Shown here: in pieces, positions 1 to 64,000 of the stretch | Layout: each line of letters begins with the position of its first letter | Numbering within the stretch: position 1 is the first letter of the stretch | Source of the DNA: Cohnella panacarvi Gsoil 349 | GTDB lineage: Bacteria > Bacillota > Bacilli > Paenibacillales > Paenibacillaceae | DNA: 64,000 nucleotides | Assembly (NCBI RefSeq): GCF_000515335.1 | Contig: NZ_KI911563.1 | Location: 4,228,735-4,292,734 of the forward strand | Direction of reading: 5' to 3' | Program-made: the position numbers and the translations under genes | Notes under the pieces: generated by a model | Told to the model about the DNA's origin: nothing | Databases searched by the model: none | What the model saw: only the letters and a program-made list of their open reading frames with translations

Positions 1-13
1 GCGTTGGTACCGA

Positions 14-208
14 ATGAAGTTGCGGGCGTGTCACTATAATGAATGCAGCGATATCATGACGGTTGTATTTGGGGATGGAACAACACGTCGCCTCAACTGC
101 TCCGAGATCGAAGCAATTTATGATATGCATGCATCGGCGCGTTCACGGTTGATCTGGCTTAAAGAGAATGAGCCATTTGCTTATGCCGAGTTGGTTCTCA
201 ACAATTAA
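14..208 (+). CDS. DUF6061-like small protein
   Basis: Encodes 64 residues from an ATG. The pattern of a short beta-rich start, 'FGDGTT', and a helical end with 'WLKENEPFAYAELVLNN' matches my recollection of DUF6061, a family without known function that is common in conjugative and mobilizable elements of Firmicutes. It is followed within two bases by another tiny reading frame and lies in the same block as relaxase-region-like repeats, an XRE regulator and a serine recombinase, so it is probably element cargo or accessory machinery. The upstream partner genes lie outside the window. Family assignment is from memory of the motif, not from a search. Confidence 0.6.
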   Translation: MKLRACHYNECSDIMTVVFGDGTTRRLNCSEIEAIYDMHASARSRLIWLKENEPFAYAELVLNN

Positions 209-209
209 T

Positions 210-347
210 TTGAAGCGCTATGCCGAGGAATACAGCCGGGAATACCTGAAACAGCAAAATGAACTGGAAAAGCAGCTTGAAGCTCACTATCAAGATAAGG
301 CCTATGCGCAGGCTATCGCGAGAGAAATCATGATGCGCGGTGATTAA
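210..347 (+). CDS. Possible 45-residue helical protein
   Basis: A TTG-initiated frame begins one base after the stop of the DUF6061-like gene and gives a 45-residue, highly charged, entirely helical peptide ending 'IMMRGD'. There is no separate ribosome binding site, so translation would depend on coupling to the upstream gene. It could also be the surviving tail of a longer protein whose start was lost. I do not recognise it. Confidence 0.3.
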   Translation: MKRYAEEYSREYLKQQNELEKQLEAHYQDKAYAQAIAREIMMRGD

Positions 348-803
348 CGCCAACTTTCATTGAGGGAAGCGTAAAAGGCAGAGGGAGCTTTCGGGTCAAT
401 CGACCGCCAGGACGGATGACAATCGAAAGCATCGTCACTGGACACTTCCCTTATTCTTTTTCCCGGCAGATGCCCGGAAGGCAACCTCGGACGATGTCCG
501 AAGTTGCAGCAAGCACTGAATTTGGATATCCAAATTCGCTTGTTAGGGGCGAAGCCCCTAATACCCCTCTCGACAGCCGAGATTCATCCATTCATTCCCC
601 CGTCGCTTTTGAATCAGTTCGCAATCATCCATTCACACTTTCTTCCAATACAGTGAAGTTCGATAGCGTCACGTCGCTCATCGTCGGGGGCTTGGAGGCG
701 CAGCCCTCAACAAGCGAATTTGGGAGACCAAATTCAGTGCTTGCTGCACCGTTACACGGCGCCATAAAGCACCTGCCGGGAACAATAGGAAGGGCTGCCA
801 GAG
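348..803. other. Gene-free oriT-like region
   Basis: No convincing gene lies here; open frames through it are compositionally unlike proteins. It contains two head-to-head 40-base inverted arms (505-544 and 709-748), each with its own small hairpin, plus a GC-rich hairpin TTAGGGGC-GAA-GCCCCTAA at 543-561. This arrangement resembles the non-coding transfer-origin region that precedes relaxase genes in Firmicute mobilizable elements, but no relaxase gene is present in the window. Confidence 0.45.
505..748. repeat. Paired 40-base inverted repeats with nested hairpins
   Basis: Arms 505-544 and 709-748 are reverse complements except for the central four bases (ATAT versus GAGA). Each arm carries GAATTTGG-NNNN-CCAAATTC at its centre; in the left arm the core GAATTTGGATATCCAAATTC (518-537) is a perfect palindrome. 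Beyond the arms, both continue into a related GGGGC-type hairpin. The nested structure suggests a protein-binding or nicking site rather than a terminator, since no T run follows. Confidence 0.75.
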
Positions 804-1040
804 TCAAGAGCGTTTCTTCACGCGGGGCGGATAAGGCGTTTTTTGATCCGTGCGGCCAAGCAAATAATCGATACTCGTTTGATGGAAATCGGCTAATGCA
901 ATTAAGAGCGCTGTCGGAATATCGAGCTTTCCCCGTTCGTAATCGCTATACGTCCGCTGTTTGCAATTCAGATGCGCGCATAACTGCTCCTGTGATAAAT
1001 CCTTATCTTCACGCATGTTACGTATTCGTTCGTAGACCAC
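804..1040 (-). CDS. XRE-family HTH transcriptional regulator
   Basis: About 78 residues with a Cro/CI-type helix-turn-helix: 'RIRNMREDKDLSQEQLCAHLNCKQRTYSDYERGKLDIPTALL' split over residues 4-46, followed by 'LADFHQTSIDYLLGRTD', the usual C-terminal helix of element-borne XRE repressors. Two GTG codons compete; the one at 1038-1040 sits eight bases after GAGGTGA and gives the usual 'MVYERIRN' start, so I prefer it over GTG 1044-1046. It is divergent from the Spo0E-like gene, and a partly palindromic TATACAC site lies between them, so it probably represses that promoter and its own. Cytoplasmic DNA-binding protein. Confidence 0.85.
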   Translation of the reverse strand: MVYERIRNMREDKDLSQEQLCAHLNCKQRTYSDYERGKLDIPTALLIALADFHQTSIDYLLGRTDQKTPYPPRVKKRS

Positions 1041-1085
1041 AAGCACTCACCTCAGGATGAGTATAGTTCAGTGGATAATCCGCTA

Positions 1086-1114
1086 TTTACTTTCAGTGTG
1101 TTATACACTAGAAT
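1086..1114 (+). promoter_or_regulatory. Promoter overlapping a putative XRE operator
   Basis: TTTACT (1086-1091), a 17-base spacer and TAGAAT (1109-1114) form a plausible sigma-A promoter reading toward the Spo0E-like gene. The spacer contains AGTGTGTTATACACT (1095-1109), an imperfect palindrome ideally placed for repression by the divergent XRE protein. Inference from position and symmetry. Confidence 0.5.
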
Positions 1115-1180
1115 TTTCTATACACGCCTTTACTCATGCCGGGGCGAGCCAGAACGATGTGGTCGGCGAAGGGGGACATC

Positions 1181-1360
1181 ATGGTGAAAGGAGTCGAAGA
1201 ACTGCTGGCGCGTATCGAAAGCGTTCGCCGGGAACTGAATGAGCAAGCCTTGCATGACAGTCTTCCAAGTCCGACGATGCTTGAAAAATCCAGGGAACTC
1301 GATCGTCTGTTGAATGTGTATCAAGCGGTCAAAACGGGAGCGCAGGTCACGCAAGGCTGA
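1181..1360 (+). CDS. Spo0E-like aspartyl-phosphate phosphatase
   Basis: Encodes 59 residues starting MVKGVEELLARIE, with the helical-hairpin signature of the Spo0E family: 'IESVRRELN' in helix one and 'SRELDRLLNVYQ' in helix two, where SxELD is the catalytic motif. Members dephosphorylate Spo0A-P and delay sporulation. ATG 1181 has AAGGGGG six bases upstream, which makes it a better start than the in-frame ATG at 1136. A strong terminator follows at 1418-1473. Its presence inside a mobile element, opposite an XRE repressor, suggests that the element carries a device affecting host sporulation. Function is known for the family; the specific target here is inferred. Confidence 0.85.
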   Translation: MVKGVEELLARIESVRRELNEQALHDSLPSPTMLEKSRELDRLLNVYQAVKTGAQVTQG

Positions 1361-1417
1361 GATCCCTGTTTTTTTAAGGTAACTGGCACAGAGGTGTCTG
1401 ATTTGGGCGCGAAAATG

Positions 1418-1473
1418 AAACGGTTAGTAGAGGGCTTTGTTTGGAGAAGCCCTCCGACTAACCGTTTTATTTT
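1418..1473 (+). terminator. Rho-independent terminator
   Basis: AAACGGTTAG and GAGGGCTT pair with AAGCCCTC and CTAACCGTTT across a short loop, followed by TTTTATTTT. It ends the Spo0E-like transcript. Confidence 0.85.
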
Positions 1474-1492
1474 GGGAGAGGAGAGCGAGATC

Positions 1493-1900
1493 ATGAAGTT
1501 CCCCGTCTTTCGTGACGACCGGCATGAAGCTTTTTACTATCGAATGTTAGCCGAACGTCGTTGTACCGACAGCTACCATCGCGCTTTGTTTTACACGCTG
1601 GGACTGTCGAAGGATACCCGCGCCCATATTCAGGACTTGTTCGATTTTTCCGATGGAGGCATTAAACCGGAAGGGCTAGCTGCTTCCTGGCAAACCGGAG
1701 GTTCTCTACGTATCTGTCGGTTGGCGTTTAATCTCTGGAACGGCTGGAGCCAAGCGGGCGAGGAACGGTATTCAACCCCGTATGAGCTGTTTGATTGCGA
1801 AGCAGCTCCCTACTTTTTTGAAGCAGTACGGCTGCGCTATCCGGAATATGCTCGCCAACTGACACCCGCTATCAGGCCCCATGCCGAACGCACGCGGTGA
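1493..1900 (+). CDS. DUF6075-like protein
   Basis: Encodes 135 residues starting MKFPVFRDDRHEAFYY. The segments 'YHRALFYTLGLSKDTRAHI', 'LFDFSDGGI' and 'ICRLAFNLWNGW' match what I recall of DUF6075, a family of unknown function found on conjugative and mobilizable elements of Firmicutes. ATG 1493 follows GGGAGAGGAG by a normal spacing; a longer frame from 1394 would begin inside the preceding terminator and is rejected. It has no signal peptide or membrane segment, so the product is cytoplasmic. It probably forms a transcription unit with the TnpW-like gene. Confidence 0.7.
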   Translation: MKFPVFRDDRHEAFYYRMLAERRCTDSYHRALFYTLGLSKDTRAHIQDLFDFSDGGIKPEGLAASWQTGGSLRICRLAFNLWNGWSQAGEERYSTPYELFDCEAAPYFFEAVRLRYPEYARQLTPAIRPHAERTR

Positions 1901-1927
1901 GCGTTTGGAGATTTACGGAAGGGAGAG

Positions 1928-2122
1928 ATGCGGATGAACGAAGAGAAGCTTCCTTTGTCATCGACTCCGGCAGACTGCGACCGCGATCCGATGCACGAGA
2001 TGCAGTTGGGGAAAAGCTTGTATATCGTTAAATGTCACTTTATCGGTAATGAAACGCTCGGTGATAAAATCGAACGGCTTGTTTTGCGGACGTGGGAGCA
2101 AGCAGCGTTCAGAAGCCGATGA
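1928..2122 (+). CDS. TnpW-like small transposon protein
   Basis: Encodes 64 residues. The second half, 'LGKSLYIVKCHFIGNETLGDKIERLV', resembles the TnpW-type small proteins found just upstream of large serine recombinases in Tn4451-like elements, which have a 'YIVxxxF...ETxxDKIxRL' core. AAGGGAGAG precedes the ATG. A terminator at 2128-2155 closes the unit, and the recombinase gene starts about 115 bases later. Function unknown; the family name is from memory. Confidence 0.5.
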   Translation: MRMNEEKLPLSSTPADCDRDPMHEMQLGKSLYIVKCHFIGNETLGDKIERLVLRTWEQAAFRSR

Positions 2123-2127
2123 TCCGG

Positions 2128-2155
2128 AAGGGAATCCACGCGATTCCCTTTTCTT
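2128..2155 (+). terminator. Rho-independent terminator
   Basis: AAGGGAATC pairs perfectly with GATTCCCTT around a five-base loop and is followed by TTCTT. Confidence 0.85.
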
Positions 2156-2237
2156 ATAGACGCGGGACACCCTACCTCAACCTTCCAAAATCCGGTATAC
2201 TGAAATCAGCCGATTTGTTGCTGGGAAAGGACGGAGA

Positions 2238-3816
2238 ATGAAGAAACAACAGCAAAACCGAACCGCAATTTACTGCCGCTTGAGCCGGGACGATGAACAG
2301 AGTGGCGAAAGCATGAGTATCGAAAATCAACGATTTTTGCTCCGGCGTTACGCGAAGGAGCAGGGCTTTGAAGTAGTTGAGATGTACACGGACGATGGCT
2401 GGAGCGGCACCAACTTTGATCGCCCCGACTTCCAGCGAATGAAGCGAGACATCGAGAGCGGCGCGTTTGATATCGTGCTGGTGAAGGATTTGAGCCGCTT
2501 GGGCCGCAACCAGATCGAAACGAGCCTGTGCATTCAGGTGTTTTTCCCGGAGCATCAGGTACGCTTTATTGCCGTCAGCGAGAACATTGACACCGCCAAG
2601 GGCGAAGACGATTTCATGGAGCTGCGGAATCTGTTCAATGAATGGTTCGTCCGCGATACGAGCCGGAAGGTCAAAAGCGGCTATCGCCAGCGGGCGTTAA
2701 ACGGCGATTATACAGGAGCCTTTGCCCCTTACGGCTACCGCAAGGACGAGCTGAACAAGCATAAGCTGATTCCTGATGAAAAGACCGCCGCGATTGTGCA
2801 ACGCATTTTCCGATTAGCGGTGGAAGGTCACAGTCCCTTTAAAATCGGCAGACTGCTGCGGGCAGATCATGTTCTCACTCCTCGCGCTTATTTGGCGGAG
2901 CAACATCAGCGTTATCTGAAGGTCGCCAATACACAGCATCCGTATGATTGGGGCGCAACGACCGTCAAGTCTATTATCCAGAACAAGGCGCATCTGGGGC
3001 ACATGGTGAGCCATAAGGCAACCAAGCCCTCCTTTAAGAAAAAGCGGGTCGTCGCCGTACCCGAGGAGGAATGGATTGAGGTTCGGAATACGCATGAGCC
3101 GCTGATTGACGAAGAAACCTTTGCTTTGGCACAGAAGGTCATTCGGGTGAGGAAGCGCCCGACCAAGGAGGGCGAGCATCAAATCTTCGCCGGATTACTG
3201 AAATGCTCGACCTGCGGCCAAGGCTTGTCCTTCGCTCGCGGCGGCAGGAGCAAAACCAGCGGCGGTAAGGGCGGACGCGCGGCAAAGCGTATAGCAGCTT
3301 TCATTCATCAGCTATGTGGACATCTAGGAGATTATATTGGCCGATATCCGGCGACATGTGCAGACCGCCAAGGAAAAGGAAAGCGCCTTTACGGAGAAGC
3401 TTGCCATGGTGAGCCAGAACCAGCAGAAAAAACAATGGAGCGCCGCGATGAAAGAGCGCGTCAGGTTAAACAGCCGGGAAAGCGAACTGCAAACGATTCA
3501 GCGGAAACTATATGAGGACAATGCTTTAGGAAAAATCACGGACGAGCAGTATGCGGCGTTGTCGCGAGATTTTACAGCAGAGCAAGCTCAATTGAAGGAG
3601 CGGCTCAAGCAACTGGATGATCAGCTTCAAAAAGCAGAGAACAAGCAGGAAAACACGACTCGATTTTTGGAACTGGTACGCGAGTATACGGATATGAGGG
3701 AATTAACAAAACCGATTTTGAATGAACTGATTGACAAGGCTGTTGTGTATGATGCTGAGAAGGTGGGCGGCAAACGTGTACAGCGCATGATATTTATTAC
3801 CGATTCGTCGGTCTAA
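2238..3816 (+). pseudogene. Large serine recombinase, inactivated
   Basis: The N-terminal resolvase domain is intact: 'YCRLSRDDEQSGESMSIENQ' carries the catalytic serine region and 'DLSRLGRNQIE' the arginine motif. The recombinase domain follows ('APYGYRKDELNKHKLIPDE', then 'TTVKSIIQNKAHLGHMV'). The zinc-ribbon starts as 'FAGLLKCSTCGQGLSFA', but its second CxxC half is missing. The sequence then changes frame and meets TAG (3325-3327). The coiled-coil C-terminus, from 'LADIRRHVQTAKEKE' at 3337 to the stop at 3816, lies in another frame. This looks like a deletion of part of the zinc ribbon plus a nonsense mutation. Family members excise and integrate transposons such as Tn4451 and CTn-type elements; this copy should be unable to do so. 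The start ATG has GGAAAGGACGGAG upstream. Confidence 0.9.
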
Positions 3817-3858
3817 TTTCGTAAACTACTGAGGTTGTTGCTTCGTTAAAAATAGACT
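3817..3858. other. Probable element end / attachment junction
   Basis: Only about 40 bases separate the end of the recombinase from the first readable codons of an Rhs C-terminus ('PLTNVDPSGNY', readable from about 3859). Serine recombinase genes usually lie at one end of their element, next to the attachment site, so this interval probably contains the right junction. The other junction and the rest of the rhs gene would lie left of the window. Inference. Confidence 0.45.
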
Positions 3859-4470
3859 ATTCCATTGACGAATGTTGATCCAAGCGGGAATTACTGCGTT
3901 TCTGCAGATGGCTTACATGCACATGGTGGAGAGTGTAATTCACCTACTTCGATTTATTTAGGTGACGATGATGATTCCCAAGGAAGACCAGTAATAAAGA
4001 ATGGGAAACTTGATAGCTATTTAGGTAATAGCAATAAAGTTCCTGTAGATGTAAAAGTTAATTATTGGGATTCATTTGTTGAAGATTATTTGTATGTATC
4101 GTGGCTAACAACTGATGATCCTAACTTTTGGCCAAATTTAGACCCTGAAACTCAGAAGGTATTAAGAAAACGTGCATTAATGGGGTACATGGAAGATCAG
4201 ATAGACCAAGGTCTTCCTGACTTTGTTGCAGGATTGAATTTTGATCCTAATGGCCTAACAAAATATACAGGTTGGCCTGCAGGTTCAATGAGTGGTAAAG
4301 ATGTTGTTAAGTTTCTTGAGAAAAATGGATACAAGCAAGTTGGTCAAGAAGGTAGCCATGTGAAATTAAGAGGACCAAATGGCGAAACGGTAATCGTTCC
4401 AGTCCATGGAAATAAATCGTTGCCTAAAGGAACTCTTAAAAGCATAATGAAACAAGCTAGATTTAAGTGA
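3856..4470 (+). pseudogene. Rhs-repeat protein C-terminal tip with HicA toxin domain
   Basis: The frame opens right after a stop at 3853 and reads 'PLTNVDPSGNY', the conserved end of Rhs/YD-repeat core domains (NPLxNxDPxG). About 125 residues of variable linker follow, then a HicA-like domain at the C-terminus: 'SGKDVVKFLEKNGYKQVGQ', 'GSHVKLR' with the catalytic histidine, and 'VPVHGNKSLPKGTLKSIMKQA'. HicA enzymes are mRNA interferases. The large N-terminal Rhs body and secretion region are missing, apparently severed at the recombinase junction. A TTG at 3865 could still allow expression. The segment is clearly AT-richer than its neighbours, which suggests recent transfer. HicB follows within 20 bases. 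Confidence 0.8.
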
Positions 4471-4487
4471 TCGGGGGATACGCGAAA

Positions 4488-4736
4488 ATGACGCAAATAT
4501 CATTTCCTGCGGTTTTCTCATATGATACTGATGGAATAACAATTGAGTTCCCGGATCTGCCAGGTTGTATTTCTTGTGGATTTACACGGGAAGAAGCAAT
4601 AGCGATGTCGAAAGAGGCATTAAGCTTGTATTTAAGTGATTGGGATGAAAAATCTATTCCTAGACCTACTGATCCTAAAAAGGTCACTGTAGACAACAAG
4701 AACCAAGAAATTGTTGTAATTGAGATTCTCATATAA
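4488..4736 (+). CDS. hicB: HicB-family antitoxin / immunity protein
   Basis: Encodes 82 residues. 'FPAVFSYDTDGITIEFPDLPGCISCGFTREEAIAMSKEALSLYL' (split across residues 5-48) is the typical HicB partial RNase-H-like fold, followed by a short strand region 'VVVIEILI'. No C-terminal DNA-binding domain is visible, so it probably neutralises the toxin by direct binding. ATG 4488 has GGGGGA ten bases upstream; an in-frame GTG at 4467 overlapping the toxin stop is less likely. It pairs with the HicA domain of the truncated Rhs tip upstream, as an immunity gene would. Confidence 0.85.
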   Translation: MTQISFPAVFSYDTDGITIEFPDLPGCISCGFTREEAIAMSKEALSLYLSDWDEKSIPRPTDPKKVTVDNKNQEIVVIEILI

Positions 4737-4743
4737 TTTATTT

Positions 4744-4783
4744 ACCACATGCGAGTGAAACAACTCCATGTGGTTTTCTTTTC
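4744..4783 (+). terminator. Rho-independent terminator
   Basis: ACCACATG (4744-4751) pairs with CATGTGGT (4767-4774) and is followed by TTTCTTTTC. It ends the toxin-immunity unit. Confidence 0.75.
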
Positions 4784-5222
4784 ACCAAAACAGGCGGGTC
4801 TGATTAGACGATAATCTTCTTACTCCAGCCGCCGTACAGCACCTTCTCCCATAGTTCCATAGCACATGAGTTGAAAGCTGAGCATGCTGTACAAGTCATA
4901 AATCAGAACTTCCTAGCAGCCTCACGGCCGCATAAAGAGCCTCGCTTTAACCTTATGACCAGACAAACGGCTTGCCCGCTGTTGATTCACAGGCCGCAGG
5001 GCGGCTTACAGCCTTTCTAGACGTTGGAGACGGAATACTCTGTCCAACGAGATGGAAAGGCTGCAAGCCACTCCTGCGGGGGAATCAACTTGTGGGCAAG
5101 CCGTTTGTCTAGGGCTATGCACTTTACGCTGATGGAAGGCTGCTATTGTTGTTGTGTATTGGTGAGGGGTAAATAATAAGAAAACCACATCGACGAAAGC
5201 CAGAGATAGGTCTTTCTCTAAA
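4784..5222. other. Gene-free stretch with a long hairpin
   Basis: I see no gene here on either strand; the longest minus-strand frame (5006-5254) has no ribosome binding site and is built from one arm of a hairpin. The stretch contains the 150-base inverted repeat at 4961-5110 described separately. It separates the acquired region from the chromosomal signalling genes. Confidence 0.5.
4961..5110. repeat. 150-base imperfect inverted repeat
   Basis: The outer 17 bases AGACAAACGGCTTGCCC (4961-4977) pair perfectly with 5094-5110. Further inward GTTGATT pairs with AATCAAC, and CAGCCTTTC with GAAAGGCTG. Near the apex CGTTGGA (5022-5028) pairs with TCCAACG (5043-5049). Either strand could fold into a rod-like RNA. 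It may be a miniature transposable element, a remnant insertion-sequence pair, or a structured RNA. No T run follows, so it is not a simple terminator. Confidence 0.7.
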
Positions 5223-5257
5223 GACTTAAAGATGCAACTGTTGTGCATCTTCAAGTC
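5223..5257 (-). terminator. Terminator-like hairpin for the secreted protein gene
   Basis: GACTT-AAAGATGCA pairs with TGCATCTT-AAGTC around a seven-base loop, just after the minus-strand gene. On the minus strand it is followed only by TTTAGAG, so termination may be weak. Confidence 0.55.
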
Positions 5258-5268
5258 CCAACCTCCCC

Positions 5269-6033
5269 CTAATTAAGCTTGATAGAAGAAATACTGCCGT
5301 TCTTCGCAAAGTCTTTCGAGTAGGACACCGTCGCCGTTGCGGTCGTCGTACCTCCAGGAGTTTTGATCGTTATCGTTGGCGCCGAAGAGTAGCCGGAGCC
5401 GGGGTTCGTGATGGAGATTCCCGTTACGACGCCGTCTTTCACGATCGCGGTAGCGGTTGCCGGCGTGATCTTCCACGTTTTCGATTTCTGCCCGTTGTAC
5501 CGATAGTAATTGGATACTTCGTCCAATCGGTCGTTCGTAATGCCGTATGGCGCCAGCACCTTCAACAGCGCTGCTTTGTTGCTCTGCGCTTCTTCGGCGG
5601 TCGGGCCGCCGCTGCTTAGTTCGGCCGGCGTTACGCCGCTGAACGCTTCGCGGAAAACTTCGGTCGGCACCCCGAGTGCCGCGGCGATGAGAACGACCGG
5701 TCGGCCATGATCCTGCGGGTCGGTCTCGTAACCGCCCGAGACGGTAACGGATACGGTGCCGTCCTCCGAAGTAGTGACCGTGGTCAAGTTGCTGGACGAA
5801 GGGGCGTCGGTCGGCGCGGCAGCCCGGCCTCCTTTGTCAGGCCCGGGCGGTTTAGGCGGGCGTGGTTGCCTCTTGCCCTGCGCCGGCGATTGCCCGTTCG
5901 CGCCTGCAACGCAATCGATCTGTCCGGATGGATCTGCCGCCGTGGCGCGATTGGAACCGTCAAGAGCCGCACCCCCGCCGATGATTACTGCTGCCGCCAA
6001 CGTAACCGCCATCCATTTTGTCGTTTTTGTCAT
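5269..6033 (-). CDS. Secreted protein of unknown function
   Basis: Encodes about 254 residues. A signal peptide (MTKTTKW then a hydrophobic run 'MAVTLAAAVIIGGGAA') is followed by a low-complexity linker rich in proline, lysine and serine. A middle domain contains 'GRPVVLIAAALGVPTEVFREAF' and 'YGITNDRLDEVSNYYRYN', and the C-terminal beta module contains 'VVTGISITNPGSGYSS'. I have seen this middle domain plus 'NPGSGYSSAP' module in secreted bacterial proteins but know no function. ATG 6033 is preferred over TTG 6039 because GGAAGGAAGAG then has normal spacing. It is divergent from the OmpR-type regulator at 6174 with only about 140 bases between, so that system may control it or respond to it. 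That link is inference. Confidence 0.75.
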   Translation of the reverse strand: MTKTTKWMAVTLAAAVIIGGGAALDGSNRATAADPSGQIDCVAGANGQSPAQGKRQPRPPKPPGPDKGGRAAAPTDAPSSSNLTTVTTSEDGTVSVTVSGGYETDPQDHGRPVVLIAAALGVPTEVFREAFSGVTPAELSSGGPTAEEAQSNKAALLKVLAPYGITNDRLDEVSNYYRYNGQKSKTWKITPATATAIVKDGVVTGISITNPGSGYSSAPTITIKTPGGTTTATATVSYSKDFAKNGSISSIKLN

Positions 6034-6173
6034 ATTCAATCTCTTCCTTCCATCGTGAATTTGTCTTGCTTGATCCCAAGATTACTAGGATTTGGTGAAA
6101 ATATAGTGAAAGCGCGAACGCTATCGAATATACTCTTGGGTAACGATGGATCCGGAAGAAGAGAGGATGCCCT

Positions 6174-6848
6174 TTGAAAATACTGCTCGCGGAAGACGAT
6201 GTCCGGTTAGGCGAGTTGACCGCACATCTGATGAAAAGGAAAGCCGGTTATACGGTCGATTGGGTGACGTCGGGCAGCGAAGCTTACGACTACGCAACCG
6301 CTTCCAGCTACGACGTGGTCGTTCTCGATTGGATGATGCCGGACGGGAACGGTCTCGACGCTTGCGCGAAGCTGCGCAAGAACGGATATGCCGGGGCTAT
6401 TCTGATGCTGACGGCGAAGGACGCGTTGCAGGATCGCGTTGAAGGTCTGGATGCGGGCGCCGACGATTATCTGGTGAAGCCGTTCGAGATCGAGGAGCTG
6501 CTCGCTCGCGTGCGGGCGCTGACGCGCAGAACGTTCGTCCCGCTTCAAGAAGACGTGGTCCGGATCGGCGAGCTGGAGCTCCACAGGAACAACCAGATGG
6601 CGAAGAGCGGCGGCGCAGTAATCCAACTGTCTCCCCGCGAGTTTCAAATCCTGGATCTGCTCGTGCAGAATAAGAATCTTACGCTGACGCGAGAAGTCAT
6701 CTTGGACAAAGTATGGGGACTCGACGCCGACGTGAACTTGAAGACGATCGACGCGACCGTCAAATTAATACGCAAGAAGCTCGGGGCTTCCCCTTCGCGG
6801 GAGCTCATTAGGAGCGTGAGAGGCGTTGGGTATCGCGTTGAAGCCTAA
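6174..6848 (+). CDS. OmpR-family response regulator
   Basis: Encodes 224 residues. The receiver domain (1-115) has the acidic pocket EDD (7-9), phospho-acceptor Asp52 in 'VVVLDWMMP', and the conserved lysine in 'DDYLVKPF'. The C-terminal winged helix (about 125-224) has 'LSPREFQILDLLVQN' and ends 'IRSVRGVGYRVE', typical of OmpR/PhoB proteins. The start is TTG with GAGAGG upstream. It overlaps the kinase gene by 23 bases, so the two are translationally coupled and form a pair. It activates or represses promoters when phosphorylated; likely targets include the divergent secreted-protein gene. No target site could be identified. Confidence 0.93.
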   Translation: MKILLAEDDVRLGELTAHLMKRKAGYTVDWVTSGSEAYDYATASSYDVVVLDWMMPDGNGLDACAKLRKNGYAGAILMLTAKDALQDRVEGLDAGADDYLVKPFEIEELLARVRALTRRTFVPLQEDVVRIGELELHRNNQMAKSGGAVIQLSPREFQILDLLVQNKNLTLTREVILDKVWGLDADVNLKTIDATVKLIRKKLGASPSRELIRSVRGVGYRVEA

Positions 6849-8205
6849 AGGCAGCTTGTTCAAGAGGCGGAAGGCGGGCGGCGATCTGTTCGCCATGACC
6901 CGCAAGAAGCTGACGCTTCAATATAGCGGCATGCTTGTTTTATTCCTGAGTCTGTTCATCGTCGGCGTGTATGCGCTCTTGTACACGGTGATATGGAGTG
7001 AACAGAGAAGTGCCTTGGGCGCCATCGCGGATAGCGAATTTATAGCGCTCAAGCAATGGAGCGAGCAAGACGGCGATTCGAGCCGCCCGGCCCCTCGCGA
7101 GGTAGAGGATGCTTTCTCGATCAGCAACGATCAGTCGTTCTATTATTTGATCGGCGCAGGCGGGAACGTCCAGCTAGGCGGCGAGATTCAGCCTCGATTG
7201 CGCGAGCAGGCGATGCAGGCGATCTCGCAAGGGCTGTTCGAAAAGAACGAATATACCCGAATTTCGATGCAGACGTTCAGCGGCGGGTCGGCGCACGATG
7301 CGCGATTCCTGGTTACCGCACGGGAAATCGCGTGGGACGGGAATCAGAGCAGTATGTTGTACATCGGGAAAGACGTTACGTTCCAGCGCGATTTGTTCCG
7401 ATGGCTGCTCAACCTGTTGGTCGGAACGGCGCTTCTGTTCTTCTTGATCGCTTTGTGGTTCAGTTTCTGGATGTCGCGCAAAGCGATGATCCCGATCGCT
7501 CGTTCCTACGCGAAGCAGAAGGAATTCGCCGCGGATGCTTCTCATGAGCTGAGAACGCCGCTAAGCGTGCTTCTTACGTCGATCGAAGCGCTCCAACTGG
7601 AGCTCGACCAATCCGCTGCGGACATTCCTCTAGCGAATAACATCCTTGCGGGAATGAAAGAGGAAGTCGGATCGATGACGAAGCTTGCGGGAGATTTGCT
7701 GCAGCTTGCCCGTTCCGATTCCGGCGAGCTTGCGCACAACCGATCCCCATTCCATGTCGGCGCAGCCGCGACAAAGGCGATCGATCGTCTCCGACCGTTG
7801 GGGGAGAAAAAGAACATGACGATCGAGCTGGCTGCTCCGGCAGATTTCATCGCCGAGTGGGACGAAGAGAAATTCACCCAACTGCTTACGCTGCTTGTCG
7901 ACAATGCCGTGAAATATACGCCGGAGAACGGCAGGGTACAAGTCAATCTTGCCGATACGACGGTAAAAGGGGAGCGGGTCATGCTCGTCGAGATCAAGGA
8001 CAGCGGAATGGGCATCGCGCCCGAAGCGCTTCCCCATATCTTCGATCGATTCTACAGGCAGGACAAGTCGAGGACGCGGCAAATCGGCGGACACGGCCTC
8101 GGGCTGGCGATCGTCAACCATATCGTGAGTTCCGCGCGCGGAACGGTACATGTGGATAGCGTCGTCGGACAGGGTACTGTCTTTACGGTACGTCTGCCGA
8201 TATAG
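6826..8205 (+). CDS. Membrane sensor histidine kinase
   Basis: Up to 459 residues. The first membrane segment 'GMLVLFLSLFIVGVYALLYTVIW' is near residues 35-57, then about 130 residues outside the cell, and the second segment 'LLVGTALLFFLIALWFSFWM' is near 190-210. HisKA has 'ADASHELRTPL' with phospho-accepting His240. HATPase_c has 'LVDNAVKYTPENGRV', 'DSGMGIAPEALPHIFDRFYR' and 'GHGLGLAIV'. The start is uncertain: TTG 6826 overlaps the regulator gene, TTG 6838 and ATG 6895 (MTRKKLTLQYS) are alternatives, and ATG 6895 would still keep both membrane segments. It phosphorylates the upstream OmpR-type regulator. The signal is unknown. Confidence 0.92.
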   Translation: MGIALKPKGSLFKRRKAGGDLFAMTRKKLTLQYSGMLVLFLSLFIVGVYALLYTVIWSEQRSALGAIADSEFIALKQWSEQDGDSSRPAPREVEDAFSISNDQSFYYLIGAGGNVQLGGEIQPRLREQAMQAISQGLFEKNEYTRISMQTFSGGSAHDARFLVTAREIAWDGNQSSMLYIGKDVTFQRDLFRWLLNLLVGTALLFFLIALWFSFWMSRKAMIPIARSYAKQKEFAADASHELRTPLSVLLTSIEALQLELDQSAADIPLANNILAGMKEEVGSMTKLAGDLLQLARSDSGELAHNRSPFHVGAAATKAIDRLRPLGEKKNMTIELAAPADFIAEWDEEKFTQLLTLLVDNAVKYTPENGRVQVNLADTTVKGERVMLVEIKDSGMGIAPEALPHIFDRFYRQDKSRTRQIGGHGLGLAIVNHIVSSARGTVHVDSVVGQGTVFTVRLPI

Positions 8206-8300
8206 GAGCGATGCCGGCATTCATTGACAGTTTTCGATGGCTAGCCATAAAATACAGCTAAGTTCGTAAGCATTCGTCAATCGACCGAGGAGGATCGGCA

Positions 8301-10130
8301 GTGGACATCAAGCTTGGAATGGCGGTCCTTCTCCTGATGGCGACGGCGTTGATGATGTTCGTCGCGCTATTGTGTTATCGAAACCGGCATCTGCCGATGG
8401 CTAAGTCGATCGTATGGACGATGACCGCAGCCTCCTTCTACGCGATCGGATATGCATTCGAGGTACTCGGCAGTACGTTGGGCGAAGTGAAGCTGGCGCT
8501 GCAGATCGAATACGTCGGCATCCCGTTCGTCTCGACGCTATGGCTGCTGCAGATTATCCAGCTTGCCAATATCGGTGGCCAATACCGCAAGCTGCTGACG
8601 GTCGCGCTGTTCATCGTCCCGACGCTCGTGTTCGTCGTCCATATGACGAACGACTGGCACGGGCTGTATTTTACGCAGTACGAGCTCAACTTGAACGGAA
8701 CGATACCGCTTTACGACACGGTCAAAGGCCCTTGGTACACCGTGCACGGGTTGTACAGTTACTTGGTCATGTTCTTCGGCATGGCGCTGTTCATTCCGAT
8801 GTATATTCAAGCGCTGCCGAACGTGCGCAAGCAGATCGTCATTCTATTCCTGGGAGCCATCGCGCCGATGCTCTTCAATATGGCGCTCTGGTTCGGCGTA
8901 ACCGTCGACCTGACGCCGTTCGGCTTCGCGATTACCGGCATCACGTACGCTTGGGGCGTGCTGCGCTTCAACCTGCTGCGGCTGACGCCGCTCGCGCTCG
9001 CCAAAGTATTCGAGACGATCGGCGACGGCGTCGTGCTGCTCGATTCGGACGAACGAATCGTCAACTATAACCAAGCCGCCGAAGCCGTGCTGCCCGAGCT
9101 AAGCTTGATGCGGAAGCAAGCGAACGCCGCGAGCGAGGTGCTGTCGGCCAAGCCGGAGCTGATCGCCCGACTTCGCGCGGCGAGCAGCGGAGACGAGCGG
9201 TTTCCGATTGAAACGCAGGAAGCGAACGGTAGACGATATTACAGTTGCAGCTTGTCGTTCCTCTACGATTCGACGAACGAGCCGATCGGCAAGCTGCTCA
9301 TTCTTAGCGATATTACCGAATTGAAAGAGAATGAAGCGAGGCTGCGCGAGAACGCCCGCCAGTTGTCGGAGCTGAACGCGTTCAAGGACAAGCTGTTCAC
9401 CGTCGTGGCGCACGATATTCGCGATCCGATCGCGCTTCTCGTCAGCTTGACCGAGCTGCTCGGAGACGAGATCGCGGCTGCGGACAACGGGCAGGCGGAG
9501 CTGGTCCGGGAGCTTCGGGCGCAAGTGCAGAGCACGTTTCACTTGGTCGATAACTTGCTGGATTGGTACCGGAGCCAGAAGGGCAAGGTTTCTTTCCGCC
9601 CGGTCAGTTGGAATTTGCGGCAAGTCGTCCGTCAGGCGATGTCGCTTGCGGGTAAGAGAGCCGACATGAAGCGAATCGGAATGATAGAGCGCATCGACGA
9701 GAAGCTGTCGGTCTTCGCCGACAAAGAGATGCTCGAGTTGATTCTCCGCAACCTCCTCTCGAATGCGATCAAATATACCGGAATCGGCGGCAGCATCGAG
9801 ATCGAGGCCTTTCCGGGCCAAGCGTCGGTCACCGTGTCGGTCCGCGATAACGGAGTCGGCATGGATGAGGCCACGATGGAGCTGCTTCGTACGGAGGAGC
9901 CGTTCTTCAAGCTGCCGATGTTCGAAGACGAGTCGGGAGACGCGAGATTCGGCCTTGTGCTTACCCGCGAATTCGTGCGCATTCACGGCGGTCGGCTTTG
10001 GTTCGAGAGCGCGCCCGGCGCAGGTACGACCTTCTCGTTCACCTTGCCGGCCTCGGCGGGCGTCCGGGAACCGAGCGACACGAACGGAACGGAGGCGATG
10101 GCGACTGAAAACGATCTTGGTGGACGATGA
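8301..10130 (+). CDS. 7TM-type sensor histidine kinase with PAS domain
   Basis: Encodes 609 residues. The N-terminal 230 residues form about seven membrane helices of the His-kinase N-terminal 7TM type (for example 'GVLRFNLLRLTPLALAKVFE' at the exit). A PAS domain (about 235-350) has 'IGDGVVLLDSDERIVNYNQAAE'. HisKA has 'VVAHDIRDPIALLVSL' with His371. HATPase_c has 'LILRNLLSNAIKYTG' and a shortened catalytic loop 'DARFGLVLTREFVRIHGG', in which the last G box is degenerate. GGAGGATCGGCA precedes the GTG start. The next gene, a receiver-BTAD regulator, overlaps its 3' end, so they are a pair. The 7TM-PAS arrangement is shared with the hybrid kinase at 13160, suggesting a duplicated sensor type. 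Confidence 0.9.
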   Translation: MDIKLGMAVLLLMATALMMFVALLCYRNRHLPMAKSIVWTMTAASFYAIGYAFEVLGSTLGEVKLALQIEYVGIPFVSTLWLLQIIQLANIGGQYRKLLTVALFIVPTLVFVVHMTNDWHGLYFTQYELNLNGTIPLYDTVKGPWYTVHGLYSYLVMFFGMALFIPMYIQALPNVRKQIVILFLGAIAPMLFNMALWFGVTVDLTPFGFAITGITYAWGVLRFNLLRLTPLALAKVFETIGDGVVLLDSDERIVNYNQAAEAVLPELSLMRKQANAASEVLSAKPELIARLRAASSGDERFPIETQEANGRRYYSCSLSFLYDSTNEPIGKLLILSDITELKENEARLRENARQLSELNAFKDKLFTVVAHDIRDPIALLVSLTELLGDEIAAADNGQAELVRELRAQVQSTFHLVDNLLDWYRSQKGKVSFRPVSWNLRQVVRQAMSLAGKRADMKRIGMIERIDEKLSVFADKEMLELILRNLLSNAIKYTGIGGSIEIEAFPGQASVTVSVRDNGVGMDEATMELLRTEEPFFKLPMFEDESGDARFGLVLTREFVRIHGGRLWFESAPGAGTTFSFTLPASAGVREPSDTNGTEAMATENDLGGR

Positions 10131-11244
10131 GCCGGCGATGCATCTGATATTGCGCAAAATGCTCGCCAAGCTGCCCGGCATACAAGTGGCCGGCGCTTTC
10201 CGGGACGCGGAGTCGGCGCTGGCTTATTTGCGCGTGAACCCGGAGATCGGCTTGGTGTTCGCGGACATCTCGATGCAAGGAGAGAACGGGCTGATGTTCG
10301 CGGCTAAGCTGGAGGCGCTGGAGTTGCCCGTGCAGGTCGTGTTCGTCACCTCCCATAAGGAATTCGCCTTGGAAGCGTACGATCTGACCGTTCTCGATTA
10401 TTTGGTGAAGCCCGTGTCCCAGGAACGGCTGGCGCGGACGGTACAGCGGGCGTTAACCTATTACCAGGCCAAGAAATCCGCCCAAGAAGCGAACGCGGCA
10501 CCTACCGAGTTCGTCGTAACGGCGCTCGGAGACATGACCGTGAGCAACGGAACGAGCCGGATCAAATGGATTTCGCGGAAATGTACGGAGCTGTTCGCCT
10601 ACTTGCTTCTCTATCGAGGCAAACGCATTCCCCGCTCGAGGCTGCTCGCCGATATTTTCGGAGACTCGGAGCAGTCGGCGGGGGCTGTCAATTACTTGAA
10701 TACGACGGTGTACCAATTGCGCAAATCGCTCGAATCGCTCGGCGTGCAGGGCGCGATCCGTTCGGAGAACGACGGCTACGCGCTGGACTGGAAGGAGCCC
10801 GTCATCGATTTCGCCGATTTCGAGCGAGAAGTCGAAGCATTGCCGAATATCGACGCAAGCAACATCGACCGAGCGATCCAGACGGAGCGGCGATATACGG
10901 GCGAGTTGTTCGGTGATAAAGCGTACGTATGGGCGACGAGCGAAACGGAGCGTTATGCGGGACTGTACGCTTCGTTCGCCCAGAGGCTTGCCCTTGCGCA
11001 TCTACGGCAAGGAGATCCGGGGGCCGCGTCGAAGCTGTTGCTTAAGCTGAATCAGCACGATCCGTTCGACGAATCGGTCGTCCGTCAGCTCATCGCGATT
11101 CGGAATCAGCAAGGAGACCGCAAAGGGATGAGCGATCTCTATCGCGATTACGTCAAGCTGCTCGATCAAGAGCTGGGCATTCGTCCGTCCGAGGAACTGA
11201 CTCGGTGTTACGAATCCTTCTCTACGTCGCCCGATGATGTCTAG
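10105..11244 (+). CDS. Receiver-wHTH-BTAD (SARP-like) response regulator
   Basis: Encodes about 379 residues. The receiver domain (1-115) has DDE (7-9), Asp54 in 'VFADISMQGENG' and Lys in 'LDYLVKPV'. A winged helix (about 140-225) with 'CTELFAYLLLYRGKRIPRSRLLADIF' and a bacterial transcriptional activation domain (about 235-375) with 'ERYAGLYASFAQRLALAHLRQG' and 'LGIRPSEELTRCYESF' follow. No ATG, GTG or TTG start keeps the first beta strand of the receiver; the only fitting start is CTG 10105, seven bases after GGAGGCG, overlapping the kinase gene by 26 bases. TTG 10117 would delete 'LKTI'. CTG starts are rare but used. A terminator follows at 11277. Confidence 0.88.
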   Translation: MKTILVDDEPAMHLILRKMLAKLPGIQVAGAFRDAESALAYLRVNPEIGLVFADISMQGENGLMFAAKLEALELPVQVVFVTSHKEFALEAYDLTVLDYLVKPVSQERLARTVQRALTYYQAKKSAQEANAAPTEFVVTALGDMTVSNGTSRIKWISRKCTELFAYLLLYRGKRIPRSRLLADIFGDSEQSAGAVNYLNTTVYQLRKSLESLGVQGAIRSENDGYALDWKEPVIDFADFEREVEALPNIDASNIDRAIQTERRYTGELFGDKAYVWATSETERYAGLYASFAQRLALAHLRQGDPGAASKLLLKLNQHDPFDESVVRQLIAIRNQQGDRKGMSDLYRDYVKLLDQELGIRPSEELTRCYESFSTSPDDV

Positions 11245-11276
11245 AGAGTTCCCTTATGGATCTAACACAAAAGTAA

Positions 11277-11324
11277 AAAACCAGGATGGGCAGGGTTAAT
11301 ATCTGCTCCATCCTGGTTTTGTTT
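11277..11324 (+). terminator. Rho-independent terminator
   Basis: AAAACCAGGATGG pairs with CCATCCTGGTTTT around an 18-base loop, followed by GTTTC. It ends the 7TM kinase/BTAD regulator operon. Confidence 0.8.
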
Positions 11325-11435
11325 CGGACCATTGCAGCCATTCGACCTCCAAGATTGCCATCCGAGGACTCTAGGCTTAGCTTCGGCGTCATCGTAAGTT
11401 TGGGTCCGCGATCGATCGGATCGGATCGGGCAACA

Positions 11436-11527
11436 ACCGATTTCCGCTTCAACTGCACGGAGTACAGTTCGTTATCAAATGTTCGTCATATATCTGCTGA
11501 ATAACTGCGCTGAATACATTTCATTAT
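11436..11527 (+). repeat. Dispersed intergenic repeat, copy 1
   Basis: This stretch shares long blocks with 49252-49340: GCACGGAGTACAGTTCGTT, then CTGAATAACTGC and GAATACAT at matching spacing. It contains the small inverted motif AACTG...CAGTT. Both copies lie just after a terminator. The IS256-type element is inserted at its far end. Confidence 0.8.
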
Positions 11528-11535
11528 CGCCGAAA

Positions 11536-12914
11536 GATCAAGTCCAAAATTGTGTGTAAAATCCTCTGCTTAAAAGTTAACCGATACGGATGACGTTACT
11601 AGCAGGGTTTGGTGCTGTTTTCTTCCATTCGTAATACTCATCCATGTTGAAATAGCGCCGGCCGCTTGTCCACTTTTCCTCGTACTCCATCAGGACTGCG
11701 CCTAGTAGGCGAATAACAGATTCCCGGTTAGGAAAGATCCGTATCACACTCTCCCTCCGCCGGATTTCGGCATTTAAACGCTCCACGCCATTCGTGGTTC
11801 TTAGCCGAATTCGGTACGCTTCAGGATATACAATAATAGCTGTAGCATCGTCAAAACCGCTCTCCAGCGTCTCCATCGCTTTAGCTGCTTTGCTCGAATA
11901 CGCCTCTAGGGTCTGCTTCAGATACTGTCGAGCAGTCTCTAGATCGGGCGCTTCAAATATCGATCGGACACGGCCTTTAATCTCGGTCTTCAGTGCTTTC
12001 GGCGCTGCGTCTAGAACGTTGCGGATGAAGTGCATTTGGCATCTCTGCCACGTTATACCTTGGAAATGTTGCCTTACAGCGCGTACAAGGCCGCCATGGT
12101 GATCACTAACCACTAACTCGACACCACGAAGCCCGCGAGCCTTAAGCGAGCTAAAGAACTCGCTCCAGCTTGCCTCGCTTTCGGTGTCACCGAGCATGAG
12201 GCCCAAAATCTCACGTTGCCCGTCCTTGTTTACGCCATAGCCAATCATGACGCCACGGGAACGAACCCGCCCATCTTCACGCACTTTAACGAACATGGCG
12301 TCGACCGAGATAAACGGGTAGGAAGTTTCATGAAGCGGCCGGTTATTCCAGCTGCTTACGATAGGATCCAGTTGTTTGCAGAGCTCGCTCACTGTCGATT
12401 TAGAAAACTCGGCTCCGCACAATTCTTCCGTAATCGTGGTTACTTTGCGTGTGGATACGCCGTTAATCACCATTTCCATAAGAGAGAGCATCAAAGCTTG
12501 TTCGCTTCTTTGATACCGGGCGAAAAGCTCCGTAGAGAAGCTGCCGTCCCTAAGCCGAGGTACATGCAGTGTAATGCTTCCTACACGAGTCGTTAGTTTA
12601 CGAGGATAAGTCCCATTGCGGTATCCCGTCCTTTCGTCGGATCGCTCATACTTATCTGCTCCTGCCTGCTCAGCTACTTGTGCTTGGAGAACCTGGTTTA
12701 ACACGGATTCCAACAAACCATTCACCCCAGAATCTTGTCCTTTTCCTAAAAACAGTTGATGCAACAATGCCGTATCTACGGTAATCTGATACTGAGTCAT
12801 AAATAAAAATCCTCCTCTAAAATGGGTCTCGACAACTTTCATTTTAAGAGAGGAATTTATTTATGGCTCTCCTTTTTTAGGACAACCATTTTACACAATT
12901 ATATGGACTTAACT
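11536..12914 (-). mobile_element. Complete IS256-family insertion sequence
   Basis: The 1379-base element encodes one transposase on the minus strand. Both flanks carry the same eight bases CGCCGAAA (11528-11535 and 12915-12922), the size expected for an IS256-family target duplication. Inside them, the ends are imperfect inverted repeats: AAGTCC, ATTGTGT and TAAAAT appear in the same order on each inner end with one to three base offsets. Intact ends, target duplication and reading frame suggest recent transposition. Confidence 0.88.
11577..12800 (-). CDS. IS256-family transposase
   Basis: Encodes 407 residues from MTQYQITVDTALLHQLF. Mutator-type transposase features are present: 'ERTGYRNGTYPRKLTTRVG' near the N-terminus, the first catalytic Asp in 'FISVDAMFVKVR', the second in 'ELVVSDHHGGLVRAV', 'WQRCQMHFIRNVLD', and the catalytic Glu region 'TTNGVERLNAEIRRRE'. 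The ATG at 12800 has AGAGGAGGA upstream; an in-frame extension to 12842 reaches into the end region and is less likely. No frameshift or stop is visible, so it should be active. It cuts and re-inserts the element through a DDE mechanism. Confidence 0.95.
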   Translation of the reverse strand: MTQYQITVDTALLHQLFLGKGQDSGVNGLLESVLNQVLQAQVAEQAGADKYERSDERTGYRNGTYPRKLTTRVGSITLHVPRLRDGSFSTELFARYQRSEQALMLSLMEMVINGVSTRKVTTITEELCGAEFSKSTVSELCKQLDPIVSSWNNRPLHETSYPFISVDAMFVKVREDGRVRSRGVMIGYGVNKDGQREILGLMLGDTESEASWSEFFSSLKARGLRGVELVVSDHHGGLVRAVRQHFQGITWQRCQMHFIRNVLDAAPKALKTEIKGRVRSIFEAPDLETARQYLKQTLEAYSSKAAKAMETLESGFDDATAIIVYPEAYRIRLRTTNGVERLNAEIRRRESVIRIFPNRESVIRLLGAVLMEYEEKWTSGRRYFNMDEYYEWKKTAPNPASNVIRIG

Positions 12915-12922
12915 CGCCGAAA

Positions 12923-13159
12923 CCATCGGAGCTAGTCATTTGCCACCAAATAGCTGCACTTCGTACCTTTTACAGGTCAAGGAGTATCCCGTCCATTGTA
13001 ATGCCTGCATTCTATGCAGTTAGTGCCGAGTGATGACGTTGCGTTTTAGGTTAGTATCGATCAGTAAAAGACGGCGATTCTTTCATTATTCTTTTATTCG
13101 CGTTTAGTAGACTATAAGAATAATGTTCGAGCATGTCGATATGCCGAAGGTGGGGTATC
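12923..13159. other. Intergenic stretch with possible diverged repeat
   Basis: No gene is visible. At 12951-13027 there is a pattern of TGCACTTCGTAC, then about 40 bases, then TGCATTCTATGCAGTTA, which recalls the intergenic repeat at 11436 but in a strongly diverged form. The 3' part contains the AAGGTGGGG ribosome binding site that fixes the hybrid kinase start. Confidence 0.35.
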
Positions 13160-16100
13160 GTGGTCAATATTACGGTTGCGGCCATTCTGTCCGGCGCATT
13201 GCTGATAACCCTGTTTCTTGCCGTCTTTACGTTGTTGTACTGCCAAAGCTCCAAAAAGACGTATTTTATTCTACTGTCCGTATCCGTCTTTCTCTTCGTG
13301 CTCGGTTACTTGTTGGAGGTTACGGCATCGTCCTCGGATGGCGGCATGGCGGCTACGAAGGTCATGTATATGGGTTCCGCGTTCTTCTCTCCGCTGTTTC
13401 TTCTGTTCGTGGCGGACTACTGCGAAGCGCGGATTTCAAAGCCGCTCATTCTCATCCCGCTCTTGTCGATCCCCTCCTTCGTGATCGTGCTCGTCTGGAC
13501 ATCCGAGTATCAGACTCTCATTTATTCCGCTTACACCTATATCTCGGACGCGCCGATTCATCGTCTGGCAATGGAACCGGGGAAGCTGTACTATCTGAAT
13601 CATGTTTTCGCATTGTTGTGCATGATCGCGGCAGGCGGAATATTGATTCACAGATTGATTCATTGGGGGAAGCGTTACAGATTACAGCTATTGCTCTTGG
13701 TCATTGGGGTCATCACGCCGGTCCTCGCCAATATTCTGTACGTAGTGAAGCTGAACGTGTACGGCATCAACTACACGCCGGTGTCCCTCGTCCTATTAAA
13801 CCTGCTTTTCTTTATCAATATCATCCGGTACGACATCTTCGATATCCTGCCCCAAGCATCCGCAATGGCGTTGAATTCCATCCGAGAAGCGTTCGTGCTG
13901 ATCGATAAAGATATGCTGTTCGTAAGCGCCAACCCGGCTGCTTATCGGGTAATGCCGGGTTTATCCCACCATCACAAGGGCCGCGAAATAACGGAGATCG
14001 GCGAGTGGCCGCAGGAACTGACCCGGCTGACCGATCATAGGAATGCGGATATACGGTTTTCCGTCAAGACCGATACCGAGCGGTTTTACGGGGCCAGCGT
14101 CAGCGCCGTCTTCACGGAGAAGAAGGAGATGGCAGGCTGGATCATTCTCATTCAGGATAGAACGCTCAACGAGGAGAACGTCGCCTTGCAGCGGTTGGAC
14201 AAGCTCAAAGACGATTTCCTCGCCAATACGTCTCACGAGCTGCGCACGCCGCTGCACGGCATTATCGGCATCGCCGAATCGCTCTCGGCCGGCGCGGCCG
14301 GCCCGCTGCCCGAACGAGCGTTGAATCACATCGCGATGATCGGCGCCAGCGGCAAGCGGCTGGCATCGCTTGTCGACGACATTCTCGATTTCTCGAAACT
14401 GCGGCACGAGGAAATCGCGCTGCGGCGCCAAGCGGTCGATATGCATCAGAGCGTCGAAGTGGTGACGACGGTGCTGAGGCCTTTGTGGCAGGCGAAGTCG
14501 CTGCGGTTGGACAATAAAATGCCGGAGAACTGCTACGTGGATGGCGACGAAGGGCGCATTCACCAAGTTCTGTATAATCTCATCGGCAACGCGATCAAAT
14601 TTACGGCGGAAGGGTCAATCGAGGTAACGGCGGAACGTACGACGCTCGGGTGGATCGTCCGCGTCGCGGACACCGGCATCGGGATTGCGCCGGAGCAGCA
14701 ACCGTTCATATTCGATTCGTTCGCGCAGGGAAGCGGTTCGATCGCGAGGGATTACGGCGGCACCGGCCTCGGGCTGTCGATATCGAAGAAGCTGGTCGAG
14801 CTGCAAGGCGGCAGCCTCGCCGTCTCTTCGGTCGTCGGAGAGGGATCGACATTCTCGTTCGAGCTTCCGGCCGCGGAATTGCCGCAGGAATCGGGTTCGA
14901 CGGCAAGCCTCCCCGCCGAAGGGAGCTGGCGGATGCCGTTGATCGAGGAGAAGCTTGCGGCGGAAGCGCAAGAAGAGATTACGGCGATCGTTCAGGCGGA
15001 TAACGCCGTTGCAGCCGCCCGAGACGACTCGGGTTCGGACAGGTTCTCGGCGACGTCGCAAGCCTGTATTCTCGTAGTCGACGACGAACCTATCAATCTG
15101 CAAGTGCTTGACAGTTTTCTGACGATGGAAGGTTACCGCGTCGTCCAAGCGTCCGGCGCGTTCCAGGCGCTGGCGCTGATCCAGGACGGACTCCGGCCGG
15201 ATCTGATTCTGCTTGACGTGATGATGCCGCGCATGTCCGGGTACGAGCTGTGTCAGAAGCTGCGCTCGGACTATGCTTCGCGCAGCCGGTTGCCGATCCT
15301 GCTATTGACGGCGCGAGGCTTGACTGCGGACTTGGTCGAAGGCTTCAGCTCCGGCGCCAACGATTATCTTAGCAAGCCGATCTCGCGGCATGAGCTGCTC
15401 GCGCGGGTCAAGCTGCATTTGCAGTTGGCGCAATGGAACAGCTCGCTAGAGAACGAATTGTTGCAGCGCACGCTCGCGATTCGCAATCTGCTGGACGAGG
15501 CGGGGCAAGGGTTCCTGTCGTTCGCCGAGGATATGCTTGTCATGCCGGAATACAGCGTCGAGTGCGAGCGCATATTCGGGGCGGAGTTGACCGGGCAGCC
15601 GTTCGCTCCTCTGATTTATCCGGCGGATCTGACCGATCGGCGGTTTCTGGAGGAACTGCTGATGCAGATCATTCGCGAGCAGGACGAACTGCAGGTCGCC
15701 GTGCTGCTCTCGCTGCTGCCCGTCGAAGTCGAGATCAAGGGCAAGCATGTGGAGTTGCAGTATAAGAAATTGGGCGGCGAAGCCAGATTGCCCGGCCGTA
15801 TCATGGTGATTATGACCGATATAAGCGGCCGGCGCGAGCTTGAGATGACCATGGAGCGAGAGCGGCGCATGCTGCGGATGGTCGTGCGCGTCGTGGTGCA
15901 CGGTGCGATGTTCAAGGAATTGACCGAGGAATATCGGCGATTCGCGGCTTCCGGCATTCGCGAGATTCTTGCGAAGGATACGGCGATGGAAGACCGGATC
16001 GACGAGATGATGCGCGATGTACATACGCTCAAGGGCAATTTCGCCCAGCTTGACTTTATAGAAGTGGTCGAGAAGCTGCACGCGTTCGAATCGCAGTTGC

Positions 16101-16966
16101 TGGAATGGCGCAAGCGAATGGAGGGAGGAAGCGAAGATATATTGGCGGCTAAAGTTTTCGCCGAATGGGTGACGGAAATCGATTACGCCGATTGGTTGGA
16201 AGCGGATATGCAGGTGTTGCGCGAGACGCTCGGCGATCCATTCGCCGACGAGACCGATACGGTCGCCGTGAGGAAGACGAAGCTGCTCCAGCTCCAGCGC
16301 AAGGTTGAAGAGTCGTTCCCCGCCTCTGAGGGGGCTTGGATCGTCGAAGAGCTGAAGCGGCTCCATTATAAGCCGTTCCGCGACCTGTTGGCGATCTATC
16401 CGGACTACGTCCAGCGGCTGGCTGCCAAGCTCGGCAAGTCGGTGTATCCCGTAGCCGTCATCGGCGGACAATTCACGGTCGATCACGAACGGTATTTACC
16501 GCTTGCCCGCGCGCTTAGCCACGTGTTCGCCAACATGGTCGACCATGGCATCGAGACGCCGGAGGATCGCGCCTCGATCGGCAAGGACACGTTCGGCAAG
16601 ATATCTTGCCGAATCGACATGAGCGACGGGCGGGTGACGATCGCGATTGCGAATGACGGCAGCGTCATCGATACGGCGGACATCCGGCGCGTCGCGCTTA
16701 ACCGAGGGCTGGCGACCGCCTCGGATTTCGATGAGGCCAGCCGCGCCGAGCAGCTCCGTTATCTGTTCCACGAGTCGTTCTCGACGAAACGGACCGTCAG
16801 CCGCGTATCCGGACGCGGCTTCGGCTTGAGCGCGGTAAAGCATGCGATAGATGCGTTGCAAGGCGACTATGCCGTCGTAAGCGACGTCGAACAAGGAACG
16901 ATATTCCGGTTTTCGATGCCGATTCCATTATTTCAATTCCAGGGAGGCGAGAACCCATGGCCATGA
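13160..16966 (+). CDS. Hybrid 7TM histidine kinase with C-terminal CheA-like module
   Basis: About 1268 residues from GTG 13160, which AAGGTGGGG precedes directly; ATG 13133 has no such site. Order of parts: seven membrane helices (1-230), PAS (235-335), HisKA with His359 in 'NTSHELRTPLHG', HATPase ('YNLIGNAIKFTAEG', 'GGTGLGLSISKK'; 455-575), a receiver with Asp686 in 'LILLDVMMP' and 'DYLSKPI', a PAS-like linker (755-900), an HPt domain with His955 in 'DVHTLKGNFAQLDF', and a second ATPase domain of CheA type: 'LSHVFANMVDHGIETPEDR' (about 1118) and 'GRGFGLSAVKHAIDALQG' near the end. It overlaps the CheY-like gene by 10 bases. A phosphorelay from kinase to receiver to HPt is possible; the second ATPase may phosphorylate the HPt as in CheA. 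The ATPase-HPt order is inverted relative to no-P1 hybrids but matches CheA (P1 first). Confidence 0.9.
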   Translation: MVNITVAAILSGALLITLFLAVFTLLYCQSSKKTYFILLSVSVFLFVLGYLLEVTASSSDGGMAATKVMYMGSAFFSPLFLLFVADYCEARISKPLILIPLLSIPSFVIVLVWTSEYQTLIYSAYTYISDAPIHRLAMEPGKLYYLNHVFALLCMIAAGGILIHRLIHWGKRYRLQLLLLVIGVITPVLANILYVVKLNVYGINYTPVSLVLLNLLFFINIIRYDIFDILPQASAMALNSIREAFVLIDKDMLFVSANPAAYRVMPGLSHHHKGREITEIGEWPQELTRLTDHRNADIRFSVKTDTERFYGASVSAVFTEKKEMAGWIILIQDRTLNEENVALQRLDKLKDDFLANTSHELRTPLHGIIGIAESLSAGAAGPLPERALNHIAMIGASGKRLASLVDDILDFSKLRHEEIALRRQAVDMHQSVEVVTTVLRPLWQAKSLRLDNKMPENCYVDGDEGRIHQVLYNLIGNAIKFTAEGSIEVTAERTTLGWIVRVADTGIGIAPEQQPFIFDSFAQGSGSIARDYGGTGLGLSISKKLVELQGGSLAVSSVVGEGSTFSFELPAAELPQESGSTASLPAEGSWRMPLIEEKLAAEAQEEITAIVQADNAVAAARDDSGSDRFSATSQACILVVDDEPINLQVLDSFLTMEGYRVVQASGAFQALALIQDGLRPDLILLDVMMPRMSGYELCQKLRSDYASRSRLPILLLTARGLTADLVEGFSSGANDYLSKPISRHELLARVKLHLQLAQWNSSLENELLQRTLAIRNLLDEAGQGFLSFAEDMLVMPEYSVECERIFGAELTGQPFAPLIYPADLTDRRFLEELLMQIIREQDELQVAVLLSLLPVEVEIKGKHVELQYKKLGGEARLPGRIMVIMTDISGRRELEMTMERERRMLRMVVRVVVHGAMFKELTEEYRRFAASGIREILAKDTAMEDRIDEMMRDVHTLKGNFAQLDFIEVVEKLHAFESQLLEWRKRMEGGSEDILAAKVFAEWVTEIDYADWLEADMQVLRETLGDPFADETDTVAVRKTKLLQLQRKVEESFPASEGAWIVEELKRLHYKPFRDLLAIYPDYVQRLAAKLGKSVYPVAVIGGQFTVDHERYLPLARALSHVFANMVDHGIETPEDRASIGKDTFGKISCRIDMSDGRVTIAIANDGSVIDTADIRRVALNRGLATASDFDEASRAEQLRYLFHESFSTKRTVSRVSGRGFGLSAVKHAIDALQGDYAVVSDVEQGTIFRFSMPIPLFQFQGGENPWP

Positions 16967-17763
16967 TTATGATAGTCGACGATTCTTCGATTATAAGACG
17001 AAGCCTGCGCGAAATTCTCGAAGAGAGCGGACACGAGGTGGTGGCCGAAGCGCAGAATGGCGAAGAGGCGCTTGAATTGTACCGCAGCCACAGAATCGAT
17101 CTGGTGACGATGGACATTCAGATGCCCGGCAAAAGCGGTATAGAAGCGGTGCGGACGATCAAAGCTTTCGATCCGGAGGCGCGCATCGTGATGATCAGCT
17201 CGGTCGAGCAGCGCAACTTGATCTACGAGGCGATTAAGCTCGGCGCAAAGCATTATATCATTAAGCCGTTTACGAGAGAGAAAGTGGACGAGGTCATGAA
17301 GTCCATTCTGCCCGAGTCGTTGATTGCCGTTCCGGCGGCGAAAGAGACTCAGGCTGCGAGGGACCCCGAACCGGATACGGGGGCTGCCAAAACCAAATCC
17401 AAGACTGTGTATGAGAAAATCGTCGATCCTCAAGCGATCGGCTTGCCGTTCGACGTCAGCATGGAGAGCGGGAAAATCATCTTTACGCTGTACAAGTACG
17501 TAACGGAGCATACGCTGCCGTATTTGGCAGGGTGTCTGCAAGGGTTGTTGCACATTTACAACGCCAAATACGTGATCGTGCTGGAAAAAGTATCGGTGTC
17601 GCAGGACGCCGCGCTGCAGCCGTTCATCGACTTCATCCGCATCGTGCTCAGCCGCAGAGGCACGGTCGCCGTCGTCGCCGAAGAGAACAATCAGTATGTT
17701 GTTCTGAAATCGAAGCTGAATACCGAAGTGTACAGGTCCGTGAAGGAGATCAGTTGGTATTAA
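16957..17763 (+). CDS. CheY-like response regulator with unknown C-terminal domain
   Basis: Encodes 268 residues. The receiver (1-118) has DDS (8-10), Asp53 in 'LVTMDIQMPGKSG', and 'GAKHYIIKPF'. After a charged linker (120-150) comes a domain of about 110 residues, 'IGLPFDVSMESGKIIFTLYKYVTEH' then 'YVIVLEKVSVSQDAALQPFIDFIRI' and 'GTVAVVAEENNQYVVLKSKL'. Its alternation of strands and helices recalls STAS or anti-anti-sigma folds, but I cannot confirm this. It has no DNA-binding domain, so its output is probably protein-protein. The 10-base overlap with the hybrid kinase marks it as that kinase's partner. Confidence 0.88.
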   Translation: MAMIMIVDDSSIIRRSLREILEESGHEVVAEAQNGEEALELYRSHRIDLVTMDIQMPGKSGIEAVRTIKAFDPEARIVMISSVEQRNLIYEAIKLGAKHYIIKPFTREKVDEVMKSILPESLIAVPAAKETQAARDPEPDTGAAKTKSKTVYEKIVDPQAIGLPFDVSMESGKIIFTLYKYVTEHTLPYLAGCLQGLLHIYNAKYVIVLEKVSVSQDAALQPFIDFIRIVLSRRGTVAVVAEENNQYVVLKSKLNTEVYRSVKEISWY

Positions 17764-18200
17764 CTAAACATGAGGCTGCTCGTTCAATCTTCGCAGCCGA
17801 TAGGCGTTCGTTGCGGTTTCGCCGAGCTCCTCGAGGATGGTGAAATTCGCCCACGCGCCGGCCGCCGCTCCGATTCCCGGCACCATTTGGAGCAATTTTC
17901 GAAAGTCGATCGAGTCGCGATTTTCTGGTACAAGGACAATAAACGTTTCGCTTCTTGATCGGCCGCCTCGAGAGAGGAAGTACGCTGCACCGGCCTTTGC
18001 GGCGTGTATTCCGCGCCGAATAACGCCGTGCGCACGATCGACTTAATGGTGGCGGTTAGGAGGGTGTGCACCTTAGGCGGAAGAATGTTGTTTATTCGCT
18101 TGCTGATCGTCTTCGACGTTCTCTCCAGCCAACCTGGCGGCTTGAATAACTTCCGCTCCCAATCGGCGATTTCGTTGCGCGCTTTCTGTTCATAGCGCAT
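17764..18200 (-). pseudogene. EcsC-family protein remnant
   Basis: The start 'MRYEQKARNEIADWERKLF' and 'ILPPKVHTLLTATIKSIVRTALFG' match the N-terminus of EcsC-family proteins, continuing to 'AKRLLSLYQKIAT'. The reading frame then goes out of phase. The other frame contains the family's C-terminus, 'MVPGIGAAAGAWANFTILE' and 'ELGETATNAYRLRRLNEQ', ending at TAG (17764-17766). The middle, normally more than 100 residues with glycine-rich membrane segments, is gone. So an internal deletion with frameshift destroyed the gene. It converges on the CheY-like gene with no gap. Confidence 0.85.
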
Positions 18201-18466
18201 GGCATTTCGCTCCCCTTAAATCTATGATTATATTGTACGGAAGAACTCCTTCATTCGGAACGGACCGCGGTAGGAGGCTCTGCTCGACTAAAGTCGCGCG
18301 TAGTCCATTATCCCTAAGAACGGCAAATGATAAACGTATAATAGTATAATTCGGTTAAAGAAGTAGAGAGATGAACATTGTTGCGCCGTGTCTATGCTTT
18401 CTATAATGAAAGCGCAGACAATTCGCATGCGGCAGTGTCTCGAATAAACCGATTGGGGGCGTTACG

Positions 18467-20212
18467 ATGAGAAAGTCAGGCAAGAAAGGGCTTATCCAAG
18501 TATTCGTGCTTGTTATGGCGGCGGTATTGGTGCTTTCCGCTTGCAGCGGGAACAACGACAACAACAACGCAAGCAGCGAGTCGCCGAGCCCGTCCGCGAA
18601 GGCTAGCGACGCCACTAATGAAAGCGCTTCAGCAAACCCGGACTCTTCCGCTGATCCGCTCGGCAAGTACGATCCGCCGATCGAGGTGACGACGGTAAGA
18701 AACTTGAGCGATGTCGTAGAAAATAACGTGCTGGGAGTCCTGGACGGAGAGACGTTCGAGGATAATCGCTGGACACGGGTGTACGAGGATCAACTGGGCA
18801 TTAAGCTTCGCAACTTATGGGTCGTGAAAGGCAATCCGGAATCGGATCAGTACGTGCAGAAGATGAACGTCACCCTCGCATCCGGCGATCTGCCCGACTT
18901 CATGGCCGTGAATGCCGTCCAACTGAAACAATTGGCGGAGTCCGACATGATCGAGGACATGACGGCATTATATGAGAAGTACGCATCGCCATTGACGAAA
19001 GACATTTTGTCGCAAGAAGGAACGGGGCCGTTCGACGCCGCAACTTTCGACGGCAAGCTGATGGCGATTCCGCAAGTCGAACCGTCTATCGAGCGTTCCA
19101 TGTTCCTATGGGTTCGCACGGACTGGCTCGAGAAGCTTAGCTTGCAGCCGCCTAAGACGATGGCGGACGTGCTCGCGATCTCCAAAGCGTTCACCGAGGG
19201 AGATCCGGACGGCAATAACAAGAAGGATACGTACGGGTTAGGCGTGAACAAAGGCCTGTGGGGCGGCTCCACCGGTTTGGAAGGCTTCATGGCCGGCTTC
19301 AAGGCATACCCGAACATTTGGGTCGAAGATAGTTCCGGCAAGCTCGTGTACGGCAGCGTCCAGCCGGAAATCAAGAATGCGCTTAAAGCGCTGCAGGACA
19401 TGTTCAAAGGCGGACAGATCGACAAGGAGTTCGGCATCAAGGATGGCGGCAAGGTAGCCGAGGATATTACGGCCGGCAAAGTCGGCATGGAATACGGCGA
19501 ACAGTGGAATTCGATCTGGCCGCTTCAATTGAACAAGAACAACGAGCCTGACGGGCAATGGCGGGCATTCCCGATCGTGTCCGAGACGGAAGAGCTGGCG
19601 AAGGTTCCGCAGAAGTTCAGTACGACTAAATTTTTCGTCGTCCGCAAAGGCGCGAAAAATCCGGAAGCCGTCATCAAACTGTTCAACATGCATCTAGAGA
19701 AAAACTGGGGAGAGACAGCCGAGTTCGACTATTACTATGCGCCGAAGGAAGCGGAAAGCGTATGGCAGCTGTCTCCGGTACAGCCCGCTCCTCCTAAGAA
19801 GAACGTAACGGCTTTCCGCGAGATCGACGCGGCGCGCAAAGCAAACGACTTCTCGGTTCTGAAAGGCGAAGCCAAGACGATTCAAGAGAAGATCGACCTG
19901 TACAATTCCGGTTCCGAAGAGGGCTTCGCGGTATGGGGCTGGGAGCGCATCTACGGTCCGGAGGGCTCGATGGGCATCACGGATCAATACGACAAGAACA
20001 ACCAGTTCCTGATCGATAAGTTCGTCGCGGCTCCGACTCCGACGATGGTCGAACGGAAATCGACGCTTGAGAAGCTGCAGAACGAGACATTCATCAAGAT
20101 TATTCTGGGCGATCCGATCGATAATTTCGATAAATTCGTCGCGGATTGGAACAAGCTAGGCGGCGAACAAATGACGCAGGAAGTGAACGACTGGTACGCT
20201 TCGACGAAGTAA
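18467..20212 (+). CDS. ABC sugar-binding lipoprotein (LplA/LipO type)
   Basis: Encodes 581 residues. The lipoprotein signal ends with 'VLSAC', Cys26 being the lipidated residue, followed by a Ser/Asn/Pro-rich tether. The mature part has the family pattern 'FEDNRWTRVYEDQLGI', 'LASGDLPDFMAVN' and 'WVRTDWLEKLSLQPPKTMADVLAISKAF'. Proteins of this type deliver oligosaccharides (rhamnogalacturonides, aldouronates) to LplB/YtcP-type permeases, which follow at once. GGGGG precedes the ATG. A second, shorter-tethered relative begins at 63610. Two TATAAT boxes at 18337 and 18345 are possible -10 elements but lack good -35 partners. The substrate is unknown. Confidence 0.93.
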   Translation: MRKSGKKGLIQVFVLVMAAVLVLSACSGNNDNNNASSESPSPSAKASDATNESASANPDSSADPLGKYDPPIEVTTVRNLSDVVENNVLGVLDGETFEDNRWTRVYEDQLGIKLRNLWVVKGNPESDQYVQKMNVTLASGDLPDFMAVNAVQLKQLAESDMIEDMTALYEKYASPLTKDILSQEGTGPFDAATFDGKLMAIPQVEPSIERSMFLWVRTDWLEKLSLQPPKTMADVLAISKAFTEGDPDGNNKKDTYGLGVNKGLWGGSTGLEGFMAGFKAYPNIWVEDSSGKLVYGSVQPEIKNALKALQDMFKGGQIDKEFGIKDGGKVAEDITAGKVGMEYGEQWNSIWPLQLNKNNEPDGQWRAFPIVSETEELAKVPQKFSTTKFFVVRKGAKNPEAVIKLFNMHLEKNWGETAEFDYYYAPKEAESVWQLSPVQPAPPKKNVTAFREIDAARKANDFSVLKGEAKTIQEKIDLYNSGSEEGFAVWGWERIYGPEGSMGITDQYDKNNQFLIDKFVAAPTPTMVERKSTLEKLQNETFIKIILGDPIDNFDKFVADWNKLGGEQMTQEVNDWYASTK

Positions 20213-20218
20213 TAGGTT

Positions 20219-20260
20219 AATACAGGGGAAAGGGCGCTTCGGCGCCTATCCCCTGTATTT
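20219..20260 (+). terminator. Intercistronic hairpin (attenuator-like)
   Basis: AATACAGGGGA pairs with TCCCCTGTATTT, enclosing GGGCGC-TTCG-GCGCC. It lies between the binding-protein and permease genes. Such hairpins usually reduce permease expression relative to the binding protein or protect its mRNA. Confidence 0.8.
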
Positions 20261-20292
20261 GTAAGTTGCAGTCAGAGAGGGGATTTGACTTA

Positions 20293-21192
20293 ATGGGTGG
20301 ACGTTGGAAAAGAGAGCTCCCGCTGCACTTCATGATATTGCCCGGTTTATTGTTAATCGTGGTCTTCTCGTATATTCCAATGGCCGGTATCGTGATCGCC
20401 TTCCAGAAATTCATCCCGGCTAAGGGGCTGTTCGGAGATCAGAAATGGATCGGTTGGGATAATTTCAACTACGTAATGGATTTGCCAAGCTTCGCGCAAG
20501 TATTCTGGAATACGTTATCCATCGCCAGCATGAAGCTGGTGCTCGGATTGGTCGTGCCGATCGTATTCGCGATTCTGCTGAACGAGGTGAAGAACGAAGC
20601 CGTCAAGCGTTCCGTTCAGACGGCTATTTATTTGCCTTACTTCTTATCCTGGGTCGTGCTCGGCGGTATTCTCATCGACCTTCTATCTCCTTCGGGAGGT
20701 ATCGTCAACAGCTTGCTGGGTTCGCTGGGCATAGAGCCGATCTTCTTCCTCGGCAGCAACAATTGGTTCCAGACGACCTTGATCACATCGGATATATGGA
20801 AGAACTTCGGATACGGTACGATTATTTATTTGGCCGCTATTACGGGGATCGATCCTGGTTTATATGAAGCCGCCACGATTGACGGCGCGAATAGGTGGAA
20901 AAAGGCGTGGCATATTACGTTGCCCGGCATGCGCATGGTTATCGTATTGCTCGCCGTGCTTAGCCTCGGTCAGCTGCTGAACGCCGGATTCGACCAAGTG
21001 TTTAATTTGTATAGTCCGCAAGTATACGAGAGCGGCGATATTCTGGACACGTTCGTCTACAGAATCGGTCTGCTCGACGCGCAATACGGAGTCGCGACGG
21101 CAGTCGGATTCTTCAAGTCCATTATTTCGTTCATTCTCATCGCAGGCTCGTATTTCTTCGCTTACCGGTATGCGAAATACAGAATCTTCTAA
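20293..21192 (+). CDS. ABC sugar permease, LplB type
   Basis: Encodes 299 residues with about six membrane helices (first: 'HFMILPGLLLIVVFSYIPMAGIVIAF'). The ATPase-docking EAA motif is 'YEAATIDGANRWKKAWHITLPGM'. ATG 20293 follows GAGAGGGG by 11 bases; TTG 20266 is less likely. It forms the importer channel together with the next gene. No ATPase gene is in the cluster, as usual for this class, which relies on a shared MsmX-like ATPase encoded elsewhere. Confidence 0.93.
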   Translation: MGGRWKRELPLHFMILPGLLLIVVFSYIPMAGIVIAFQKFIPAKGLFGDQKWIGWDNFNYVMDLPSFAQVFWNTLSIASMKLVLGLVVPIVFAILLNEVKNEAVKRSVQTAIYLPYFLSWVVLGGILIDLLSPSGGIVNSLLGSLGIEPIFFLGSNNWFQTTLITSDIWKNFGYGTIIYLAAITGIDPGLYEAATIDGANRWKKAWHITLPGMRMVIVLLAVLSLGQLLNAGFDQVFNLYSPQVYESGDILDTFVYRIGLLDAQYGVATAVGFFKSIISFILIAGSYFFAYRYAKYRIF

Positions 21193-21205
21193 GGGGAGAG
21201 CTAAC

Positions 21206-22105
21206 ATGTCCAACAAAAGCGCGAAGGTTATCCCCGGCAAGCGTATAGACTGGTTCGCAGGCATCAATATGACGTTCCTGATCATTATTGCTCTGCTGTG
21301 CGTCCTGCCGCTCATTCATATCATCGCGGTGTCCTTCAGCTCCAGCACCGCTACGGCCGCCGGATACGTGAAGCTATGGCCTGTCGATTTCACGCTGGAA
21401 TCCTACAAGTTTACGGCGGGACGAGAGGGATTCTGGACATCGATGCTGAACTCGATCGAGCGGATTGCCCTTGGAACCCCTTTGAACTTGCTTCTAACCG
21501 TCATGGTCGCATATCCGCTCTCCAAGGAACGGAGGCAATTCCGGTTCCGTCTCGTCTATGCCTGGATCTTCTTCATGACCATGTTATTCAACGGCGGATT
21601 GATTCCCTGGTATATTACCCTCAAGGAATTAAACCTGCTCGATTCCATCTGGGCGCTTGTGCTCCCGGGGGCGGTACCGGTGTTCAGCATCGTCCTGCTG
21701 CTTAATTTCTTCCGCGAGGTGCCCAAAGAGCTGGAAGAGTCGGCGGTCATCGACGGCGCGAGTCAATGGACGACGCTATGGAGAATCTACGTGCCCATTT
21801 CGAAGCCCGCGATTGCGACGCTTGCGTTATTCTCCATGGTCGACCATTGGAACAGTTGGTTCGATGGACTGATTCTCATGGGCGACCCTTCCAATTATCC
21901 GCTGCAAAGCTATATTCAGACCATCGTTATTCAACAAAATTTCACGGCGGTGTCTCGCGAGGATATTTTGAGTCTGGCGCAAATCTCGGATCGAACGCTA
22001 AGATCTTCGCAGATCTTTCTCGCCTCGCTGCCAATCGTCGTCGCCTATCCGTTCCTGCAAAAATATTTCGTCAAGGGAATTGTGCTCGGCAGCGTAAAAG
22101 GCTAG
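21206..22105 (+). CDS. ABC sugar permease, YtcP/LplC type
   Basis: Encodes 299 residues from MSNKSAKVIPGKRIDWF, with about six membrane helices. The EAA loop is 'ELEESAVIDGASQWTTLWRIYVPISKP', and 'LFNGGLIPWYITLKELNLL' and 'YFVKGIVLGSVKG' are typical for the partner of LplB. AAGGGGAG precedes ATG 21206, 13 bases after the first permease gene. Membrane protein of the same importer. Confidence 0.93.
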   Translation: MSNKSAKVIPGKRIDWFAGINMTFLIIIALLCVLPLIHIIAVSFSSSTATAAGYVKLWPVDFTLESYKFTAGREGFWTSMLNSIERIALGTPLNLLLTVMVAYPLSKERRQFRFRLVYAWIFFMTMLFNGGLIPWYITLKELNLLDSIWALVLPGAVPVFSIVLLLNFFREVPKELEESAVIDGASQWTTLWRIYVPISKPAIATLALFSMVDHWNSWFDGLILMGDPSNYPLQSYIQTIVIQQNFTAVSREDILSLAQISDRTLRSSQIFLASLPIVVAYPFLQKYFVKGIVLGSVKG

Positions 22106-22129
22106 TCTATATTCACGAAGCTATGAACA

Positions 22130-22173
22130 TATACGGCATGGGTACCGTCCACGACGTTGCCGATGCCGTATAT
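22130..22173 (+). terminator. Hairpin between permease and sensor genes
   Basis: ATATACGGCAT (22130-22140) pairs with ATGCCGTATAT downstream with a 20-odd-base loop. There is no T run, so it may be an mRNA-processing or attenuation element rather than a full terminator. Confidence 0.5.
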
Positions 22174-22204
22174 ATATTCGAGAATAAGGCTGGGGGATAC
22201 CGCA

Positions 22205-23971
22205 ATGTTCGTACGCCGAGACTTTTCATTGCGCAATACGATATTCTTACGTTTAGTCGTTACGTTCGCGCTCATTCTGCTGCCGATCATTGCCGTCGGA
22301 GTTTCCATCTATAAGTGGAGCGTCAATACGGCTAGCAACGATATATCGAAAACCGCAATCTCGCAAATCTCCTTCTACTTGAACGATTTCGAGAACGAAA
22401 TCGAGAGAATGAGGCTGCTTCAATACAGCTTGCTTGACGATACGGACTTGAACAAGCTCGCCATTGCATGGGAAACGATGGACGACATCGATCGAATGGA
22501 CAGTACGACCTCCGTGCTGAATCGCGCATTCTCGGTGCAGAACAGCAGCAATGTGATACGAGATGTAAGCGTTCACATTAGGCCGATCGCCAAGACTTTG
22601 TCTTCCTTGAACGGAGCTGGCGCGTTCGAAGCCGACCGTTATCAGGCCATTCGTCCGGAACGCGGGGCCAGAGGCTCCAAGTTGATCGAATGGAAAGGAA
22701 ACCTGTACTTAAGCGCGGCCAAAGCGAGCGGAGGGAAGGATAAGGAGCCGCTGTTCATTATCGAGATCGAGCTGAACATGCTCAAGCTGCGGGAAGCGCT
22801 GCAGCAGTTCAACCTCTATCCGGAGAGCGGTACGATTATGCGCACGGGTCATTCCGGCTTGCACATCGGCAGCGGATCGATTCACGCCCTGGAGCCCGAG
22901 GCGAAGCGGAACCTCGATCGGATCGCAAGCGGCACCTCGGATACGATCCGCGTCGGAGAGCAAAGTTATCTGGTATCCCATGCCTATTCCGAACGGTTGG
23001 ATATGTCCATCTACCGCTTCATACCGGAGCGGGTCGTGAGCAAGCCGCTCGATAAGTTCTATATCCGAGCGTGGCTATTCGGAATCGGCACGCTGGTCAT
23101 TATGGTCGTCTATGCCCTGTCGACGTACAAGTTCATACACAAGCCCTTGATCAAATTGGTCAAAGGATTCCGCAGGCTGGAAAGCGGCGATCTCGAACAA
23201 GCGATCGCGCATGACGCGAATGACGAATTCCGTTATATCTACACGCGTTTCAATCAGATGGTGGTCAATCTTCGTACGTTGATCGACCAGGCATGGAAGC
23301 AGAAGCTGCTGGCTCAGCGCGCCGAATTGAAACACCTGCAATCGCAGATCAACCCGCATTTCCTATACAATAGCTTCTTTATCATGAACACGATGGCTAG
23401 AACCGGCGATACCGAGCGCATCGAGATGTTCACGACCCTGCTAGGGGAGTACTTCCAGTTCGTGACCCGCAATGCTTCGGATTTCGTAACGCTGCAACAA
23501 GAGATACAGCATGCCCGAACCTACGCGGATATTCAGGAATTACGGTTCTATAAGCGCATTGCCGTTCGCTTCGACCCGTTGCCGTCCGCGTATGAGCGCT
23601 TGCAAGTTCCGCGTTTGATCGTACAGCCGATAATCGAGAACGCGTTCGAGCATAGCTTAGAGAAGAAAGCGAAGAACGGCATCATCGATATACGGTTCGA
23701 GCAAGGCGAGACATGTCTATCTATTATCGTAGAGGATAACGGAGATCGTCTAACGGACGAAGTGCTGGCGCGGATTACGGATCATCTCTCGCGGCCGGAA
23801 GAGAAGATGGAAACGACCGGGATCGTCAATATTCATCGACGTCTCCTGATCGCGTGCGGCGAGGGAAGCGGGCTTAGCGTTACGCGAGGAGAGATGGGCG
23901 GGCTTAAAGTGACGATTCGTATACCGCTAAAGGAGGATACGATACATGCGCCGATTGCTGATCGTGGATGA
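22205..23971 (+). CDS. YesM-type sensor histidine kinase
   Basis: Encodes 588 residues. One membrane segment near the start ('FLRLVVTFALILLPIIAVGVSIY') and a second near 275-300 ('LFGIGTLVIMVVYALSTY') bracket a large extracellular sensor. HAMP follows ('KPLIKLVKGFRRLESGDLEQAI'), then the His_kinase domain with phospho-His in 'LQSQINPHFLYNSF', and HATPase ('PRLIVQPIIENAFEHSLEKK'). GGGGGA precedes ATG 22205. It overlaps the AraC-type regulator gene by 26 bases. Pairs of this type sit beside LplA/B/C importers and induce them in response to oligosaccharides. The G-box near the end, 'TTGIVNIHRRL', is the YesM version. Confidence 0.92.
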   Translation: MFVRRDFSLRNTIFLRLVVTFALILLPIIAVGVSIYKWSVNTASNDISKTAISQISFYLNDFENEIERMRLLQYSLLDDTDLNKLAIAWETMDDIDRMDSTTSVLNRAFSVQNSSNVIRDVSVHIRPIAKTLSSLNGAGAFEADRYQAIRPERGARGSKLIEWKGNLYLSAAKASGGKDKEPLFIIEIELNMLKLREALQQFNLYPESGTIMRTGHSGLHIGSGSIHALEPEAKRNLDRIASGTSDTIRVGEQSYLVSHAYSERLDMSIYRFIPERVVSKPLDKFYIRAWLFGIGTLVIMVVYALSTYKFIHKPLIKLVKGFRRLESGDLEQAIAHDANDEFRYIYTRFNQMVVNLRTLIDQAWKQKLLAQRAELKHLQSQINPHFLYNSFFIMNTMARTGDTERIEMFTTLLGEYFQFVTRNASDFVTLQQEIQHARTYADIQELRFYKRIAVRFDPLPSAYERLQVPRLIVQPIIENAFEHSLEKKAKNGIIDIRFEQGETCLSIIVEDNGDRLTDEVLARITDHLSRPEEKMETTGIVNIHRRLLIACGEGSGLSVTRGEMGGLKVTIRIPLKEDTIHAPIADRG

Positions 23972-25595
23972 CGAAGCCATCATCACGGACGGTGTTGCGG
24001 AAGTATTGGGCAAATTGGATATTCCGGGGCTCGAGATTTGCAAGGCTTATTCGGGTAGCGAGGCCGTCGAATGGTTGAACCATACTCGCATCGACATCGT
24101 CGTGTCCGATATTCGGATGCCGGAGATCGACGGACTCGAGCTGCTCGACATTATTCGCCGGGACTGGCCTCGCTGCCGAGTCATATTCATGACCGGCTAC
24201 CATGATTTCGATGCGGTATATCAAGCGATTCAAGTGTGGGGCGTCCGATATATTCTGAAGACGGAAGGCTATGCCAAGGTCATTGCCGTATTGGAGGAGA
24301 CGCTTCGCGAATTGGATGAGGCGCTTCAGACGGACGCCTTGCTGCAGCAAGCGATGGAACAGCGCAATACGCTCGAGACCCTGGCTCATGGCGATTATTT
24401 CCGCCACTTATTGCTCGGGATCGGCAGCGGCATGCCGGAGAACAGAGAGGAGGACTTCCGCAAGCTGAACGTTCCGCTTCGCTGGGGCCAGCCGATCATG
24501 GTCGTCTTAGGAAGCGTTCTGCATGCGGAGCCCGGCAGTTATGTCGGCCGACAGGAGTCGGCGCTCGCGGTCAAGCTGCTCGGAGATGTCTATCTGCGAG
24601 ACAGAACGAGCTGCGTCGGCGTGATTGACCGGTTCGGCGACTTGCTCTGGATGGTACAGCCGTCCGGCGAGCATGCCGACGCCGAAGGCGACGTGTTCGG
24701 CGGAGTCACCCGGTTCCTCGAGGGAACGCTTGAATTGCTCCAAGAGGCTTGCATGAAATCTCTTGGCTCGGAGACATCCTTTACGATCTGCAGCACGCCG
24801 ATCGCATGGGAGACGCTGCCGGGCGCCTATGACAGGCTTAGGCAGATGCAGCATCATAGGGTCGGCGACGGCACCAGCATGGTATTGACCGTAGAGGTCG
24901 GTCCGCTCGACAAGTCTTCCCAGACGCATGAACGGCTGAGCATCGAGAAGCTGGAACCGCTTGCCGGACTGTTGGAATCGGGACGCGGCGAGGCGTTCAT
25001 ACAATTGCTTCGCGAGTCGTCCGAAGCGGTGCTGGTCAAGCCGCCGCCCGATGCTTCCCAGGTCATCGAGATCTATTATTCCATAAGTCTGATGCTGCTC
25101 TCGTACATCAACCGAAGACAGCTCGGCAATCAGTTGCCCGCGGCCGAGCTTATGAGTTTCGAGGCGCACGCCTCCTGGCAAGACGCATTCGACTATTTGG
25201 CCCGTACGGCGGAGCAGTTGTTCGCCTTAAGACGCACAAGCGAGAATAGCCGGGCCGAAGGAGTCATTCAAGAAATATGCGGTTACATCGACGCGAATAT
25301 CGCGGAAGATTTATCCATGGTCCGGTTAGCGGGCCGGTTTCACTTCAATCCGGTCTATTTGTCCCGCTTATTCAAGCAGAGACGAGGCCAGAACTTGTCC
25401 GATTATATCGAGGAGGCAAGAATCCGCAAGGCAAAGGCGCTGCTTGCCGAAGCGGAGCTCCGCGTCCATGAGGTCGGCATGCGTGTCGGGTACGAGTCGC
25501 CGCACTCCTTTACGAGGTTTTTCAAAAAAGCGACGGGCGTTTCCCCGCAGGAGTATCGCGAGTTCGCGAGAGAATCCATCCCGGGCAACCCGTAA
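23946..25595 (+). CDS. YesN-type response regulator with AraC DNA-binding domain
   Basis: Encodes 549 residues. The receiver has DDE (8-10), Asp55 in 'VVSDIRMPEIDG' and Lys in 'GVRYILKTEGYAK' (an unusual KTEG where KPxx is common, though still with lysine). A long middle region (about 150-430) is not recognisable. The C-terminal AraC domain (about 440-545) has 'IDANIAEDLSMVRLAGRFHFNPVYLSRLFKQ' and 'VHEVGMRVGYESPHSFTRFFKKATGVSPQEYRE'. It is coupled to the sensor gene upstream and most likely activates the importer operon at 18467. A hairpin covers its stop codon. Confidence 0.93.
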   Translation: MRRLLIVDDEAIITDGVAEVLGKLDIPGLEICKAYSGSEAVEWLNHTRIDIVVSDIRMPEIDGLELLDIIRRDWPRCRVIFMTGYHDFDAVYQAIQVWGVRYILKTEGYAKVIAVLEETLRELDEALQTDALLQQAMEQRNTLETLAHGDYFRHLLLGIGSGMPENREEDFRKLNVPLRWGQPIMVVLGSVLHAEPGSYVGRQESALAVKLLGDVYLRDRTSCVGVIDRFGDLLWMVQPSGEHADAEGDVFGGVTRFLEGTLELLQEACMKSLGSETSFTICSTPIAWETLPGAYDRLRQMQHHRVGDGTSMVLTVEVGPLDKSSQTHERLSIEKLEPLAGLLESGRGEAFIQLLRESSEAVLVKPPPDASQVIEIYYSISLMLLSYINRRQLGNQLPAAELMSFEAHASWQDAFDYLARTAEQLFALRRTSENSRAEGVIQEICGYIDANIAEDLSMVRLAGRFHFNPVYLSRLFKQRRGQNLSDYIEEARIRKAKALLAEAELRVHEVGMRVGYESPHSFTRFFKKATGVSPQEYREFARESIPGNP

Positions 25596-25606
25596 AGGTT
25601 GCCCGG
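25581..25606 (+). terminator. Hairpin overlapping the stop codon
   Basis: CCGGGCAACC pairs perfectly with GGTTGCCCGG around CGTAAA, which contains the regulator's stop codon. No T run follows, so its strength as a terminator is doubtful. The converging LuxR-type gene ends 40 bases further on. Confidence 0.5.
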
Positions 25607-25644
25607 ATGGCGTAGGGTATCGGAATTCGATGATCGGCGTGAAT

Positions 25645-28203
25645 TCAATTGAAATGTCTTTGCACTTCTTTTCTGCTTTTCAGGTGCAGCTTGAAATAAA
25701 TGTGCTTGCAATGCGTCTTGACTGTTTCAATCGTGATCGACAAGTTCTTCGCGATCATTGCGTTCGATTGGCCCTGAATCAACAACTGCAACACTTCGTA
25801 TTCTTTGGAAGAAAGCTTGTTCCGGGCAAGGCTGGTTTTGTCGTTGGACGGCTCGCTTTCAATGCCGGGCCGAATCAATTGTTCCACATACGAACGGCCG
25901 GCCGGGGATAATTGCTCCATTTTCCCATAACGTCTTACGGCGGATTCTGCAAGATCCCATTCGTTCAGGAAAAGCCTGACATAACCTTCTTCGCGGCCTA
26001 TTTCCAGGGCATGTCCGATTTTGCGCAAGGCGGTTCCGGTATCCCCGTTCTTTTCATAAAGGATGGCCAGAAGCATTTGAATTTCAGCAATATAATATTG
26101 AAGATACATGTTTGTGCAAAATTGCAGCAATTTCTCTCCCAAACGGATTCCTTGTCCATATTGGCGTAAGTGAATATAGGCGCGGAGAATGGTCAGGTAG
26201 CCGTACATATGCCGCTTGTCCGGTTCCCCGTCCGTGGCGAAAGGTTGCGTTCTCAGCCATCTTTTCGCCTGTGCCCAATTCCCGGATTTCATATCCAATC
26301 TTGCCTGGCAAGCATGAACGACCGGCAAGGCGTTCGGCGTATGTTTGCTTAGTAACTTCCCCGTCTCCTCTAGCAGGCTTTGCGCAGCCTGTTGCTCGCC
26401 TATATCTTGCTTCAATTGTGCAAGGGTCAGCGAAGTCGGCAACAGCAAGCCCGGATCCATGAGATCCAACCCGATTTTTCGGCCGTTTAATAGAAACTTC
26501 TCTGCCTCGATCAATTGATTCCTTTCGTAGAGACACTCGCCTAAGAGCGACTCCATGATCCCGTATCCTTGGTTGATTCCTTTCCATCCGGCTTTCCCTT
26601 CCTCGCACATCGCAATCGATTGATCGATCGCCCCCCAATGACCGACATCGCTTCTTAACAATGAACTCCCGCTCGGATTCAAGGTGTTGATATGGCTATA
26701 CAAATAGCCGGGTCCGTTCAAGCGTTGCCCGGTTTCCCTCATATAGGCCATTCCTTTCTCCGTGTCGCGGCGAAGGAAATAAATCCGTGAATAAATCGAT
26801 GCCAGATATCCTCGCAAATCCTCTCCGGTCGGGGGGAAGGGATACTGTTCATCCGTCATATAAGCCTCGGTCTTGTGAAGAACCGTCTCCGCCGCGGTAA
26901 TGCGATGTTCGGCAGTCAAACACCAGGCATAGAGCATCGCGATAGATGGACGCCGATAGATTTCCGGATCGGGAAACCGCTCCATAAGCTCGATTAAGCT
27001 TTGCATCGGATAAGAGAAGGTCGTTGCCATATCGGCCAGCAGCAGCTCGGATGCCCGATCATAAGCGGCGATGCGCAAGGCATGCCGAACCGCTTCGAGT
27101 ACCATTCCCTGCTGTTCGAACCACGAGATGCTCCGGGCATGCAGCAACATAAACCTGTCTTGATCCATTTCTATGCAGTGTGCGCGCAAAAACCGGAGAA
27201 ACAGACCGTGATAACGATACTGTCCGTTGCTCTCTTGAAAGAGAAATAAGTTTTGCCGCACGAGTCGTTCAATATAGATGTTGTTCCGCGGATTGTCCGT
27301 TAAAGCTAAACTGAAATCCGCATGGAAAAAATCCGGAATCGACGTTTGCAGCATAAATTGTTGCAGGTCTGGCGGCAGTAGATTGAAAATATCGTTTAAA
27401 AACCGCTCATGCAATTCGGACTGAAGCGCATCGACGGGGGGATAGGGTTCGCCGAATGTCGTCGCCCTGCTTCCATCCAGATACGACGAATAGATCGTTA
27501 AAGCCGGAAACCACCCTTCCGTGATTTGTTCAAGACGCATCGTTTCATCGTTCGGCAGCTGTATCTTAGCCGCATGCTTCACGTATTGTTTGATCTCCGC
27601 CCCGCTCAGTTTCAAGTGGTCGCGGGATAAGGTCAGAGGGCCCGGATGAAGATGGCGAATATTGGAGTAGAAGGGCAGCTTCTCGCGGCTGGCGATGTAA
27701 AGATGGACATGCTTCAACGAAAGCGCAATCAGTAATTCCATCACGCGATGGACGGCTTCTTCACGGATCGCCTCGTAATTGTCCAAGAATAAATGAACTT
27801 CGCCGCGCGCGTTCAATTGATTCGCGATCGATTCGATTAGCGGTAATAGGGACGGAGCGTTCCGTTCAATCCGCAATTGCTCTAGAAGGTTGCTTTTTGT
27901 GGCCTTGTCAAGCGGTAATGAAAGAATGACGGACGACAAGAAACGATGAACATCATTATCTCCGGAATCCAACGTAAGCCAGCCGATCGTATGAGACGGG
28001 GACAACGCGTTCGCCCATGCGCCCAGTATCGTCGTCTTGCCGTATCCCATGGGAGCCACAAGCGCAATCAGAGACCGGTAAGCTTCCTTTTTTAATAGAT
28101 TCATGCATCTGGAACGATGGATCACGTGCTTATCCGTGACAGGTATTTGCAATTTGGGAGCGGCATCTGTTAAAGACCAAACTCCGTGATCACTGCGCAT
28201 CAT
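25645..28203 (-). CDS. MalT-like LAL-family LuxR transcriptional activator
   Basis: Encodes 852 residues. The ATPase region has a Walker A motif 'APMGYGKTT' (50-58) and a Walker B-like 'VHLFLDNYEAI'. A long middle of TPR-like helices (about 360-760) follows, then a LuxR helix-turn-helix at the end: 'LSSKEYEVLQLLIQGQSNAMIAKNLSI' and 'TIETVKTHCKHIYFKLHLKSR'. Proteins of this class oligomerise on inducer and ATP and bind repeated sites. AAGGGAG precedes the ATG pair at 28198-28203. It is divergent from the Ig-repeat/SLH surface protein gene, and two copies of a 17-base sequence lie between them, so that gene is its most likely target. Inducer unknown. Confidence 0.92.
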   Translation of the reverse strand: MMRSDHGVWSLTDAAPKLQIPVTDKHVIHRSRCMNLLKKEAYRSLIALVAPMGYGKTTILGAWANALSPSHTIGWLTLDSGDNDVHRFLSSVILSLPLDKATKSNLLEQLRIERNAPSLLPLIESIANQLNARGEVHLFLDNYEAIREEAVHRVMELLIALSLKHVHLYIASREKLPFYSNIRHLHPGPLTLSRDHLKLSGAEIKQYVKHAAKIQLPNDETMRLEQITEGWFPALTIYSSYLDGSRATTFGEPYPPVDALQSELHERFLNDIFNLLPPDLQQFMLQTSIPDFFHADFSLALTDNPRNNIYIERLVRQNLFLFQESNGQYRYHGLFLRFLRAHCIEMDQDRFMLLHARSISWFEQQGMVLEAVRHALRIAAYDRASELLLADMATTFSYPMQSLIELMERFPDPEIYRRPSIAMLYAWCLTAEHRITAAETVLHKTEAYMTDEQYPFPPTGEDLRGYLASIYSRIYFLRRDTEKGMAYMRETGQRLNGPGYLYSHINTLNPSGSSLLRSDVGHWGAIDQSIAMCEEGKAGWKGINQGYGIMESLLGECLYERNQLIEAEKFLLNGRKIGLDLMDPGLLLPTSLTLAQLKQDIGEQQAAQSLLEETGKLLSKHTPNALPVVHACQARLDMKSGNWAQAKRWLRTQPFATDGEPDKRHMYGYLTILRAYIHLRQYGQGIRLGEKLLQFCTNMYLQYYIAEIQMLLAILYEKNGDTGTALRKIGHALEIGREEGYVRLFLNEWDLAESAVRRYGKMEQLSPAGRSYVEQLIRPGIESEPSNDKTSLARNKLSSKEYEVLQLLIQGQSNAMIAKNLSITIETVKTHCKHIYFKLHLKSRKEVQRHFN

Positions 28204-28256
28204 CTAATCTCCCTTGGCAATATGCGGATGAGTATAGGTTCATTATAACGATTTAT

Positions 28257-28295
28257 TAGAAAAAGAGGGATATATTCATAGAAAAAGAGGGATAT
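28257..28295. promoter_or_regulatory. Two helically phased direct repeats, putative activator site
   Basis: TAGAAAAAGAGGGATAT occurs at 28257-28273 and 28279-28295, a spacing of 22 bases or two helical turns, in the divergent control region of the LAL regulator and the surface protein gene. MalT-like regulators bind phased direct repeats, so these are candidates. The sequence is seen; the binding is inferred. Confidence 0.5.
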
Positions 28296-28473
28296 CGAAG
28301 GATAAGGAAATTCATCCTTTGCGAGGGATGGAAATGTAGTCATCGGTGTGTTTAGATTAGGTATGAAATTGCTAGAATCATTTAAGATTCGACAGATCAT
28401 GGGAATATACAACAAATGTTGCTTGCCGATAACGGAGCATTTTATTTTATCCAGTCATGGGAGGTTTGATGTT

Positions 28474-31400
28474 ATGCCATCGGTAAGAACATTCGTCCGG
28501 TTGCTCATCGTGTTATTCGTGCTATCGAATCTATTCATTTTCTGTGGATTTCCGAGAGATCGCGCATCGGCGGCTGCGACCGTCGAGGAAGGCGATTTTA
28601 TTGCGTTCGGCTCTTATTGGGGGTATCCGTTGAGATGGCAGGTCATTAACATCGACGCCAACAGTTATATGCTCTTTGCGTACGGAGGACTCGGTATGAA
28701 ACCCTTCGACGCTGTCGGTGACGGCACGGATGGACGCTCGGATACCGATAGGATAAATAATGGGAGTAGTTATTGGGAGAAATCCAACCTTAGGGAGTGG
28801 CTGAATTCCAGCGAACAGTCCGTGACGTACAGTCATCAAGCGCCGGATGCCGATCATGTTCTAGATTACCCGTACAGCGGTGAGCCCGGTTTCCTGTCCG
28901 ACGACAATTTTACGGCTTTTGAGCGATCGTTGATTCAACCGGTTACGCACAAATCGATCATTGCCCCGATTGACGAACCGGTGAAAGACGGAGGAACGGA
29001 GGACCATTCTTACGATACGGGCACGTTCGCGAATGCGTATAAGAACTACGATAATGCTATTTACAAGAACACGACGGATCTCGTCTCCCTGCTTTCCATC
29101 CAGGAATTCCTTGACTTGCTCGACAAAGACGCCATAGACGATGGTAAGGATTTCGCGATACACTCTATTTCTCAATATTGGCTGCGAGATGCAATGACCA
29201 TGTTTTCCGACTCAGTAAGAATCGTAGGAGACTACTTTATTAGTTCCCATACAGCCAAAAGGGCTGCTCCACTTCGTCCTGTTGTGTATTTGAATGCAGA
29301 CGTGAAGCTCGTGGGGGTGGGTACGTTAGCCAGCCCGTATACGATTGACACGGGAGGGGCCGCGTCCTCTTCGCTTTCGTCTTCGGCATCGACTTTGGCA
29401 GCCGACGGCACGGACAATGCCACGCTGACCGTTACCCGTCTGGACGCGTTCGGCCAGCCGGTTGCAGGTCACAATGTTAGCTTATCGCAAGGAGGCGGAA
29501 GCTCGACGATATCGCCGACATCGGCGACGACGAATGCAAGCGGTCAGGCGACGTTCACCGTGCGAAGCACGAAAGCGGAAACCGTCGCTTACGCCGCCGT
29601 GGATACGACGGACAACGTGACGGTGACGCAAACCGCGTCGGTGACGTTCACCCCTGGGGCGGCGGATGCGGCCCAGTCGACGGTGACGGTTTCGCAGGCG
29701 AGCGTTACGGCGAACTGGAGTGCCAGCAGCACCTTGACGGTTACGATCAAGGATGCGAACGACAATCCGATCCCCGGCCACGCGGTCAACCTGACGCAAG
29801 GAAGCGGCAGCTCGGGCATCTTCGCCGTTGACTCGACGACCAATGCGAATGGTCAAGCCGTGTTCACGCTGAGGAGCACGAAAGCGGAAGCCGTCACCTA
29901 TACCGCCGTGGATACGACGACCGACATGACGGTGACGCAAACCGCGTCGGTGACGTTTACCCCAGGGGCGGCGAATGCGGCGCATTCGACGCTGGCGGCT
30001 TCGGAGGCGAGCGCCGAGGCGAACGGGACTTCCAGCAGTACCTTGACGGTCGCGATCAAGGACGTGAACGACAATCCGCTCTCCGGCCACGCAATCAGCC
30101 TGACCCAAGGGGGAGGCAGCTCGGTCATTACAGCCGTAGACGATACGACCGATGCGGATGGACAAGCCGTGTTCGCGGTTAGCAGCACGAAAGCGGAAGC
30201 CGTCACTTACACCGCCGTGGATACGACGGCGGGCGTGACGGTGACGCAAACCGCGTCGGTGACGTTTACCCCAGGGGCAGCGAGCGCGGCGCAGTCGACG
30301 TTGGCGGCTTCGGTGGCAAGCGTTACGGCGGACGGGACTTCCGGCAGCACCTTGACGGTTACGATCAAGGACGCGAACGACAACCCGATTACCGGCCACG
30401 CGGTCAGCCTGACGCAAGGCAGCGGCAGCTCGGTCGTTACAGCCGTTAACCCGACGACCGATGCGGATGGACAAGCGGTGTTCACGGTGACGAATACGAA
30501 AGCGGAAGCCGTCACCTATATCGCCGAGGATACGACGGATAACGTGACGGTGACGCAAACCGCGTCGGTGACCTTTAACCCCGGCGCAGCGGATGCGGCG
30601 TTATCGACGTTGACGGCTTCGCAGGCGAGCGTTACGGCGGACGGGGCGGCTAGCAGCACCTTGACGGTCACGATCACGGATGCGAACGACAACCCGATTA
30701 CCGGCCACACGATCAGCTTGACGCAAGGCAGCGGCAGCTCGGTCATCACGGCCGTTAACTCGACGACCGATGCGGATGGACAAGCCGTGTTCACGGTGAC
30801 GAACGCGAGAGCGGAAACCGTCACGTATACCGCCGAGGATACGACGGACAACGTGACGATAGATCAAACCGCGCAAGTTGCTTTTACGAGATTGCCTAGC
30901 GGCGGAGGCGGCGGAGGCGGAGGCTCAACGGCAACGGTGTCACGGTCGGTTATCGATCTGAACGGGACCTCTTTCGACCCGGACAAGATCGATACCGCCA
31001 AGCCGGCTATCACCTTTGAGGTAACGGCCAAGAACGGCGTTGCTTATGCCAGCTTTCCCGCAAGTATATTAGCGAGTCTTGAGGGTAACAACGCCGCCTT
31101 CATGATCGAAATCAAGACGCAATACGGCAGCTATCAAATACCGGTTAATTTGGCTTCGCTTATTCCAGGGCTAGAGGAACTGTTGATCGCGAACAACCTC
31201 AAACCCGAGGACATCAGCTTTAAGATCAACCTGATCGACATGTCGGGCAACGAGGATATTCGCGAAGCTCTTGCCAGCCGGCTGCCTAACGGGCGAACGA
31301 TGGGGTCGATCGTCGATTTCAGTATCGATATCATTAACAACTCAACAGGCAAGGTCATTGGAGCCGCGGACCAGTTCACACAGGCGCTGGTCAGAATCAT

Positions 31401-32136
31401 ACCTATGCCGAAGAACGTGACATCTATGCCCAAGCAGTGGGGCGCCTTCCGTTATAACGAGTCCGCCAAGCAGTTTGAATTCGTTCCTGCCCAGTCGGTT
31501 CGGATCGACGGCGTATGGTACGCGATGATTCACTCTTACTCCAACAGCGTGTACGTCGTTGCGAATAACGAAGTAGGCTTTACGGATGCGCGATCGCATT
31601 GGAGTAAACCGTTCGTCCAGCTTGCGGCGGCGAAAGGACTCGTCAACGGAGTCGGAGGCGGCAAGTATGCTCCCGACAAAGCCGTGACTCGGGCGGAGTT
31701 CGCCGCTATGCTAGTCCATGCGCTGGGGCGCGGTACATCGACCGGCAATCCTACGTCGCCATATGGCGATGTCCGGCCAGGCGCATGGTATTACGGCGCG
31801 GTAACGAAAGCGCGGCAACTAGGATTGCTTGATTTCGCGGAAGGGAACAACTTCATGCCCGACAGGCCGCTGACCCGCGAGGAAATGGCAAGCATGATGG
31901 CGGCGGCGATTGCGCTGAATAAGGCGTCGATAACGAAGGAACTCGTCAACTTGGACGGGTATAAGGATATCGGGAGCATGAATACCGCCTACCTGGAGGA
32001 TGTACGGCTGATGGTGAAGCTGAACATCATGACGGGCACGGGCGAGGATACGTTCGATCCGAAGGGCGAATCAACGCGCGCGCAAGCGGCGGTTGTGTTC
32101 GTCAGAATGCTTCAATCGCTGGATTTAATGGATTAG
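28474..32136 (+). CDS. Surface protein: DUF6273-like domain, five Ig-like repeats, SLH anchor
   Basis: Encodes 1220 residues. The signal peptide is 'TFVRLLIVLFVLSNLFIFCG' followed by ASA. Residues about 30-290 resemble DUF6273 ('FGSYWGYPLRWQVINID', 'WEKSNLREWLN', 'YWLRDAM', 'LRPVVYLN'). Five Big_1/invasin-type Ig repeats follow (about 298-805), each of 103 residues with 'LTVTIKDANDNPIxGH' and 'TxADGQAVFTVxxTKAEAVTY'. A GGGGGGG linker and a beta-rich domain (about 815-1030) lead to three SLH domains (1035-1220; 'KYAPDKAVTRAEFAAML', 'FMPDRPLTREEMASMM', 'TFDPKGESTRAQAAVVF'), which bind secondary cell-wall polymer. GGGAGG precedes ATG 28474. The product is probably a cell-wall-anchored stalk presenting the N-terminal domain, under the divergent LAL regulator. 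Confidence 0.9.
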   Translation: MPSVRTFVRLLIVLFVLSNLFIFCGFPRDRASAAATVEEGDFIAFGSYWGYPLRWQVINIDANSYMLFAYGGLGMKPFDAVGDGTDGRSDTDRINNGSSYWEKSNLREWLNSSEQSVTYSHQAPDADHVLDYPYSGEPGFLSDDNFTAFERSLIQPVTHKSIIAPIDEPVKDGGTEDHSYDTGTFANAYKNYDNAIYKNTTDLVSLLSIQEFLDLLDKDAIDDGKDFAIHSISQYWLRDAMTMFSDSVRIVGDYFISSHTAKRAAPLRPVVYLNADVKLVGVGTLASPYTIDTGGAASSSLSSSASTLAADGTDNATLTVTRLDAFGQPVAGHNVSLSQGGGSSTISPTSATTNASGQATFTVRSTKAETVAYAAVDTTDNVTVTQTASVTFTPGAADAAQSTVTVSQASVTANWSASSTLTVTIKDANDNPIPGHAVNLTQGSGSSGIFAVDSTTNANGQAVFTLRSTKAEAVTYTAVDTTTDMTVTQTASVTFTPGAANAAHSTLAASEASAEANGTSSSTLTVAIKDVNDNPLSGHAISLTQGGGSSVITAVDDTTDADGQAVFAVSSTKAEAVTYTAVDTTAGVTVTQTASVTFTPGAASAAQSTLAASVASVTADGTSGSTLTVTIKDANDNPITGHAVSLTQGSGSSVVTAVNPTTDADGQAVFTVTNTKAEAVTYIAEDTTDNVTVTQTASVTFNPGAADAALSTLTASQASVTADGAASSTLTVTITDANDNPITGHTISLTQGSGSSVITAVNSTTDADGQAVFTVTNARAETVTYTAEDTTDNVTIDQTAQVAFTRLPSGGGGGGGGSTATVSRSVIDLNGTSFDPDKIDTAKPAITFEVTAKNGVAYASFPASILASLEGNNAAFMIEIKTQYGSYQIPVNLASLIPGLEELLIANNLKPEDISFKINLIDMSGNEDIREALASRLPNGRTMGSIVDFSIDIINNSTGKVIGAADQFTQALVRIIPMPKNVTSMPKQWGAFRYNESAKQFEFVPAQSVRIDGVWYAMIHSYSNSVYVVANNEVGFTDARSHWSKPFVQLAAAKGLVNGVGGGKYAPDKAVTRAEFAAMLVHALGRGTSTGNPTSPYGDVRPGAWYYGAVTKARQLGLLDFAEGNNFMPDRPLTREEMASMMAAAIALNKASITKELVNLDGYKDIGSMNTAYLEDVRLMVKLNIMTGTGEDTFDPKGESTRAQAAVVFVRMLQSLDLMD
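29368..30890 (+). repeat. Five 309-base tandem repeats coding for Ig-like domains
   Basis: Five in-frame units of about 309 bases (103 codons) repeat the same codons over long blocks, for example the stretch encoding 'TVTQTASVTF'. The high DNA similarity points to recent unequal recombination, so the copy number may vary between strains. Confidence 0.9.
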
Positions 32137-32199
32137 ATCATTTCATGGCAATTTAGATCAGAATTTCATTATCCCGCTAAGGTCCACCATAATGATACG

Positions 32200-32229
32200 A
32201 AAACGCAGTCCTTCGGGACTGCGTTTTTG
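32200..32229 (+). terminator. Rho-independent terminator
   Basis: AAAACGCAGTCC and GGACTGCGTTTTTG pair around TTCG. It ends the surface-protein transcript. Confidence 0.92.
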
Positions 32230-32414
32230 TTGTACGCCCAGCATGGGCGTCATCTCTTGGGCGAAAGTCCCGAATGGGGAGCTTGACCCGATTACGATCG
32301 CTGTCTCGTTGGGCATATGACGATAAACTTATTAGGCGCAAGGTCCGATAACGATGTTATGATGAAAATAATCAACCCATATAGCGAAATTTGTAGAATG
32401 AGGTAGGGTTCAAC

Positions 32415-34556
32415 ATGAGAGGAAGACTCCGAATCGGTTCTCGCCATATCCTGCTTCATATCGTCGCAGCCATTGTCGTTGGTTTGTTCGTAAGCTATGC
32501 GGTCGTCTACGCGCCGTATTCTCCGAAAGTTCAAAGCAAAGAAGGCGTACTGGATTTAACCCGGATTCACGTCGCTAACCATTCCATAAAGTTACAAGGG
32601 GATTGGGAGTTCTACTGGCAAGAGTTGTTGTCGCCGGAAGACATTCGGTTGCGTTCGGCGCAGGAAGGAACTCACGACCGCTGGATCAACATCCCGAGCT
32701 CCTGGCTAGAGTATCGTTTAGACGGCCAGCAATTGAAGGGTACGGGCTTTGCAACCTTTCGCATGGTCATAAAGCTAAGCGAGCAGGATCGGAACGAGAG
32801 ACTTGCTTTGCATTTGCCAACCATCTTTCATGCCTATAAATTATGGGTTAATGGCGAGGTGCTGGCAGAGGTCGGTACGGTTGGTCAAGACGAGAGCAGC
32901 GCGACGCCGCAGTTGGCAACGAAGCTGGCGTTCTTCCAACCAGAGAACGACACGGTGGAGCTGGTCATGCAAGTCGCCAATTTCCATCATAATCGAGGCG
33001 GCATCACCAAAAATATCGAGCTGGGCGGCAGCGATGCGTTAACGGTCAGGGCCAATCTGATTGTCGCAGGCGAGATGTTCATTACTGCAAGTTTGCTAGT
33101 GATCGGCATCTATCACCTGCTGTTGTTCCTATTGCGACACAAAGACAGGGCGCCGTTGTATTTCGGCCTGTTCACTTTGATGTTCGGTATCCGGTCTTTG
33201 CTGGTCGGCGAGCACTTGATCACGCATTTGTGGCCGGCGCTTCCATGGGGGATACAATTCAAGATCGAGTATCTGATTCTTTGCAGCGGCGGTTATATCA
33301 TTACGAAATATTTCGATAGTATTTTTCCGAATTACGTGTCGCGTTGGTTTCGTATAGGCTCGCGGATCGTCACCGGCGCATTTTGTATCGTTGTTGTAAC
33401 GACCCCGGCGATCGTGTTTACCAAATGGTTGTTGGCGATCGGTATCATGGTTGTCTTGCATAACGTGTATCTGATGGCGGGACTCGTCCATGCGGCCGTG
33501 CGGCGTATGGAGGGAGCGCTGATTTTCCTGCTGGTATCGGTAGTCGTTTTGGTGGCTGTCATCAACGATTTTTTATACTTTAACGAATGGTCGCCGATCG
33601 CCAATACGTCTCCGCTCGGTCTGTTGGTGTTTACGATCGCGCAGATGATCCTGCTTTCTTCAAGATTCACGACGACGGCAACGAATGAAGAGAGGATTGC
33701 GCGCGAGCTGCAGGAAGCCAACGACAAACTGACCGAAATGAATATGAATTTGGAACGGATCGTGCAGGAACGAACGCATGCTTTGTCCGCAGCTCATGAT
33801 GATCTGCGTATATCCTATGATCGGTTGCTTCGCTCCGAACAAGGGAGGAAGAAGCTCCTGGCCTATATTACGCATGATCTGCGTTTGCCGCTGTCCAGCA
33901 TGCTTGGATATGTAGAAGCCGTACAGGATAAGGTGAAGCCTGAACGCAACGAACAGTACCTGAAGTATATCCGGGACAACACGATAAGGGTTAACCGCAT
34001 GATCGAGGAATTGTCCTTCTTGTCTCATCTAGAGACGGGACAGGTCTCGTACCGAATGGAGCCGGTTGATGTGATACGCTACCTGCGCCGGTTCTATGAA
34101 CAATACGAGCTTGTCGTGCGCGACGCGGGATTGGATTTCATCCTCGATATCGGTCAATCGGAGGATCAGCGACCTAACGGGCCGGTCGTCAAGATGGATG
34201 CCCAAAGATTAGAGCAGGTGCTCTTCAATCTTGTCTCGAACGCGATGAAATTCACCTCGAGCGGCGGTTTTGTGCGTATTGCGCTAACGGAGGACGTGGC
34301 GAATCTGCCTTGCCAAGCGATCATTAGCGTGCAGGACTCAGGCATGGGCATCCCCCCGGACCAGCTAGAGCAAATTTTCAATCGCAATTATAGATATGAT
34401 CGACCGGGCACGGATAAGGGAATAGAGGGCAGCGGGCTCGGGCTGGCGATTTGCAGGGAAATCGTACAAGCGCATGGAGGGACCGTTCGGGCGGATAGCG
34501 ACGGCGAGACGGGGTCCATATTCTACGTGTCGCTTCCTTGTGTAACGGTGAGGTAA
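32415..34556 (+). CDS. 7TMR-DISM sensor histidine kinase
   Basis: Encodes 713 residues. A first membrane segment (about 12-32) precedes a 7TMR-DISM extracellular domain ('LQGDWEFYWQELLSP', 'WINIPSSWLEYR', 'GFATFRMVIKL'; about 45-205). Seven membrane helices follow (about 215-415), then a coiled coil. HisKA has 'LAYITHDLRLPLSSMLG' with the phospho-histidine, and HATPase has 'LFNLVSNAMKFTSSGGF', 'DSGMGIPPDQLEQIFNRNYR' and 'GSGLGLAICREIV'. AGGTAGGG precedes the ATG. No regulator follows directly. The leader found after its stop is repeated in front of the OmpR-type gene at 38370, which is probably its separated partner. The extracellular domain type is often linked to carbohydrate sensing. Confidence 0.92.
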   Translation: MRGRLRIGSRHILLHIVAAIVVGLFVSYAVVYAPYSPKVQSKEGVLDLTRIHVANHSIKLQGDWEFYWQELLSPEDIRLRSAQEGTHDRWINIPSSWLEYRLDGQQLKGTGFATFRMVIKLSEQDRNERLALHLPTIFHAYKLWVNGEVLAEVGTVGQDESSATPQLATKLAFFQPENDTVELVMQVANFHHNRGGITKNIELGGSDALTVRANLIVAGEMFITASLLVIGIYHLLLFLLRHKDRAPLYFGLFTLMFGIRSLLVGEHLITHLWPALPWGIQFKIEYLILCSGGYIITKYFDSIFPNYVSRWFRIGSRIVTGAFCIVVVTTPAIVFTKWLLAIGIMVVLHNVYLMAGLVHAAVRRMEGALIFLLVSVVVLVAVINDFLYFNEWSPIANTSPLGLLVFTIAQMILLSSRFTTTATNEERIARELQEANDKLTEMNMNLERIVQERTHALSAAHDDLRISYDRLLRSEQGRKKLLAYITHDLRLPLSSMLGYVEAVQDKVKPERNEQYLKYIRDNTIRVNRMIEELSFLSHLETGQVSYRMEPVDVIRYLRRFYEQYELVVRDAGLDFILDIGQSEDQRPNGPVVKMDAQRLEQVLFNLVSNAMKFTSSGGFVRIALTEDVANLPCQAIISVQDSGMGIPPDQLEQIFNRNYRYDRPGTDKGIEGSGLGLAICREIVQAHGGTVRADSDGETGSIFYVSLPCVTVR

Positions 34557-34582
34557 GAAGGTGACGGCGTAATGGACATGCA
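34557..34582 (+). repeat. Orphan copy of a response-regulator leader
   Basis: These 26 bases, directly after the kinase stop, match 38355-38380 with one mismatch. The second copy contains the ribosome binding site (AAGGTGA), ATG and first codons of the OmpR-type regulator at 38370. Here the ATG (34572-34574) leads only to a 15-codon frame. This is a trace of the junction that once joined kinase and regulator genes. Confidence 0.8.
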
Positions 34583-34633
34583 GCCGTTCCGGCCGAGAGT
34601 TCCAGGTATATGCCGGTAGAGCTATGGCATAAG

Positions 34634-34679
34634 CAATAGCGGCGTAGGGATCAGTTCCCCTACGCCACTATTGTTTTTT
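34634..34679 (+). terminator. Rho-independent terminator between converging genes
   Basis: CAATAG-GGCGTAGGG pairs with CCCTACGCC-CTATTG and is followed by TTTTTT on the plus strand. It ends kinase transcription and overlaps the stop codon of the converging SLH gene; the minus-strand T run is weak. Confidence 0.88.
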
Positions 34680-37600
34680 AGAGTGAGTCCAAGTAATCGT
34701 TAATCGCATTCTGGATATCTTGTTTACTGGATCCGGAGTATAATGACCCGCCGGATCCGCCGCCTGGGAATCCGCCGCCTGGGCCGCCGCCATATTGCGA
34801 TTGAAGGTACGCTACGATGTCGGCGATGTTCAAGTCTGTAACTCCGTCGAGATCAGCGCGTTCAAAAGTTTCTCTATCAGGTTCAGTTCCGTAACCATAG
34901 GCAAAATAGTTATTGATTAGAGTTAAGTTAATCGTCTCGGTAACAATCGATTGGATCGTAGCCGCTGTTTTAGGTACTGCTGCTGAAGGGTAATCATGGT
35001 CTTGCAAGATGCCTTGAATGCCGTATAAGTACTCGGAAGTGACACCCGTAATTCCAGCATCGGCAAATGTTGTTTCAGAAATCCCCGTCCAATCGCCCGA
35101 AGCAGCCGCTTCATTGATCAAATCCAATGCCGAATTCGTCAAGATGATCGTATACGACTCTTCCATGACATTACTGTCGCTCACGCCATTTTGTACCGCA
35201 ATAGCCTTGACCGTCAATGCGCTGTTCACGACGATCGGATCGCTATATACGTAGCCATTCGTCCTCGTCGGCGTGCTGCCGTCTGTCGTATAGTAAATCG
35301 TTGCGCCATTCGTCGCGATAAGCGATACTTGCGTACCGGACGCGACAGCTCCGCCAGCAGGATCGGCTGTCGGAGTCGCGAGAATCGGTCCCGGCGATTC
35401 GGACACCTGGAAAGTCTTACTGGCAGTTGCCCCGCCTACGTTAATCGTGAGAGTGTAATCTTTGCCTTCCTCCGGTCCGGACGTATTCAACGTGATCGGC
35501 AGCGAGAGTGTACCAGGCTCGCCAGCAGGGGCCGCGCCTAACGCGCCAACGGAGATACTGGCCGAATTAGGGGTAAGGGTAGTTGAAATAGTACCCGCGC
35601 CCGATGTCAACGGATATAGCAGCATATGGCCGTATTGATCGTAGAGATCGAAGTTCAGATGATAAGTACGCGACCAATCCGCTTCGGATACTTCTTGGCC
35701 ATCTGTGCCCCGTAGCGAGCCTCTGAGCTCTGCTTTTGAGACAGTGGGCGCAGTGCCAAGTCTGAAATTTTTAGCGACTGTGACTTGGCTAGCCGTATCT
35801 GTCACTGTAATCGGAATAATGGAAATACCCGATTGCAAGGACCCGGACGAAGTATCCACAACAACTATCGAACGATTCGGTTCGATTGTAGCGGGAACAG
35901 TACTGCTTACTGCAAATCCGGACAGATTCGGCATCGACTCGCCGTATTGATTCCGAGCCGACACCTCAATGCCGATCCGAGTCCCTTTGGCTACTGTATC
36001 CGAAGGGGTAACATATTCAATCTTAACAATTTTCTCGTTCTCTGCCGTGAATCGAGCTGAACCTATAGTTGACGAATCGGTGTAGCTTGCGGTCACGGTG
36101 TATGTTGCATTCGTCAACTTCTCAGCTAGGGTCAAGGTATAGACGTTCGTCGCACTATTAGGGACGGCTTGAAAAGCTATAGATGAGCCATTCTTTGAGA
36201 CGGATAGACGAATCGATGCTGGATCGATGCTCTTATTGAACTTCACTTCAATCTTCTTCGCGCCTACTGCCTTCGCATCCTGCAAGGAGAGCGGCGTATT
36301 AGCAGGAGGTGTCGTTGGAGCAGGAGGAGGCATTACAAGCACCGGATTTGGCAGATTACTGGAGCTAATTCCCGAATATTTGGCTGCCCTTTCTAGTGGA
36401 GTGAGCTTCGCAATGTCGTTCGCATTGCCTACCAAACCCAACTGATTGCCCAATGAATTGTCGCCGACGGTGAGGTTCCCGATCCCACCGCTGCTCGTGA
36501 TCGTGTTATTACCCCCGACAAGATTGATGTTATTGGTGTCGTTAAGCTGAAGCTGCGTATCGTTTCCGCCTATCGTAACGTCACCGGTTGGACCATCGAT
36601 CTGGATGTTCGAATGATTCCCGGAAACATTCAAGCTGCCGGTAGTGCCCCCAACGCGCAATTGCGTATTGTTGCCGGAAACAGAAACGTCACTAACGAAA
36701 TCTGTTATCGTGGTTTGTGAATGGCTTCCGGTAATCGAAAGGTTACCAACTCCCCCACCTACATTCAATTGTGAATTGCTCCCGGAATTCTCAAGGTTCT
36801 CGACTGATCCTGTTACATTCATTCGTGAATTGTTCCCGGTATTAGTAGCATTGTGTACGTTGCCGTTTACTGAAGTTGTTGTATTGCTTCCTGCACTCGT
36901 TACATTAGGTAGACTTGATATATACAATGCGTATGCTAGTAAATCCTCTTGGTATTTCGTCACTTGTTTAAAATACTCAGACCAAACCTCAGGTTTCGAG
37001 CCCACAGGAGGCGTTGTAGGCGCTATAGGCTTTTGAGGCGTCGCCAATACTTTGACTTCCGGCTCTTTAGCGATTTGTGGTGCTACTGCAGCCTTCGCTT
37101 GAGCGGCCGTTGTCGAGTCTATTGTTGTGTTGTTGTACGTCGTAATATGATTGACCTTACTCTGATCATCGATCGCGACTCTCACATCGCCGGAGGGCTT
37201 ATTCACTTCAACCTCGCCAAGCGTCGATCCCACGATATAGATCGAATTCACGCCACCGCCGCGAATGAAAGTGTCTCCATCTACCTTAACGTTCAGAATC
37301 ATCGCTTTGCCTTCGCCAATCCCTTCGCCGAAGGTTAGATCCCCTTTGATCGTTACGTTTCTTAGCGACACACCGCTAGCGTTAAGATGAACGTCGCCGA
37401 CGATCGTCTCATGACCGGTTGCAGGTCCATATATGCCTGCTTGATCATAGGCGATCGAGACTTTGACATTCAGTGCGCCCTCGAGCATGACGATCGTCTC
37501 GGCGCGGGTCAGGGCCTTGTCGAAGCCAATTGTACCGTTGCTATAACCGTTGAATATCCCTCTTGCAACGACTGCGCCAATCATAGACTTGCTCCAAGCG

Positions 37601-38067
37601 GGGACTCGAGCGGCATCAGTAAATCTGCTCAGATCGGCATTCGCGGACGTGTCCAGCTTCAGCAGCTTGGTCAGTATCACTGCCGCTTCCTGGCGTGTGA
37701 CCTTATTGCCCGTTCTTATCGTGCCATCGCTATAGCCGCTAATATACCCGGCATGCATGGCGATGGAGACCTGCTCGTACTCCCAACTATTCGATTTTAC
37801 ATCTTTTACCGTCATCTCTGACTTGTCGGTCAGTTCGAACGACCGATTCACTAGTGCCATGAATTCAGCTCTTGTAATCGAGCCATCCGGCTTGAACGAG
37901 CCATCCCCATATCCTTTAATCCATTCTTTGCCGATCCACTTCTCAAGCTGTTTCTCCGCCCAATGCCCTTGGACGTCTGATACGGCTCCCTCGCTTGCTG
38001 CGTAGGCAGCAGGGAGGGGGAGGCTTACCAGCAGCGCCAATAATAAATACAACATTCGCTTTTTCAT
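34678..38067 (-). CDS. SLH-anchored surface protein with 18-residue beta-solenoid repeats
   Basis: Encodes 1129 residues. Signal peptide 'MLYLLLALLVSLPLPAAYAA' at the start; three SLH domains (about 30-205) with 'SFKPDGSITRAEFMALV', 'TIRTGNKVTRQEAAVIL' and 'TIGFDKALTRAETIVML'. A bactofilin- or solenoid-like strand region (210-320) follows, then eight tandem 18-residue repeats (about 391-534) of the form SGNNTQLRVGGTTGSLNV. A glycine-poor linker, several Ig-like domains, a chitobiase-type module ('IYYTTDGSTPT') and a C-terminal dockerin-like calcium loop 'ADLDGVTDLNIADIVAYLQ' with a Gly-rich tail come next. It is cell-wall bound and probably adhesive or structural. It lies inverted between a kinase and its likely regulator, and diverges from the regulator gene. 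Confidence 0.88.
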   Translation of the reverse strand: MKKRMLYLLLALLVSLPLPAAYAASEGAVSDVQGHWAEKQLEKWIGKEWIKGYGDGSFKPDGSITRAEFMALVNRSFELTDKSEMTVKDVKSNSWEYEQVSIAMHAGYISGYSDGTIRTGNKVTRQEAAVILTKLLKLDTSANADLSRFTDAARVPAWSKSMIGAVVARGIFNGYSNGTIGFDKALTRAETIVMLEGALNVKVSIAYDQAGIYGPATGHETIVGDVHLNASGVSLRNVTIKGDLTFGEGIGEGKAMILNVKVDGDTFIRGGGVNSIYIVGSTLGEVEVNKPSGDVRVAIDDQSKVNHITTYNNTTIDSTTAAQAKAAVAPQIAKEPEVKVLATPQKPIAPTTPPVGSKPEVWSEYFKQVTKYQEDLLAYALYISSLPNVTSAGSNTTTSVNGNVHNATNTGNNSRMNVTGSVENLENSGSNSQLNVGGGVGNLSITGSHSQTTITDFVSDVSVSGNNTQLRVGGTTGSLNVSGNHSNIQIDGPTGDVTIGGNDTQLQLNDTNNINLVGGNNTITSSGGIGNLTVGDNSLGNQLGLVGNANDIAKLTPLERAAKYSGISSSNLPNPVLVMPPPAPTTPPANTPLSLQDAKAVGAKKIEVKFNKSIDPASIRLSVSKNGSSIAFQAVPNSATNVYTLTLAEKLTNATYTVTASYTDSSTIGSARFTAENEKIVKIEYVTPSDTVAKGTRIGIEVSARNQYGESMPNLSGFAVSSTVPATIEPNRSIVVVDTSSGSLQSGISIIPITVTDTASQVTVAKNFRLGTAPTVSKAELRGSLRGTDGQEVSEADWSRTYHLNFDLYDQYGHMLLYPLTSGAGTISTTLTPNSASISVGALGAAPAGEPGTLSLPITLNTSGPEEGKDYTLTINVGGATASKTFQVSESPGPILATPTADPAGGAVASGTQVSLIATNGATIYYTTDGSTPTRTNGYVYSDPIVVNSALTVKAIAVQNGVSDSNVMEESYTIILTNSALDLINEAAASGDWTGISETTFADAGITGVTSEYLYGIQGILQDHDYPSAAVPKTAATIQSIVTETINLTLINNYFAYGYGTEPDRETFERADLDGVTDLNIADIVAYLQSQYGGGPGGGFPGGGSGGSLYSGSSKQDIQNAINDYLDSL

Positions 38068-38369
38068 AACGTTTAGTTCCCCCTGTGATAGGATGCATGG
38101 CGGTCAAAAATTATCGCTATTAATATATCATTGCGGATCAGCACATTAAGGAATTGTAAAGAAAACTTTAAAGTCGGGGTTCGAAGGATCGGAGAGAAGG
38201 GCTGGAGTTGCAGGGCAAGGTTAATTCTAAAGATTCCTTTACATTCATTAATTAGAGGTTCTACCGTGATAAAATAGGTAATAACCAACAACCTGTCGCC
38301 TGCAGTGCGGGTTATCGGTTCGGGTGAACGATTGTCTGAGAGGCTGCAAAGAAGGAAGGTGACGGCGTA
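38068..38369. other. Divergent control region, second leader copy
   Basis: About 300 bases between the SLH protein gene and the OmpR-type regulator gene. There is an AT-rich part at 38230-38280, but I could not settle on -35/-10 pairs. 38355-38380 is the second copy of the 26-base leader found after the kinase gene at 34557. Control of both flanking genes from here is likely. Confidence 0.4.
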
Positions 38370-39074
38370 ATGGACACGCAAAAAATAATGATCGTCGACG
38401 ATGATCCCCATATATGCGAGATTGTTCAGGCGTATTGCGAGAGGGAAGGGTTCCAAACCTCTTACAGTCACAACGGGACAGAAGCGATGAATCTGCTTGG
38501 GTCATTCAAGCCGGATTTAATCGTACTGGACGTACTTCTGGCTAATGAAAACGGCATTGATTGGTGCATGAACGCACGCAACTATACGAATGCTCCGATC
38601 GTGTTCCTAAGCAGCCGAGAGGAAGACGAAGTGAAGATCAGCGCATTATCCTATGGCGGCGACGATTATGTGACCAAGCCGTTCAGTCCGGGCGTGCTCA
38701 TGGCCAAGATCAAGGCGCATCTTCGCAGAGTGTCGACGGGCAAAAAAGAGCGACAACTGGAATTGCCGGGTTTGACGCTCGATTACTACGCGCAATCCGT
38801 CCACTTGGGTAGCCTAACCGTCTTTCTATCGAAAAAAGAGTTCAGTCTATTGTCCTATATGGCACAGCACGCGAATCGTGTCGTCAGCGTCGATGCGTTG
38901 TTCCAGCTCGTCTGGGGAATGGAGAGTCTGGAGGATACGAGAACGGTCGCCGTACACATGAGCAATTTACGCAAGAAGATCGAGGCCGACCCTGCCAATC
39001 CCGAGAAAATCATTACGATTCGGGGGATTGGATATATGCTGGTTGCCGGTTACCCGCAGGATAAAAGTATATAG
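38370..39074 (+). CDS. OmpR-family response regulator
   Basis: Encodes 234 residues. The receiver has DDD (10-12), Asp54 in 'LIVLDVLLANENG', and Lys in 'DDYVTKPF'. The winged helix (about 135-230) has 'LSKKEFSLLSYMAQHANRVVSVDALFQLVWG' and 'TRTVAVHMSNLRKKIE', ending 'IRGIGYMLVAG'. AAGGTGA sits eight bases before the ATG. It is followed with a gap of about 63 bases by the small unknown gene and the FliD-like gene. The duplicated leader suggests it was formerly next to the 7TMR-DISM kinase at 32415. It may control the SLH gene that diverges from it. Confidence 0.93.
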   Translation: MDTQKIMIVDDDPHICEIVQAYCEREGFQTSYSHNGTEAMNLLGSFKPDLIVLDVLLANENGIDWCMNARNYTNAPIVFLSSREEDEVKISALSYGGDDYVTKPFSPGVLMAKIKAHLRRVSTGKKERQLELPGLTLDYYAQSVHLGSLTVFLSKKEFSLLSYMAQHANRVVSVDALFQLVWGMESLEDTRTVAVHMSNLRKKIEADPANPEKIITIRGIGYMLVAGYPQDKSI

Positions 39075-39137
39075 ATGGCAATGATTGCTAATAAAGCGTT
39101 CCAATATTCCGATATAGTAAATAAGGGGGAGATTGGC

Positions 39138-39539
39138 GTGAATGTAATATCCGCGCAGTCGGTCAGAGATTATCTTAGAACGATGCAGCCATTCAAGAAC
39201 GCGAGCGCGACGAAAGATCAGACCCGCGTCGCATCGATTCGGAGCATACTCATGCAGGGCAAGAAGCTGCGCACCGACGAAATGGACTACTTACAGCGAC
39301 ATGATCCCAATTTGCATCTTCAAGCAACGAGACTCTCGTTGGAACGCCAGGCCTATGAGGACGCTTTGAGGTTCAGCCGCAGCAAAGCGGATGCGAACCA
39401 ATACAATACGTACATGCTTTTGCAGATCGCCGGGCAACTGAAGCATGGCGGCTCCGAGGAGCTGCTGATGCGGGTGAACTCGATTCGGGAAGCCCATCGC
39501 GAGTTCGTGCGATCGAGCCAATATGCCTCACTTAGGTGA
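39138..39539 (+). CDS. Small helical protein of unknown function
   Basis: Encodes 133 residues from GTG 39138 (MNVISAQSVRDYLRTMQPF), with AAGGGGGAGA seven bases upstream. It is entirely helical and charged, with no signal peptide or membrane segment; 'LRTDEMDYLQRHDPNLHLQATRLSLERQAYEDALR' lies in the middle. I do not recognise it. It is 18 bases upstream of the FliD-like gene, so the two are co-translated and may act together, for example as chaperone and filament-type protein. That role is inferred from position only. Confidence 0.75.
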   Translation: MNVISAQSVRDYLRTMQPFKNASATKDQTRVASIRSILMQGKKLRTDEMDYLQRHDPNLHLQATRLSLERQAYEDALRFSRSKADANQYNTYMLLQIAGQLKHGGSEELLMRVNSIREAHREFVRSSQYASLR

Positions 39540-39557
39540 GCGGAGGAGGGTAAGTAT

Positions 39558-40808
39558 ATGACATTGTCGATTAAGCCGGCGAATTCGATGAACTTGATGA
39601 GTCCGATTAGCAGACCGGCATCCTTGAATTTCCCGTCTTCTGTTAGTTTGAGCGCAAATCTCTCTTATTTTTTCTCGAAGAGCAAGCCGTATGAGCAGTA
39701 TATCAAGACGGCGGCAACCGGGATCGCGAATTTTTTGAAATCCGCGCAGGAGATGCAAGCGTCGGCGCACCGAATCATGCAAAAGGAACAGTCGTCTTTC
39801 CAGGCGCGTACGGCGGAGTCATCGGACAGCAAGAAGGTTACAGCGACCGCATCGGCCGGTGCCGCGAACAAAACCTATGAAGTCAAAGTGAATGCGATCG
39901 CGACTTCTCAGAAGAACACCGGAACATTCTTGTCCAAAGCAGATCCATCCGTCGTAAGCAACGGCGTCAATCAGTTCAACCTTACGATCGGCGGCAAGAC
40001 GACGAAGATATCGGCTGCTATCTCCGATAACGATACGAACGATCAAGCGCTGAACAAGCTGAGGGATGCGGTCAATGGCGCGAAGACGGGCGTAACCGCA
40101 AGCATTGTAACGGATGAGACGACAGGCCATAGGAAGCTTGAACTAAGCAGCGACAAGACAGGAACCGATCAGGCTTTCGAAGTTGAAGACGTCACCGGCA
40201 ACGCGATGTCGGCAACCGGCGTTCGGAGCGTTTCGCATCTTGCTTCCAATGCTTCTTACAGCGTGAACGGCGGCGCAACTCAAACTTCGCAGTCGAACGC
40301 GATTGAGCTGGAGAAGGGCAAAGTTACGGCGACGCTGGAGGCCGCATCTTCGGACACCGTGAAGATCAAGATTAAACCTGACGAAGACGCAATCCTCGCG
40401 CAAGTTAAAGATCTGGTGTCGAGTTACAACACGATGCATGATCGTTTGAAAGAAGCCGGTGGCGTAATGAATGCATCGGTCCGTAAAAGAATGGAATCGT
40501 TAGTCGATTCATCTACCTACGAGCGAATCGGTATTCACCGCAACGGCGATGGTACTCTCCAACTGGATGAAGGGCTGCTTAAGAAGAGCATAAGCTCGAA
40601 TTTCGAACAAACAACGAAAGCGATAAGCGGCAACTATGGCCTAGCCGACCGTCTGTCTTCAGCGGCGGAAAAATACAATGAAGTACCGGCAAGCAGCTTG
40701 CTGAACTCGAAAGCTCGCCAGGTGCAGCAATTCGCGATGTACCAATCATCGATGCTCATGGCTATGCCCACACAGGCAAACGGGTGGATCGTAAATTCAT
40801 GGTATTAA
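39558..40808 (+). CDS. Orphan FliD-like (hook-associated protein 2 type) protein
   Basis: Encodes 416 residues. The middle and C-terminal parts have the FliD layout: 'TYEVKVNAIATSQKNTGTF', 'NQFNLTIGGKTTKISAAISDNDT' and 'VTASIVTDETTGHRKLELSSDKTG', then 'VKDLVSSYNTMHDRLKEAGGV' and 'DGTLQLDEGLLKKSISSNFEQT'. The N-terminal 75 residues are not the usual hook-cap helix. FliD caps the flagellar filament in the family proper and is about 450-650 residues; this copy is shorter and has no flagellar genes nearby. GGAGGAGGG precedes the ATG. A terminator-like hairpin follows at 40829. It may be a surface or adhesion protein derived from FliD. Confidence 0.8.
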   Translation: MTLSIKPANSMNLMSPISRPASLNFPSSVSLSANLSYFFSKSKPYEQYIKTAATGIANFLKSAQEMQASAHRIMQKEQSSFQARTAESSDSKKVTATASAGAANKTYEVKVNAIATSQKNTGTFLSKADPSVVSNGVNQFNLTIGGKTTKISAAISDNDTNDQALNKLRDAVNGAKTGVTASIVTDETTGHRKLELSSDKTGTDQAFEVEDVTGNAMSATGVRSVSHLASNASYSVNGGATQTSQSNAIELEKGKVTATLEAASSDTVKIKIKPDEDAILAQVKDLVSSYNTMHDRLKEAGGVMNASVRKRMESLVDSSTYERIGIHRNGDGTLQLDEGLLKKSISSNFEQTTKAISGNYGLADRLSSAAEKYNEVPASSLLNSKARQVQQFAMYQSSMLMAMPTQANGWIVNSWY

Positions 40809-40828
40809 CTTTATAAGGATGGATCTCG

Positions 40829-40862
40829 GGGCCCCCTTGCTTGGCAAGGGGGCTTCGCTTTG
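40829..40862 (+). terminator. Terminator-like hairpin
   Basis: GCCCCCTTGC pairs with GCAAGGGGGC around TTG, followed by the weak tract TTCGCTTTG. Confidence 0.7.
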
Positions 40863-40955
40863 TCTAGGAATTTGGCAGGAGATTTGGGACTTTTTGACGA
40901 ATTAAGTTCAAATAGCGTCGAAGGGTATATTTTCTGATAATAAGGAGCGCACATC

Positions 40956-43900
40956 ATGGCGGAACATTATCGTATAAATCTACTGATTCCTTATTTAGAC
41001 GGAGAATACTATGGTACCATCTTCACTACCTTGCATCGCGAGATCAACAAACGCAAGTCTACTCTGTTTACGATTCATGCTTTAGCGAGCGTCGAGAATC
41101 CCGCGGCGTTCGATTATCAGATCGGAACGGAGGACACGGACGGTTGGCTGCTTCTGATGAATCCCTATTCCGTCTTGCCGTCTTCGCCGAAGTTCTTAGC
41201 GGCTATCGAAGCATCGGGCAAACCGATCGTTACGATCGGTTACCAAGAGACATCCATACGGTGTCACTCCGTCGTCATCGATAACCGTCAAGCGATCAAG
41301 GATGCCGTTCTTCATCTCATACGCGATCATGGACACCGGCGAATCGCCTACGTCGGGAGCACGGAGCACGTGGATCTAATCGAGCGATTCGAAGGATACA
41401 AGCAGGCGCTTCAGGACAACGGTATCGATTATGACGAGGAACTGTATTTTCGCGCTAACAATTCGTTGCGTCATGGAGGAGCGTCCGCTGCTCAGGCCAT
41501 GCTGGACAGAGGGATTGACTTCACTGCCGTTATCGCGGCTACGGATTTGAACGCCATGGGTCTCATTGAAACCCTGCAAGCGAATGGATACCGTCTGCCC
41601 GAAGAGATGGCGGTGATCGGTTTCGACGATTTGCCGTCTGCCGAAACTTTCGACCCGCCGCTTACTTCCGTTCACCAATCGATTGCCGATTTGGCTCGGG
41701 CGAGCGTCGAATTGCTGTACCGGAGGCTAGACGGAGAGGAACTGCCCCACAACGTCACCTACATTCCGACCGCGTTTATCGAGCGTTCTTCTTGCGGCTG
41801 CTCCTATCGGTCCAAGGACGTGCCGATCGATGCGTTGCACAGAAAGTTAGAGCAATCGGAAGCCAATATCGATCAGTTAATCAGCAGTCATAATCAACTG
41901 GCGTCCAACTGGGCGTCCGCGTCCAGAGAAGGGTTCTTCGATCTCTCCCGAATGTTCAGGGGAATCAGCCATTGGGGCTGCCTGGCTTCGTGGGAGACGG
42001 ACAAGAACGATCACAGGCATCTGATCATTAAGCAGGCATTCAGCAAATCCAACGAACCTGTGCCTCCGATCGGGCTAAGGATTCCTATCGAGCAATTCCC
42101 GCCCGTCAATTGGCTGCCGAAGCTGGGAGAGAACGATTACGTACGCGTCCAATCGATACGCAGCGAGCGAGAAGATTTAGGTTTTATCGTTCTCGTCGGC
42201 CCAATAGACAAGCTGGTATTAGTATCCGAAGTCGATATTACCCGTATCAGCTGTAACATATCGGTTACCGCCTTAGTTCGCGACCAGCTGTACAATCAAG
42301 TCCGGTCCATTGCCGAGCAGCTCGAGATCGTATCGCGGACGACGAACGACGGCATTTGGGATTGGGATCTCGTCACCGGCCAGATTCAATGGAGCACCCG
42401 TACGCACGACATGTTCAGCTCCATCGGGGAGACTTTAACGAGCGATCCGGATTCGTTTTTTGGATTAGTCCATCCTGAAGATCATCATCATGTAACCTCG
42501 GCGTTCCAGAAACATATCGATGACGGAACGCCTTTGAAGATCGAATTCAGAATCCAAGGCTGCGACAAAGGGAAACAGCTCTGGCTATATGCCGCGGGCG
42601 ACTCGATTCGGGATCAACACGGCAACAAAGTTCGAACGATCGGATCTCTAACCAACATACTTAGAAAAAAATAGCCGAGAACCAAATCACCCGCCTTGCT
42701 TATCATGACGTATTAACGGGTCTCCCGAACCGGCAATTGTTCCGGGAGCGCTTCGAGCATTCCCAATGGGATGCGGACCGCAGCCGATCCAAACTAGGGA
42801 TTATGTTGATCGACTTGGACCGGTTCAAGATTATTAACGATACGTTGGGGCATCAGGCAGGAGACCGGCTTCTTCAAGGCGTCGCTCGCATGATGGAGGA
42901 TATCGTCTACTCCGGAAGCCCGGCGAACGGCGCGGATCGGGAAGGCGGCTCGACCGTTGCGAGATTGGGCGGCGATGAATTCATTGTGCTGCTCAAGGAC
43001 GTGCAGGATGTTGCGCAGATGCAGCTCGTCGCGGACCGATTGATTCAAGGGTTTCAGAAGCCTTTCGTCATCGAGAATCTCGAGTTGTTTACGACGGCCA
43101 GCATCGGCATGAGCCTCTATCCGGACGACGGCTCGGATCTTGACGCTTTATACCGTTGCGCGGATATCGCCATGTACAAGGCCAAAGAGAACGGCAAAAA
43201 TCGCAGCGAAATATACAACGGAGCGATTAATTCCCTAACCTTCGAGCGGCTATCGATGGAGAATGAGCTGAGAAGAGCATTGGAACGCTGCGAATTCGAG
43301 CTGCATTATCAACCTCAGATCGAACTGGACAAAAATGAAATCTACGGCGTCGAAGCTTTAATCCGATGGAGGTCTCCGGAGCGGGGAATGGTATCGCCGG
43401 CAGAGTTCATACCGCTTGCCGAGGATAGCGGACTCATTATTCCGATTGGCCAATGGGTGCTCCGGGAAGCTTGCCTTCAGAAGAAGCGCTGGATCGATCT
43501 CGGACTCCGACAATCGGTCGTATCCGTGAATATATCGGCCAGCCAGCTTCATCAGAACAATTTCGTGGATATGGTCAAGACGGTTTTAGTGGATACGGAA
43601 CTGCCGCCCGAAGCGCTATGTCTCGAGATTACCGAAAGCACGGCGATCATGAACATGCAAGACAGCATTAATAAGCTGCAGCAGCTTCATGATCTTGGCG
43701 TACATATTGCCATTGACGACTTCGGTATCGGGTACTCCTCTTTGTCCATGTTGAAGCTGCTGCCGATTAAGAACGTGAAGATCGATAGATCGTTCGTGCA
43801 GGATATGGTCGCGAATCCGGATGACGCCGCTATTGCGACCGCTATCATCACGTTGGCGCGCAACCTCGGCATGATCGTCATTGCCGAAGGCGTAGAGACG

Positions 43901-44014
43901 GAAGCTCAGCAGAAGCTGCTCATGCAGGAACAGTGCAATTGCATTCAAGGCTACATCTATAGCAAGCCGCTTCCTCCTGAGGAGTGCCTAACTTATATGA
44001 GGAATTATGATTAA
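40956..44014 (+). pseudogene. LacI-type sensor / PAS / GGDEF / EAL protein, split by a -1 frameshift
   Basis: Frame one (40956-42674) has a LacI-like periplasmic-binding fold without HTH or signal peptide (1-290; 'HGHRRIAYVGSTEHVDLIERFEGYK', 'MAVIGFDDLPSAETFDPPLTSV'), a linker domain and PAS (about 455-570; 'NDGIWDWDLVTGQIQWS'). It ends at TAG 42672 right after seven A. One base back, translation continues as 'IAENQITRLAYHDVLTGLPNR', into GGDEF ('RLGGDEF' intact, no RxxD inhibitory site) and EAL ('VEALIRW', 'IDDFGIGYSS', 'AEGVETEAQ' intact). The fused protein would have about 1019 residues, be cytoplasmic, and make or degrade c-di-GMP in response to a small ligand. Either the gene is mutated, or slippage on the A run produces the full protein. 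Ribosome binding site: AAGGAGCG. Confidence 0.85.
42664..42674 (+). promoter_or_regulatory. Candidate slippery site A AAA AAA before UAG
   Basis: Seven A (42665-42671) are read as the end of AGA, then AAA AAA, followed at once by TAG. A -1 slip re-reads the last A and opens the GGDEF-EAL frame. The heptamer fits the X-XXY-YYZ type and is also a site for RNA polymerase slippage. Confidence 0.5.
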
Positions 44015-44029
44015 GCGGCTATACGCGCA

Positions 44030-44092
44030 GAAACCGTCTTTTCGTAAATGGAAGCGTAACTCGCCATTTACGAAAGGGACGGTTTCTTTGTT
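44030..44092 (+). terminator. Rho-independent terminator
   Basis: GAAACCGTC and TTTTCGTAAATGG pair with CCATTTACGAAA and GACGGTTTC, followed by TTTGTTC. It lies between converging genes and is nearly symmetrical, so it may serve both. Confidence 0.88.
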
Positions 44093-44167
44093 CATACTAT
44101 GGATCATGGACCAACTTTATAGCCGCGGATATTCAGTTTTGTTCCCGACTTTGCGATATAAGTAGTA

Positions 44168-45499
44168 TCAGGCGCTCTCATCCAACTGGATGGTCGGCGG
44201 AATGTTGCGGAAGCCGCGTGTCTTTATGATCACATAGACAATGCCCGCCGCAAGCCAAGAACCTCCGATGGTGTAGGCATCCACCGACAGCTTGCTGAAC
44301 AGCCAGCCGATGCACGCCATGCCGCAAAGCGGAAGCAACAGATAGCGGATCGAATCCATTCCGGAACGCAATCCTTTCTTCGCGTAGAAATGGGCGATGA
44401 CGCTGAAATTGACGAAGAAGAATGCCGTCAGCGCGCCGAAGTTGACGAAATTGATCGCCGTCTCCAAGGTAATGACCAGCGCGAGCATCGTCAAAGCTCC
44501 GGATAGCAGGATGTTGTAAACCGGAGTTTGAAACCGCGGGTGAAGGTAGCCGAAGAACGGCTTAGGCAACGCGGATTCCCGGCCCATGGCGAAGAGCAGC
44601 TTCGATATGCTGGCCAAGGAGGCGACGCCGCCGGTTAAGCAGCAGATCACGTATACGGTAATGAAGAAAGAGCCGAACAAAGCGCCGCCGATATTGAGGA
44701 TCACATCGTACGATGCGGTGTCCGGGCTTTCGAACGCAGCCCCCGGATGCGTCAGAACGCCGAAGTAAGATACCGCCAAGTAGGATAAGCCTACGATCGC
44801 GACAATGATCGCAAGGGCTTTGGGGATAGAAGATTTAGGCGTCTTCGTATCTTCCGACAGAATGGTGACGGAGTCGAATCCCAGGAAGGAGAAGCAAAGT
44901 ATGGCCGCGCCCGAAAATCCTGCCATTAACGAGGAATCCGAGTTTAAGATCGGCGTCGATGACATGAGGGCTGAACCGTCATTGATGACGAATCGAATGC
45001 AGAGTACGCAGAATACCGCAATGAATACGAGCTGAATGAGTACCGACAGCCGGCTGATATTAGCGGAAATCCGTATGCCGAGCAGGTTGCAGGCGGTGAT
45101 GAGTACCGCGGAGATCACGACCCATAAATCTACGGATACGGAAGGGAACTCCGCGTTTAAGTAGAGCCCGAATACGAGGCAACAGATCATCGGAGTAAAC
45201 AGGTAGTCTAACAGCAGCGTCCATCCGACAAGGAATCCCGCAACCGGGTGAATGGTTTTGCCGATGTAGGTATAGGCAGAACCGGATTGAGGGAATGCCT
45301 GCACCATTCGAGAGTAGCTGTAAGCCGTGAAGCCGATTGCGATAAATGCGAATAAGTAAGCCGTGACCAGCATCCCGTCGGCCACATCGTAACCGATCCC
45401 GTAATTCGTAAATACAACCATAGGGCTGGTCCAAGCAATTCCGAGACTGACAAGTTGCGCAAGCGATAAAGATTTTTTTGTTTGTATCGAACGATTCAT
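44168..45499 (-). CDS. APC-family amino acid/polyamine permease (PuuP-like)
   Basis: Encodes 443 residues with about twelve membrane helices. It begins 'LSLAQLVSLGIAWTSPMVVFTNYGIG', where APC transporters have their first substrate-contacting loop. 'VQAFPQSGSAYTYIGKTIHPVAGFLVGWTLLLDYL' and 'AAILCFSFLGFDSVTILSEDTKTPKSSIPKAL' are typical of the putrescine-importer branch. GGAGAG precedes the ATG. It diverges from a MerR-type regulator that is followed by an agmatinase, so import of putrescine, agmatine or a related amine is the likely role. Substrate inferred. Confidence 0.88.
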   Translation of the reverse strand: MNRSIQTKKSLSLAQLVSLGIAWTSPMVVFTNYGIGYDVADGMLVTAYLFAFIAIGFTAYSYSRMVQAFPQSGSAYTYIGKTIHPVAGFLVGWTLLLDYLFTPMICCLVFGLYLNAEFPSVSVDLWVVISAVLITACNLLGIRISANISRLSVLIQLVFIAVFCVLCIRFVINDGSALMSSTPILNSDSSLMAGFSGAAILCFSFLGFDSVTILSEDTKTPKSSIPKALAIIVAIVGLSYLAVSYFGVLTHPGAAFESPDTASYDVILNIGGALFGSFFITVYVICCLTGGVASLASISKLLFAMGRESALPKPFFGYLHPRFQTPVYNILLSGALTMLALVITLETAINFVNFGALTAFFFVNFSVIAHFYAKKGLRSGMDSIRYLLLPLCGMACIGWLFSKLSVDAYTIGGSWLAAGIVYVIIKTRGFRNIPPTIQLDESA

Positions 45500-45602
45500 C
45501 TTTATCCATTCTCTCCTCTCTTCTTACAAAAATGTTCCGAACTTCTATGTTTGGCTCAACCGGGACTTGGCGGCTCGGTTGCGCCACGGGAAAATGGTAA
45601 AC

Positions 45603-45647
45603 TTTTGCGTTGCAAAAATGTCAATATTTAGACTTTTATCATAAAAG
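45603..45647. promoter_or_regulatory. Two palindromes in the permease/MerR divergent region
   Basis: TTTTGC-GTT-GCAAAA (45603-45617) and CTTTTAT-C-ATAAAAG (45633-45647) are perfect palindromes upstream of the MerR-type gene. The second covers a possible -10 box (TTTTAT) seventeen bases after TTGCAA. They are the best candidates for MerR-type operator sites. Confidence 0.5.
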
Positions 45648-45656
45648 AGGGCGAAA

Positions 45657-46487
45657 ATGAAGGACAAGTTGACGGTAAGCGAATTGGCAAAATTGCGGAG
45701 AATCACTCCGGAGACGCTTCGGCATTACGATCGGATCGGGCTGTTCAAGCCTAAGTTCGTTGATCCGCTGACAGGGTATCGCTACTATTCGGTGTTGCAA
45801 TATGAAGAGATCGGCACGATTCGAGAACTGCGCCAGATCGGAATGACGACGGACGAGATCAAGCAATATTTCACCGATCGGAACGTAGAGCAATCGCTCG
45901 CGCTAATGAAGGCCAAAGTCGAGACGCTCAGCCGGAACATTCAAGAGCTGCAGGAGATCGAATACAACGTGCGCGAGAAGATCCGGCATATCGAAGAGAT
46001 GCAGCGTCTGTGCGACATCTCCTCAGTCGTTCTGAAAGATTTGGATAAACGTTGGATCATAACCAAGCGTTGCCAGGTGAACGATTGGGTCGAGTTAGGT
46101 TACGGTTTTCTTGAGTTGGAGGACATTCTGGAAGAGACGGCCCCGATTCTCGCCAGCAATCGGTTAGGTTCGCTAATCAGTCAGGCAAGCATTGAAGCCG
46201 GCGATTATACGTCGTCGTCGGAATTGTTCATCTTCCTTAGACGTTTTCTGCCTCGCAATCACGCCTATGTGGAGGTCGTTGAAGCCGGGAAATATTTATG
46301 TTCGTACTATCACGGCGATTTTTGGGGTCGCGCGAACACGATCTCGCGAATAATGGAATACGCCAAGGCGAACGGATGGCGTCTGGCCGGAGATGCGGTT
46401 CAGATCGTTCAGATTGATATTACCGTAACGGACAAAGTATCGGAAGTTCTTTATGAAATCCAAATCCCCGTGCGACGCGTGCGTTGA
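45657..46487 (+). CDS. MerR-family transcriptional regulator
   Basis: Encodes 276 residues. The N-terminal winged helix has 'LTVSELAKLRRITPETLRHYDRIGLFKPKFVDPLTGYRYYS' (split over residues 5-45), then a long coiled-coil dimer helix (75-125), and a C-terminal domain of about 145 residues with GyrI-like features ('YVEVVEAGKYLCSYYHGDF', 'VSEVLYEIQIPVR'), which bind small hydrophobic or cationic ligands in related proteins. AGAGGGCG precedes the ATG. It probably controls the divergent permease and the downstream agmatinase; a polyamine may be its ligand. Confidence 0.9.
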   Translation: MKDKLTVSELAKLRRITPETLRHYDRIGLFKPKFVDPLTGYRYYSVLQYEEIGTIRELRQIGMTTDEIKQYFTDRNVEQSLALMKAKVETLSRNIQELQEIEYNVREKIRHIEEMQRLCDISSVVLKDLDKRWIITKRCQVNDWVELGYGFLELEDILEETAPILASNRLGSLISQASIEAGDYTSSSELFIFLRRFLPRNHAYVEVVEAGKYLCSYYHGDFWGRANTISRIMEYAKANGWRLAGDAVQIVQIDITVTDKVSEVLYEIQIPVRRVR

Positions 46488-46556
46488 CTTTGAGGTTAGA
46501 CAAAGGTTTAAGATGTCCTTGTTTCCATCCAATTAGGTAACAAGGAGCTGTCTGGA

Positions 46557-47489
46557 ATGACCGATCTGGCCAAGGCGTCGATGAAAGATCACCTTGAATT
46601 CCTTCCCTATGCAGGCAATGTGTCGTTCTTCAGATGCGATTATACTCGCGATCTTGAAGGCGCGGATATCGCGATCGTAGGCGTGCCGTTCGACAACGGA
46701 GTATCGAACCGGGCGGGCGCGCGAATGGGGCCGCGGGCGGTTCGGGAAGCTTCGTTGCAAGCGGGGATATTCCATCATCCGTGGTCGTTCAACGTCCGCG
46801 ATTTGTGCCGAATCATTGACTACGGCGATGTCGGTTACGGATATGGCGTGGAAGGCATGGGATTCATGGTAGGAGATACTTATGAGCATGCCCGCCGTAT
46901 CCTTCGTTCCGGCGCAAGATTGCTTACGATCGGCGGCGACCATACGATTCCGTACGGCCCCCTCCGGGCAGCCAGCGAAATTTACGGGCCGCTCGCGCTG
47001 ATTCATCTGGACAGCCATCAAGATACGATTCCGAACGAACGGTGCCATGGTACTTTCGCCTATGATGCCGTCCTAAGCGGTTGGGTAGATCCGTCCGTGT
47101 CGGTGCAAGCGTATATTCGAACGAATTCGCCCGGCTGCGGCTATAGGATCATTACCGCCGAAGATGCGTTTGAGCTCGGACCGCATAAATTGGCGGATAC
47201 GATCAGGTCAATCGTAGGCGAACGTCCGGTATATCTGACTTTCGATATCGACGCGCTCGATCCGGCATATGCGCCCGGAACGGGCACGCCTGTAGTCGGC
47301 GGGCCGTCCACGCGAGAAGTCAGGGCCTTGCTGTCGCGCCTGCACGGGCTGAATATAGTGGCTGCGGACGTAGTCGAGGTGTGTCCGATTTACGATCCGA
47401 CGGAGTGCACGCAATTGGCAGCCGCGACGATCGCCCACGACTTGCTGTATTTACTGTCGGCAAAAGGGGAAGGTCCGGCAACGGACTGA
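46557..47489 (+). CDS. Agmatinase-like ureohydrolase
   Basis: Encodes 310 residues of the arginase/agmatinase family. The manganese ligands are in place: 'GGDHT', 'LIHLDSHQDT' (DxHxD; Ser where most have Ala) and 'TFDIDALDPAYAPGTGTP' (DxD). 'VPFDNGVSNRAGARMGPRAVREAS' is the usual N-terminal signature of the agmatinase branch. It hydrolyses a guanidino compound, probably agmatine to putrescine and urea. 'RCHGTFAYDAV' replaces the common HGTPFR, so substrate preference could differ. AAGGAG sits nine bases before the ATG. It follows the MerR-type gene by 69 bases. Cytoplasmic. Confidence 0.88.
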   Translation: MTDLAKASMKDHLEFLPYAGNVSFFRCDYTRDLEGADIAIVGVPFDNGVSNRAGARMGPRAVREASLQAGIFHHPWSFNVRDLCRIIDYGDVGYGYGVEGMGFMVGDTYEHARRILRSGARLLTIGGDHTIPYGPLRAASEIYGPLALIHLDSHQDTIPNERCHGTFAYDAVLSGWVDPSVSVQAYIRTNSPGCGYRIITAEDAFELGPHKLADTIRSIVGERPVYLTFDIDALDPAYAPGTGTPVVGGPSTREVRALLSRLHGLNIVAADVVEVCPIYDPTECTQLAAATIAHDLLYLLSAKGEGPATD

Positions 47490-47627
47490 AAACTTGTGAC
47501 GTTCGACATGTGTCAAATGAACAAAAAGTACTATTTTTAACTATATTTGTTTATTTTTCGACATTTATATTGTATTCTCCGGGTGTAATCCAATCAACAT
47601 GGGCTTAGACCCGAGAGGAGAAGCAGG

Positions 47628-49115
47628 ATGGTAAATTCGTATGGCAAGAAATTAGGCGGAGCGTTCAAACTCGCGCTAGCCGTGGTCCTCGGGGCGGGAA
47701 TATGGGTCGGAGGAGCGCCTCAGCAAGCCTCGGCGGATGCGAAATCCGCGCCCGGCCTTGCGGCGGGGGGAGAAACTTCCTTCGCGCTGTTAACGGACGA
47801 TACAGTAATGGTATGGGGAAGGAACGAAATTCAGCAGCTTGGCGGGATTTCGAACGACACGAGTGTATTGAACCCGACGCTTCACTACATCGATAACGTT
47901 AAATCGATCCATGCGGGCCGGCAACATACGCTCGTGGTCAAAGAAGACGGAACGCTTCAAGGCTTCGGAGCGAATTACAACAGTCAACTCGGTTATCCGT
48001 ATAGCTGGACTTATTTGCCGCTTTCGATCAACATCCCGGGGATCGATAACGTGAAAGCCGCGGCGGCAGGCGTCAATTTCTCGGCGGCGTTGAAAACCGA
48101 CAAAACCGTATGGGTATGGGGTTATAATCCATTCGATCAGAGATTGATGGACGGGGTCGTGAACAATCCCGACGGAACGCAGTCGGCAGGTCAGCATATC
48201 CCTGAGCGAGTGACGGAACTTACCGACATTAAGGCCATTGCCGCCGGCGATAATTACGCCGGGGCGATCACCGAGTCCGGCGATCTCTACATGTGGGGCG
48301 ACAATGAATTCGGCCAGTTGGGCGTGGGCGATAACAGCCCCCGTTATACGCCGGTTAAAGTGGCATCGGGAATCAAGTCGGTGGCCGTGTCGGACAATCA
48401 TACGGTTGCCGTGAAAACAGACGGAACGGTCATCGCCTTCGGCAAGAACGAGATGGGACAGCTCGGCAACGGTACGAACGCGCCGAGCAACGTTCCTGTA
48501 GAGGTAGTCGGGCTGACGAATATTAAGGAAGTCGCATTAGGCGACGACCATAGTCTTGCTCTAGGCGAGAATGGACTCGTCTACGCATGGGGAAGCAATT
48601 ATCAAGGACGTCTTGGCGACGGTACGACGACAGCGAGAGCGACGCCGGTAACCTTAGGTCTGAATAATGTCGTCGCGATCGCTGCAGGATTCGCGCATAG
48701 CTTAGCGATGACGGGCGACGGTCATGTCTATGGCTGGGGTTTTAACGTAAAAGGCCAAGTCGGGAACGGCACGACGAACGATCAGTACAGTCCCGTGTCG
48801 GTAGTCGACTACGATCCGCCTAGCACGCCGACCGGCTTGAAAGTAACAAGAATGTTGCTCACCGGCGATGCGAGCGTGAGCTGGGACCCTTCCGCTGAAA
48901 CGGATATCGACTACTACATTATCCATGCGAAAAGGCAAGGCGAAGCAACCTTCTCGTCGCATCGAGTATATGACGCCACTACTTACTCGCTCCCAATCAA
49001 CTGGTTTGTGGATAATGAATTCAAGATAGAGGCCGTCGATAATGACGGATTCCATTCGCCGCAGAGCAGCATCTTCGTTTTGAAGGGCGCGAAAGTAGTG
49101 CGAGTAATACGATAG
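47628..49115 (+). CDS. Secreted RCC1-repeat protein with Fn3-like C-terminus
   Basis: Encodes 495 residues. The signal peptide 'FKLALAVVLGAGIWVGGAPQQASA' is followed by seven RCC1-type blades (about 42-390), for example 'LYMWGDNEFGQLGVGDNSPRYTPVKV' and 'VYAWGSNYQGRLGDGTTTARATPV', forming a beta propeller. A fibronectin-III-like domain follows (about 395-485, 'DPPSTPTGLKVTRM'). GAGAGGAGAAGC precedes the ATG. Extracellular RCC1 proteins occur in many Paenibacillus-type genomes without a known role; protein binding is the usual function of the propeller. A terminator follows at 49169. Confidence 0.9.
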   Translation: MVNSYGKKLGGAFKLALAVVLGAGIWVGGAPQQASADAKSAPGLAAGGETSFALLTDDTVMVWGRNEIQQLGGISNDTSVLNPTLHYIDNVKSIHAGRQHTLVVKEDGTLQGFGANYNSQLGYPYSWTYLPLSINIPGIDNVKAAAAGVNFSAALKTDKTVWVWGYNPFDQRLMDGVVNNPDGTQSAGQHIPERVTELTDIKAIAAGDNYAGAITESGDLYMWGDNEFGQLGVGDNSPRYTPVKVASGIKSVAVSDNHTVAVKTDGTVIAFGKNEMGQLGNGTNAPSNVPVEVVGLTNIKEVALGDDHSLALGENGLVYAWGSNYQGRLGDGTTTARATPVTLGLNNVVAIAAGFAHSLAMTGDGHVYGWGFNVKGQVGNGTTNDQYSPVSVVDYDPPSTPTGLKVTRMLLTGDASVSWDPSAETDIDYYIIHAKRQGEATFSSHRVYDATTYSLPINWFVDNEFKIEAVDNDGFHSPQSSIFVLKGAKVVRVIR

Positions 49116-49168
49116 CAACTGGCTTGCTTCAAGGATAACTCGCTGGAAGAAAACCGATCATTTTATAG

Positions 49169-49217
49169 AAATGGTGGCTATAGGGGTACTATCCCTATGC
49201 CGCCATTTCGCGTTTTT
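49169..49217 (+). terminator. Rho-independent terminator
   Basis: AAATGGTGGC-ATAGGG pairs with CCCTAT-GCCGCCATTT, followed after four bases by GTTTTTGG. It ends the RCC1 gene. Confidence 0.75.
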
Positions 49218-49251
49218 GGTCGAATTTTGTGCTTACGCTGCAGAAGGGACG

Positions 49252-49340
49252 ACCGTTTTCCGCCTCAACGCACGGAGTACAGTTCGTTTTCACGGTATGG
49301 TCATTTATCTACTGAATAACTGCATCGAATACATCTAGTC
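49252..49340 (+). repeat. Dispersed intergenic repeat, copy 2
   Basis: Shares GCACGGAGTACAGTTCGTT, CTGAATAACTGC and GAATACAT with 11436-11527, in the same order and spacing. Like copy 1, it follows a terminator. Confidence 0.8.
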
Positions 49341-49369
49341 GAAATCGATCAGCAATAAACAAACGACAA

Positions 49370-49411
49370 AGAGGGTGTCACTCGGTCGATTCGACCGAGG
49401 TGACACCCTCT
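49370..49411 (-). terminator. Terminator hairpin for the esterase gene
   Basis: AGAGGGTGTCA-CTCGGTCGA pairs with TCGACCGAG-TGACACCCTCT. On the minus strand it is followed by TTTGTCGTTTG. Confidence 0.82.
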
Positions 49412-49439
49412 CTATTCCTATGTTCGCCGGGTTGTCTAT

Positions 49440-51509
49440 TTATTCGAACAAGTCCGGCAGAATATCGTAAACGTACTGGTTCACCCAGTTCCAAGCATGC
49501 GTGCCGCCGTCGGCCGCGATAAAGTAGAAGTTCCCTTTCGTCGTATCGGACGAGTAGACGAAGACATCCTTGTGTTGCTTCATCGCATCGATCTGAGGCT
49601 TCAGGTTCGGATAGGCGATATCCGCGGTGCCGGTTGCGCTGAAGATGTAATAGTCCTGCGGCTTGTATCCGGACTTCCTCGCGACATCCGCAAGGTACTC
49701 GGCCGTCTTCTCCGGTTGGAGGCCGCCTCCGCGCTGTTCGATAATCCAGCTGTCGCCGCTAAGCGGCAAATAGTATTTGAAGTAGTCGAGCGCGTGGATG
49801 AAGTTGTACCACGTCGTGACCGAACCCATCGAGAATCCGCCGAACGCCCGGTGCTCCCTGGAAGCTTTCAAGTCTGCCAAGCTTCCGGACTTGGCATAAG
49901 TGTTGTACTTCGTCTCGACCAACGGAACGACGGAAGCAACCAGTTCTTCGTGGAAGAGGGCGACATCGTTCTTGCCTCCGTTGAAGGTAGGCGTCACCAC
50001 GATCAGAGGATCAATGTCGCCTTTGGCGATCATATTGTCCAAGATCTTTTTCATTTCTTTGCTTTGGTCAGGTCCGCCGAAGATCAAATCCTCGTTCTCG
50101 CCGCCGCCATGCATCAGATAGAGAACATTGTATTTCTTGTCGGTTGCGGAGGCGTCATAACCATACGGCAGATAAACGTGCAATTTCTTATCGTCCACAC
50201 CGTTGTCTAGATTAGGCGTAGTGTAATGAAGCGTTTCGATCGTACCCGGTTTGTCGTTCTCCGCCCGATAGTCGTCCGGAACCGGCTTGAAGTATTTCTC
50301 GTTCGCCGCTTCCTCCGTCATTTCAAGCTTGCCGATCGCGGCCTTGATCGAGGCCAACTGTCCGTCGATCTGCGGTTGGGTGACTTTGGTTCCGCCGAGC
50401 AAGCTATCGGATATCACTTTGACAATGGCGTCCGTTACGATGGAAGCGTTCTTGTAAAGCTTGAAATCCATCTTGAGCGTGCTCTTGATCAAGTTCATGA
50501 GATCATAAGGATTCAATCCGCTGACATCGTTCTTTCCTTTGCCGGTTAACAACACTTCGCCGAATTTAGACGGATCGTTCCATGCGGTGCCCGTCGCATC
50601 GAACACGTTCAGGGTGCCTACGCGCTCCGTGCCAACGGCATCGTTAATCTGCAGGTCGATGCCCAGTGCTTTTCCGTTCGCCGGTTTCGTTTTCAGAGCG
50701 ATTCTCGTTTCGATGACGTATCCGTCGTTCGTTGCCCTCGCGTCCGAATAATACAGGCTGGCATCTCCGTTGTCCACGGTCAGCACGTTGTCGTAATTGA
50801 TGCGGATATGCAGATCGTCCGCGCCGTATTCTTTGTTCTTGTCATTGTTCTCGTCCAAGAAAATTTCCGCGGAATCTTGCATATACGGCGTTCCGGACTG
50901 GACGGAAAGGTTCTTGTCTTTGACCTCCGCGAGAATGTAAAGCGCGCGGTCGTCCCACATCACTTTGAACGTAGGAGATACATCGGTTGTACCGGATACT
51001 TGCTTCGGCAATACCGGCTGCGCCCCATTCCAGATCGGATCGGTTGTGCCGTCAATGGTCGGGGAACCGAAATAAGCGACTATTCTTCCGTGTTCATCCA
51101 ATCCGTTCTTATCCACGGGTATTTTGCCTGGGTTCGTTGCCACGGGGGCCTCCTTAACGATGATTTTCGCCGAGAGAGATTCCTTCTTCTTATTGACCGT
51201 AATGACGCAGCTGACCGTTGCCGAGCCGGCTCCGACGGCTTTAACGCTTCCGTTCCGGTCTACCTCGGCTACGGATTTCTTATCGATGCTCCATTGATAC
51301 GATGCTCCTGCGGGTTTATTGACGATTTCGAACGAATAGGTATCGCCCACCGACAGGACTACGGCTCCCTTCGTCTTGAATGTCGGCTTAGCCTTGTCGG
51401 CCGCCGCGGAGACGGAGGACAATGGACCGAGAACAATCATGAGTACCAAAGATACGATTGACAACATCGCCATAGCGGGGTGCAGCAACATTCTTGATCC
51501 ATTCTTCAT
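49440..51509 (-). CDS. Secreted CE1-type esterase with Ig-like and CBM9-like domains
   Basis: Encodes 689 residues from ATG 51509, which GGAGGAATTC precedes. A signal peptide ends near 'SVSAAADK'. A Big_2-like Ig domain (about 40-120), a CBM9-like domain ('YFGSPTIDGTTDPIWNGAQP', 'DSAEIFLDENNDK'; 135-330), a helical segment (340-410) and an esterase of the CE1/feruloyl-acetylxylan type (about 430-689) follow. The last has 'LYLMHGGGENEDL', nucleophile Ser560 in 'GFSMGS' and His671 in 'GGTHAW'. It removes acyl groups from xylan side chains outside the cell. It diverges from a LacI-type regulator with strong facing promoters, ahead of a xylanase operon. Substrate inferred from class and context. 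Confidence 0.9.
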   Translation of the reverse strand: MKNGSRMLLHPAMAMLSIVSLVLMIVLGPLSSVSAAADKAKPTFKTKGAVVLSVGDTYSFEIVNKPAGASYQWSIDKKSVAEVDRNGSVKAVGAGSATVSCVITVNKKKESLSAKIIVKEAPVATNPGKIPVDKNGLDEHGRIVAYFGSPTIDGTTDPIWNGAQPVLPKQVSGTTDVSPTFKVMWDDRALYILAEVKDKNLSVQSGTPYMQDSAEIFLDENNDKNKEYGADDLHIRINYDNVLTVDNGDASLYYSDARATNDGYVIETRIALKTKPANGKALGIDLQINDAVGTERVGTLNVFDATGTAWNDPSKFGEVLLTGKGKNDVSGLNPYDLMNLIKSTLKMDFKLYKNASIVTDAIVKVISDSLLGGTKVTQPQIDGQLASIKAAIGKLEMTEEAANEKYFKPVPDDYRAENDKPGTIETLHYTTPNLDNGVDDKKLHVYLPYGYDASATDKKYNVLYLMHGGGENEDLIFGGPDQSKEMKKILDNMIAKGDIDPLIVVTPTFNGGKNDVALFHEELVASVVPLVETKYNTYAKSGSLADLKASREHRAFGGFSMGSVTTWYNFIHALDYFKYYLPLSGDSWIIEQRGGGLQPEKTAEYLADVARKSGYKPQDYYIFSATGTADIAYPNLKPQIDAMKQHKDVFVYSSDTTKGNFYFIAADGGTHAWNWVNQYVYDILPDLFE

Positions 51510-51563
51510 AATGAATTCCTCCTCGCATGATAGATTGCAATTTCGTTTTAGCATTACGAGTGA

Positions 51564-51592
51564 ATCGTAACTTTAGCATTGTCATCTGTCAA
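51564..51592 (-). promoter_or_regulatory. Esterase promoter
   Basis: On the minus strand TTGACA (51592-51587), a 17-base spacer and TACGAT (51569-51564) form a near-consensus sigma-A promoter about 55 bases before the esterase start. Confidence 0.75.
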
Positions 51593-51637
51593 TATGTGAT
51601 TATTGTCGAAAGACGAATTTCTTGTCTAGCTAAAACG

Positions 51638-51668
51638 TATAACGCAAAATAGATCCTATAAGCGTTAT
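51638..51668. promoter_or_regulatory. Candidate LacI-type operator
   Basis: ATAACGC (51638-51644) and GCGTTAT (51662-51668) form an inverted repeat between the two divergent promoters, just upstream of the regulator's -35 box. It is a candidate binding site for the LacI-type protein. Confidence 0.45.
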
Positions 51669-51672
51669 TTCC

Positions 51673-51701
51673 TTGACAATCGCGGCTCCAATCCGTATTA
51701 A
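51673..51701 (+). promoter_or_regulatory. Promoter of the LacI-type gene
   Basis: TTGACA (51673-51678), 17 bases, TATTAA (51696-51701), about 20-30 bases before the start codon. Near-consensus. Confidence 0.78.
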
Positions 51702-51719
51702 TGGAGTATTACGACGGGA

Positions 51720-52766
51720 ATGGGACGGATGAGTATGTCAACGATTCATGAAATCGCGGAGCGAACGAAGCTCTCGATCGGAACGGTTTCCATCGTGCTT
51801 AACGGTCGCGGCGACGAAATGCGCATTTCGAAAAAAACGCAGCAGCGTATTCTGGAAGCCGCGCGGGGGATCGGCTATATCCCGAACGTCTCGGCAAGAA
51901 GGCTGCGGCAATCGAATGCCCGGAACATTCCGTCCATCGCCACGTTCTGGCCCTCCGACCTTGCGCCGGATTTGCTCGGCCGGTTCTTCCTCGGAGCTCA
52001 GAGCTCGATTCTGGAACAGGAATTCGAATTCGAAATGACGATTCAACCGTACAAGAGGGAGCAACTGCACCGCATTAAAGAGATATGCGACCAAGGAAGC
52101 TATCATGGAGCGATATTGACGGGCATATCCGCGCAGGAGCAGCGTTATCTGGAAGAGCAACCGCTTAGCGTGCCGTGCGTATTGTTCAATCGCCTGAGCG
52201 CCGGCTTTAGCTGCGCTTACGTGGATACGTACGAAATCGGACGCAAGTCGGCCGAATTGTTCGCGGCCCGAGGGCATAAGAAGGTAGGCACGATCGTGCC
52301 GGACTATCTCGTCAAATCGGAGAACAATTTGCGCTTCAGAGGATTCGTCGAGTCGTGCGCGAAGCTTGGACTCGAACTGGAGGAGCGGCATGTTCAGGCC
52401 GCGCCGATGACGATGGAGGGCGGCAACGCGGCAGCAAGGAAGATCGTCGAGGGAGGCGGCGGACTGCCGACCGCGATGTTCTTCCCGATCGGAATCATGG
52501 CCGTCGCGGCGTTGCCCGTGTTCCACAAGGCAGGTATCCGAATCCCGGACCGGATGGAAATCTTGACGTACGGCGACCACGATTCGGAGAAGTACAGCGT
52601 TCCGTCGCTATCGACGGTGAAGCTGCCGGTCGAAGAAATGGCTGACGCATGCATCCGCTTGGTCATGGGACGAATTCTCGATCCGGCAGCCCCGCCGAAA
52701 TCAATCGTGTTCGAGACGCCGTTCATTTTCCGCGAATCCTGCGGGGGCTTCGGCTACGAGATATGA
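51720..52766 (+). CDS. LacI-family transcriptional regulator
   Basis: Encodes up to 348 residues. The LacI HTH is 'STIHEIAERTKLSIGTVSIVLNGRG', followed by the hinge 'ARRLRQSNARNIPSI' and a sugar-binding core ('VPCVLFNRLSAGFSCAYVDTYEIGRKSAELFAARGHKKVG' split over 145-190, 'LPVEEMADACIRLVMGRI' near the end). Start codons at 51720, 51729 and 51735 are all possible; GGGACGG favours 51735, where the canonical 'MSTIHEIA' begins. The protein probably represses the divergent esterase and perhaps the transport/xylanase operon that follows. It is monocistronic, with a terminator at 52784. Confidence 0.92.
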   Translation: MGRMSMSTIHEIAERTKLSIGTVSIVLNGRGDEMRISKKTQQRILEAARGIGYIPNVSARRLRQSNARNIPSIATFWPSDLAPDLLGRFFLGAQSSILEQEFEFEMTIQPYKREQLHRIKEICDQGSYHGAILTGISAQEQRYLEEQPLSVPCVLFNRLSAGFSCAYVDTYEIGRKSAELFAARGHKKVGTIVPDYLVKSENNLRFRGFVESCAKLGLELEERHVQAAPMTMEGGNAAARKIVEGGGGLPTAMFFPIGIMAVAALPVFHKAGIRIPDRMEILTYGDHDSEKYSVPSLSTVKLPVEEMADACIRLVMGRILDPAAPPKSIVFETPFIFRESCGGFGYEI

Positions 52767-52783
52767 CACAAATACGATAAAGC

Positions 52784-52828
52784 TAGCCCCGGTTCCTTCC
52801 AGCGTGAAGAGGAATCGGGGCTATTTGC
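52784..52828 (+). terminator. Rho-independent terminator
   Basis: TAGCCCCG and TTCCT pair with AGGAA and CGGGGCTA, followed by TTTG. Confidence 0.75.
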
Positions 52829-52960
52829 ATTTGCAAGTTCGGCTCCGGGCAGCGGGAGACCTATAAATCGGCAGGTAATTACAAGGGAATCGGCAGGTTG
52901 TAGCCAACGTGGGGAAACGATAAAGTTTTCCTAAGCAACAGGTGGGGCGGAGGGATAGAA

Positions 52961-53701
52961 GTGTTCGTTCCGGTTACGGAGGATAGCGGACCAACGGGCG
53001 CCTTAACGATCTTATCGGCGGCGGGAGTTACCAAAGTGTTCGGCAAAGGCCATGCGTCCGTCACCGCGCTTGCGGATATTCGCCTGGCGATCCCCGCGGG
53101 TTCGATGGTCGCGCTCAAAGGACGGTCGGGCTCCGGCAAGACGACGCTGCTGAACATTCTTAGCGGGCTTGACGATCCGACGGAAGGCAAGGTGTCGTTC
53201 CAGGGCAAGGAGATAACCGGCTTGCCGGTTGCCGAGCGCAATGCCCTCAGGCGGAAAGAAATCGGCCTCGTCTTCCAGTCGTTCGGCCTCGTACCTCTCA
53301 TGTCCGCCTACGAGAACGTGGAGTTCGGCCTTCGTATCGCCGGCCGATCGATGGAAGGCAACCGCTCGGCCGTGGAATCGGCGCTCGAACGCGTCGGCAT
53401 GCGGGACAGGATGAGGCATCGGCCGTCGGAGCTGTCCGGGGGAGAGCAGCAGCGCGTGGCGATCGCACGCGCGATCGTGCACGAGCCGCGTCTGTTAATC
53501 GCGGACGAACCGACGGCGGAGCTGGACAGCCGGATGGGACTGCAAGTGATGCGCGTCTTCCGGGAGCTCGTGAAGCGCTCCGGAATGACCGTCATCCTTA
53601 CGACGCATGACCCGGACATCATGGAGCTAGTCGATCATGTCATCGCATTGGAGGATGGAACCATTGCATCGTATACGACCAACGAAGCGCCGCTCGTCTA
53701 G
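52961..53701 (+). CDS. MacB/LolD-type ABC transporter ATPase
   Basis: Encodes 246 residues from GTG, after GGAGGG. Walker A is 'GRSGSGKTT' (54-62), the Q loop lies in 'GLVFQSFGLVP', the signature is 'LSGGEQQRVAIARAI' (158-172), and Walker B ends with catalytic Glu183 in 'LLIADEP'. The H loop is 'LTTHDPD'. This ATPase type powers FtsX-like permeases that extract or move substrates at the membrane rather than importing sugars. It overlaps the adaptor gene, and a second ATPase lies two genes on, so the system may use a heterodimer. Confidence 0.93.
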   Translation: MFVPVTEDSGPTGALTILSAAGVTKVFGKGHASVTALADIRLAIPAGSMVALKGRSGSGKTTLLNILSGLDDPTEGKVSFQGKEITGLPVAERNALRRKEIGLVFQSFGLVPLMSAYENVEFGLRIAGRSMEGNRSAVESALERVGMRDRMRHRPSELSGGEQQRVAIARAIVHEPRLLIADEPTAELDSRMGLQVMRVFRELVKRSGMTVILTTHDPDIMELVDHVIALEDGTIASYTTNEAPLV

Positions 53702-54719
53702 ACTGTATTCGCGCGCCGCAGGCACGGCGGTACTGCTTGCCGCATCGATAGCGCTTGCCGGCTGCTCGCTTCTCCCGGACGAGGAAGCCTTGCAACCGCC
53801 TCTGATCCAGCCGGCGGAGGAACAATTCGATGCCGTGGAAGCGGCCAAGGGGAATATCCAGACCTTCCTTAGAGGCAACGCGACTTTCACATCGGCGGCC
53901 GTCGAGTCTCTCTCGTACAAGGAATCCGGCGGGCGCTTGAAATCGATTAACGTCGAGCTCGGCCAGGAGGTGAAGGCCGGCGACTTGATCGCGGAGCTGG
54001 AGACGGGAGACTTGGATGTCCAGCTCAAGCTGCAGAAGCTGAACGTAGAGCGAGCGCAGCTGTTATACAAGCAAGCGAGGTTATCCGGAGCGAACGAGAC
54101 CGACCTTCGTCTTCGGGAGATCGATCTCCAGCGGGAGCAAATCTCGTTAGAAGTGATGGAGAAGAAGCTCTCCGAAGCGCGGCTCTATTCGCCTCTCTCC
54201 GGCACGGTGACGTTCGTCGATACGATGAAAACGGGCGACTACGTGAATGCGTTCCAACCGGTCGTTACGGTCGCCGACCCTTCCAGCTTGCAATTGACCT
54301 ATGCGGCGGCAGACGCGAAGAACGTGAGCGCGGTTGAACCGGGCATGCCGGTCAGCTTGAAATACAAAGGCAAGGCATACGCGGGCAAAGTGTTGCAAAC
54401 GCCTTCAAGCGCGCCCGTCGTTGCCGATAAGGCCAAAGCCGATCGCAACGCGACGACGATCGTCATGAGCATGGATAACCCGCCGGGCGGCATCCATGTG
54501 GGCGACGTCGCCGAGATGACGATCGAGCTTCAGAAGCGGGAGAACGTCATCGTGCTGCCGCGGGCGGCGCTTCGGGCATATATGGGACGCAACTATGTTC
54601 AAATCTCGGAAGGAGAGCGCCGCAAGGAAATCGACGTCGAGGTCGGTCTGATGACGCCGACCGAAGCCGAGATCGTTCGCGGGCTCGAGGAAGGCCAGAA
54701 GGTCATCCTTAACAACTAA
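53664..54719 (+). CDS. HlyD/MacA-like adaptor lipoprotein
   Basis: Encodes about 351 residues. A lipoprotein signal ends 'SIALAGC' (Cys34). A biotinyl-lipoyl half ('LKSINVELGQEVKAGDLIAELETGDLDV'), a helical hairpin ('LQKLNVERAQLLYKQARLSG' to 'ISLEVMEKKL'), the second lipoyl half ('ARLYSPLSGTVTFVDTMKTGDYV') and beta-barrel parts make up a membrane-fusion-type protein. TTG 53664 lies nine bases after GGAGG; ATG 53655 would be too close and ATG 53637 has no such site. The gene overlaps the ATPase gene by 38 bases. In Gram-positives such adaptors are anchored outside the membrane next to an FtsX-like permease. Confidence 0.9.
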   Translation: MHRIRPTKRRSSRLYSRAAGTAVLLAASIALAGCSLLPDEEALQPPLIQPAEEQFDAVEAAKGNIQTFLRGNATFTSAAVESLSYKESGGRLKSINVELGQEVKAGDLIAELETGDLDVQLKLQKLNVERAQLLYKQARLSGANETDLRLREIDLQREQISLEVMEKKLSEARLYSPLSGTVTFVDTMKTGDYVNAFQPVVTVADPSSLQLTYAAADAKNVSAVEPGMPVSLKYKGKAYAGKVLQTPSSAPVVADKAKADRNATTIVMSMDNPPGGIHVGDVAEMTIELQKRENVIVLPRAALRAYMGRNYVQISEGERRKEIDVEVGLMTPTEAEIVRGLEEGQKVILNN

Positions 54720-54771
54720 TTCGCAACCATGAACGCCCGATCGCATCGGGTTCAAGGATGAGGTGTGACGC

Positions 54772-57642
54772 ATGGCCTTGTGGACGATGATTCTGCGGAA
54801 GATGGCGAATAACAAATGGCTCCAACTGAACTTGTGGGCGGGCCTGACCGTATGCGTGGCCTTGTTCAGCTCGATGCCGCTTTATTCCCATGCGATCCTC
54901 CAGCGTACGCTCGTGAAAGAACTGCAGCAGATTCAGAGCGAAGAGGGCGTCTATCCGGGATTCGTCCGCGTTCGCACGACCAACTCTTCCGCGACGATGG
55001 ACGACAAGACGATAGAGGCGATCGCCAAGGCCGATCAGTTCGCGAAGTCCATTCCGCAGCGCATGGGCTTGGATCCGCTTTCCTTCTATCGGCAGCGGTT
55101 CACCCAGAAGATGAAAGTGTACGGCGCGGACGCCTCGGATAAGGAGAAGATTGCCCAGAAGACGACCGGCGCCATCAAATCGTTATCGGACCTGGAGGAG
55201 CGCGTGCGCCTGATCGACGGAAGAATGCCGGTCGATCGCGCGGACGGCGTCTTCGAAGCGCTCGTCACGCAGTCTTTCTTGCTTAAGGCGAAGCGGGATC
55301 TGGGGGAAGAGCTTGTCGCGGAGTCGGCCGGAGAAGGAACGTTCCGCATCGTACCCGTCGGGATCATGGGAACGGATTCCGCCGCCGATCCCTACTTGCC
55401 GTTCCTGACCCAAGAGGACTCCGACGGCTTCCTCGTGCCTTTCGACCAGTTCGAAAGGGAATTTACGATAGGAGGCAAAGCTAGAGTCGCGGAGATGGAG
55501 TGGCGATACGCGCTGAATTACGAGCAATTATCCGTCGATGCGATCGAGACGTTCATCCAAGCGGACAAAGACGTTCGTCGCTATTACAAAGGGCGGCTCG
55601 GTTCCGCGGAATTCAGCGTTCCATCGAACGCTACCGTGCTTTCCTTTCAAGGCAAACAAGAGAAGCTCGACGTCATGCTGCTCTCGTTGTACGTCCCCGT
55701 CATGCTGATGCTCGCGTTCTACTTGTATATGACGGCTAATCTGATCATCGATCGCCAGAAGACGGAAATCTCCGTTCTTCGCAGCCGCGGAGCCAGCCGC
55801 ATGCAGATCATGTCGGCCTATACGATAGAGAGCTTCATTCTAGGGCTGAGCGCGCTCGCGGCGGGACCGTTCCTGGGCGTCGTCTTTACGCGAGGTCTCG
55901 GCGCCGCGGACGGTTTCTTGGAGTTCGTGAACCGGTCGGCGCTGGACGTGAGCTTATCCGGCGGCGCCTACAAAGTATCGGCAGCGGCTGTGGGCGGAGC
56001 GGTCCTCCTCATCCTGATTCCCGCGTTCTTGGCCACGCGGGTCAGCATCGTCGGCCAGAAGCAGCAGATGGCGCGTTCTGCCAAGCTGTCTTTCTGGCAT
56101 AAAGCAGGGCTGGATGTCATCCTTGTCGGTCTCTCGATTTATTTGTTGACCAACTTCCGCAACCGCCAAGCCGATCTGAAGCGGCTTGCGCTTGACAGCG
56201 ATGCCTTGCAGCTCGATCCGCTGCTATTCCTTATGCCGGCTCTGTTCACGCTCGGCTGCGGACTGCTCGTCCTGCGGATATACCCTTGGTTCATTCGGCT
56301 TGTTTTCTGGGCGGGCCGCAGATGGTGGTCTCCAGCGCTGTATCATACGCTGATTCAGATCAGCCGTTCGTCCGGTCAGTATTTAACGATCAAAGTATTC
56401 TTGGTCATGACCGTCGCCACCGGTTTGTTCAGCGCGAACGCGGCCCGCACGATCAACGACAACATGGAGAGCAAGATTCAGTACGGAGTCGGGGCGGATA
56501 TCGCGTTAACGACAAGGTGGGAGAGCGATAGGCCGCCGATATCCGTCGGACAACCGCCCTCGGCGAACAGCGGCGACGGATCCTCGCAAGCGAAGCGGGT
56601 TCAATATACGGAGCCTCCGTTCGAACCGTTCCTCGAGTTGGACGGCGTGCAATCGGCTACGAAAGTATTCAAGAAGAATGAAGCCCGGTTCTCGGCTGGC
56701 AGCAAGAATACGTCCGGCAGCACGGCGCTGTACGGCATCGATACGATGGGTTTCGGCAAGACCGCCTGGATGAAGGACGGACTGCTCGATCATCACATCA
56801 ACCGTTATTTGAACCTGATCGCGCCGAATCCGAAGGCCGTGTTAGTCTCGCGATCCCTCGCGGACAAAGCGCAGCTCAAGCCGGGCGATCCGATCCGAGT
56901 ATCCTGGGACGGGTTGGACCAAGCTCAATTTACCGTATACGGCATCATCGATTACTGGCCAAGCTGGAACCCGCTGCCGTCTTCCGACGGCGGCGGAAGC
57001 GACGCAAGGACGGTCGTTCCCAATCTGATCGTCGGTCATTTATCCACGATTCAGAACCGGCTTGCGGTCGAGCCCTACGAGGTATGGCTGAAGCTGAAGG
57101 AGGGGGCTTCCTATTCGCATATTTACGACCAGTTGGAGAAGCGGAAGCTGAAGATCGCAAGCTTTCGCGACGCGAAGCAAGAGCTGATCCAGTCCAAGAA
57201 CGATCCGTTCCGACTCGCGATTAACGGAGTCATGACGCTAGGCTTCGTCGTCTCCATGCTGATTTGTTTTTGCGGATTCCTGCTCTTCTGGGTATTGACC
57301 TTATCCGGACGTACGCTTCAGTACGGAGTGCTGCGCGCGATGGGCATATCGTTCCCTCAGATCCTCGGCATGCTGGCGAGCGAACAGTTCCTCACCTCGG
57401 GGGCGGCCGTTCTCATCGGCGTCGGCATCGGCAATGCGGTCAGCGAACGGTTCGTTCCGCTCTTCGAGATGTCGTTCGAGACGAAGGATCAAGTCCCGCC
57501 GTTCGAAATCGTCAATCGGCTCAGCGATTACGTGCAGCTTTACGGCATTGTCGGCGTTATGCTGGCGCTCGGCCTGCTCGTTCTCGGTTACCGTCTCTCG
57601 CGGATCCGGATCGCCCAAGCGCTGAAGCTGGGAGAGGAGTAA
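54772..57642 (+). CDS. FtsX-like ABC permease, two-halved
   Basis: Encodes 956 residues with two FtsX-type halves. An N-terminal helix (about 20-40) and an outside domain of some 260 residues precede the first helix set ('LDVMLLSLYVPVMLMLAFYLYMTANLI', 'ISVLRSRGASRMQIMSAYTIESFILG'). A central membrane region (about 440-560), a second outside domain (565-800) and the last helices ('LTLSGRTLQYGVLRAMGISFPQILGMLASEQFL') follow. 'LRSRGASRMQI' and 'LRAMGISFPQI' are the paired cytosolic contacts of such permeases with ATPases. Proteins of this size act as mechanotransmitters or lipoprotein/peptide exporters. It sits 52 bases after the adaptor and three bases before the second ATPase. Confidence 0.92.
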   Translation: MALWTMILRKMANNKWLQLNLWAGLTVCVALFSSMPLYSHAILQRTLVKELQQIQSEEGVYPGFVRVRTTNSSATMDDKTIEAIAKADQFAKSIPQRMGLDPLSFYRQRFTQKMKVYGADASDKEKIAQKTTGAIKSLSDLEERVRLIDGRMPVDRADGVFEALVTQSFLLKAKRDLGEELVAESAGEGTFRIVPVGIMGTDSAADPYLPFLTQEDSDGFLVPFDQFEREFTIGGKARVAEMEWRYALNYEQLSVDAIETFIQADKDVRRYYKGRLGSAEFSVPSNATVLSFQGKQEKLDVMLLSLYVPVMLMLAFYLYMTANLIIDRQKTEISVLRSRGASRMQIMSAYTIESFILGLSALAAGPFLGVVFTRGLGAADGFLEFVNRSALDVSLSGGAYKVSAAAVGGAVLLILIPAFLATRVSIVGQKQQMARSAKLSFWHKAGLDVILVGLSIYLLTNFRNRQADLKRLALDSDALQLDPLLFLMPALFTLGCGLLVLRIYPWFIRLVFWAGRRWWSPALYHTLIQISRSSGQYLTIKVFLVMTVATGLFSANAARTINDNMESKIQYGVGADIALTTRWESDRPPISVGQPPSANSGDGSSQAKRVQYTEPPFEPFLELDGVQSATKVFKKNEARFSAGSKNTSGSTALYGIDTMGFGKTAWMKDGLLDHHINRYLNLIAPNPKAVLVSRSLADKAQLKPGDPIRVSWDGLDQAQFTVYGIIDYWPSWNPLPSSDGGGSDARTVVPNLIVGHLSTIQNRLAVEPYEVWLKLKEGASYSHIYDQLEKRKLKIASFRDAKQELIQSKNDPFRLAINGVMTLGFVVSMLICFCGFLLFWVLTLSGRTLQYGVLRAMGISFPQILGMLASEQFLTSGAAVLIGVGIGNAVSERFVPLFEMSFETKDQVPPFEIVNRLSDYVQLYGIVGVMLALGLLVLGYRLSRIRIAQALKLGEE

Positions 57643-57645
57643 TCC

Positions 57646-58539
57646 ATGATACATTGCGACGAACTCGTCAAAATTTACAAAACCGCGGACCTGGAGGTCG
57701 TCGCCCTGCAGGGATTGGATTTGCATGTCGAGAGCGGCGAGCTGATGGCGATCATCGGCAATTCCGGCAGCGGCAAGTCGACGCTCCTGAACATGCTCGG
57801 AGGCTTGGATAAGCCTTCCGCCGGCAGGCTGCTCGTGGACGGCCAAGATTTGTTGAAGTTCCGCGAAAGGGACCTCGTGAAGTATAAGCGGGACACGGTC
57901 GGGTTCGTCTGGCAGAATAACGCACGGAATCTGATCCCTTATCTCACCGCGCTGGAGAACGTGGAGTTGCCCATTCTGCTGCGGGGCAAGCGCCGGCGAT
58001 TGAGAGCGATGGAGCTGTTGGAAGCGGTAGGTCTCGGCCGCCGCATGAGGAACAAACTTAGCGAGCTTTCCGGCGGCGAACAGCAGCGAGTAGCGATCGC
58101 CATCGCGCTCGCGAACGAGCCGCGGCTGCTGCTCGCCGACGAGCCGACCGGTTCCTTGGATACGGCGACGTCCAATCAAGTGCTGGACCTATTCCGGTCG
58201 TTGAACCGGACGATGGGCATTACGATCGTTATCGTGACCCATGATCCGCTGCTCGCGCGCAAGGTGGATCGAGTCGTTCAGATTCGGGACGGAAAGACGT
58301 CGGCGGAGATGATTCGCAAAGTATCGTACGCCGCGGAATTGGAGCAGCTTCAAGCGGAGCACTCGCATACCGATCCCGAGACCCATGTGGAGTTCGCGGT
58401 CGTCGATAAGGCGGGCCGGCTGCAAATCCCCGGCGGCTATTTGGACTCCGAAGGGTTCAAGGGAAGCAACAAAGTTCGCGTAGAGATGGAAGACGGGCGG
58501 ATTATACTGTATCCGTCCGAGGAGAGGCAAACCGGTTGA
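57646..58539 (+). CDS. ABC transporter ATPase with AbrB-like C-terminal tail
   Basis: Encodes 297 residues. Walker A 'GNSGSGKST' (38-46), signature 'LSGGEQQRVAIAIAL', Walker B 'LLLADEP', H loop 'VTHDP'. After a normal end near residue 225 there is a 70-residue extension with 'EFAVVDKAGRLQIPGGYLDSEG' split from 'KVRVEMEDGRIILYP', which looks like a SpoVT/AbrB swapped-hairpin fold. Similar tails occur on some actinobacterial and Firmicute MacB-type ATPases as I recall; their role is unknown. The gene starts three bases after the permease gene and is followed after 34 bases by the xylanase. Confidence 0.92.
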   Translation: MIHCDELVKIYKTADLEVVALQGLDLHVESGELMAIIGNSGSGKSTLLNMLGGLDKPSAGRLLVDGQDLLKFRERDLVKYKRDTVGFVWQNNARNLIPYLTALENVELPILLRGKRRRLRAMELLEAVGLGRRMRNKLSELSGGEQQRVAIAIALANEPRLLLADEPTGSLDTATSNQVLDLFRSLNRTMGITIVIVTHDPLLARKVDRVVQIRDGKTSAEMIRKVSYAAELEQLQAEHSHTDPETHVEFAVVDKAGRLQIPGGYLDSEGFKGSNKVRVEMEDGRIILYPSEERQTG

Positions 58540-58573
58540 CTCCCGGCTAAAGCGATAATACGAGGTGGACGCA

Positions 58574-60391
58574 TTGAAGACCAAGAGGCTTGCGATTGTC
58601 ATGCCCATGGCCATTGCCGCGGCAGCGGCGATCGCGTATATCCTGTTCGGCATGCAGAAGGACGAGAGTTCGATTGTCGTATCGCCGTCTCCGATCGCGG
58701 AAGCCGGCACGAAGCCGCCATCCGATACGGCTGCGAAGCCTTCTCCGAGCTCAAGCGTTCAGGAGACGCAGACTATCGAAGCAGAGCAGGACATCCCTTC
58801 TCTTAAGGACGTATTCAAAGACGACTTCATGCTTGGAACCGCTTTGCTAGTGAACGAAATTTCCGATCCGGACGGACCCGACGCTCGGCTCGTCAAGAAG
58901 CATTTCAATAGCTTGACGGCCGGCAACGAATTGAAGTGGGACGCGACCGAGCCGCGGGAAGGGCGGTTCGATTTCTCGCGGTCGGACCGAATCGCGGATT
59001 TCGCCATGAACAACGGGATCGCTTTCCGCGGACACACGTTGATCTGGCATAGCCAGACTCCGAACTGGGTGTTCCGCGACGACAAAGGCGACCTCGTAAG
59101 CAAAGAAGTGCTGTTCGAGAGAATGAAGAAGCACATCGAGACGGTAGTCGGGCGGTATAAAGGCAAAGTATACGCTTGGGATGTCGTGAACGAGGTGATC
59201 GAGCCCGGAGACAAGCAGCCCGGCGGGCTTCGCAACAGCTTATGGTATCAAATCGCCGGAGAAGAATTCATCGTAAAAGCGTTCGAGTACGCGCATGAAA
59301 CCGACCCGGACGCCAAGCTGTTCATTAACGATTACAACACGGATATGCCCGACAAGCGCCAGATGCTGCACGATTTGATCAAACGGCTGAAAGCGAAAGG
59401 CGTGCCGATCGACGGCGTCGGCCATCAGACGCACATCGGAATGCTGTATCCGTCCTCGCTCCAGCTCGATCAAATGATTCAAGCGTTCACGGATCTGGGC
59501 ATCGACCAGCAAATCACCGAGATGGATATGAGCGTCTATACGAGCGACTCCGAAGCTTTCGATACGTTCCCGGAGGACTTGCGGATTAGGCAGGCGTACC
59601 GGTATAAAGAAATTTTCGACGTATTCAAGAAGCATAAGGACCAGCTCAGCGCCGTTATTTTCTGGGGCAAGGACGATTTGAACACTTGGCTGCGAACGTT
59701 CCCGGTCAGACGCAACAATTGGCCGCTGCTGTTCGACGAACGGCTTCAAGCGAAATATGCGTATTGGGCGCTTGTCGACCCGAGCAAGCTGCCGGAAGAC
59801 ACGATGCCGACCGTGGCCGCGACGAAGCTCGAAACGGCAGCGAAGCCGGGCACTCCGGTCATCGACGGGGAGAGGGAAGCCGCTTGGAACGGTACGCACG
59901 AGCTGGCGACCGACCGCTGGGTCATCGGCGTCAAAGGCTCGACAGCGCGCGTACGGACGCTATGGGATGAAGGCCATCTTTATGTCCTCGCCGAAGTAAC
60001 GGATTCGAAGCTGTCGAACCGAAGCGCGAACGCGTGGGAGCAGGATTCCATCGAAATCTTCATCGACGCGAACAACGCGAAGACGGCGGCTTACGAGCCG
60101 GACGACGGGCAATATCGCATTAATATCGACAACGAAAGCTCCGTAAATCCCGATTCGCTGAAGAGCCGTCTCGAATCGGCAGTGAAGCGGACGGAAACCG
60201 GCTACATCGTGGAAGCCTCCATCGCTTGGCCGGACGCTGCGCCTGCCGCGGGAGATAAGATCGGCTTCGACGTACAGGTCAACGACGACGAGGACGGAGA
60301 CGGCGCGCGCGACAGCGTCGCGGTATGGAGCGATACGTCCGGACAGTCGTATCAGAGTACGACGGACTTCGGGGAGCTGAGGCTGAAATGA
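58574..60391 (+). CDS. Cell-tethered GH10 endo-1,4-beta-xylanase with CBM9-like domain
   Basis: Encodes 605 residues. An N-terminal hydrophobic segment ('LAIVMPMAIAAAAAIAYILFG') lacks a clear cleavage or lipobox site, so it is probably a membrane anchor, followed by a Pro/Ser linker. The GH10 barrel (about 75-420) has acid/base Glu207 in 'AWDVVNEV' and nucleophile Glu316 in 'QITEMDMSV', plus 'RGHTLIWHSQTPNWVF'. A CBM9-like domain (about 425-605) has 'PVIDGEREAAWNGTHEL' and 'QDSIEIFIDANNAK'. TTG 58574 lies six bases after GAGGTGG and is preferred over GTG 58565. It cleaves xylan at the cell surface. The gene is in line with the ABC genes and overlaps the GH43 gene. Confidence 0.92.
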   Translation: MKTKRLAIVMPMAIAAAAAIAYILFGMQKDESSIVVSPSPIAEAGTKPPSDTAAKPSPSSSVQETQTIEAEQDIPSLKDVFKDDFMLGTALLVNEISDPDGPDARLVKKHFNSLTAGNELKWDATEPREGRFDFSRSDRIADFAMNNGIAFRGHTLIWHSQTPNWVFRDDKGDLVSKEVLFERMKKHIETVVGRYKGKVYAWDVVNEVIEPGDKQPGGLRNSLWYQIAGEEFIVKAFEYAHETDPDAKLFINDYNTDMPDKRQMLHDLIKRLKAKGVPIDGVGHQTHIGMLYPSSLQLDQMIQAFTDLGIDQQITEMDMSVYTSDSEAFDTFPEDLRIRQAYRYKEIFDVFKKHKDQLSAVIFWGKDDLNTWLRTFPVRRNNWPLLFDERLQAKYAYWALVDPSKLPEDTMPTVAATKLETAAKPGTPVIDGEREAAWNGTHELATDRWVIGVKGSTARVRTLWDEGHLYVLAEVTDSKLSNRSANAWEQDSIEIFIDANNAKTAAYEPDDGQYRINIDNESSVNPDSLKSRLESAVKRTETGYIVEASIAWPDAAPAAGDKIGFDVQVNDDEDGDGARDSVAVWSDTSGQSYQSTTDFGELRLK

Positions 60392-62391
60392 AGGCCGCGA
60401 AGCTGATCGTTCTCTCCGCCGTTCTAGTCGGGGCGGCCGCGATTCTCTATTCGACTTTATCGCCGAAGACCGATCAAGCGATGCGTGCCGAGAGCGACGT
60501 CGATCCGGCGACGAAACCGAAGGCAGGCTTACGGGCCGGCATACAAGAGACGGACTTGAACCTTCGCCGTGACCAGGGCGCGACCTATACGTTAAAATTG
60601 CTGATGGACGAATACAAGGCGGAGGGGCGGGTTAATCTGATTCGCGCAACCGTCGATTTTCCCGCCGAATTCGAAGTGACCGACATCGCTCTTAACCGAA
60701 ACAACTTGCCAACTTCAGACGTGGCATTCCATAATAAGACGAACGGCAGCGTGGAGTTCGTCGTCCGCCGCGCGGACGACGCTGCGGTAACGTTCAAGAA
60801 CGCGGACGCGAGCGGAGAATGGGCCGCGGTCGAATTCAGACTGAACCAAAATTTGACGCATTCCTATAAGGAGGCTATTACATTGAGCCAATTCGAGATC
60901 GAAGACAACGACAATAACGCCGTATCCTACGACGTGGAGGGAGCTTCCGTCAAAGTCCATTACACGGCGCCTGCCGATGCGGTCGGCAAGCTGCCGCCGA
61001 ACGGGAATCCGCTCGTCTCCCACCGGTTCGGCGCCGACCCTTACGCGCTCGTATACGGAGACCGAGTCTATCTGTTCGCGACGAACGACGTGCTGGAATA
61101 CGATGCGGACGGCAACGTGAAAGACAATACATATGCCAGCATCAACACGCTATCCGTCATTTCCTCTGACGATCTAGCCAACTGGACCGATCATGGCGAG
61201 ATCGCCGTCGCCGGTCCGCAAGGCGCGGCCAAGTGGGCGACGCAATCGTGGGCGCCGGCCGCCGCTCACAAAGTAATCGACGGACAAGACAAGTTTTTCC
61301 TCTACTTCGCGAACAATGCGAGCGGAATCGGCGTCTTGACGAGCGACAGCCCGACCGGACCTTGGGTGGATCCGATCGGTCAAGCTCTCGTGACCCGCGC
61401 GACGCCGGGCGTCGAGACCGTTACCTGGCTATTCGACCCTGCGGTGCTGGTCGACGACGACGGCAAAGCGTATCTTTACTTCGGAGGCGGCGTTCCGGAA
61501 GGCAAAGATGCGATGCCGGACACCGCCCGAGTCATGGAATTAGGCCCCGATATGATCAGCGTGGTCGGCGAAGCGAAGACGATTCCGGCGCCTTTCATGT
61601 TCGAGGATGCGGGCATCAACAAGGTGAACGGCACTTATTACTATACGTATTGCTCCAACTTCTACGAAGGAGCACGCCCGGAAGGAAGTCCGCCCGCGGG
61701 CGAGATCGCGTATATGACGAGCGACAGTCCGATGGGACCGTGGACGTATCACGGCTCGATCCTGAAAAACCCGGGCCACTTCTTCGGCGTCGGCGGCAAC
61801 AATCACCACGTCATATTCCGGTTCCGGGATGCTTGGTATATCGCCTATCACGCCCAAACGTTGTCAAAGGCGATGGGCGTGCCGAAAGGTTACCGCTCCA
61901 CGCAATTGAACCAGGTTACTTTCGGCGACGACGGCTCTATTCGGGAGATCCAAGCCGATTATGCGGGCGTGCCGCAGATTAAGCCGCTCTATCCATACGC
62001 AACCGTCGCGGCGGCCACGATCGGATGGAACGCAGGCATCTCGACGGTGAAGGTTGTCGATGACAAAGGCCGGCAGTCGGCGATCGTGTCGGGCATCGAC
62101 GACGCGGATTGGATCGCTCTGTCCAAAGTCGATTTCGGCAGCAAAGGAGCCGCCTCGTTCTCCGCTTCGATATCCGGGGCTTCCGAGCCCGCTTCTATCG
62201 ATCTTCGCCTCGATTCCCGGAACGGGAAGTCGATCGGCATCCTTGAAGTATCCAAGACGTCCGGAGAGGATTGGTACGAGTTTACGACGAAAGTGGCCGG
62301 GGCTGTCGGCGTTCACGATTTGTACCTCGTTTTCGGCGGCAAGCCGGGACAGAACCTGTTCAAATGGAAGAGCTGGCAGTTCGCGGAGTAA
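60388..62391 (+). CDS. Cell-tethered GH43 arabinofuranosidase/xylosidase
   Basis: Encodes 667 residues. The ATG overlaps the xylanase stop (ATGA). A hydrophobic N-terminus ('LIVLSAVLVGAAAILYSTL') is probably an anchor. Residues about 46-195 form a cohesin-like beta domain ('VNLIRATVDFPAEFEVTDIALN'). The GH43 five-bladed propeller (about 205-530) has the base Asp217 in 'RFGADPYALVY', 'WLFDPAVLVDDDGKAYLYFGGG', and the acid Glu in 'FMFEDAGINKVNGTYYYTY'. The C-terminus (about 545-667) resembles CBM6. The layout is that of arabinoxylan-debranching enzymes (XynD type). It would act with the xylanase and CE1 esterase on decorated xylan. A strong terminator follows. Confidence 0.9.
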   Translation: MKAAKLIVLSAVLVGAAAILYSTLSPKTDQAMRAESDVDPATKPKAGLRAGIQETDLNLRRDQGATYTLKLLMDEYKAEGRVNLIRATVDFPAEFEVTDIALNRNNLPTSDVAFHNKTNGSVEFVVRRADDAAVTFKNADASGEWAAVEFRLNQNLTHSYKEAITLSQFEIEDNDNNAVSYDVEGASVKVHYTAPADAVGKLPPNGNPLVSHRFGADPYALVYGDRVYLFATNDVLEYDADGNVKDNTYASINTLSVISSDDLANWTDHGEIAVAGPQGAAKWATQSWAPAAAHKVIDGQDKFFLYFANNASGIGVLTSDSPTGPWVDPIGQALVTRATPGVETVTWLFDPAVLVDDDGKAYLYFGGGVPEGKDAMPDTARVMELGPDMISVVGEAKTIPAPFMFEDAGINKVNGTYYYTYCSNFYEGARPEGSPPAGEIAYMTSDSPMGPWTYHGSILKNPGHFFGVGGNNHHVIFRFRDAWYIAYHAQTLSKAMGVPKGYRSTQLNQVTFGDDGSIREIQADYAGVPQIKPLYPYATVAAATIGWNAGISTVKVVDDKGRQSAIVSGIDDADWIALSKVDFGSKGAASFSASISGASEPASIDLRLDSRNGKSIGILEVSKTSGEDWYEFTTKVAGAVGVHDLYLVFGGKPGQNLFKWKSWQFAE

Positions 62392-62430
62392 ATTCCGCAG
62401 CAAGATGGAGCGACATAAACTAAGACGAAG

Positions 62431-62458
62431 AGCCGCACGATTGGCGTGCGGCTTTTTT
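62431..62458 (+). terminator. Rho-independent terminator
   Basis: AGCCGCACG pairs with CGTGCGGCT around ATTGG and is followed by TTTTT. It ends the ABC/xylanase operon. Confidence 0.93.
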
Positions 62459-62654
62459 GCGTCTATCAGAAAGTATAAAATTTGGGGATAGGGGCTGCCC
62501 TATTTCAATAGGGTGATGCGGGATGAGAACGGGTCGTAAAACGGACATGCCCGGGAGGCATGTTCGTAGGTACTGGCGTGATAGTCGCTATCGTGTGACC
62601 GTGAATACGGCCGCGCAGCGACGGAGCTAATCCCACTCTCTCCGCCAACCAATA

Positions 62655-62840
62655 GAACCTGCGATCGTACAGCTATTTCATAGAACTGGTAGGGTGTTAA
62701 ATCAATAGATGCAATTGTGCAGGTGATAGCTAGCCGAGTGACTCCGTTGATGGTTTGAAGGACTAGTACCTGCAGTTTTGCAGGATGAAGGGATAAACGA
62801 GCGATTTCGGGTAGGATGAACAGCAGAATTGCAGGTGTGG
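62655..62840. repeat. Diverged TGCAG-containing units
   Basis: Related motifs GATGCAATTGTGCAGGTGAT (about 62706), CCTGCAGTTTTGCAGGATGA (about 62770) and AGCAGAATTGCAGGTGTGG (about 62822) occur at 50-65-base intervals. They may be old copies of an intergenic repeat family. Confidence 0.45.
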
Positions 62841-63340
62841 AGCGACGGAAGGGGGGACAAAGTGTGTGAAACTCCGATGCAGCGACGGCAGTAAGGGACA
62901 AAGTGTGCGAAACCCCGATGCAGCGATGGCAGTAGGGGGACAAAGTGTGCGAAACCCCGATGCAGCGACGGCAGTAAGGGACAAAGTGTGCGAAACCCCG
63001 ATGCAGCGACGGAAGGGGGGACAAAGTGTGTGAAACTCCGATGCAGCGACGGAAGGGGGGGACAAAGTATGCGAAACCCCGATGCAGCGACGGAAGGGGG
63101 GACAAAGTGTGCGAAACCCCGATGCAGCGACGGAAGGGGGGACAAAGTGTGCGAAACCCCGATGCAGCGACGGAAGGGGGGACAAAGTGTGCGAAACCCC
63201 GATGCAGCGACGGAAGGGAGGACAAAGTATGCGAAACCCCGATGCAGCGACGGAAGGGGGGACAAAGTGTGCGAAACCCCGATGCAGCGACGGAAGTAGT
63301 GGGGACAAAGTGTGCGAATCCCCGATGCAGCGACGGAAGC
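62841..63340. repeat. Twelve-copy 40-base tandem array
   Basis: About twelve head-to-tail units of 40-42 bases plus a partial one. Each holds GATGCAGCGACGG, a G-rich variable stretch, and ACAAAGTGTGCGAAA followed by CCCC. Units differ mainly in the G run (GAAGGGGGG, CAGTAAGGG, AAGTAGTGGGG) and in GTGTGTG/GTATGCG variants. There are no unique spacers. Confidence 0.92.
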
Positions 63341-63386
63341 CGGGAGAGCCGCGGGAAAAGATTGGCAACGGCACATTGGCGACCGA

Positions 63387-63443
63387 ACGAGCACGCCCGA
63401 CCGAGACGAGCACGCCCGACCGAGACGAGCACGCCTGACCGAG
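63387..63443. repeat. Three-copy 19-base tandem repeat
   Basis: ACGAGCACGCCYGACCGAG is repeated three times without gaps, shortly after the 40-base array. Confidence 0.88.
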
Positions 63444-63609
63444 CCAGCAGTATCGGTTTTTTTTAACGCGCGTATGCGCAAATCGTAAAGATCGGGTAAC
63501 GATAACAAGATTTGCACCTTGTATTCACGGGAGATAGCTTGGATAATAGGGTTATTTATTAGCGTAGAGTTGTATCCCAATCCCCATGTCGGTTCACAGG
63601 GAGGCCGTT

Positions 63610-64000
63610 ATGACAAGGATGAATTCAGGCGCGAAGCCGTTCCTCGCCATCCTCTTCTCGATCGCGCTGTTATCCTCTTGCTTTCAGGGAGGGGGCTCAA
63701 GCCTTACGCCGAATTCTTCGGGGAGCCAGGCCGGAGAGCGTTCGCCGGGGGCTGCGCTTAACGCGGACCGTCAGCCGATCGCTCTCACGTTCGTTCGGGA
63801 GACGACCGATTTGGACCATTTACTCAAGCAGTTTCCGGGAGAGACGCTGGAGGACAATCGGTGGACCCGAATCTATGAGCAGGAGCTTGGCATAAGGATC
63901 AAATACGATTGGACGGCCAAAGGAGATCAATATCGTCAGAAGCTCGGTATCTCGCTCGCCACCGGCAATATCCCGGACGTCGTGCGGGTCGATTCGCAGC
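63610..64000 (+). CDS. ABC sugar-binding lipoprotein, start only
   Basis: The first 130 codons are present; the gene runs off the window. The signal 'FLAILFSIALLSSC' ends with the lipidated Cys24. The mature part, 'LEDNRWTRIYEQELGIRIKYDW' split around 85-106 and 'LATGNIPDVVRVDSQ', parallels the binding protein at 18467. GGGAGG precedes the ATG. It probably opens an LplA/B/C-type importer for the oligosaccharides released by the xylan enzymes upstream, with permeases outside the window. Substrate inferred. Confidence 0.9.
   Translation, partial: MTRMNSGAKPFLAILFSIALLSSCFQGGGSSLTPNSSGSQAGERSPGAALNADRQPIALTFVRETTDLDHLLKQFPGETLEDNRWTRIYEQELGIRIKYDWTAKGDQYRQKLGISLATGNIPDVVRVDSQ

Follow-up and report, generated by a model that had tools for sequence, protein, structure and literature searches.

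A CheA-like module with a degenerate G1 box in a membrane hybrid kinase paired with a putative REC-STAS regulator in Cohnella panacarvi

CheA is defined by CheW and chemoreceptors. According to the available part of the CheA survey by Berry et al. (PMC10782961), 100% of CheAs have CheW and none has a duplicated ATPase domain, CheA-CheC/CheX fusions are reported in Leptospirae, and CheA3 of R. sphaeroides combines a dead ATPase with an active HPt that is charged in trans by CheA4, with CheW being kept. In R. centenum, as far as the accessible text of PMC3868531 goes, CheA3 phosphorylates the receiver of CheS3, and CheS3 phosphorylates CheY3. In the RsfSR system, RsfR (REC-PP2C) acts on a separate anti-sigma antagonist, RsfB (PMC10950880, accessible part), and SiaABCD is mentioned in the available portion of PMC9239204. 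The accessible part of a review of clostridial orphan kinases (PMC11210211) makes no mention of HPt or CheA. Moreover, within the accessible portions of the open-licence PMC literature, no account was found of the PAS-HPt-ATPase module family described here or of its REC-STAS partners.

The window, i.e. the whole stretch of 64,000 nucleotides that was analysed, comes from C. panacarvi Gsoil 349 and contains two overlapping genes, P0001 and P0002. Like CheA, the P0001 family has an HPt, a P3/P4-type ATPase and a CheY-like partner gene, with CheX in many relatives of the module, but P0001 has no CheW domain and carries a sensor region and a HisKA kinase in the same chain. Judged from its sequence, the module of P0001 is not a CheA, though alike in its HPt-CheY-CheX logic, because, in the available part of the survey above, every CheA has CheW and none a second ATPase domain; it has an HPt with a phosphorylatable His (HTLKG, H964) and the P3/P4-type ATPase fold, but neither a CheW (P5) domain nor the G1 box D-x-G-x-G. 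R. sphaeroides CheA3, as described in the text at hand, resembles P0001 in being a CheA-type protein with a dead ATPase (predicted in P0001) beside an HPt, and thus offers a precedent for a dead ATPase kept beside an active HPt, whereas CheA3 is charged in trans and keeps CheW and P0001 has a HisKA-receiver part fused in cis. The R. centenum CheA3-CheS3 system, again from a partial source, likewise joins CheA-type and hybrid HisKA-type kinases via a receiver in a non-chemotaxis pathway with CheY-like output, but it consists of two separate proteins with another domain order. BarA/TorS-type hybrids with a C-terminal HPt share the HisKA-HATPase-REC-HPt order, whereas P0001 has a PAS-like domain before the HPt, a CheA-type ATPase after it, and a predicted REC-STAS output rather than a DNA-binding regulator; NCBIfam matches of P0001 to such kinases fall below their cut-offs. 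RsfSR, in the portion available, couples a two-component signal to STAS-type switching as the P0001-P0002 pair may do, but P0002 would hold receiver and STAS in one protein, whereas RsfR has a PP2C phosphatase for the separate RsfB. Finally, the tail of P0002 has the STAS fold of SpoIIAA/RsbV by prediction, but lacks their Ser/Thr phosphosite.

Organization and surroundings of the two genes

P0001 is a single open frame (1277 aa) at 13133-16966 on the forward strand, the strand of all features of the pair; its likelier start is the GTG at 13160, which has AAGGTGG upstream. Residues are numbered in the long frame (start 13133), H368, D695 and H964 corresponding to H359, D686 and H955 from GTG 13160. 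The domain order is 7TM-PAS-HisKA-HATPase-REC-PAS-HPt-CheA-type HATPase. Residues 22-240 (13196-13852) match the 7TM sensor region HisKA_7TM (PF16927, Pfam E 1.2e-42), and about residues 246-344 (13868-14164) form a weak PAS-like region (PAS_4 E 0.06 and PAS_9 E 0.12, both below cut-offs). Pfam then places HisKA at residues 359-425 (14207-14407, phosphosite H368 at 14234-14236), the first HATPase_c at residues 471-581 (14543-14875), where the G1 box is intact (DTGIG, D513), and the internal receiver, Response_reg, at residues 646-760 (15068-15412, D695 at 15215-15217). The module follows with a PAS-like domain assigned by sequence comparison (residues 772-912, 15446-15868) and with the HPt region assigned by the Hpt profile (residues 911-1037, 15863-16243), in which H964 lies at 16022-16024; the Pfam Hpt match in P0001 (residues 946-1005) scored 24.4 bits, slightly below the cut-off of 24.6, and the same place scored 28.6 bits, above the cut-off, in the genome-wide search. 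The second ATPase occupies residues 1069-1263 (16337-16921) and is CheA P3/P4-like, a ten-module profile matching T. maritima CheA (4xiv) at E 1.6e-54 over profile positions 249-487. Hence HisKA, first ATPase, receiver and HPt lie in one chain with all phosphosites intact, the organization of a hybrid phosphorelay kinase. The module's PAS-like domain recurs in a GGDEF-HD protein of the same genome.

The architecture proposed in a preliminary description of this DNA was thus borne out by the Pfam and CheA profile matches, and the motifs it quoted, NMVDHGIETPEDR and GRGFGLSAVKHAI, are both in P0001; its statement that no CheW-like domain is visible agrees with the Pfam search of P0001 at E up to 1, which gave none. 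It had not noticed that the G1 box of the second ATPase is degenerate, nor what the P0002 tail is.

P0002 (16957-17763, 268 aa) overlaps P0001 by 10 nt, and its CheY-like receiver (residues 1-118, 16957-17310; Pfam and motif residues) is complete, with D8-D9, D53 (17113-17115), S81 and K103, so the overlapping receiver gene of the preliminary description is indeed there. The C-terminal part had been called an unrecognised alpha/beta tail; the tail is real, and it can now be recognised. Alone it has no Pfam match, and among 30 such tails the commonest Pfam match is STAS, weakly (7 of 30 at E up to 1, best 0.0011). In the PDB, the 30-row tail profile best matched SpoIIAA (E 0.001), then TM1081 and TM1442, and the six distinct sequences up to E 0.1 comprise five anti-sigma-factor antagonists and one de novo design. 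An AlphaFold2 model of the tail (mean pLDDT 80, pTM 0.74) has a short helix followed by b-b-a-b-a-b-a, and all four Foldseek matches at E up to 0.001, namely two 4hyl chains, 6m36 chain B (RsbV/RsbW) and SpoIIAA 1h4y, are entries on anti-sigma-factor antagonists; weaker matches include RsfB, stressosome, SLC26, MlaB-containing and SiaC entries, besides a handful of unrelated structures. By one short AlphaFold model and sequence matches near E 0.001, the tail (about residues 159-268, 17431-17760) is assigned as a divergent STAS domain of the SpoIIAA/RsbV type, which supports the earlier proposal of a protein-switch output that does not bind DNA. In the column of the SpoIIAA phosphorylated Ser, matched by hand from two alignments, none of the 30 tails has Ser or Thr, and the window has Asp. 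Sequence comparison thus suggests that control of the STAS domain has plausibly moved from the Ser/Thr site to the receiver.

The pair appears as a unit: the window and a P. piri contig share one DNA block (13144-17763, 87.5% identical) ending at the borders of the two genes, and the genes upstream differ, an IS256 element in the window and a C39-peptidase ABC transporter in P. piri. We considered whether IS256 had displaced a partner gene upstream and dropped the idea, since the P. piri upstream gene is unrelated and nothing follows from it. Promoter and terminator scans gave no signal above shuffles, neither a fused nor an adjoining CheX was found at the pair, and no target gene lies beside it. 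Viral contigs gave no match to six peptide patterns of the module, and a defence role was rejected, as PADLOC matched only kinase and receiver stretches with nothing pointing to defence. Each of the two strong HATPase_c_2 genes of the genome (C1:964 kb and C1:2331 kb) has its own STAS gene beside it.

A CheA-like module family and its neighbours

The genome carries a second pair, in which a REC-STAS gene (46% identical over residues 1-267) is followed by a 957-aa sensor-PAS-HPt-ATPase protein (44% in the module). Among 197 genomes of the family, 6, own genome included, have the module at E up to 1e-30; the STAS tail of the window as sole query found its own genome only (1/197), and other STAS-like tails came to light as neighbours of the module. 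A PAS-HPt profile matched 18 of 398 genomes of the phylum, 13 nearly full length and 5 via the PAS-like part alone. Over 84,980 species genomes, 535 stretches match two patterns, and 439 encode a candidate relative at tblastn E up to 1e-3, some perhaps partial. The best 80 of these 439 were taken for study, and by their titles they belong to Paenibacillaceae, Clostridia, Negativicutes, Campylobacterota, Calditrichales and one Zixibacteria MAG; adding the window, the second copy of its genome and further module stretches, and removing 5 duplicates, we obtained 86 module proteins.

At 66 of the 86 modules, a CheY-like gene (>120 bits) is found no more than 4 kb away on the same strand, with a gap of <100 bases in 51; as a yardstick, 81 receiver matches are spread over the 4.77 Mb of the own genome, i.e. 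∼0.07 per 8 kb on one strand. The co-occurrence raised in the preliminary description is therefore common, and the CheY-like neighbour has a STAS-like tail at 29/86, the tail at L036 being doubtful. Twenty modules have no such neighbour: 7 carry a receiver themselves, 8 lie within 1.5 kb of the end of their stretch, 4 do both, and 9 remain. A CheX-like phosphatase, searched with one phmmer query, accompanies 49/86 (fused in 38, neighbouring in 11), and Pfam models match CheX in 34, Hpt in 46 and HisKA in 7 of the 86. In either half of the 86 relatives, CheW is absent from the 25 commonest Pfam families, below which come 13 and 18 rarer ones, and the C-terminal region of the own CheA, as one phmmer query, has no match in the 86. 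The sensors are diverse, with [FeFe]-hydrogenase-like domains in 7, HAMP in 12, 7TMR-DISM in 8, and GAF, Cache and CHASE4 in others. From these comparisons, the PAS-HPt-ATPase modules make up a CheA-like family that is widespread and lacks CheW.

The preliminary description had allowed that its architecture might prove widespread; this holds for the module and less for the hybrid form with a HisKA-receiver part, which occurs in 6 of the 85 modules in the tree and in L041, which is split by a stop. The hybrid state needs five changes on this tree, thus gain or loss of the HisKA-receiver part was not a single event. Hybrids with both ATPases intact occur in Cohnella and Clostridia.

Two candidate partners were rejected as general rules. 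A Sia-like context (SpoIIE phosphatase, DUF6272) is found at 2 of 86 loci (L036 and L121; at L121 one 327-aa frame matches both queries). A class III cyclase is present at six distinct loci (L034, L037, L039, L051, L069 and L108), all with REC-STAS, and is not present at the window; at the Cohnella loci L034, L037 and L039, a REC-STAS gene comes first, followed by the class III cyclase, the CheX-bearing kinase and another REC-STAS gene.

The second ATPase and the source of phosphate

Where the G1 box of the second ATPase should read D-x-G-x-G, P0001 has N1174-D-G-S-V1178 (16652-16666), both the first Asp and the second Gly being lost. In an alignment of the CheA-type ATPases of 85 modules (L041 was left out, as its ATPase is in a separate frame), 77 have D-x-G-x-G, and 8, all from Paenibacillaceae, start with Asn and have lost the second Gly: the window, the second copy of its genome (L019), P. 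piri (L042), P. thalictri (L043), P. mesophilus (L044), L046 and L047 from one MAG, and Cohnella fermenti (L050). In a quick IQ-TREE tree of the 85, with SH-aLRT as its only support measure and no bootstrap, these eight form one side of a branch (SH-aLRT 99), which counts against a sequencing slip. As control, we used 32 canonical CheAs, i.e. the 30 best loci from 61 drawn Bacillota genomes plus the two own CheAs: the Asp is kept in 31 and replaced by Glu in one (an own CheA), and the second Gly is kept in 32/32. Hence the double loss occurs in 0/77 other modules and 0/32 canonical CheAs.

Replacement of the G1 Asp by Asn usually abolishes nucleotide binding in GHKL enzymes. Nevertheless, the N, F and G2 boxes of the second ATPase remain broadly in place, the HPt histidine is retained, and dN/dS between the window and P. 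piri (Nei-Gojobori, this one pair) is 0.21 for the second ATPase, compared with 0.15 for the first ATPase, 0.14 for the HPt, 0.23 for the receiver and 0.81 for a linker. The second ATPase domain is still under purifying selection. With the G1 box lost and dN/dS low, the domain is constrained, and by its sequence it has probably lost ATP binding. The preliminary description had foreseen, as an outcome against its own reading, a C-terminal ATPase lacking ATP-binding residues; this is nearly the case, yet the domain is of CheA type with its other boxes in place.

Our main reading, to which we give a probability of about 60%, is a two-gene membrane phosphorelay H368 → D695 → H964 → D53 with the second ATPase as a retained pseudo-ATPase and REC-STAS as output. 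It is supported by the domain order, the intact phosphosites, the G1 loss across the clade, the selection on the domain and the STAS fold indicated by profile and predicted model. In the mechanism that we infer, where the direction of phosphate flow, the loss of ATP binding, the pseudo-ATPase role and the nature of the target are all conditional, the 7TM-PAS sensor would govern the HisKA/HATPase pair, which would phosphorylate H368, and the phosphate would travel by way of D695 in the internal receiver and H964 in the HPt to D53 of P0002, which is translationally coupled to P0001. Phosphorylation of REC would alter the binding of STAS to its partner, which may be an anti-sigma factor or some other switch protein, while the second ATPase, as a pseudo-ATPase, would persist in a structural or gating role, helping the chain to dimerise and the HPt and receivers to dock. 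The evolutionary starting point would be a CheW-less, CheA-like sensor kinase whose own catalytic power would have disappeared in a single Paenibacillaceae clade; in the present branch, a HisKA-receiver power source would have been fused in front of the CheA-like module; the order of fusion and G1 loss is not given by the 85-module tree.

Several observations count against the relay. Asn is a conservative replacement for the G1 Asp, and the Glu of one own CheA illustrates that this position tolerates some change; besides, the other boxes and the HPt histidine have survived, and dN/dS has not risen to the neutral level. Moreover, HisKA fusion and G1 loss do not always go together, HisKA in cis being absent from 5 of the 8 degenerate modules, which a linear relay does not explain.

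Some of these features favour the logic first proposed for this locus, in which H964 would be charged by two active ATPases, by the first through the HisKA-receiver relay and by the second directly in the manner of CheA, so that the switch has two inputs. The chain does contain two ATPase domains, each of them conserved, the second keeps its N, F and G2 boxes, Glu at G1 is tolerated in one own CheA, and three hybrids (L036, L067 and L104) keep the second G1 box, so that hybrids with both pockets intact exist; in the clade of the window, by contrast, both G1 residues are gone in 8/8, a loss seen in none of the other modules or canonical CheAs. For the window we therefore consider this logic unlikely, and it may hold for these three hybrids.

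It is more doubtful still that the HPt with its dead ATPase acts chiefly in reverse, taking phosphate from P0002 and from the internal receiver and so resetting the switch as phosphatase or sink. Phosphotransfer between HPt domains and receivers is reversible in known relays, and the pair of the window is without the CheX found at more than half of the modules, but the sequence gives no preference for reverse over forward flow. The least probable arrangement, charging of the HPt in trans by another kinase as CheA4 does for CheA3 in R. sphaeroides (per the accessible text), with the fused HisKA part serving another regulator, would suit the five degenerate modules without cis HisKA, three of which (L019, L043 and L044) lie near a conserved gene pair, an OmpR-type regulator with a HisKA kinase (identity across loci 48-53% and 64-66%; at most a hint), but we discount it because the cis HisKA-receiver part of the window is complete and the other full-module copy of the genome is likewise degenerate.

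Implications for sensor and chemotaxis kinases

Returning to the relay, a broader account can be drawn, to which we give slightly less than an even chance: a CheW-less, sensor-fused CheA-like family, widespread in Bacillota and present also in Campylobacterota, would drive CheY-like and REC-STAS switches with CheX balancing them, the ATPase of one Paenibacillaceae clade would have died, and the HPt of this gene would have been wired to the fused HisKA-receiver kinase. If true, the phosphoryl source of a pathway was swapped with its output kept, and a CheA-type pseudokinase was conserved. A large CheW-less family with CheY and CheX partners bears on the relation of chemotaxis kinases to ordinary sensor kinases, and the degenerate clade makes it testable what a dead CheA-type ATPase still does for its HPt. 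Moreover, REC-STAS partners would link aspartate phosphorylation directly to a partner-switching fold. Together, these data suggest that, in this membrane sensor, a chemotaxis-like switch came to be powered by a new source.

Surroundings of the hybrid kinase gene and the Sia-like operon

Upstream of P0001, the gene of the 1277-aa hybrid kinase, a transposase frame lies on the minus strand (window 11577-12842), which we take from its sequence to be of the IS256 type, and it separates P0001 from a kinase/regulator pair further upstream, at window 8301-11244. This pair comprises a 7TM histidine kinase followed by a receiver-bearing regulator, whose output part appears to be of the SARP/BTAD type.

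The PAS-like domain of P0001 is homologous (31%) to that of a GGDEF-HD protein encoded elsewhere in the same genome, in a Sia-like operon (L020:22-4437, C1:3438.5-3443 kb). The operon contains DUF6272, a dCache-SpoIIE phosphatase and this PAS-like-GGDEF-HD protein. In the Cohnella locus L036 that position after the phosphatase is taken by a PAS-HPt-ATPase protein.

Altered G1 boxes and neighbours of related modules

The genome's second pair of REC-STAS and sensor-PAS-HPt-ATPase proteins (L019:4513-10274, C1:2986.5-2992.3 kb) has a degenerate G1 box, NNGKE, in its module. After this pair come a regulator of the OmpR type and a HisKA kinase, relatives of which were found near two further degenerate modules, L043 and L044. 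Among the 32 canonical CheAs examined, only one, from the same genome (L021:4072-6153, C1:204 kb), has Glu in place of the first Asp of the G1 box (EDGKG).

cNMP-binding domains are encoded just upstream of two modules: two in a C39-peptidase ABC transporter of P. piri (L042:637-3684), and one in a patatin-like protein of P. mesophilus (L044:3492-5411).

Interrupted and fused module proteins

One hybrid kinase (L041:3676-7686) is divided into pieces of 1074 and 257 aa by an in-frame stop between the HPt and the CheA-type ATPase, which may reflect either a natural split or decay.

In a Thermincola MAG, the module protein (L048:4603-7983) carries an N-terminal [FeFe]-hydrogenase-like domain with Fe-S domains and a C-terminal CheX; the Pfam model Fe_hyd_lg_C was matched by 7 of the 86 module proteins. 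The regulator adjoining this gene ends in a GGDEF-like sequence.

The set has two giant module proteins, of 2157 aa (L059:1501-7974) and 2005 aa (L112:1435-7452). Matches were tallied per half of the set, and in the half containing both giants two members matched the protein kinase and AAA_16 models; if these are the giants, they would be fused Ser/Thr- and His-type kinases.
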